From IMG/VR virus record IMGVR_UViG_3300021085_000275, positions 1-20,579 of that record: a DNA stretch of 20,579 bases. One strand, 5' to 3'. Position numbers and translations under genes: made by a program. Origin of the DNA: a virus. This document shows, one piece after another, positions 1-20,579 of the stretch. Below the pieces are notes generated by a model. It saw only the letters and a program-made list of their open reading frames with translations. It ran no database searches and was not told where the DNA came from. Position 1 is the stretch's first letter; every line of letters begins with the position of its first letter.

Positions 1-2
1 CT

Positions 3-623
3 GATAAGCATATGGTATTCAGTTTTGGACGATTCAATCCTCCGACTGCTGGTCACAGTAAAGTTGTTGACCACGTTATGAAGACTGCTGAAAAGCACGG
101 TGCAGATCACAAGGTTATTGTTAGTCACTCACAAGACAAGCACAAGAATCCTTTATCAGGTCAGCACAAAGTTGATTATGTAAAGCACATACACCCTGAT
201 GCAAATGTTGAGGCGTCAAGTAAAGAACATCCTCACTTCATGGCACACTTAGCCAAGATGCACAAAGAAGGATACACACACGCTACGATGGTCGCAGGTT
301 CAGATAGAGTAGAAGAGTTTCAAAAACTCGCTGATAAATACAATGGCCCTAACGGTCAGTATCATTTCAAACATCTCAAAGTAGTCTCGGCAGGTCACAG
401 AGATCCAGACGCAGAAGGCACAACAGGCGTTAGTGGCACAAAGATGCGAGCGCATGCATCTAACAACGATTATAAATCATTCAAGTCAGGTTTGCATCCT
501 AATGCATCTGACGAACACGCTAAAAAATTATTTCAAGCTACTCGTAGTGGCATGGGACTACAAGAAGACCAGACTAGATTATCTTTTGGAGCATTTTTAA
601 ATGAACAGAGAAGCAGTATTTAA
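3..623 (+). CDS. Nucleotidyltransferase (cytidylyl/NMN-adenylyltransferase-like), 5' end outside window
   Basis: The protein belongs to the HxGH nucleotidyltransferase superfamily, which transfers NMP from an NTP to a small substrate; the substrate here is unknown. Near its start is GRFNPPTAGH, the P-loop-like nucleotide-binding motif with the NPPTxGH signature, and near residue 140 (counted from the ATG at 12) is GVSGTKMRA, the ISSTxxR-type second motif. Between them, a Gly-Ser-Asp-Arg stretch (AGSDRVEEF) fits the fold core. The reading frame is open to the window edge, and the first motif sits only a few residues after the ATG at 12, so the true start is probably upstream. The C-terminus carries SFGAFLNE (residues 191-198), a peptide resembling T4 capsid-targeting sequences and repeated in other proteins here. 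The 3' end overlaps the lysozyme gene by 23 bases. Related proteins in marine T4-like phages have no settled role; I can only suggest nucleotide or cofactor metabolism, or a packaged enzyme. Confidence 0.85.
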   Translation, partial: DKHMVFSFGRFNPPTAGHSKVVDHVMKTAEKHGADHKVIVSHSQDKHKNPLSGQHKVDYVKHIHPDANVEASSKEHPHFMAHLAKMHKEGYTHATMVAGSDRVEEFQKLADKYNGPNGQYHFKHLKVVSAGHRDPDAEGTTGVSGTKMRAHASNNDYKSFKSGLHPNASDEHAKKLFQATRSGMGLQEDQTRLSFGAFLNEQRSSI

Positions 624-1062
624 TCAATTAAAAGAAGATGAAGGAGTAGTATATGCAATCTATCTCGACCATCTCGGGCTCCCAACCTTTGGCGTCGGTC
701 ATCTTGTCCTCAAAAGTGACGAGGAATTCGGAGCATCAGTTGGAACAGCAGTTACTGAAGAACGAGTCAGGGCATGTTTCGAGCGAGACCTCGATACTGC
801 AATTAGCGAGTGTGGAACTCTATACGGAGAAGGGACGTTTGGAGGACTACCAGATGAAGTCCAGCAGATTCTGGTTAACATGATGTTCAACATGGGGCGT
901 CCTCGTCTCAGTGGATTCAAGAAGTTTAATGCCGCAATCGCAGACGGCGACTGGAAAGAAGCTGCGAAAGAAGGCAGAGACAGCCGTTGGTACAATCAAG
1001 TCACCAATCGTGCTGAAAGATTAATGGTAAGGCTTGAGAATTTAGAGAGTGTAGACAGATGA
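601..1062 (+). CDS. T4-type lysozyme (GH24 muramidase)
   Basis: This is a 153-aa glycoside hydrolase family 24 enzyme that cuts the MurNAc-GlcNAc bond of peptidoglycan. The T4 lysozyme triad is visible with correct spacing: Glu14 in LKEDEG, Asp23 in YLDHLG, and Thr29 in PTFGVGHL (T4 E11, D20, T26). Length is close to T4 e lysozyme (164 aa), and the C-terminal R-W-Y-N/R-A-E-R segment is typical of the family. There is no signal peptide or SAR membrane segment, so release to the periplasm would need a holin. GGAG at 588-591 lies 9 bases before the ATG. The start is inside the end of the upstream gene, and the stop overlaps the next start (ATGA). A free-standing enzyme near spanins suggests the endolysin. 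A tail-associated lysozyme is the alternative, but no gp5-like tail domain is attached. Confidence 0.93.
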   Translation: MNREAVFNQLKEDEGVVYAIYLDHLGLPTFGVGHLVLKSDEEFGASVGTAVTEERVRACFERDLDTAISECGTLYGEGTFGGLPDEVQQILVNMMFNMGRPRLSGFKKFNAAIADGDWKEAAKEGRDSRWYNQVTNRAERLMVRLENLESVDR

Positions 1063-1262
1063 GACAACAATTGATTAATGCAAGTAAAAAACATTTTGAA
1101 GCACACGTTGAAAAGCACAAAATGAATGTTGAGGTGTATTTGACAAATCCTGCAGGAATAGGAGAACACTCTGATATCATGGAAGCAATTGAAGGCGAGC
1201 TTGCACAAATGGCAGAATATGAAGACAAACTAGAAATGATTAACAAATATTTTGGAGAATAA
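1059..1262 (+). CDS. Small conserved phage protein, unknown function
   Basis: A 67-aa, mostly helical, charged protein. Its central segment VYLTNPAGIGEHSDIMEAIE, followed by an Ala-Glu-Tyr-Glu-Asp stretch, matches a small family I recognise from marine T4-like phages, usually unnamed. There is no membrane segment, cysteine motif or catalytic signature. The start overlaps the lysozyme stop (ATGA), and GAGAG at 1045-1049 could serve as ribosome binding site, so the two genes are probably translationally coupled. Position within the lysozyme-DUF1353 block suggests shared late expression, but I cannot assign a role. Confidence 0.8.
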   Translation: MRQQLINASKKHFEAHVEKHKMNVEVYLTNPAGIGEHSDIMEAIEGELAQMAEYEDKLEMINKYFGE

Positions 1263-1264
1263 TA

Positions 1265-1735
1265 ATGGCGAAATTTAATAGATTACTAGACGCAGACTTT
1301 CAACCCCCTAGAACATGGATTCTAGACCTCTCTCTTACATACGACTCAGACTGTTTGAACGAAACAGAAGCTGCATCTCTCAAAGCAGTGGGCGCAAAAA
1401 TAAACAAGAATAACAAAATCACTGTACCCAAAGGATTTAAAACTGATCTAGCGTCCGTACCTAGAGCAGCGTGGATGTTTGTTGCACCATTCGACATCGC
1501 CCGTGCAGGTGTTGTACATGACTATTTGTATTACTGCATTCGCCAATATCGTGCTGCGGCAGGTGAAGGGCAAGATGAGATTTTAGTTCAGAATGCCAAG
1601 AATGCTGCCGACAAAGTATTCAAAGAAGCAATGGACGTTTCAGCAGATCATATCTCAGGTTGGAAGAAAGTTATTGCACACAAGGCGGTATCTTTATTCG
1701 GTCACAGTTCAATAGTACCTAGAGAAGAACTGTAA
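1265..1735 (+). CDS. DUF1353 family protein
   Basis: A 156-aa protein with the pattern of the DUF1353 family, found in many tailed phages and some bacteria. The signatures are VPKGFKTDLASVPR (residues 54-67), HDYLYY (85-90) and ADKVFKEAM (115-123). The conserved His-Asp and the polar TDLASVPR strand look like a small enzymatic or binding site, but the activity is not known to me. In tailed phages the family often lies near tail or lysis genes, which agrees with its place beside the lysozyme. GGAG at 1254-1257 is 7 bases upstream of the ATG. The stop overlaps the next ATG (TAATG). The C-terminal 30 residues are hydrophobic and basic but do not form a clear membrane helix. Confidence 0.85.
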   Translation: MAKFNRLLDADFQPPRTWILDLSLTYDSDCLNETEAASLKAVGAKINKNNKITVPKGFKTDLASVPRAAWMFVAPFDIARAGVVHDYLYYCIRQYRAAAGEGQDEILVQNAKNAADKVFKEAMDVSADHISGWKKVIAHKAVSLFGHSSIVPREEL

Positions 1736-2316
1736 TGTGGATACTACTTATCAGGTCAGCAGTCACCGGAGTATTTGGTTCTGCGTTTGGTAAGTGGTTT
1801 CTTTCCACTCGAATGGGAAGATGGTTTCAAACTAAACTTGACACTTTTATGGAATATCTTGCTAATAAGTATAATATAAAAGTAGCAAAGAAAGAAATTG
1901 CCTGGTCGCAAGCTTATCCAAATCTTGCTAATAGAATTGAACTATTAGAAAATTGGTCACACAGACCACTCACTCGTGATGGCTCTATAGATTTAAAAAC
2001 TGAAATTGGTATGTTAAAAAAAGAAATTATAAATATAAAATCTACACCAACTGTTATTGAATCAACAATTGATCCGAACGATGAGATTGTTAAATTACAT
2101 TCTTCAATAGAAGAATTAAAAACTTCTCATAGTGTTGGTTTAAACGATGAGATTGTTAAATTGCATGCAACAATAGAAGAACTGAAACAAGATACTAATT
2201 TCAAAGAGGATCTTATTAGATTGCAGAAAGAACATGAAGAGTTGAAAGTGATTATATCAAATATGAAGCAGTCTAGACCGAATGAGCGTGTAAGAACTAG
2301 AAATAATCAGAATTAA
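1735..2316 (+). CDS. N-terminal hydrophobic segment plus repeated coiled coil, possible lysis or membrane protein
   Basis: A 193-aa protein. Residues 1-24 are hydrophobic with few charges and could be a membrane helix or amphipathic anchor. A basic, Trp-containing segment follows (RMGRWFQTKLDTF). The C-terminal half is a coiled coil with an internal duplication: the 15-residue unit NDEIVKLHSSIEELK (115-129) recurs as NDEIVKLHATIEELK (137-151), with a degenerate third copy ending at residue 171. The tail is basic. The gene starts on the preceding stop (TAATG). Its place between the lysozyme/DUF1353 genes and the spanin pair makes a holin-like or lysis-regulating role conceivable, since T4 holin also has one N-terminal membrane segment and a large soluble domain. 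No sequence motif proves this. An exact TATAAATA lies inside the gene at 2028-2035. Confidence 0.7.
   Translation: MWILLIRSAVTGVFGSAFGKWFLSTRMGRWFQTKLDTFMEYLANKYNIKVAKKEIAWSQAYPNLANRIELLENWSHRPLTRDGSIDLKTEIGMLKKEIINIKSTPTVIESTIDPNDEIVKLHSSIEELKTSHSVGLNDEIVKLHATIEELKQDTNFKEDLIRLQKEHEELKVIISNMKQSRPNERVRTRNNQN
2028..2035 (+). promoter_or_regulatory. Intragenic late promoter octamer, exact TATAAATA (weak candidate)
   Basis: Exact consensus, but inside the coiled-coil gene and almost 300 bases before the next start codon (2326). It could give an extra late transcript for the small basic protein, the spanins and the 646-aa protein. Equally it may be a chance match in AT-rich coding sequence (Ile-Ile-Asn-Ile codons). 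Confidence 0.3.
2077..2187 (+). repeat. Direct repeat, 66-bp period, inside coiled-coil gene
   Basis: A 24-base unit beginning AACGATGAGATTGTTAAATT occurs at 2077-2100 and 2143-2166 with a single mismatch. The following 21 bases of each copy are more diverged (both encode xxIEELK). The period is 66 bp, in frame, adding exactly 22 residues per copy. The near-identity of the 5' part points to a recent in-frame duplication. Confidence 0.85.
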
Positions 2317-2325
2317 GGATTGACC

Positions 2326-2607
2326 ATGAAATCATTTAAAGAATTCTTAGAAGAAAAAAGAGGTGCAGACTCTAAGGGACATTACAGAGCAACAGAAGAC
2401 GGCGCAGGGATGACTGCCAAGGGCGCAAAAGCAGCAGGAGTAAAAACTGCTGTCACTACGCCACCAAGTAAGCTAAAGAAAGGTAGCAAGGCTGCAGCCA
2501 GAAGAAAATCTTTCTGTGCAAGAATGGGTGGAATGAAAGGTCCCATGAAAGATGAGAAGGGTCGCCCAACTCGTAAGGCTATGTCATTGAGACGGTGGAA
2601 CTGCTGA
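2326..2607 (+). CDS. Small basic protein with N-terminal capsid-targeting-like peptide (DUF6321-like)
   Basis: A 93-aa, strongly basic protein. I choose the ATG at 2326 rather than the in-frame TTG at 2320, because AAGGA at 2315-2319 is then 6 bases away and the protein starts with MKSFKEFLEEKR. That start closely resembles the T4 capsid-targeting sequence MKTYQEFIAE of internal proteins, which ends in a prohead-protease-type Leu-x-Glu site. After it come GAGMTAKGAKAAGVKTAVTT, a Pro-Pro-Ser-Lys-Leu-Lys-Lys-Gly linker, RRKSFCARMGGMKGPMKDEK, and a C-terminal Arg-Arg-Trp-Asn-Cys. The GMTAKG...RKSFCARM...RRWNC pattern recurs in marine phage proteins (I recall it as DUF6321; not checked). The stop overlaps the next ATG (TGATG). 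The high Lys/Arg content would suit DNA binding in the head, as for T4 internal proteins. The function is inferred only. Confidence 0.82.
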   Translation: MKSFKEFLEEKRGADSKGHYRATEDGAGMTAKGAKAAGVKTAVTTPPSKLKKGSKAAARRKSFCARMGGMKGPMKDEKGRPTRKAMSLRRWNC

Positions 2608-2996
2608 TGAAAATTGCATTATTCTTCTTTCTAATTATGTGTGGTATGGGCGCTGTCGGATACTTTTACTACAACGACACGCAAGATAGATTGGCGCAAC
2701 TCAGAGAAAATAATACTAGACTTGAAATTGCCGCACAGACTAGCCAAGAAACAATTGGCAGAATGCAAGAAGATGCTGCACAATTTGAAGAAGCGAATAC
2801 AAAACTTCGTGCAGAACTAAGCCAAGCAGAAGAGTATTCAGACGATCTTGCAAGTAAATTAAGAAGACATAATCTAACTGTCCTGACTTTACAAAAACCA
2901 GGCCTTATTGAAACGAGAGTGAACAATGCAACAGCAAAGTTATTTGATGAAATGGAAAACATTACGGGTAAGTCTGCTCCTGCTACTGCTGAGTAG
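2607..2996 (+). CDS. Inner-membrane spanin (Rz-like, i-spanin)
   Basis: A 129-aa protein with one N-terminal membrane helix (about residues 2-22, MKIALFFFLIMCGMGAVGYF) and then a long periplasmic coiled coil (25-100). It ends with KPGLIETRVNNATAKLFDEM, the type of ending seen in Rz-like spanins of T4-like marine phages. With the lipoprotein encoded by the overlapping gene it should span the periplasm and fuse inner and outer membranes at the last step of lysis of a Gram-negative cell. The ATG at 2607 overlaps the previous stop and has GGTGGA at 2594-2599 before it; the in-frame GTG at 2595 is less likely. The downstream o-spanin gene begins inside this gene, the classical overlapping Rz/Rz1 layout in part. 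Confidence 0.82.
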   Translation: MKIALFFFLIMCGMGAVGYFYYNDTQDRLAQLRENNTRLEIAAQTSQETIGRMQEDAAQFEEANTKLRAELSQAEEYSDDLASKLRRHNLTVLTLQKPGLIETRVNNATAKLFDEMENITGKSAPATAE

Positions 2997-3345
2997 TACG
3001 ACTGCCTGTTCTCTATTTCCTTCACGCAAACCTGAAGAAGTTGTAATAACTCAGGTAGAATATGTAGAAAGGACTATTCCTACACAACCTCGTCCTAAGC
3101 CTGTATCTCTATATGACATAGAGTTTTATGCTGTCACAGAAGAAAACCTAGATGAGTTTTTGGAAAGATTCGAAAAAGAAAACGGCGACATAGTATTCTT
3201 TGCTATCAGTGTTCCTGATTACGAAAACATATCACTAAATATGGGTGAGTTAAGACGATTTATAGAACAACAAAAATCTATTATTCTATACTACGAAGAA
3301 AATGCAAACCCTAAAAAGGTAGAAGAGACAGATGAAGAGCTTTAA
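2926..3345 (+). CDS. Outer-membrane spanin lipoprotein (Rz1-like, o-spanin)
   Basis: A 139-aa predicted lipoprotein. A basic start is followed by a run of leucines and the lipobox-like SSTTAC, giving Cys28 as the lipidated residue (counted from the ATG at 2926). Ser at +2 favours sorting to the outer membrane. The mature part begins with a Pro-rich stretch (RTIPTQPRPKPVS), as in many Rz1 proteins, and continues with an acidic domain of about 90 residues, longer than lambda Rz1. The gene starts inside the i-spanin gene in another frame (71-base overlap). GAGAG at 2915-2919 supports ATG 2926, and ATG 2947 (MKWKTLRVS) is an alternative that still keeps the whole signal sequence. It overlaps the next gene by 14 bases. 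The -3 position of the lipobox is Thr rather than Leu, which is permitted but not ideal. Confidence 0.8.
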   Translation: MQQQSYLMKWKTLRVSLLLLLLSSTTACSLFPSRKPEEVVITQVEYVERTIPTQPRPKPVSLYDIEFYAVTEENLDEFLERFEKENGDIVFFAISVPDYENISLNMGELRRFIEQQKSIILYYEENANPKKVEETDEEL

Positions 3346-5272
3346 AGATCATTTAGAAGAAGGCGGACTTTGGGATAATATCCACGCAAAGAGAAAGCGC
3401 ATTAAAGGCGGCGCAAAAGAGCGTATGCGTAAGCCTGGTTCTAAAGGAGCACCTACAGCACAAGACTTCAGAGATTCTCAGAACGAAGAGAAAGAAAAGG
3501 GCGTTGACGGCAAAGCATGCTGGAAAGGCTACAAGCGCATGGGTACCAAGAAGAAAGGCGGCAAGACTGTCGATAACTGTGTTCCTATGGAAGATGTAGC
3601 CAGTGTACAGCCTATGAGCGGTCCTACTGGCTCTATGTTTGCTATGAAGAAAGAAGGCAAAGAACATTCTTGGAAGTCAGAAGGACACTATACTAAAGAC
3701 GGCAAAGAGTGGACAGGTCCTCAACACGCACACGATGGCCAAGTAATGACAGGCGAGAAGCACACCGCTGATAGTCAAGACCTATATCACTACAAAGAAC
3801 TATCTAAAGAAGCTCAAGATAAAGTAGAAAAGAAGCATGAGATTAAAGAAGATGAGTCGTCTTCGTATGAACCACCAAAATCTTTAGATCAAATCGAAAA
3901 AGATTATTCTAGAGGAGCGAAAAAGCCAGTAGATGTAAGAAAATATAAAGGTGCAAGACCTGATCTCGCTGCGATTAAAAGACGCAAAGCTATAGAAAAA
4001 CATCAAGCAAGAAAACAAGAAAAAGATTATTGGGATGAAGCTACTTCAGACATGGCAGAACCTAAGAAAACTCAGCATTTAAAAAATATGCAGAAAGCTG
4101 AAATCCACCGAATAGCTATGCACAAAAAATATAGTAAAGTGAAACATGATACTAGTGTTGGCAGAAAAGACGGTATAAAAGCCCCAGCCACTTTGACTAA
4201 AACTATGCATGGAGATACAGTAGATAGTCAAGCACAAAGAATTGCAAGGCAAAACATAGAAAAGAGAAAAGAACAAAAAGCATTACACAGCTATTGGGAT
4301 GATGATACAGACTACACAAAAGGCTGCCCAATCTTAGAAAAACTCGATGCAACTAAGAACAGCATTGGCGACTATGTAAAAGATTTTAGTAAGTCTGATG
4401 CGCCTCAGTTCAAAGGTAGAAGCTCTTCTAAGCGCAGACAAATGGCAGTTGCTTCTTACTTAAAGTCTAAGAGAAGGGACGGTGAGAGAGCATTAGGTGA
4501 AACTATCAAGTACAACTCAGACATGGGTGCTATGGATTGGGGAACACCTGCTGGCACAGATTACATGAAAGATGTAACTCCTGGTCAGAAGAATCCTAAA
4601 GAAGCACCTATCAAGCCTCTAGAACAGTCTACTCTTCGAGCGTTGAATGTGCGTGATGTCTACACAAAAGAAGAAACTGAAGCGGGCGAGACTAAAGCAG
4701 AATACAGAAAAGATAATGCTGAAGACGCTCCTGAGTTAGGTGATTACGCTCTCACAAAACAAGACATCAAAGAACTTGAGTACGAAGCAGATCATATGTC
4801 ATATGAAGATGCGCTTCAGTTAGGCATGTTTGATGATGATGACGAAGAGCCAGAAGTAAACATTCTCGAAGCACTGTCTATGCAAGGAAGAATGAAGCGC
4901 AGATTTACTGCTAGAAAGAATAGACAAAGACTAAAAGTTGCTCGTGGCATTGCACTTAGACGAGGATCATCTCCGGATCGTCTAAAGAAAAGAGCGCAAC
5001 GTGGCGCAAAGGGTATGATTTATAAGAGACTACTGAAGGGACGAGACAAGTCAAAGCTCCCACCAGCAGAGAAGGGTCGCCTTGAGAAGCTCATCGGCAT
5101 GTATGCTCCCTTGGTGTCAAGGCTAGCCACTAGAATGTTGCCAGGTATGCGTAAGTTAGAAATCAATCGCATGAAGAACAGAAAAGGCGGCGCACAAAAA
5201 TCTAAGAAGTATAAAGCAGCACGGCCTACTGCTAAGAAGCAAACAGCTAAGAAATTCAAAATTAAAAAATAA
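3332..5272 (+). CDS. Large basic modular protein with capsid-targeting-like N-terminus (putative internal head protein)
   Basis: A 646-aa, very Lys/Arg-rich protein without membrane segments. It starts with MKSFKDHLEEGG, similar to the T4 internal-protein targeting peptide MKTYQEFIAE and to the start of the 93-aa protein at 2326. It then reads as a chain of short modules: LWDNIHAKRKRIKGG...RKPGSKGAP (13-41), KACWKGYKRMGTKKKGGKTV followed by DNC (61-83), an EGHYTKDGKEWTGPQ module (117-131), two YWD(E/D)xT units (233-238 and 321-326), SSSKRRQMAVASYLKSKRRD (364-383), and a C-terminal helical module from ILEALSMQGRMKRRF (511-525) to about 615. I recognise several of these as segments that recur in different combinations in marine T4-like phage proteins. 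Overlap with the o-spanin gene is 14 bases, and the gene is followed by a late promoter for the next unit. A packaged DNA-condensing or ejected protein is my inference; a scaffold-core role is the alternative. Confidence 0.8.
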   Translation: MKSFKDHLEEGGLWDNIHAKRKRIKGGAKERMRKPGSKGAPTAQDFRDSQNEEKEKGVDGKACWKGYKRMGTKKKGGKTVDNCVPMEDVASVQPMSGPTGSMFAMKKEGKEHSWKSEGHYTKDGKEWTGPQHAHDGQVMTGEKHTADSQDLYHYKELSKEAQDKVEKKHEIKEDESSSYEPPKSLDQIEKDYSRGAKKPVDVRKYKGARPDLAAIKRRKAIEKHQARKQEKDYWDEATSDMAEPKKTQHLKNMQKAEIHRIAMHKKYSKVKHDTSVGRKDGIKAPATLTKTMHGDTVDSQAQRIARQNIEKRKEQKALHSYWDDDTDYTKGCPILEKLDATKNSIGDYVKDFSKSDAPQFKGRSSSKRRQMAVASYLKSKRRDGERALGETIKYNSDMGAMDWGTPAGTDYMKDVTPGQKNPKEAPIKPLEQSTLRALNVRDVYTKEETEAGETKAEYRKDNAEDAPELGDYALTKQDIKELEYEADHMSYEDALQLGMFDDDDEEPEVNILEALSMQGRMKRRFTARKNRQRLKVARGIALRRGSSPDRLKKRAQRGAKGMIYKRLLKGRDKSKLPPAEKGRLEKLIGMYAPLVSRLATRMLPGMRKLEINRMKNRKGGAQKSKKYKAARPTAKKQTAKKFKIKK

Positions 5273-5279
5273 TTTTTTT

Positions 5280-5287
5280 TATAAATA
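5280..5287 (+). promoter_or_regulatory. T4-type late promoter, exact TATAAATA
   Basis: This octamer is the full consensus of the T4 late promoter recognised by RNA polymerase with gp55, gp33 and the gp45 clamp. It lies in the noncoding gap directly after the 646-aa gene. With the usual T4 spacing, transcription would start near 5293. That gives a leader of about 35 bases with AAGGAA (5316-5321) placed 6 bases before the ATG at 5328. Confidence 0.85.
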
Positions 5288-5327
5288 TATTTAACTTTAT
5301 CTTTAACTCAAAACCAAGGAAACAAAT

Positions 5328-5600
5328 ATGAAAACTATTGTAGACAGCACAACAAATGTATCAAAGTATCTTCTTGCAGATGATAAAGCTGTTGCCATGG
5401 GCGCAGACGTTATCACTGTTGGTGATCCAGCAGAGTTCATTATCGGTGATATGAACAGCGGCAACGCTACTTTAATCGAAGGCGTATCAACTCCTGAGGA
5501 TTATATGGGTTGTAAGTACACCTGCGCTGCTGACGGTACTTTTACCGCAGTTGAAGGCTGGGTTGATCCTCGTATAGAAGAAGAAGAAGGCGGCGAGTAA
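5328..5600 (+). CDS. Small acidic conserved phage protein, probably virion-associated
   Basis: A 90-aa acidic protein. The core GDPAEFIIGDMNSGNATLIE and the following P-x-D-Y-M-G-C-K-Y-T segment belong to a small family I recall from marine T4-like phages. The C-terminus is a run of Glu and Gly. It has no signal or membrane segment, and the predicted structure is mainly beta. It is a single-gene transcription unit: its own exact late promoter (5280-5287), a good ribosome binding site, and a strong rho-independent terminator behind it (5633-5667). This isolation suggests high late expression, as for abundant virion or assembly proteins. I cannot name a T4 counterpart; a capsid or tail decoration role is inference from expression context only. 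Confidence 0.75.
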   Translation: MKTIVDSTTNVSKYLLADDKAVAMGADVITVGDPAEFIIGDMNSGNATLIEGVSTPEDYMGCKYTCAADGTFTAVEGWVDPRIEEEEGGE

Positions 5601-5616
5601 ACTTTAACTCGTTATA

Positions 5617-5632
5617 AATCTTTGCAAAGATT
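5617..5632 (+). repeat. Perfect 16-bp palindrome AATCTTTGCAAAGATT
   Basis: Each half is the exact reverse complement of the other, with no spacer. It lies in the noncoding gap 16 bases after the stop of the 90-aa gene and just ahead of the terminator. Its left end overlaps a 7/8 late-promoter match (TATAAATC, 5613-5620). It could be a protein-binding site, part of a transcript 3'-end structure, or chance. Confidence 0.6.
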
Positions 5633-5667
5633 AAAAGCTCCTGTATCTACGGTACGGGAGTTTTTTT
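5633..5667 (+). terminator. Rho-independent terminator after the 90-aa gene
   Basis: CTCCTGTA (5638-5645) pairs with TACGGGAG (5653-5660), an 8-bp stem with one G-T pair, around the loop TCTACGG. Seven T residues follow (5661-5667). The A run at 5633-5636 can extend the stem into the T tract. The position 33 bases after a stop codon and just before a new late promoter fits a transcription-unit boundary. Confidence 0.88.
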
Positions 5668-5697
5668 ATGTCTCCATATTCTACAATATTAATTTTG

Positions 5698-5705
5698 TAT
5701 AAATA
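5698..5705 (+). promoter_or_regulatory. T4-type late promoter, exact TATAAATA, abutting the start codon
   Basis: An exact late-promoter octamer that ends 5 bases before the ATG at 5711. With T4 spacing the first transcribed base would be about 5711, the A of the start codon itself. No Shine-Dalgarno sequence exists between the octamer and the ATG. The promoter therefore implies a leaderless mRNA, or use of an internal start. Confidence 0.8.
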
Positions 5706-5710
5706 CAAGT

Positions 5711-6970
5711 ATGGATAAACAAAATAAACAACGATTAGAACAGCTAGTACGCCAAGGCCTCGTCCCTAGCCGAAAACTCCCCATGCTTATGAAAGCCATG
5801 AGTAATCTCCACATGGGCAAGCAACTCACGCCCACAGAAAGAGATACCTTATCAAAGTATATGTTCAACATGACAGACATTATGTTGAAGGACGATACTG
5901 TTTTCAATCGTGCCAAATTACATACACAAAAGACAAAATATCAAACGGAGGAGTCTACCGTGGACTTAGATGAGAAGATGGTTGATGGCGTTGAAGTAGT
6001 AGACGGCCCAGAAGAAGAAAATAAAAAGATGAAGATGAAAAAAGAAAAAGATGTGAAAGAGTCTAGAGAAGGCGATGAAGAAGAGAGAATGCGTAAGAAA
6101 GAAGAGAACAAAGCAAGACGCCTCTCTATTCGCAAACGTGACAAGTTCCGTATGCTTCCCTCTGAACTAAAGAAAGAAAAAATGAAAGCTGGTCTTGAAG
6201 AAGATGTTGCTAAAATCAACGAAGACTATAAAGCTATGTTTGAAACTGCTCTAGAATGTTACGGGATTGACAACATTCGAGACCTTCCAGAAGAAAAGAA
6301 AGCAGAATTCTTTAAAGTAGTAGATATAGCACTTGAAGAAGCTAAGATGGCTAAGAAAGACCATGATGGCGACGGCAAAGTTGAAACTTCTACAGCGGAA
6401 TACATGGGTTCACGAGACAAAGCTATCAAGAAAGCTATGAAGAAAGAAGAAGTAGAACAGGTCGATGAACTGAAAAAGTCTACTCTTTCTTCATACATTC
6501 AGAAGGCAGCAGATCCTGTAGCTAAAAAGTCAAATGTAAACCTTGCTTCTAAAGCAGCACACAAGTTAGCAACTTCAGATGACATGGATGCAGGCGAGAA
6601 AGAAGACCGTAAAGCATTTGTGAGAAGCAAAGGTATTCAGACAGCAGCCAAGAAACTTGCTAAAGAAGAAGTAGAACTTACATTCGAAGAAATGACACCG
6701 CAGCAAAAAGCTGATAGACTAAGATTGATTGCTAAGAAAGCTGACTACGTTCAAAGCGGCGCTGCTGCTAAAGCTGTTAAGAAGCAAGCAAAGACAGACA
6801 TGAAGCAAAAAGGTGCCCAGAAAGGCATGGCTCCTACTAAGAAAGATGTAGAAGAGCAAGTTGCTGCTATCAGAAAAACAATTAAAGAAGGCACAGTAAA
6901 AGAAAAAATCGAAGCCTTCAAAGAACTCAACACAATTATAGAGCAATTTAAAACCACAGGAGAACTATAA
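5711..6970 (+). CDS. Lys/Glu-rich modular virion-type protein (putative internal head or scaffold protein)
   Basis: A 419-aa highly charged protein with no membrane segment. Residues 1-75 form a compact helical domain (LVRQGLVPSRKLPMLMKAM). A Lys/Glu low-complexity linker (100-135) follows, then a helical segment (165-212). Next are an EF-hand-like loop DHDGDGKVETST (217-228) leading into AEYMGSRDKAIKKAMKKE, a VDELKKSTLSSYIQKAAD module (251-268), LTFEEMTPQQK (323-333) and helical Lys-rich repeats. I recognise the DHDGDGK...GSRDKAIKKAM and VDELKKSTLSSY modules as recurring in marine T4-like phage proteins. An exact late promoter lies 5 bases before the ATG. GGAGGAG at 5947-5953, 6 bases before the in-frame GTG at 5960, looks like an internal start site. 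The stop overlaps the next ATG. A head-interior or scaffold role is inferred. Confidence 0.78.
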   Translation: MDKQNKQRLEQLVRQGLVPSRKLPMLMKAMSNLHMGKQLTPTERDTLSKYMFNMTDIMLKDDTVFNRAKLHTQKTKYQTEESTVDLDEKMVDGVEVVDGPEEENKKMKMKKEKDVKESREGDEEERMRKKEENKARRLSIRKRDKFRMLPSELKKEKMKAGLEEDVAKINEDYKAMFETALECYGIDNIRDLPEEKKAEFFKVVDIALEEAKMAKKDHDGDGKVETSTAEYMGSRDKAIKKAMKKEEVEQVDELKKSTLSSYIQKAADPVAKKSNVNLASKAAHKLATSDDMDAGEKEDRKAFVRSKGIQTAAKKLAKEEVELTFEEMTPQQKADRLRLIAKKADYVQSGAAAKAVKKQAKTDMKQKGAQKGMAPTKKDVEEQVAAIRKTIKEGTVKEKIEAFKELNTIIEQFKTTGEL

Positions 6971-7371
6971 TGTCCGCATGGTCAAGATCAGTTAAGCCAG
7001 TTATTACTGGTGTTCCCGCCTCAGAAATCTTCATGGTGGACGAAGCAGAAGTAGCAGCAACTCCTGGCATCACACAGCCAGGTTGGGTACGCAGAACTAC
7101 TGTAGGTTCACGCAAGAAATATGAAACTATCGTAGCAATGGCAGCAGCCGCTACTGACGCTGTATATGAAGCAGCCGTTGGTTTGGCGGGCGGCGCACTT
7201 GTTATTGGTACAGAATATAAGATTCTTACTACAGGCGACACAGACTTCACATTGGTTGGTGCAGCAGATTCACTACCAGATACAGTATTCACCGCCACAG
7301 GCGTTGGTGCAGGAACTGGTACAGTTGTCGCTACAGCAGACGATGACGATGACGAATTCCCAGACGTTTAA
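6970..7371 (+). CDS. Small virion-type protein with inserted beta-repeat module
   Basis: A 133-aa protein. The N-terminal part (MSAWSRSVKPVITGVPASEI, then ...QPGWVRRTT, ...KKYETIVAM to residue 57) and the acidic C-terminus DDDDDEFPDV resemble a small conserved protein of marine T4-like phages. Between them, residues about 75-121 form a separate module, GTEYKILTTGDTDFTLVGAA and onward to FTATGVGAGTGTVV. I associate this module with phage tail-fibre and other virion proteins. The gene begins on the preceding stop (TAATG) with AGGAG at 6958-6962, so it is co-expressed with the 419-aa protein from the late promoter at 5698. A structural role is likely, but the exact position in the virion is unknown. 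Confidence 0.75.
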   Translation: MSAWSRSVKPVITGVPASEIFMVDEAEVAATPGITQPGWVRRTTVGSRKKYETIVAMAAAATDAVYEAAVGLAGGALVIGTEYKILTTGDTDFTLVGAADSLPDTVFTATGVGAGTGTVVATADDDDDEFPDV

Positions 7372-7377
7372 TAAATA
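7370..7377 (+). promoter_or_regulatory. Late promoter candidate, AATAAATA (7/8)
   Basis: One mismatch from the T4 late consensus, in the noncoding gap before the gene at 7403. The predicted start near 7383 leaves a 20-base leader containing AGGGAG (7389-7394), 8 bases before the ATG. The context is that of a real promoter, but the first base deviates from consensus. Confidence 0.6.
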
Positions 7378-7402
7378 CTTTTTATTTTAGGGAGTATTTA
7401 AT

Positions 7403-7843
7403 ATGGCAGATGCGAAACTATCAGAACTAACAGCGGCCACTGCGGCCGCTGGAACTGATGTGCTTTATGTAGTAAGTGGAAGTAACAGCAACAAGATTAC
7501 TATTGCTAATCTGTTCGCTGACGTAGCAACCCCTGTAAGTTTCAGCGATTCAATAGCTATCACTGACACTAATACAATGACTGCTGCTGGCGAAATCATT
7601 ACAACGACTAATATCACATATATTAGTAATCCAGACGCTGATGGCAATTATACATTAGGAGCTGGTGTTGATGGTCAACTCAAAATTGTTATTATGATTA
7701 GCAATACAGGCAGCAGAACTTGCACATTGCAAGGGTCTACTTTGGCCAATGACATATCGTTTACTGCTGCAGGACATTCTGCAACTCTTCTATATACTAA
7801 TAGCAAATGGTATTTCATTGGAGGTACCGCTACAGTATCATAG
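7403..7843 (+). CDS. Beta-rich virion protein, fibre-like
   Basis: A 146-aa protein with the composition of a phage surface protein (rich in Thr, Ala, Ser, Gly, Ile; few Lys). The N-terminus, ADAKLSELTAATAAAGTDVL, then YVVSG and SNKITIANLF (to residue 38), matches the N-terminal attachment-type segment found on many phage fibre or head-fibre proteins. The C-terminal part, with GQLKIVIMISNTGSRTCTLQ, ISFTAAGHSATLLYTNSKWY and FIGG, resembles the terminal beta domain of such proteins in marine phages. It lacks a signal peptide and membrane helix. It has its own near-consensus late promoter and a strong ribosome binding site. A decoration, short fibre or neck protein is plausible; the location in the particle is not determined by the sequence. 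Confidence 0.78.
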   Translation: MADAKLSELTAATAAAGTDVLYVVSGSNSNKITIANLFADVATPVSFSDSIAITDTNTMTAAGEIITTTNITYISNPDADGNYTLGAGVDGQLKIVIMISNTGSRTCTLQGSTLANDISFTAAGHSATLLYTNSKWYFIGGTATVS

Positions 7844-7852
7844 GATTAGATA

Positions 7853-8230
7853 ATGCTACAATTGAATGAAGATAATTTTTTGATTTATGCGATAAAAAAT
7901 TATTATAGCCCGGGTTCACTCGGAATGAAAGATTTAGAAGACGACTTAAAAAAGTTCAAGTATGTTAAGCGTCTTCTAGGTCGTTATAAAAAGACTGGTG
8001 AAGTCAGCGAACGACTAGTACTAAATCATCTAGTTGTCATATACAATGTTTTCGGCGATGCGGCAACAGATATGTTGTTTTACAAGTTAGAGCCAGAATA
8101 TTGGTCAGACTTGAAAACATATCTTGTTTACTTACATAGAATGCCACTAGAGACTGTAGTTTCTCCTGGTATAAAAGAAACAGATATTCCTTTGAATAAT
8201 GAACTCATAGCAATACTAAGGAAACTATAG
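7853..8230 (+). CDS. Conserved T4-like phage protein of unknown function
   Basis: A 125-aa mainly helical protein. The segments FKYVKRLLGRYKKTGEVSER, LVLNHLVVIYNVFG and YWSDLKTYLVYLHRMP are the hallmarks of a protein family I recognise across T4-like marine phages (unnamed, a DUF). It has no catalytic motif or membrane segment that I can point to. AGGA at 7842-7845, which overlaps the previous stop, is 7 bases from the ATG. The gene ends exactly where the next one begins (TAGTG overlap). Its constant association with the next gene in such phages (from memory) suggests a shared structural or assembly function. Confidence 0.78.
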   Translation: MLQLNEDNFLIYAIKNYYSPGSLGMKDLEDDLKKFKYVKRLLGRYKKTGEVSERLVLNHLVVIYNVFGDAATDMLFYKLEPEYWSDLKTYLVYLHRMPLETVVSPGIKETDIPLNNELIAILRKL

Positions 8231-8772
8231 TGGCACGACTCGCAGATGCATATGTAACGTACAGAATCATTAGGATGCTCGCTACTCCTATTGAGAAATC
8301 TGATGCCTATAAAATGGGTATCATTGATGCTGACGGTAAAAAGATTAAAAATCCTACTACATCATCTGAGAAAGACGCTTACTCCTTACTACAAAGATTC
8401 GTGTTCAAAGTACAACGGGCACTGATGAAATCGCCTGATAGAAATGCAAAAAGACTCTTGACAGTAGCAGCAGCTATGAGTATACTAAGAGAACATGACG
8501 AGACTACACTAGAAACTTATACAGAGCAAGACATTGAAGCTCTATTAGACATGTATGAGACGGACGAGAGTGTAGAAAGACAATCCAAATTACTAGAACA
8601 CAATGTTATTTCCTTCAATACTTTTTTAAGTGAAGAAGGTGTTGTCGCCAATGCAGTTGGCGGCGGCGGTATCGATGGCATTGGTGTAGGACCTAAAGGC
8701 GAACCTGGAAGAGATCCAGTTATGATGCCAATGGTTCGCAGAAAAAAGAAGAAGAAAGATGCCAACAGTTAA
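8230..8772 (+). CDS. Conserved virion-type protein with SFNTFLSEEG and GxGxGPxGEPG tail (GTG start)
   Basis: A 180-aa protein starting with GTG (8230), supported by AAGGAAA at 8218-8224 and by overlap with the preceding stop. The N-terminal domain (LADAYVTYRIIRMLATPIEK, DAYKMGIIDADGKKIK, SEKDAYSLLQRFVFKVQRAL) is helical and conserved in marine T4-like phages. After residue 125 it carries SFNTFLSEEG (128-137), the capsid-targeting/protease-site-like peptide seen in other proteins of this window. Then come a Gly-rich tail, GGGGIDGIGVGPKGEPG (144-160), and a basic end, RRKKKKKD. The tail type recurs on several head-associated proteins of such phages. A head or neck component, possibly processed after Glu135 or Glu136, is a reasonable inference. 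Confidence 0.75.
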   Translation: MARLADAYVTYRIIRMLATPIEKSDAYKMGIIDADGKKIKNPTTSSEKDAYSLLQRFVFKVQRALMKSPDRNAKRLLTVAAAMSILREHDETTLETYTEQDIEALLDMYETDESVERQSKLLEHNVISFNTFLSEEGVVANAVGGGGIDGIGVGPKGEPGRDPVMMPMVRRKKKKKDANS

Positions 8773-9232
8773 AACTCTAGAAACAGAAGTGGCGTTAGTC
8801 AAACAGGATGTTAGTCAAATCGGACAACTGTTTTCGAAACTCGAAACAGCACTTGATAAGATTACAGATGTTTCAAATAATATTGGACAAATACTTGCCG
8901 TGCATGAACAAAGATTGCAAGAAGGCGAGAGAGAATTTGGGGCATTGAAAGCTGAGATGAAAAACGCTGAAGATAAGTTTGATGATGAAGTAAAAGACCT
9001 GCATTCAAGGCTAACATCAAACACTAGAGAGATCGAAAGTAAAATGTCTAAAGAAATCGATAAAGTCCTAGATTCAATCAAGGACCTCAAAGAACATCTT
9101 ATCAACAAGAATGATAAGATAGAAACTCGAATTGCTGCCCTCGAACGATGGAGATGGATATTAGTCGGCGCCATGTTTGTTGGAGCTATGATTGTACCTG
9201 AACTACCAAGCCTTTCAGCATTTTTCAAGTAA
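8759..9232 (+). CDS. Coiled-coil protein with C-terminal membrane anchor (XhlA-like)
   Basis: A 157-aa protein. Residues 1-128 are an almost continuous coiled coil, and residues 131-147 (WRWILVGAMFVGAMIVP) form a single membrane helix preceded by RIAALER, leaving a short tail outside. This arrangement is that of XhlA-type phage proteins, which act together with holins in some phages, and of similar coiled-coil/tail-anchored proteins common in T4-like marine phages. It overlaps the preceding gene by 14 bases and is the last gene of the late-region transcription unit before the terminator at 9265-9294. A lysis accessory or membrane-anchoring function is likely but not proven. No cysteine or enzymatic motif is present. 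Confidence 0.75.
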   Translation: MPTVKTLETEVALVKQDVSQIGQLFSKLETALDKITDVSNNIGQILAVHEQRLQEGEREFGALKAEMKNAEDKFDDEVKDLHSRLTSNTREIESKMSKEIDKVLDSIKDLKEHLINKNDKIETRIAALERWRWILVGAMFVGAMIVPELPSLSAFFK

Positions 9233-9235
9233 CAC

Positions 9236-9264
9236 TTGACATTAGTTCGCTGATGTACTATAAT
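9236..9264 (+). promoter_or_regulatory. Consensus sigma-70 promoter (early) ahead of primase
   Basis: TTGACA (9236-9241) and TATAAT (9259-9264) are both perfect, with a 17-bp spacer. The predicted start is near 9271, giving a leader of about 24 bases. Host RNA polymerase would read it immediately after infection, consistent with the replication and nucleotide genes downstream. It overlaps the terminator that closes the upstream unit. Confidence 0.9.
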
Positions 9265-9294
9265 AAACCTATACTAAATGTGTAGGTTTTTTTT
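9265..9294 (+). terminator. Rho-independent terminator overlapping the promoter start site
   Basis: AAACCTATAC (9265-9274) pairs with GTGTAGGTTT (9280-9289), ten pairs with one T-G, around the loop TAAAT. The T tract runs 9287-9294, directly up to the ATG at 9295. Read-through RNA from the late region forms the full hairpin. RNA starting near 9271 contains only part of the left arm. The AGG within the right arm (9284-9286) also sits at ribosome-binding distance from the primase start. Confidence 0.82.
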
Positions 9295-10320
9295 ATGTCT
9301 CTTTATATTGACCTCAAATACATCAATATGATATCTAATCGTTTGCCGATGTTTACTCGCAAAGACGATTACTTATTCAATTGCCGGTGTATCATCTGTG
9401 GTGACTCTTCCGAAAAGAAGAACAAAGCTCGTGGCTACTTCTACAAGAAAGAAGCCAATATGTTCTATCGCTGTCACAACTGCGACTACGGCACAACTGT
9501 CGGTAAGTTTATCGAACAGTTAGATCCTATGCTCTATAAAGAATATGTGCTAGAGAAGTTTGTCAAGCAAGTCGAAAAGCCTGTACCTAAGAAAGAACCT
9601 GATCCTACATACGCATTTGATTTCAAGCCATCATTCAATAAGCCCCTCAGTATCATTGACGGACTGATGGACAGACTTGATACTCTGCCGAAAGATCATG
9701 AGGCAGTTCAGTATGTGAAGAACAGAATGATCCCAGAATCTCAGTACAATCGCATGTATTTTGTAGACGATATACGCAACCTGTCACAGCTAAATACCAA
9801 ATACACAAAAGCACTAAATATAAAGCAGCCGAGAATTTGCCTGCCCTTCATCCGAGAAGACGGACAACTATCAGGCATGGCATTGAGAGGCATACGAGGT
9901 GAAACACTTCGTTACATCAATCTCAAAATAAAGGAAGATGATCCTACTATCTTCGGTCTAGATGTTATAGATAGAAATGAAGAAGTCTTTATCGTTGAAG
10001 GTCCGATAGACAGTCTGTTTCTAGACAACGCAATCGCAGCAGCCGGCTCATCTTTCCATAAGATTGATAAGATAGGGTTGACTCACTTTACGGTCATATT
10101 TGATAATCAGCCACGAAACAAAGAAATCTGTGATCTGATATACAAGCAAATAAAAGCCGGCAATAAAGTCTGTTTGTGGCCGTCTGATATTCAAGAGAAA
10201 GATATTAACGATATGATACTTTCGGGCTTGACAAAGAACGACATTCAGTATATTATAGATAATAATACATATGAAGGCTTAGAAGCCGAACTTGAATTTA
10301 CCGCCTGGAGAAAATGTTAA
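9295..10320 (+). CDS. 61: DNA primase, T4 gp61-like
   Basis: A 341-aa primase of the T4 gp61 type (T4 342 aa), which makes RNA primers for lagging-strand synthesis together with the gp41 helicase. The N-terminal zinc-binding domain has Cys32-x2-Cys35 (CIICGDS) and Cys60-x2-Cys63 (CHNCDYG). The TOPRIM catalytic core has Glu235 in VFIVEGPIDS, with Asp239 after it, then Asp270 in VIFDNQ and KDINDM (302-307). Between them lies the LPFIREDGQLSGMALRG strand region typical of these primases. It is the first gene after the sigma-70 promoter at 9236-9264. The only ribosome binding element is AGG at 9284-9286 within the terminator stem. The stop overlaps the thyX start (TAATG). The gp41 helicase is not in the window. 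Confidence 0.95.
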   Translation: MSLYIDLKYINMISNRLPMFTRKDDYLFNCRCIICGDSSEKKNKARGYFYKKEANMFYRCHNCDYGTTVGKFIEQLDPMLYKEYVLEKFVKQVEKPVPKKEPDPTYAFDFKPSFNKPLSIIDGLMDRLDTLPKDHEAVQYVKNRMIPESQYNRMYFVDDIRNLSQLNTKYTKALNIKQPRICLPFIREDGQLSGMALRGIRGETLRYINLKIKEDDPTIFGLDVIDRNEEVFIVEGPIDSLFLDNAIAAAGSSFHKIDKIGLTHFTVIFDNQPRNKEICDLIYKQIKAGNKVCLWPSDIQEKDINDMILSGLTKNDIQYIIDNNTYEGLEAELEFTAWRKC

Positions 10321-10973
10321 TGTCAGTGAGTTTAGTAGGAATGACTCAACCATCTGCTACAACTGGGTGCAACACAGCGAATCAACTAATTGCGTATGTT
10401 GCACGAGTGAGTAACCCAGAGAATCAAAATAACGATAAAACCGCATCAAAACTACTCAAATATCTCATAAAGCATGAACATTGGAGCCCTTTTGAGATGG
10501 TTTCTGCTACATTAGAAATTAAGACTACTCGTGACATCTCCAGACAGATTATAAGGCACCGTAGCTTCAGTTTCCAAGAGTTTAGCCAAAGGTACGCAGA
10601 ATCAACAAACTTTGAAACTCGTGAATGCAGACTACAAGACCAGACCAATCGACAGAACAGCATAGAAACAGAAGACCGTGAACTAGCTGAGTGGTGGAAA
10701 ATGGCTCAGAAAGAATTGATTCAAAAGTCTAAGTTAGTATATCAAACAGCATTAGATCACGGAATAGCAAAAGAACAAGCAAGGGCAGTACTGCCAGAAG
10801 GCAATACTGAAACAACACTATACATGTCAGGCACTCTTAGATCGTGGATACACTACTGCAAACTAAGAAGGTCTAACGGAACTCAGAAAGAACATATGAT
10901 AATAGCTGACCAATGTTGGGATGTGTTAAGCCAACACTTCCCTGATGTGGCAAAGGCAGTAGAGGAACTATAA
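10320..10973 (+). CDS. thyX: Flavin-dependent thymidylate synthase ThyX
   Basis: ThyX converts dUMP to dTMP using FAD, NADPH and methylene-tetrahydrofolate. The family signature RHRxxSxxxxSxR is complete: RHRSFSFQEFSQR. Further family marks are HWSPFEM before it and QARAVLPEGNTETTLYMSGT, followed by RSWIHYCKLR, after it, including the C-terminal substrate-binding Arg/Ser region. I use the ATG at 10320 (217 aa, TAATG with the primase stop). GGAG at 10307-10310 is then 9 bases away, whereas the ATG at 10314 would be only 3 bases from it. It replaces the folate-dependent T4 td enzyme. Together with dCMP deaminase and NrdAB downstream it completes de novo dTMP supply. Confidence 0.96.
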   Translation: MSVSLVGMTQPSATTGCNTANQLIAYVARVSNPENQNNDKTASKLLKYLIKHEHWSPFEMVSATLEIKTTRDISRQIIRHRSFSFQEFSQRYAESTNFETRECRLQDQTNRQNSIETEDRELAEWWKMAQKELIQKSKLVYQTALDHGIAKEQARAVLPEGNTETTLYMSGTLRSWIHYCKLRRSNGTQKEHMIIADQCWDVLSQHFPDVAKAVEEL

Positions 10974-12775
10974 TGGCGAAAAAAGAATATATGGGTCTAA
11001 AAATAGACTACGCAAGAGATAGTCTGTTTGATAAATTAGGCATCGCAAGACTCAAAGAATCGTACATGCGAGAAGACGAAGCGTCTCCTCAAGAAAGATT
11101 TGCACATGTGAGTGCTACCTTTGGCAGCAACCCAGAACACGCACAACGACTGTATGAGTACAGCAGTAAGCACTGGTTATCTTATTCGACCCCTATTCTT
11201 TCTTATGGTCGTTCAAAGAAAGGTATGCCTATCTCATGCTTTCTAAACTTCATTGATGACACGGCGGAGGGTCTCGTTGAAAATCTTTCTGAAACAAATT
11301 GGCTTTCTATGCTTGGGGGTGGCGTTGGGATTGGTTTTGGTATCCGTTCCTCTGATGATAAGTCTGTTGGTGTTATGCCTCATCTCAAGACTTACGATGC
11401 ATCGTGCCTCGCATATCGCCAAGGTCGCACTAGACGGGGCTCTTACGCTACTTATCTTGATATATCTCACCCAGATGTGATGATGTATCTTGAGATGCGA
11501 AAGCCGACAGGTGATCCGAATGTTCGCTGTTTGAACCTTCATCACGGCATCAACATCTCAGATCGTTTCATGGAAATCATCGAACGATGCATGACTGATC
11601 CTGACTCTGACGACGGATGGAATTTGATTGATCCTCATTCAGGTGAAATCAGAGACACTGTATCAGCAAAGCATTTGTGGCAGAAAGTACTAGAGCTTCG
11701 TATGGAAACAGGCGAGCCATATGTTCACTTCATTGACACAAGCAATCGTCACTTACCTGAGTGGCAGAAAGAATTAGGACTCAAAGTTCATCAATCAAAT
11801 CTTTGTTCAGAAATCATTCTGCCTACAAACAAAGACAGAACAGCAGTATGTTGTTTGTCATCTGTGAATCTTGAGCATTACGATGCTTGGAGCAAGAACT
11901 CATTGTTCCTCAAAGACATTGCAGAGATGCTAGACAATGTATTACAATTCTTTATCGACAACGCACCGAATGAAGTTGCACGAGCTAAGTTCTCAGCAAG
12001 CCGTGAAAGAAGTATTGGTGTAGGCGCATTAGGTTTCCATGCTTATTTGCAGCAGAAGAATCTGCCGTGGGAAAGCGCAATGGCAAAAGGCACTAATCTG
12101 AGAATGTTTAAACACATACGAGGAAAATTAGATGACGCAAACAAAGAACTGGGGGAAGCCAGAGGTGAAGCCCCTGACGCTGCTGGACGAGGTCTTAGAT
12201 TTAGTCATGTTATGGCTATTGCTCCCAATGCTAGTAGCAGTATTATTATGGGAAACACTTCGCCTTCCATTGAGCCGTTTAGGGCGAATGCTTACAGGCA
12301 AGATACACTTTCTGGAGCTTTCCTTAATAAAAATAAGTATCTGGTGGAGCTTATTAAAAGTAAGATTGAAACTGGGGCGACTAAACAGGCAGAAGACGAA
12401 ATCTGGTCCTCAATCATCTCAAACGACGGATCAGTCCAACACCTAAACTTCTTAGATGAATGGGAGAAAGATGTATTCAAGACTTCTATGGAAATAGATC
12501 AGCGATGGGTCATTGAACATGCAGCAGACAGGCAGCAGTTTATTGACCAAGCACAGTCACTCAATACATTCTTCCGTCCTGACTCTAACATCAAATATCT
12601 ACATGCTATTCACTACATGGCATGGAAGCAGGGCTTGAAGACACTTTACTACTGCCGCTCAGAGAAGTTAGGAAAAGCAGATAAAGTATCGAACAAGATT
12701 GAGCGACAAATTATCAAAGAGATTGATATGACTGCACTTGTAAACAATGACGAATGCCTGGCGTGTGAGGGATAA
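10973..12775 (+). CDS. nrdA: Ribonucleotide reductase alpha subunit NrdA, class I, no ATP-cone
   Basis: A 600-aa large subunit that reduces ribonucleoside diphosphates. Active-site residues are visible: Cys89 (PISCF), Cys293 (the E. coli C462 equivalent in VCCLSSVNL), and Asn276, Cys278 and Glu280 in NLCSEI. The radical-transfer tyrosines are Tyr559-Tyr560 (TLYYCRS), and a C-terminal redox pair lies in CLAC (Cys595, Cys598). Substrate-loop segments (CLAYRQGRTRRGSY; APNASSSIIMGNTSPSIEPF) are present. It is about 150 residues shorter than E. coli or T4 NrdA. The missing part is the N-terminal ATP-cone, so dATP overall-activity inhibition through that domain is not expected. GAGGAA at 10962-10967 precedes the ATG. 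Codon choice in about 11160-11560 and 12170-12370 is richer in T-ending codons than in the rest of the gene. The stop overlaps the next start. Confidence 0.97.
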   Translation: MAKKEYMGLKIDYARDSLFDKLGIARLKESYMREDEASPQERFAHVSATFGSNPEHAQRLYEYSSKHWLSYSTPILSYGRSKKGMPISCFLNFIDDTAEGLVENLSETNWLSMLGGGVGIGFGIRSSDDKSVGVMPHLKTYDASCLAYRQGRTRRGSYATYLDISHPDVMMYLEMRKPTGDPNVRCLNLHHGINISDRFMEIIERCMTDPDSDDGWNLIDPHSGEIRDTVSAKHLWQKVLELRMETGEPYVHFIDTSNRHLPEWQKELGLKVHQSNLCSEIILPTNKDRTAVCCLSSVNLEHYDAWSKNSLFLKDIAEMLDNVLQFFIDNAPNEVARAKFSASRERSIGVGALGFHAYLQQKNLPWESAMAKGTNLRMFKHIRGKLDDANKELGEARGEAPDAAGRGLRFSHVMAIAPNASSSIIMGNTSPSIEPFRANAYRQDTLSGAFLNKNKYLVELIKSKIETGATKQAEDEIWSSIISNDGSVQHLNFLDEWEKDVFKTSMEIDQRWVIEHAADRQQFIDQAQSLNTFFRPDSNIKYLHAIHYMAWKQGLKTLYYCRSEKLGKADKVSNKIERQIIKEIDMTALVNNDECLACEG

Positions 12776-13443
12776 TGTTAGAAAGAATGATTGAAAGGGT
12801 AACGAGTAGTTACCCTATTGAAAAGATAATGCCTTTTTGTGAAGCATCAATTGGCGATCCTAGACCTGGCACTGAAGTCTTTAGGCCTCATGACTGGGAG
12901 AATCGTCCAGGATGCTTATTACATTGTTTATATATAGAGAAGAGGTTCGATAATAGGGCTGGATATTACATTTACAGAGAGAATGGTGAAGTGATATCTG
13001 GTCACGGTTATTATCCTTTCGATGAGGATCCTAACATATATGTGTTGTGCAGAGGCTACTCTATTCCTTCACATAAACCAAAACTAGGAAAGAATGCGTT
13101 TATTACTATGAATCTTCTAGGCTCTGTTATTGCTGATAGAGCATACAAAGAAGGTTACTTAGGACTAATAGATACATTCGAATTGCACAACCAAGAATTA
13201 GCAGAAAAGTTAGTAAAGATAACAGACCCAAAAAGACATCCTAACTATCATTACGACACAGAATTAAAAGACGGCAGATTTTTTAAACCTAGACATTATA
13301 AAGACGGTGATTTAAGAACTCAGCCAATGACTATGTTTGGAAAATGTATGATTAGATACACTCCTCAAATAGTTGTATATCATTTGTTTGATGAATCCTA
13401 TAAAAATGAACTAATCAACAAACTTACAGGAATTAAGATATAA
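12775..13443 (+). CDS. Unknown protein inside the ribonucleotide-reductase cluster
   Basis: A 222-aa soluble protein that I do not recognise with certainty. It has no signal or membrane segment. Conspicuous segments are ENRPGCLLHCLYIEKRFDNR, YYIYRENGEVISGHGYYPF, DPNIYVLCRGYS, and a helical part, LLGSVIADRAYKEGYLGLID and onward to ELAEKLVKI. The alternating strands followed by a helix containing AxKEGYxG are reminiscent of a GNAT-type acyltransferase fold, but the diagnostic acetyl-CoA loop (Q/RxxGxG/A) is not clear. The gene is joined to nrdA by TAATG and to the nitroreductase gene by TAATG, so it is certainly part of the same operon and translated with it. Its place between nrdA and nrdB suggests a link with nucleotide metabolism, which remains inference. 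Confidence 0.75.
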   Translation: MLERMIERVTSSYPIEKIMPFCEASIGDPRPGTEVFRPHDWENRPGCLLHCLYIEKRFDNRAGYYIYRENGEVISGHGYYPFDEDPNIYVLCRGYSIPSHKPKLGKNAFITMNLLGSVIADRAYKEGYLGLIDTFELHNQELAEKLVKITDPKRHPNYHYDTELKDGRFFKPRHYKDGDLRTQPMTMFGKCMIRYTPQIVVYHLFDESYKNELINKLTGIKI

Positions 13444-14081
13444 TGGAAAGCATAGCAGATCTAAAGAAAATCATTCACAAAAGTCAACATTGTCAACGAA
13501 ACTGGGATCTTTCTAAAGAAATCCCACAAGAAGATATGGACATCATGTTAGAGGCAATTACTCAATGTCCTAGCAAGCAGAACAAAGCATTCTACAAAGT
13601 ACATGTAATCACTAACAGAGAAGTTATTGAAAAGGCACACGCAAACACAGTGGGCTTTGGTAACTATCTAGTTATAAACGAAAATACTGCAAAGTTTGAG
13701 CCGCAAACAAACTCACAAGTGTTGGCTAACATGTTAGTTGTATTTGAAAAGTACACAGAAGACAATGTTCAGCAGCATCCAAATCCTGAGTTCGCATTTG
13801 ACACTGAAGAAGTCGAATCTATGGACAGAAACACTGCTGTTGGTATCGCTGCAGGTTATCTCAATCTTTCTGCATCAATGCTAGGTTACTCTACTGGTTG
13901 CTGCGGTTGTTTTCAACCACAACAAATGAAAGAAGTATTGGGACTAGACAACGAGCCTCTATTGCTTATGGGTGTTGGCTTCCCTGATCCTGATAGAAAC
14001 AGAAGAATGCATCATAAAGATGAAAACTTTAAGTTCCCTACAATTACAAAAACCCCTATTCCTACTAACATAATCCGGTAA
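13443..14081 (+). CDS. Nitroreductase-family flavoprotein
   Basis: A 212-aa protein of the FMN-dependent nitroreductase family, which reduces substrates with NAD(P)H through FMN. The N-terminal part HKSQHCQRNWDLSKEIPQED followed by ITQCPSKQN holds the usual Arg and Ser/Lys residues for FMN phosphate binding. The central NTAVGIAAGYLNLSASMLGY helix is followed by STGCCGCF, and LLLMGVGFPD is the family's late strand. Length is standard. It has an unusual cluster of cysteines (CCGC), which might have a redox role. The gene lies between nrdA and nrdB in a single operon. The physiological electron acceptor is unknown. Such genes are recurrent in marine T4-like phages (from memory), but their job there is not established. 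Confidence 0.85.
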   Translation: MESIADLKKIIHKSQHCQRNWDLSKEIPQEDMDIMLEAITQCPSKQNKAFYKVHVITNREVIEKAHANTVGFGNYLVINENTAKFEPQTNSQVLANMLVVFEKYTEDNVQQHPNPEFAFDTEEVESMDRNTAVGIAAGYLNLSASMLGYSTGCCGCFQPQQMKEVLGLDNEPLLLMGVGFPDPDRNRRMHHKDENFKFPTITKTPIPTNIIR

Positions 14082-14085
14082 AAAA

Positions 14086-15063
14086 ATGGCTACAAAACTG
14101 AAGTTGACAGATGAAAGAAGTTACTTTAAACCCTTCAACTATGCCTGGGCATATGACGCTTGGCTAAAGCACGAACAAAGCCACTGGCTACACACAGAAG
14201 TGCCTATGAACGAAGATGTAAAAGATTGGAAATCAAAACTTTCTGATGCCGAGAAAGGATTTCTTACAAACATCTTTCGATTCTTTACACAGGGTGATAT
14301 TGATGTGGCAGGCGGTTATGTAAATAACTACTTGCCCAATTTCCCTCAACCAGAAGTACGAATGATGCTTGCAGGTTTCGCTGCTCGTGAAGCACTTCAT
14401 GTTGCTGCATACTCACATCTCATTGAGACATTAGGCATGCCTGAGTCTACATACAATGAGTTCCTTGAATATGAGGCAATGAGAGAGAAGCACGATTACT
14501 TACAAGAACTTTCAGTAGAGACACAAGACAAGACTACTATTGCTACAAACATTGCAGCCTTCTCAGCATTCACTGAAGGCATGCAGTTGTTCAGCTCATT
14601 CATTATGCTACTTAACTTCCCACGACATGGTAAGATGAAAGGCATGGGACAGATTGTTACTTGGTCAATCGTAGACGAAACTCTACATGCTGAAAACATG
14701 ATTAAGTTGTTCCGTGAATATGTGAACGAGAACCTTGACTTGTGGAACGACGGTCTCAAAGGTAAAATATACACAATCGCTGAGAAGATGGTAGAACTTG
14801 AAGATAAGTTTATTGACCTAGCGTTTGCAATGGGCGACATGCAAGATTTGACACCAGAAGATGTGAAGAAGTACATTCGCTACATCTGTGACCGTAGACT
14901 GATTAGTCTTGGACTCAAGGGCATCTTCAAAGTGAAGAAGAATCCTTTGCCGTGGGTGGAAGAAATGATCAATGCTCCTACTCACACAAACTTTTTTGAA
15001 AATCGTGCTACAGACTATGCTCGTGGCGCACTCTCAGGTAATTGGGGTGACGTTTGGGCATAA
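14086..15063 (+). CDS. nrdB: Ribonucleotide reductase beta subunit NrdB, class I
   Basis: A 325-aa dimetal/tyrosyl-radical subunit. All six metal ligands and the radical tyrosine align with E. coli spacing: Asp71, Glu102, His105, Tyr109 (AREALHVAAY), Glu164 (TEGMQLF), Glu198 and His201 (DETLHAEN). The presence of Tyr109 argues for a tyrosyl-radical enzyme rather than the tyrosine-less class Ic/Id or class Ie types. The C-terminal tail NWGDVWA should dock on NrdA. No ATP-cone is fused to it. It follows the nitroreductase gene by 4 bases and has no strong Shine-Dalgarno sequence (only GGTAA near 14079), in contrast to its neighbours. The dCMP deaminase start lies inside its last codons. Confidence 0.97.
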   Translation: MATKLKLTDERSYFKPFNYAWAYDAWLKHEQSHWLHTEVPMNEDVKDWKSKLSDAEKGFLTNIFRFFTQGDIDVAGGYVNNYLPNFPQPEVRMMLAGFAAREALHVAAYSHLIETLGMPESTYNEFLEYEAMREKHDYLQELSVETQDKTTIATNIAAFSAFTEGMQLFSSFIMLLNFPRHGKMKGMGQIVTWSIVDETLHAENMIKLFREYVNENLDLWNDGLKGKIYTIAEKMVELEDKFIDLAFAMGDMQDLTPEDVKKYIRYICDRRLISLGLKGIFKVKKNPLPWVEEMINAPTHTNFFENRATDYARGALSGNWGDVWA

Positions 15064-15500
15064 AACCAAAGTTCGTAAAGTACTTTGCTACTATAGCAGA
15101 AGAGACAGCAAAACTTTCTTCTGCTATCAAACTACAAGTAGGGTGCGTTATTGTAAAAGATAACCGCATTCTATCTGTAGGCTACAACGGCACACCTTCT
15201 GGATGGGATAACGAGTGTGAAGAAGTAATTAAGTGGCCGAACGGCGACATAAAGTTTCTCACAACAAAGCCAGAAGTCCTTCACGCAGAAGCAAATGCGC
15301 TAATGAAACTGTGTCAGTCTACTGAATCAAGTGAAGGAGCTACTTTATTTGTTACACACACTCCTTGCATCGAGTGTGCTAAACTTATCTATCAGGCAGA
15401 CATCTCACAGGTGTACTATATAAATGATTACGATGCAACAAAAGGTTGCGGGAAAGACTTTTTAGAAAAGGCAGGAATCGAAGTATGTCAAGTATCATAA
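15054..15500 (+). CDS. dCMP deaminase (TTG start)
   Basis: A 148-aa zinc-dependent deaminase that turns dCMP into dUMP, the substrate of ThyX. The active site is complete: His77-Ala-Glu79 (HAEANA) and Cys105-x2-Cys108 (TPCIECAK). VGCVIVKDNRILSVGYNGTP is the family's N-terminal substrate-binding segment. There is no ATG before residue 84. The frame begins at a TTG (15054) 10 bases before the end of nrdB, with GGGG at 15044-15047 placed 6 bases upstream, so an unusual TTG start coupled to nrdB translation is the best choice. It is slightly shorter than the T4 enzyme (193 aa) and lacks the extra zinc-binding insert region of T4 dCD as far as I can see. Confidence 0.93.
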   Translation: MGIKPKFVKYFATIAEETAKLSSAIKLQVGCVIVKDNRILSVGYNGTPSGWDNECEEVIKWPNGDIKFLTTKPEVLHAEANALMKLCQSTESSEGATLFVTHTPCIECAKLIYQADISQVYYINDYDATKGCGKDFLEKAGIEVCQVS

Positions 15501-15670
15501 TCAAGAAAACAATAGAGTGTGAAGAGTGTGAGGCAGAATACAAAGTACGCCACGACATGTCAGACAGGCATTATGTAGTTAGTTTTTGTTCTTTCTGTGG
15601 TGCTGAGTTGGACATTGAAACATCACTTGATGATTTTATAAATGAAGATGAAATAGAGGAAGATTGGTAA
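15485..15670 (+). CDS. Small zinc-ribbon protein
   Basis: A 61-aa protein with two CxxC knuckles, IECEECEAEY (first pair) and SFCSFCGAEL (second pair), followed by an acidic C-terminus (DDFINEDEIEEDW). This is the layout of a zinc ribbon, and very similar small proteins occur in marine T4-like phages. I use the ATG at 15485: AGGAA at 15473-15477 is 7 bases away, and an upstream TTG extension would add a basic peptide unlikely to belong. The gene overlaps the end of the deaminase gene and is followed by a TAATG junction. Zinc ribbons of this size often contact nucleic acid or RNA polymerase; no partner can be read from the sequence. Confidence 0.8.
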   Translation: MSSIIIKKTIECEECEAEYKVRHDMSDRHYVVSFCSFCGAELDIETSLDDFINEDEIEEDW

Positions 15671-15885
15671 TGGCACAGTGGCATGGCGGGAAAGGCAGCG
15701 CCCAACGCAAAGTAGACAAGAAAAAGTACAGCGATAACTGGGATGCAATCTTCGGTAAAAAGAACGATACTGACCTGAAGTTTACGACTGCTGAGGACTT
15801 TATAAATAGTGTTTCTGATGATGAAGGAACACTTGATGCCAACAGTAAAGAAGAAACGCAAGAAGAAGGAACCTCAGGTACATAG
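15670..15885 (+). CDS. Small conserved phage protein (MAQWHGGKGS type)
   Basis: A 71-aa hydrophilic protein. The N-terminal half, MAQWHGGKGSAQRKVDKKKY followed by SDNWDAIFGKK, is a pattern I recognise from small unnamed proteins of T4-like phages. The C-terminal half is acidic and probably unstructured. The ATG at 15670 overlaps the preceding stop (TAATG). The coding sequence for residues Phe-Ile-Asn near 15799 contains the exact octamer TATAAATA that may serve as late promoter for the next gene, and the last 50 bases overlap that gene. No function can be assigned. Confidence 0.75.
   Translation: MAQWHGGKGSAQRKVDKKKYSDNWDAIFGKKNDTDLKFTTAEDFINSVSDDEGTLDANSKEETQEEGTSGT
15801..15808 (+). promoter_or_regulatory. 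Intragenic late promoter candidate, exact TATAAATA
   Basis: An exact T4 late octamer on the coding strand. The predicted start near 15814 is followed by AAGGAA (15824-15829) and ATG 15836, a compact and complete expression signal for the GIY-YIG-like gene. It is inside coding sequence of the previous gene (Phe-Ile-Asn codons), so coincidence is possible; about one exact match per strand would be expected by chance in a window of this size and composition. Confidence 0.5.
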
Positions 15886-16186
15886 GGTATATTGCACATA
15901 TTTCCCTTCCGGCAATTACTACATAGGTTATTCAGGCAAACCTCAACGCCTGTATGAAAAATATTATGGGTCTTCTAAGTATGTCCTAGAGCACGAAGGA
16001 CAGCTTGAGAAGGAAACTATTGCAGAGTACGACAAGAAGTCGTGGGCTAAAATGCAAGAATTTCTCCTACAGTGGCAACAACGACACGATCCCAAGTGCC
16101 TCAATTCCATGCTGAACATCAGGCTCAACAAAGAACCGTTGGCTGATTTCGAACCAATAGAGTGGACACCAAAATGTTCTTCATAG
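15836..16186 (+). CDS. GIY-YIG-like nuclease domain protein
   Basis: A 116-aa protein. After a very basic start (KKKRKKKE) comes VYCTYFP, in the place of the GIY motif, and then NYYIGYSGK, the YIG motif (residues 27-35). These are followed by Arg38 and YYGSSK (43-48), a segment typical of the I-TevI-like GIY-YIG branch, and a helix with Glu75, where a catalytic metal-binding Glu is expected. The usual Gly-Ile-Tyr is altered to Val-Tyr-Cys, so activity is uncertain. It is a single small domain without a visible DNA-binding extension. The ATG at 15836 is chosen because AAGGAA (15824-15829) is 6 bases away. A late promoter candidate lies just upstream. It could be a solitary homing-type nuclease or a domesticated repair or structure-specific nuclease. 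Confidence 0.65.
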   Translation: MPTVKKKRKKKEPQVHRVYCTYFPSGNYYIGYSGKPQRLYEKYYGSSKYVLEHEGQLEKETIAEYDKKSWAKMQEFLLQWQQRHDPKCLNSMLNIRLNKEPLADFEPIEWTPKCSS

Positions 16187-17142
16187 CATTACTTTTATTT
16201 TCGGCATTAGCAGTATCTACAGTAGCAGGTTACTTTTCGATTGTCGGTCTCATGGCAATCTTTCCGGCAGCAGCAGAACCTATTCTCGCAATGGGTGTTG
16301 TATTAGAAGTAGCGAAACTAGTCACAGCGTCTTGGCTGTATCGGTACTGGAACAAAACAGCATTCGCCATGAAGTCATACTTTACGGTTGCTGTCATCAT
16401 TCTGTCCGTCATCACATCGATGGGCATCTTTGGCTTTCTCAGTAAAGCACACCTCGAGCACAGCGTCTCTACGGGTGATAACACACTACAAGTCGCTAGA
16501 CTCGACAGAAGGATAGAAACTGAGCAGAGGCGTATAGCAGACGCAGAGACGGTACTAGCACAGTTAGACGACACAGTACAGACTCTCATAGACTACGATA
16601 GAATTCGTGGTGACGATGGCGCTATTGCTACACGAGAGAATCAGGCTCTGGAAAGAGAACAGTTGAACGCCTCAATTGATGATGCGGTAGCAGCCATTGA
16701 CGCATTGTCGGAAGAAAAGCTAGTATTAGAGACTGAACAGCTACTTATTGAGGTTGAGGTCGGACCTCTATTGTATGTTGCCGAAATGGTATATGGCGAC
16801 ACAGATAAAGAAACACTTGACAAGACTGTCAGGTTTGTGATAATATTACTTATATTAGTTTTTGATCCATTAGCGATCTTGCTTGTTGTAGCGGCTAATA
16901 TGAGCATGAAAGAGCGTAAAGGTGAGAGCATCACTTTTATGTCCGAGAAAGACCTCGAACTTGAGTCAGAAGATTTTGGTATCGAAAATGTTTCTAATGA
17001 TGAACAAACAGTAGAAGATGTACAGGATGAGAAACAAGATGATATGGAAATAACCGAAGACGATCTGCAACATGTACAGCGGCTTGATAGACGAGTCCGT
17101 AAAAAACTTGAATGGTTAATTGATAAAAAGAAGACAGAATGA
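16174..17142 (+). CDS. Multi-pass membrane protein with periplasmic or cytoplasmic coiled coil
   Basis: A 322-aa membrane protein from the ATG at 16174 (the GTG at 16162 is the only earlier option and lacks a binding site). Membrane segments: about residues 2-30 (two short or one long), 34-54, 68-89, and 219-243 (VRFVIILLILVFDPLAILLV). Between the third and last lies a coiled coil (about 105-190, QVARLDRRIETEQRRIADAE). A charged, acidic tail follows. The segments FSIVGLMAIF, VITSMGIFGFLSKAH, LIDYDRIRG and VFDPLAILLVVAANM mark a family I recall as widely conserved in marine T4-like phages, without known function. It overlaps the preceding gene by 13 bases and the following one by an ATGA junction. 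Position in the early/middle region argues against a virion role; remodelling of the host membrane is possible. Confidence 0.82.
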   Translation: MFFIALLLFSALAVSTVAGYFSIVGLMAIFPAAAEPILAMGVVLEVAKLVTASWLYRYWNKTAFAMKSYFTVAVIILSVITSMGIFGFLSKAHLEHSVSTGDNTLQVARLDRRIETEQRRIADAETVLAQLDDTVQTLIDYDRIRGDDGAIATRENQALEREQLNASIDDAVAAIDALSEEKLVLETEQLLIEVEVGPLLYVAEMVYGDTDKETLDKTVRFVIILLILVFDPLAILLVVAANMSMKERKGESITFMSEKDLELESEDFGIENVSNDEQTVEDVQDEKQDDMEITEDDLQHVQRLDRRVRKKLEWLIDKKKTE

Positions 17143-17648
17143 AAATAACAGTAATCGGCAATGGAATATCTCGAATACCTATTCCATTGTATAAGATACC
17201 CGGCATAACTATAGGGTGCAATGAGTTATATAAATCATTTGATCCTAAATATTTATGTGCTGTAGACTTTGCTATGCTTAAAGACTTGCATGAAAGCAGC
17301 TATGCAGGAGCCGTATGCTATAGATTTAAGAGTCTCAATGATCAGGGTCTTAAACCCAAACAGAATTGGTTTTGCCCATCATTCATGGATAATAATAGCA
17401 GTGGTCATGCGGCAATAGAATTGGCAGCAGGATTAGATGCTACCCAAATTGATATTTTGGGATTTGATTGTCAGTTAGGCAGAGTGTATGGAGAACATAC
17501 CCCTCCTTCTAGTTGGCAAAAATGGATAGATGCTTTGATAATGCAATCAAAAAAATATCCAGTGAGAAGAGTAGTAGGCGAAAATAGTTTAGCAATACCT
17601 GAAATAAAGAACACGATAAGTGTGCAAGACTACATAAATGAACTTTGA
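17139..17648 (+). CDS. Rossmann-like phage protein (MptE/GT29-like pattern)
   Basis: A 169-aa protein. MKITVIGNGISR at the start has the shape of a Rossmann-type nucleotide-binding strand-loop (VIGNGxS). It is followed by ITIGCNELYKSFDPKYLCAV with Asp after it, then NSSGHAAIELAAGLDATQID and ILGFDC. The same order of motifs (GNGxS, IgvN, D, NSGxxAxxxA, lLGFD) appears in DUF115/MptE-like proteins and in small phage proteins sometimes labelled glycosyltransferase family 29-like. No complete enzyme signature for either is present. It overlaps the membrane-protein gene (ATGA), and its last bases overlap the leader of the next gene. Nucleotide-sugar or pterin-related binding is a guess; the fold assignment is moderately supported. 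Confidence 0.68.
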   Translation: MKITVIGNGISRIPIPLYKIPGITIGCNELYKSFDPKYLCAVDFAMLKDLHESSYAGAVCYRFKSLNDQGLKPKQNWFCPSFMDNNSSGHAAIELAAGLDATQIDILGFDCQLGRVYGEHTPPSSWQKWIDALIMQSKKYPVRRVVGENSLAIPEIKNTISVQDYINEL

Positions 17649-17661
17649 AAGGACTTATAAT

Positions 17662-17949
17662 ATGAACTACCACCGTGAAAGAAATGAAGCAGCATGGCAA
17701 GGCAAACTAGTCGATTACTTGACTCGCTACGAGTGCCAAGTCCAATTCGAAAAGGCTGACGGCACAGTCCGTGACATGCAGTGTACTCTACAAGAGTCTG
17801 TAGTGCCTGCTACAAAAGGTACTGGCAAAACTAAACCTGCAGGTGTCCTCACTGTATTTGATACGCAATCAAAAGGTTGGCGAACTATCAAGTTTGATAG
17901 GATCATCGACTTTTCGGTGCAAAACGAGTACATCCGATCGGCAAACTAA
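17662..17949 (+). CDS. WYL_2/DUF2693-like small beta-barrel protein
   Basis: A 95-aa protein matching the pattern of the DUF2693 (WYL_2, Sm-like SH3 barrel) family common in T4-like phages: CQVQFEKADGTVRDMQCTL, then KPAGVLTVFDTQSKGWRTIK, FDRIIDF at the end. The GWR and DRI elements are the most characteristic. I choose ATG 17662 (AAAGGA at 17648-17653, 8 bases away) over ATG 17638, which has no binding site. The barrel type suggests binding of nucleic acid or peptide, but no activity is known to me. It closes the transcription unit before the sigma-70 promoter at 17953. Confidence 0.8.
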   Translation: MNYHRERNEAAWQGKLVDYLTRYECQVQFEKADGTVRDMQCTLQESVVPATKGTGKTKPAGVLTVFDTQSKGWRTIKFDRIIDFSVQNEYIRSAN

Positions 17950-17952
17950 TGC

Positions 17953-17982
17953 TTGACATTATAGGATTCTTTGTGTTATAAT
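17953..17982 (+). promoter_or_regulatory. Sigma-70 promoter (early), extended -10
   Basis: TTGACA (17953-17958) is separated by 18 bp from TATAAT (17977-17982). TG at 17974-17975 gives an extended -10 (TGTTATAAT). The predicted start is near 17989, with AAGGAG (17999-18004) and ATG 18014 downstream. It lies in the only noncoding gap of this part of the window, with no terminator visible before it. Confidence 0.88.
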
Positions 17983-18013
17983 TACGGAGTAATCAAATAA
18001 GGAGTCCTATATA

Positions 18014-19114
18014 ATGGCAAAACGACAACGCAGTACTTATGTTCTCCCAGAACCTAAATGGCGAGAGTTCAAAGAGTACACGGACGAGGCAGACCGTGAG
18101 ACGGCATTTCGTGACTGTGAGTATTTCACTCACTACGAAGTTGCCGACAAGTCTGGTGTGCCTCACATCAAGAAGTGGATGAAGGCGAACTTTCCGGCAG
18201 ATGATGTAACAAGCATTCTGAAGTCGCCTGACTCTACTTTCTATTCTATCGCAAAGTATGGCTACATTTGGTCTAAGCTCGGCTACATGACACAAGCACA
18301 CGAAACTTATCTACACTCTATCAAAGATGATTTGGTAGCGAAGGGTACTGCCTATGTTGCTGACAAAGAAGAAGCGCCTAAAGTTGTTCCTATCAGAAAA
18401 AATCTCGATAACTTTCTCGATGGTGTTGAGGACGCACAGGCCAAGATCGCACAGAGCGGCACAGTCAATGTAGAATCTTTTGTTGAAGGCTACAAACTCA
18501 ATGCAGCAGAACTTACTACAGCATACACAAAGCTAGACGAGATGGCATTCGAGTGGCGTGAACTGTTAGCACTTCGCAATCTCAAAGGTGAACTCAGTGA
18601 GTGGGATCAGCAGTTAGTAGAAGGCTACAGTCATCTCAAACTGTCTACAATCAAAAAGCTAGTAGACTTTTATTCTCAGTTGCAGACAGGTCTTCTTGAA
18701 ACTAAACAGTCAAAGAAGATTGTCCGTATTCGCCGTAAGAAGCCTACTGACAAGAACAAGGTTGTTCGCCGTCTCAAGTATCTCAAAGATTTTCCTGAGT
18801 TGAATCTCAAGTCAGTTGACCCTGTAGATATAATAGGTGCAAGCGAAGTGTGGGTGTATGACACTGCCCGTAAAAAGATTGGCGTGTATGCCTCAGAGTA
18901 TGAAGGTACGCTAAGTGTGAAAGGCACTAGTATAGATAACTATTCAGATGCAAAGTCTTATGAAAAGACAATGCGTAAGCCTGAGATCCAGGTGCCTGAA
19001 TTCATGGCAGCTCGCAAGAACGGACTGCACAAATTTGTAGACACTATTAAAGGTAAGAAGCTCTCAGCACGAAAGCGCTTACTACCTTCTATGGTTATTG
19101 TGAGGGTTATATAA
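18014..19114 (+). CDS. Conserved T4-like marine phage protein, unknown function
   Basis: A 366-aa soluble protein. The N-terminal third (WREFKEYTDEADRETAFRDC, EYFTHYEVADK) is charged, the middle is helical, and the C-terminal third carries the most conserved-looking part: RRKKPTDKNKVVRRLKYLKD, LNLKSVDPVDIIGASEVWVY, KIGVYASEYEGTLSVKGTSI and TMRKPEIQVPEFMAARK. I recognise this C-terminal segment from large families of marine T4-like phage hypotheticals. A very basic stretch (KKIVRIRRKKPTDKNKVVRR) suggests nucleic-acid contact. It is the first gene behind the early promoter at 17953 with a strong Shine-Dalgarno sequence, so it should be expressed early and well, and it is linked to RNase H (1 base between stop and ATG). 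A role in replication or takeover is inferred from that only. Confidence 0.8.
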   Translation: MAKRQRSTYVLPEPKWREFKEYTDEADRETAFRDCEYFTHYEVADKSGVPHIKKWMKANFPADDVTSILKSPDSTFYSIAKYGYIWSKLGYMTQAHETYLHSIKDDLVAKGTAYVADKEEAPKVVPIRKNLDNFLDGVEDAQAKIAQSGTVNVESFVEGYKLNAAELTTAYTKLDEMAFEWRELLALRNLKGELSEWDQQLVEGYSHLKLSTIKKLVDFYSQLQTGLLETKQSKKIVRIRRKKPTDKNKVVRRLKYLKDFPELNLKSVDPVDIIGASEVWVYDTARKKIGVYASEYEGTLSVKGTSIDNYSDAKSYEKTMRKPEIQVPEFMAARKNGLHKFVDTIKGKKLSARKRLLPSMVIVRVI

Positions 19115-19115
19115 C

Positions 19116-20012
19116 ATGATGGTAGTAGACTTCAATCAAGTAGCAATTGCTACATTCATGGGTGAAATGGGACATCGTGGAGGATCAGACCTTGAAGTCA
19201 ATCTTCCTCTGATGCGTCACATGATCCTCAACACAATACGCTCGTACAAAAACAAATTCTCAGATGAGTTTGGTGATGAGGTAGTTATTGCTTGCGATAA
19301 CAAACGCTATTGGCGTAGAGATATATTTCCCTACTACAAAGCACATCGCAAGAAGGCACGAGACGATAGTGCCTTTGATTGGTCAGCAATCTTTGAAGCA
19401 CTGAATACGATACGCAATGAGTTAGACGAATACTTTCCGTATCCTGTCATTGATGTAGATGGCGCAGAGGCAGATGATGTCATCGGCACACTCGCTGAGT
19501 ATTCACAGACAGCAGGTGAAGGTGGTGGTTTGTTTGACGATGGAACAGCGATACCTTTTCTAGTGTTGTCAGGTGACCATGACTTCAATCAGTTGCAGAA
19601 GTGGAGCAACGTGAAGCAGTATACGCCTGCACAGAAGAAGTGGATCAAGATCAAAGAACCTGCAGCACAAGTATTGATGGAACATATCATCACAGGCGAC
19701 AAAGGTGACGGTGTGCCTAACATGTTATCACCTGATAACTCATTTGTTGATGGCATTAGGCAAAAGCCTATTCGTAAGAATCTGATGGCAGAGTGGAAAG
19801 CAACAGCACCAGAGAAATGGATTACTGCTGAGATGTCTCACGGATACAATCGTAATCAGATGCTAGTAGATCTTACAAAGACTCCAGAAGACATCAAACA
19901 AAGTATTATAGATAGTTACGAACGTCAAAAAGGCGGTGACCGTAGTCAACTGCTAAACTTTTTTATCAAGAACAAAATGAAAGGACTAATAGAAGTCATA
20001 CAGGATTTCTAG
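19116..20012 (+). CDS. rnh: T4-type RNase H (FEN-1 family 5' nuclease)
   Basis: A 298-aa 5'-to-3' exonuclease/flap nuclease that removes RNA primers from lagging-strand fragments (T4 RNase H, 305 aa). The metal-binding acidic residues are all visible: Asp5 (VVDFN), Asp61 (ACDNKRYWRRDIFPYYK), Glu118-Asp120-Asp121 (DVDGAEADDVIG), Asp154 and Asp156 (LSGDHDFNQLQ), and Asp195 with Asp198 (HIITGDKGDGVPN), the helix-hairpin region. Two ATGs are available (19116 and 19119), and GAGGG at 19102-19106 serves either. It follows the 366-aa gene by one base. With the primase at 9295 it covers both ends of the primer cycle. Confidence 0.96.
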   Translation: MMVVDFNQVAIATFMGEMGHRGGSDLEVNLPLMRHMILNTIRSYKNKFSDEFGDEVVIACDNKRYWRRDIFPYYKAHRKKARDDSAFDWSAIFEALNTIRNELDEYFPYPVIDVDGAEADDVIGTLAEYSQTAGEGGGLFDDGTAIPFLVLSGDHDFNQLQKWSNVKQYTPAQKKWIKIKEPAAQVLMEHIITGDKGDGVPNMLSPDNSFVDGIRQKPIRKNLMAEWKATAPEKWITAEMSHGYNRNQMLVDLTKTPEDIKQSIIDSYERQKGGDRSQLLNFFIKNKMKGLIEVIQDF

Positions 20013-20021
20013 GAGATGTAA

Positions 20022-20258
20022 ATGAATATTATAAAACGTGAATATCATCAAATGACAAGCACATTCACATATGACGTACCAGAAGAAGAAATCATCAATT
20101 CGTTTGGCAGTGTAGAATCCTTTACGGAACACTACGCAGAAGAGACTGATGAGTTCTTTGACTTTATGTGTGAATTCGATTATGATCGTGAAGACGATCT
20201 TTGGACAGACCGCAAAGGCGGTTATGAAGTTGAGTGGGAGATTGATGATGACGAATAG
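20022..20258 (+). CDS. Small acidic conserved protein downstream of RNase H
   Basis: A 78-aa acidic protein (Glu/Asp about one third). The pattern FTYDVPEEEIINSFGSVESF in the first half and LWTDRKGGYEVEWEI at the end recall a small family of T4-like marine phages. AGGAG at 20011-20015 is 6 bases from the ATG. In T4 the gene downstream of rnh is dsbA, a DNA-binding protein, but this protein is too acidic and too different for me to equate them. It overlaps the next gene. Confidence 0.72.
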   Translation: MNIIKREYHQMTSTFTYDVPEEEIINSFGSVESFTEHYAEETDEFFDFMCEFDYDREDDLWTDRKGGYEVEWEIDDDE

Positions 20259-20469
20259 AGAAGTATTGATTGAGGTTGACAACTTTGTATTAGAAGAGGA
20301 TCAACTGGCAAAGGCGCTCGCTGAACCTCAAATGATTACAGAAGGAGATGAAGTAAAAACATATAAAGATTTACAAGACTCGCTGACTAACTTGAATTCA
20401 GATGGTAATACAGGGATAGGGGAAGAAGGAGATGAGTTAGAATCAGTTGGAGATGAAGATGAACAATAA
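20248..20469 (+). CDS. Small acidic protein, unknown (syntenic with T4 gene 33 region)
   Basis: A 73-aa acidic protein: TNREVLIEVDNFVLEEDQLA, a linker, then a Gly/Glu/Asp-rich unstructured tail. ATG 20248 is 7 bases from GGGAG (20236-20240); ATG 20245 would be only 4 bases away. The start lies within the end of the previous gene, and the stop lies within the beginning of the next. Position after rnh corresponds to T4 dsbA/33/59, but the C-terminal hydrophobic clamp-binding motif of gp33 is not seen, so I do not assign it. Confidence 0.65.
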   Translation: MTNREVLIEVDNFVLEEDQLAKALAEPQMITEGDEVKTYKDLQDSLTNLNSDGNTGIGEEGDELESVGDEDEQ

Positions 20470-20579
20470 TGTAAATTTTAGACAAGTGAACGAAGGTTTC
20501 AAATGGGTATTCGATGCTACAAAACCTGAAGAGCAAGTAGCACGACTCAAAGAATGGGCAGCAAGAAATCAGACAGTTG
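20459..20579 (+). CDS. Partial gene running off the right edge, unknown
   Basis: Forty codons are visible from ATG 20459 (GGAG at 20449-20452, 6 bases upstream): MNNNVNFRQVNEGFKWVFDA, then a helical charged stretch (PEEQVARLKEWAARN). The frame is open to the window end. It overlaps the previous gene by 11 bases, as usual in this phage. By synteny with T4 (rnh, dsbA, 33, 59, 32) it might be a gp33- or gp59-region gene, but the visible part has no diagnostic motif. Confidence 0.6.
   Translation, partial: MNNNVNFRQVNEGFKWVFDATKPEEQVARLKEWAARNQTV

Follow-up and report, generated by a model that had tools for sequence, protein, structure and literature searches.

The 646-residue protein encoded at positions 3332 to 5272 of a marine viral contig is, on balance, best read as a capsid-targeted internal head protein of a T4-like phage that is partitioned by the prohead protease. 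The contig, referred to here as the window, is the entire IMG/VR record IMGVR_UViG_3300021085_000275 (20,579 bases) and is probably a fragment. The ORF was uninterrupted from ATG to stop, and its product had a computed pI of 9.7 and a net charge of +47. The earlier note, made from the letters alone, had described this protein as a platform of exchangeable basic modules behind a targeting-like N-terminus. The mosaic was confirmed, and the description was extended by protease-type joints and a captured piece of capsid protein, both of which that note had left out. The features located in the window are listed below, with a slash marking each joint.

2320..2607, + strand: neighbouring protein with leader MKSFKEFLEE/ and a DUF6321 module (Pfam, leader scan)
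3332..5272, + strand: mosaic, putatively head-targeted protein, 646 aa (ORF and module profiles)
3332..3361, + strand: capsid-targeting-like leader MKSFKDHLEE, ending in LxE (T4 IPIII rule; leaders of relatives)
3365..3478, + strand: module LWDN, residues 12-49 (profile 4e-23; phrog_16028; stand-alone in T7-like phages)
3515..3586, + strand: module CWK, residues 62-85 (profile 2.3e-13)
3593..3649, + strand: piece like the N-terminal region of the major capsid protein (MCP), residues about 88-106 (Gp23 Pfam; MCP of L439)
3671..3826, + strand: module SEGHY, residues 114-165 (profile 2.9e-28), missing from L017 and L004
3848..3850, + strand: joint E173 (IKE/D) (profile edges, motif)
3914..4045, + strand: module M6a, copy 1, residues 195-238 (profile)
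4058..4060, + strand: joint E243 (MAE/P) (profile edges, motif), doubtful because proline after Glu is rare at such sites
4199..4309, + strand: module M6a, copy 2, residues 290-326 (profile)
4337..4474, + strand: module SDAPQ, residues 336-381, starting at joint ILE336/K (profile 1.7e-24)
4499..4501, + strand: joint E390 (LGE/T) (profile edges, motif)
4511..4585, + strand: module GAMDW, residues 394-418 (profile 1.7e-12)
4679..4816, + strand: module TEAGE, residues 450-495, acidic region with inner site E481 (IKE/L) (profile)
4868..5269, + strand: module CTERM, residues 513-646, basic and helical, starting at joint ILE513/A (profile 2.9e-38; match spans 513-615)
5711..6970, + strand: second type of mosaic protein, rich in [ILVM]xE sites (edge-control set, leader scan)

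Located near the 646-residue ORF are a cytidyltransferase-like ORF, the leader-bearing DUF6321 protein, an Rz-like spanin and the second mosaic ORF, and farther along the window lie a primase and ribonucleotide reductase. Two further genes are putatively lysozyme and thyX. The window was assigned to an uncultured marine lineage of T4-like phages because its primase was at most 42% identical to those of the best eight named phages, and the MCP of a 125-kb relative (G001) was 68% identical to those of Methylophilales and Pelagibacter phages. A full-length AlphaFold model of the 646-residue protein, made from single-sequence input, had a mean pLDDT of 54.6.

Module composition and exchange

Seventeen module profiles were made from the window protein and its relatives and used to scan 427 sequences, in which at least one module was found in 690 ORFs and in 106 combinations. 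The 182 multi-module proteins were reduced to 142 by a redundancy filter (90% identity over 90% of length), and these 142 displayed 82 architectures. All four of the strings that the earlier note had recognized from other phages lie in segments that recur elsewhere: the LWDN segment (residues 12-56) in T7-like phages and others, the CWKGYK segment (52-87) in many contigs, the SKRRQMA segment (334-383) in Synechococcus and Prochlorococcus phages, and the GRMKRR segment (about 497-620) in Sinorhizobium, Pelagibacter and Stenotrophomonas phages. LWDN makes up an entire 49-58 aa protein amid the head genes of four of the five T7-like phages examined; the ORF that it opens in the remaining one, S-RIP2, is 170 aa long. 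Because it is a whole small protein among T7-like head genes, LWDN can stand alone and fits a role in the head.

Module order and co-occurrence were tabulated for the 142-protein set. Both orders were observed for 24 of the 108 co-occurring module pairs, one order often only once or twice; these pairs, many of them rare one way, ruled out gain and loss without reordering. A stable single gene was likewise ruled out, since none of the 94 phage records that matched at E <= 0.01 reached 80% coverage of the 646-aa query and the relatives differ module by module. Constant architecture across relatives, which the earlier note had named as the observation that would contradict its mosaic, was looked for and not seen. 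TEAGE followed GAMDW in 21 of 21 cases and CTERM was last in 52 of 55, an architecture with a variable front and a fairly fixed back (GAMDW-TEAGE-CTERM). The modules are thus exchangeable, as had been proposed, at the front, and the proposal does not extend to the back. The description of the modules as basic holds for the overall net charge and fails for the predicted segments 391-481 and 482-513, which are acidic (net -6 and -13).

Comparison with close relatives indicated that modules have been exchanged recently, including between near-clonal contigs, a conclusion that these alignments support well. Contig L017 and the window share 99.89% identity across the window's first 3,649 nt, up to the end of the capsid piece. 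Past this point L017 lacks SEGHY and differs through the middle apart from a 68-nt stretch of 97% identity; it rejoins the window at 4292-4409, where 118 of 118 bases are identical, and there the contig stops. Five other relatives (L002, L003, L004, L011 and L012) have mostly the same neighbours, with 44-98% protein identity, and each has its own module set. Gain, loss and changes of order, together with the near-clonal L017, bear out the suggestion that the gene collects modules by recombination.

The piece of capsid protein was identified from Pfam and from direct comparison with MCPs. The match to Gp23 (PF07068) covered residues 87-164 only and scored 23.2 bits, below the cut-off of 24.4; this partial, sub-cut-off match represents a captured piece, and a Gp23 capsid protein was ruled out as the identity of the 646-aa protein. 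Residues 88-106 matched the MCP of L439 at 79% over 19 aa (E 3.6e-5, 8 sequences searched). An adjacent MCP stretch is found in gp160 of the isolate S-CREM2 (75% across 24 aa; at the nucleotide level, 73% across 66 nt of the phage's own capsid gene), and a similar one in small proteins of other phages. Eight capsid proteins, from S-CREM2 and seven relatives, carry at residues 51-56 [IL]xE/A in six cases, LME/T in one and FSE/A in one; by analogy with T4, these are putative cut sites. Both captured stretches lie within about 35 residues past this presumed site. We speculate that capsid-protein pieces, from two captures of one region, might be used for docking.

Protease-type sites at module edges

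The prohead protease of T4, gp21, is described as cleaving after L/I-x-E (PMC9026906). In the window protein, [ILVM]xE was found at six of ten module boundaries, the four without it being LWDN to CWK, CWK to the capsid piece, the capsid piece to SEGHY, and GAMDW to TEAGE. Six of its seven [ILVM]xE sites lie at a module boundary and one within TEAGE. Module edges were then defined by BLAST alignment of the 142 proteins against one another, independently of the motif; HSPs below 45% identity or shorter than 25 residues were left out, as were edges <=25 residues from a protein end. Of 1488 start edges 509 had the motif [ILVM]xE, a ratio of 2.46 to the expectation from random shifts, and of 1824 end edges 754 had it (ratio 2.96); the strict form [IL]xE gave ratios of 2.66 (starts) and 2.43 (ends). 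When similar contexts were collapsed, the [ILVM]xE ratios were 2.08 (952 start contexts) and 2.55 (1063 end contexts), compared to 0.85-1.22 for [AGST]xE, [ILVM]xK and [ILVM]xD. Among uncollapsed edges, the start and end ratios were 1.9 and 2.2 for Ex[ILVM], 1.23 and 1.82 for [KR]xE, 1.48 and 0.80 for [FYW]xE, and 1.22 and 1.31 for [AGST]xE, and [DE]xE was raised just 1.2-1.3 times. The excess of Ex[ILVM] dropped to 1.25 and 1.16 away from coinciding [ILVM]xE.

Joints defined by the profiles gave a similar picture. [ILVM]xE was present in 241 of 315 contexts and absent from 74, in a count that left out modules whose first profile columns were missing or that began <=25 residues from the protein start; by family, it was present at 7 of 22 joints for DUF6321, 1 of 3 for G23 and 0 of 5 for M6a. 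Linkers were enriched for the motif (743 versus 503 +/- 20) and not for [DE]xE or [AGST]xE; at the linker sites P3 favours I, L and V, and proline seldom follows Glu. The cores of the modules were depleted, with 116 sites versus 213 expected over all families, and 10 observed versus 95.5 +/- 9.4 in shuffled sequences when TEAGE, CYT and KIN were set aside (346 cores, 14 families). Interior sites were below expectation in 14 of 17 families and above it in CYT. The z-scores of these tests overstate certainty, because the proteins tested are related.

Other proteins of these contigs served as a control set, which had edge ratios of 2.14 and 1.85. By eye, nine of its 14 leading entries were homologues of the second mosaic ORF (5711-6970). 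With that family and linked proteins removed, the ratio was 0.82 for the remaining 26 starts and 2.26 for the 49 ends, at which [ILVM]xK stood at 2.23; this leftover set is small and its outcome mixed.

At the joint ahead of CTERM, Glu513 was conserved in 57 of 61 sequences, with I, L, V or M at P3 in 42 of those 57 (background 18%). AlphaFold, given the 61-sequence alignment, modelled CTERM as a helical, basic domain (mean pLDDT 85.4, pTM 0.59) whose first predicted helix begins four residues past Glu513. No PDB entry matched the model in fold at E <= 0.001 or the CTERM sequence at E <= 1. A search of a viral structure library returned eleven matches at E <= 0.001, all to proteins of other phages, including phiM12 and cytidyltransferase-domain proteins.

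Leader, prohead protease and S-CREM2 virion proteins

In the leader of T4 IPIII, positions 4 and 7 are reported to serve targeting and positions 8 and 10 processing (PMC9026906). The targeting-like N-terminus noted earlier, MKSFKDHLEE, fits this rule, being about 10 residues long with the hydrophobic residue L8 and with E10. Leaders in relatives precede LWDN, WFGK, CWK, GAMDW, RHGV, a P-loop kinase or a cytidyltransferase, and some modules sit directly behind a leader in certain proteins and behind an internal [ILVM]xE in others. A leader regex fitted 33 of the 137 mosaic proteins whose 5' end is closed, versus 24 of 606 other proteins; many other mosaic proteins begin with a shorter stretch or are leaderless. 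Capsid targeting of the 646-aa protein is fairly well supported.

A match to the prohead protease profile PF03420 was found in 8 of 12 records of relatives. In a sample of 50 of the 111 loci with a multi-module protein, 14 of the 50 records matched, including 12 of 12 records of at least 99 kb, and the 36 records without a match were all shorter than 74 kb. The 20.6-kb window record, a fragment, contained no match to this profile.

S-CREM2 has a similar gene order, consisting of the cytidylyltransferase gp154, gp155, gp156, gp157-gp159, gp160, UvrC, primase, nrdA and nrdB, and its gp154 begins with the leader MKNFSSFLTE/A. The 52 proteins listed for S-CREM2 virions include gp154, gp155, gp156 and gp160, the last with 7 unique peptides (PMC10665884, Table 3). 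The scaffold and the protease were detected in the same virions, and the authors caution that regulatory proteins were possibly carried over during purification (PMC10665884); a cytidylyltransferase is also reported from S-SM1 virions (PMC3037559). The gp160 protein matched the WFGK (6e-13) and CWK (5.8e-9) profiles and by eye has a SAYANG-like end, with the [ILV]xE sites KLSE, VHE, LEE and EISE between its modules. The presence of this CWK-bearing protein in virions, with that of LWDN among T7-like head genes, favours the head role suggested in the earlier note.

Leaders were also compared between S-CREM2 virion proteins and the other proteins of that phage. A tight pattern, which was picked after the sequences had been seen and which gp160 does not fit, matched 7 of 50 virion proteins versus 1 of 166 others (p = 1.7e-4). 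A loose pattern matched 8 of 50 versus 12 of 166 (p = 0.06), and a position-restricted pattern 5 of 50 versus 4 of 166 (p = 0.03). These counts exclude gp85, gp130 and gp200, two of which are virion proteins. The proteins with a tight leader include a SAM hydrolase, a Cas9-like protein and an APH-like kinase; the baseplate protein gp122, one of the seven, is probably a chance match.

Proposed maturation, alternatives and related systems

Partition of the 646-aa protein by the prohead protease appears likely from the distribution of the sites. In the proposed pathway, the protein would enter the prohead core by means of its N-terminal leader; the prohead protease would then remove the leader and cut the internal [I/L/V]-x-E joints, and the separate products would be packaged together with DNA. 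The predicted products are LWDN-CWK-capsid piece-SEGHY, M6a, the second M6a, SDAPQ, GAMDW-TEAGE and the basic CTERM. Cutting at the internal joints, separate release, ejection into the host cell and any role of the modules are predictions. Because the pieces would come apart at the joints, modules could be gained, lost and moved without harm to their neighbours, and we propose that the gene accumulates modules because pieces so separated exchange freely. If true, this would give a simple reason for the tolerance of rapid module exchange, and phages would possess a protease-partitioned protein chain with the protease in trans. Leader and joints would also predict head-riding proteins and their cut positions among the many proteins of marine T4-like phages that lack annotation, and short conserved phage peptides would become testable candidates for head cargo. 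A bolder form, which we put forward tentatively and regard as rather doubtful, is that of plug-in cargo: L/I/V-x-E would be a universal joint by which any peptide or enzyme behind a leader or joint is packed and then released within the head, genes at this locus would go on trading cargo among near-clonal phages, capsid fragments would dock to the shell, and the released modules would enter the host and act early in infection.

It is unlikely that the head-targeted protein loses only its leader and that a single long basic protein remains around the DNA, with the internal [ILVM]xE sites being scars of fusions between leader-bearing genes. Such fusions would account for the internal leader-like sequences, of which 11 were observed against 3.5 expected and a maximum of 9 in 200 shuffles (one lies ahead of LWDN in L389), and for the four boundaries of the window protein at which no site was found. 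Scars, however, do not readily explain why 14 of 17 families have fewer motif sites within modules than expected or why linkers retain the P3 preference for I, L and V and the avoidance of proline after Glu; the persistence of these features suggests continued cutting rather than relics. If the motif merely reflected acidic, flexible linkers in a mosaic unrelated to proteolysis, with the likeness of the N-terminus incidental, then several other motifs should be raised at edges, as some somewhat are, and the excess of two motifs at HSP ends in the leftover control would also be expected. We nevertheless hold this to be improbable: [DE]xE and [AGST]xE reach only 1.2-1.3 at edges, linkers are enriched solely for [ILVM]xE among the three, and leader-like proteins are over-represented in S-CREM2 virions with the tight pattern, albeit more weakly with looser ones.

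The protein could also be a sacrificial core or scaffold component, shredded and expelled like T4 gp22, gp67 and gp68, the same kind of protease being described as cutting T4 core proteins into multiple fragments (PMC9026906); the S-CREM2 scaffold gp144 likewise has many sites. This is the least probable of the explanations considered, and very improbable, as most modules are internally spared and gp160 is among the proteins seen in virions, even though scaffold and protease also appeared there. T4 gp22 and gp67 are cut several times by the prohead protease, as is predicted for the window protein, but they yield small fragments. No Pfam or PHROG match tied the body of the protein to gp22 or gp67, or to T4 IPI, IPII, IPIII or Alt.

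A partitioned, head-targeted protein of the kind favoured here shares features with several known systems. In T-even phages a leader is known to carry single cargo of diverse kinds (PMC3012670), and T4 IPI, IPII, IPIII and Alt are described as basic, diverse cargo behind a short leader cut after L/I-x-E (PMC9026906, PMC3012670). They have one cargo per leader, whereas the window protein has chained, exchangeable modules and further protease-type joints. Packaged proteins of many units are known as polyvalent proteins, in which each polypeptide has several units that are predicted to be carried in the virion and separated by a peptidase (PMC5512222). Those are described as having catalogued domains and often an embedded metallopeptidase (PMC5512222), whereas the window protein would rely on a peptidase in trans and its modules, mostly short, lack a known fold; it was not assigned to this class, having no Pfam domain at E <= 1 besides the sub-threshold Gp23 match. 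In DarB and other head-packaged Dar proteins of P1, an N-terminal signal is likewise reported to package a large protein into the head, but that signal is longer, between 9 and 30 residues, and belongs to a different phage (PMC9024508). Shuffling of fragments in phage proteins generally has been described (PMC10684548). Among the listed titles and abstract beginnings of open-licence papers, no chained head protein of this sort is described, and a search of that literature for DUF6321 with phage returned nothing.

Further counterparts are S-CREM2 gp160 and cyanophage proteins of the gp114 type, which match the CWK and WFGK profiles and differ from the window protein in their other module content. 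CWK is the sole module profile common to gp160 and the window protein, with WFGK and SAYANG occurring in relatives of the latter, and the two are alike in locus order and in the kind of joint. Syn9 gp114 and S-SM1_115 end in DUF6321 and adjoin the gene for the terminase small subunit.

Leader-like starts on virion enzymes

In the isolate S-CREM2 (L446; virion proteins listed in PMC10665884), gp6, gp12 and gp14 bear N-termini resembling the T4-type capsid-targeting leader on a SAM hydrolase, a Cas9-like nuclease and an APH-like kinase, and all three were detected in the virion. Virion detection together with these leader-like starts suggests that they are head-packaged enzymes.

Proteins of other phage records, among them L089, L094, L118 and L123, have a P-loop kinase-like domain close to the N-terminus. 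It follows either a leader-like sequence or a short stretch with [IL]xE, and lies upstream of modules of the main protein's kind.

Leader-like and capsid-like stretches in other proteins

Leader-like stretches were also located towards C-termini in the window: LSFGAFLNE forms the C-terminal end of a cytidyltransferase-like ORF (12-623), and ISFNTFLSE lies internally near the C-terminus of ORF 8230-8772. Downstream of the latter stretch, relatives of this ORF show weak likeness to the capsid-protein N-terminal region (E 0.003-0.008). Small proteins of approximately 90-112 aa (L188 6048-6384, L292, L306, L332 and L346) contain a stretch that resembles the part of the capsid protein directly following its presumed cut site.

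A second mosaic protein

The window encodes a second mosaic protein (5711-6970), with a conserved N-terminal domain and numerous [ILVM]xE sites, whose homologues also vary segment by segment.
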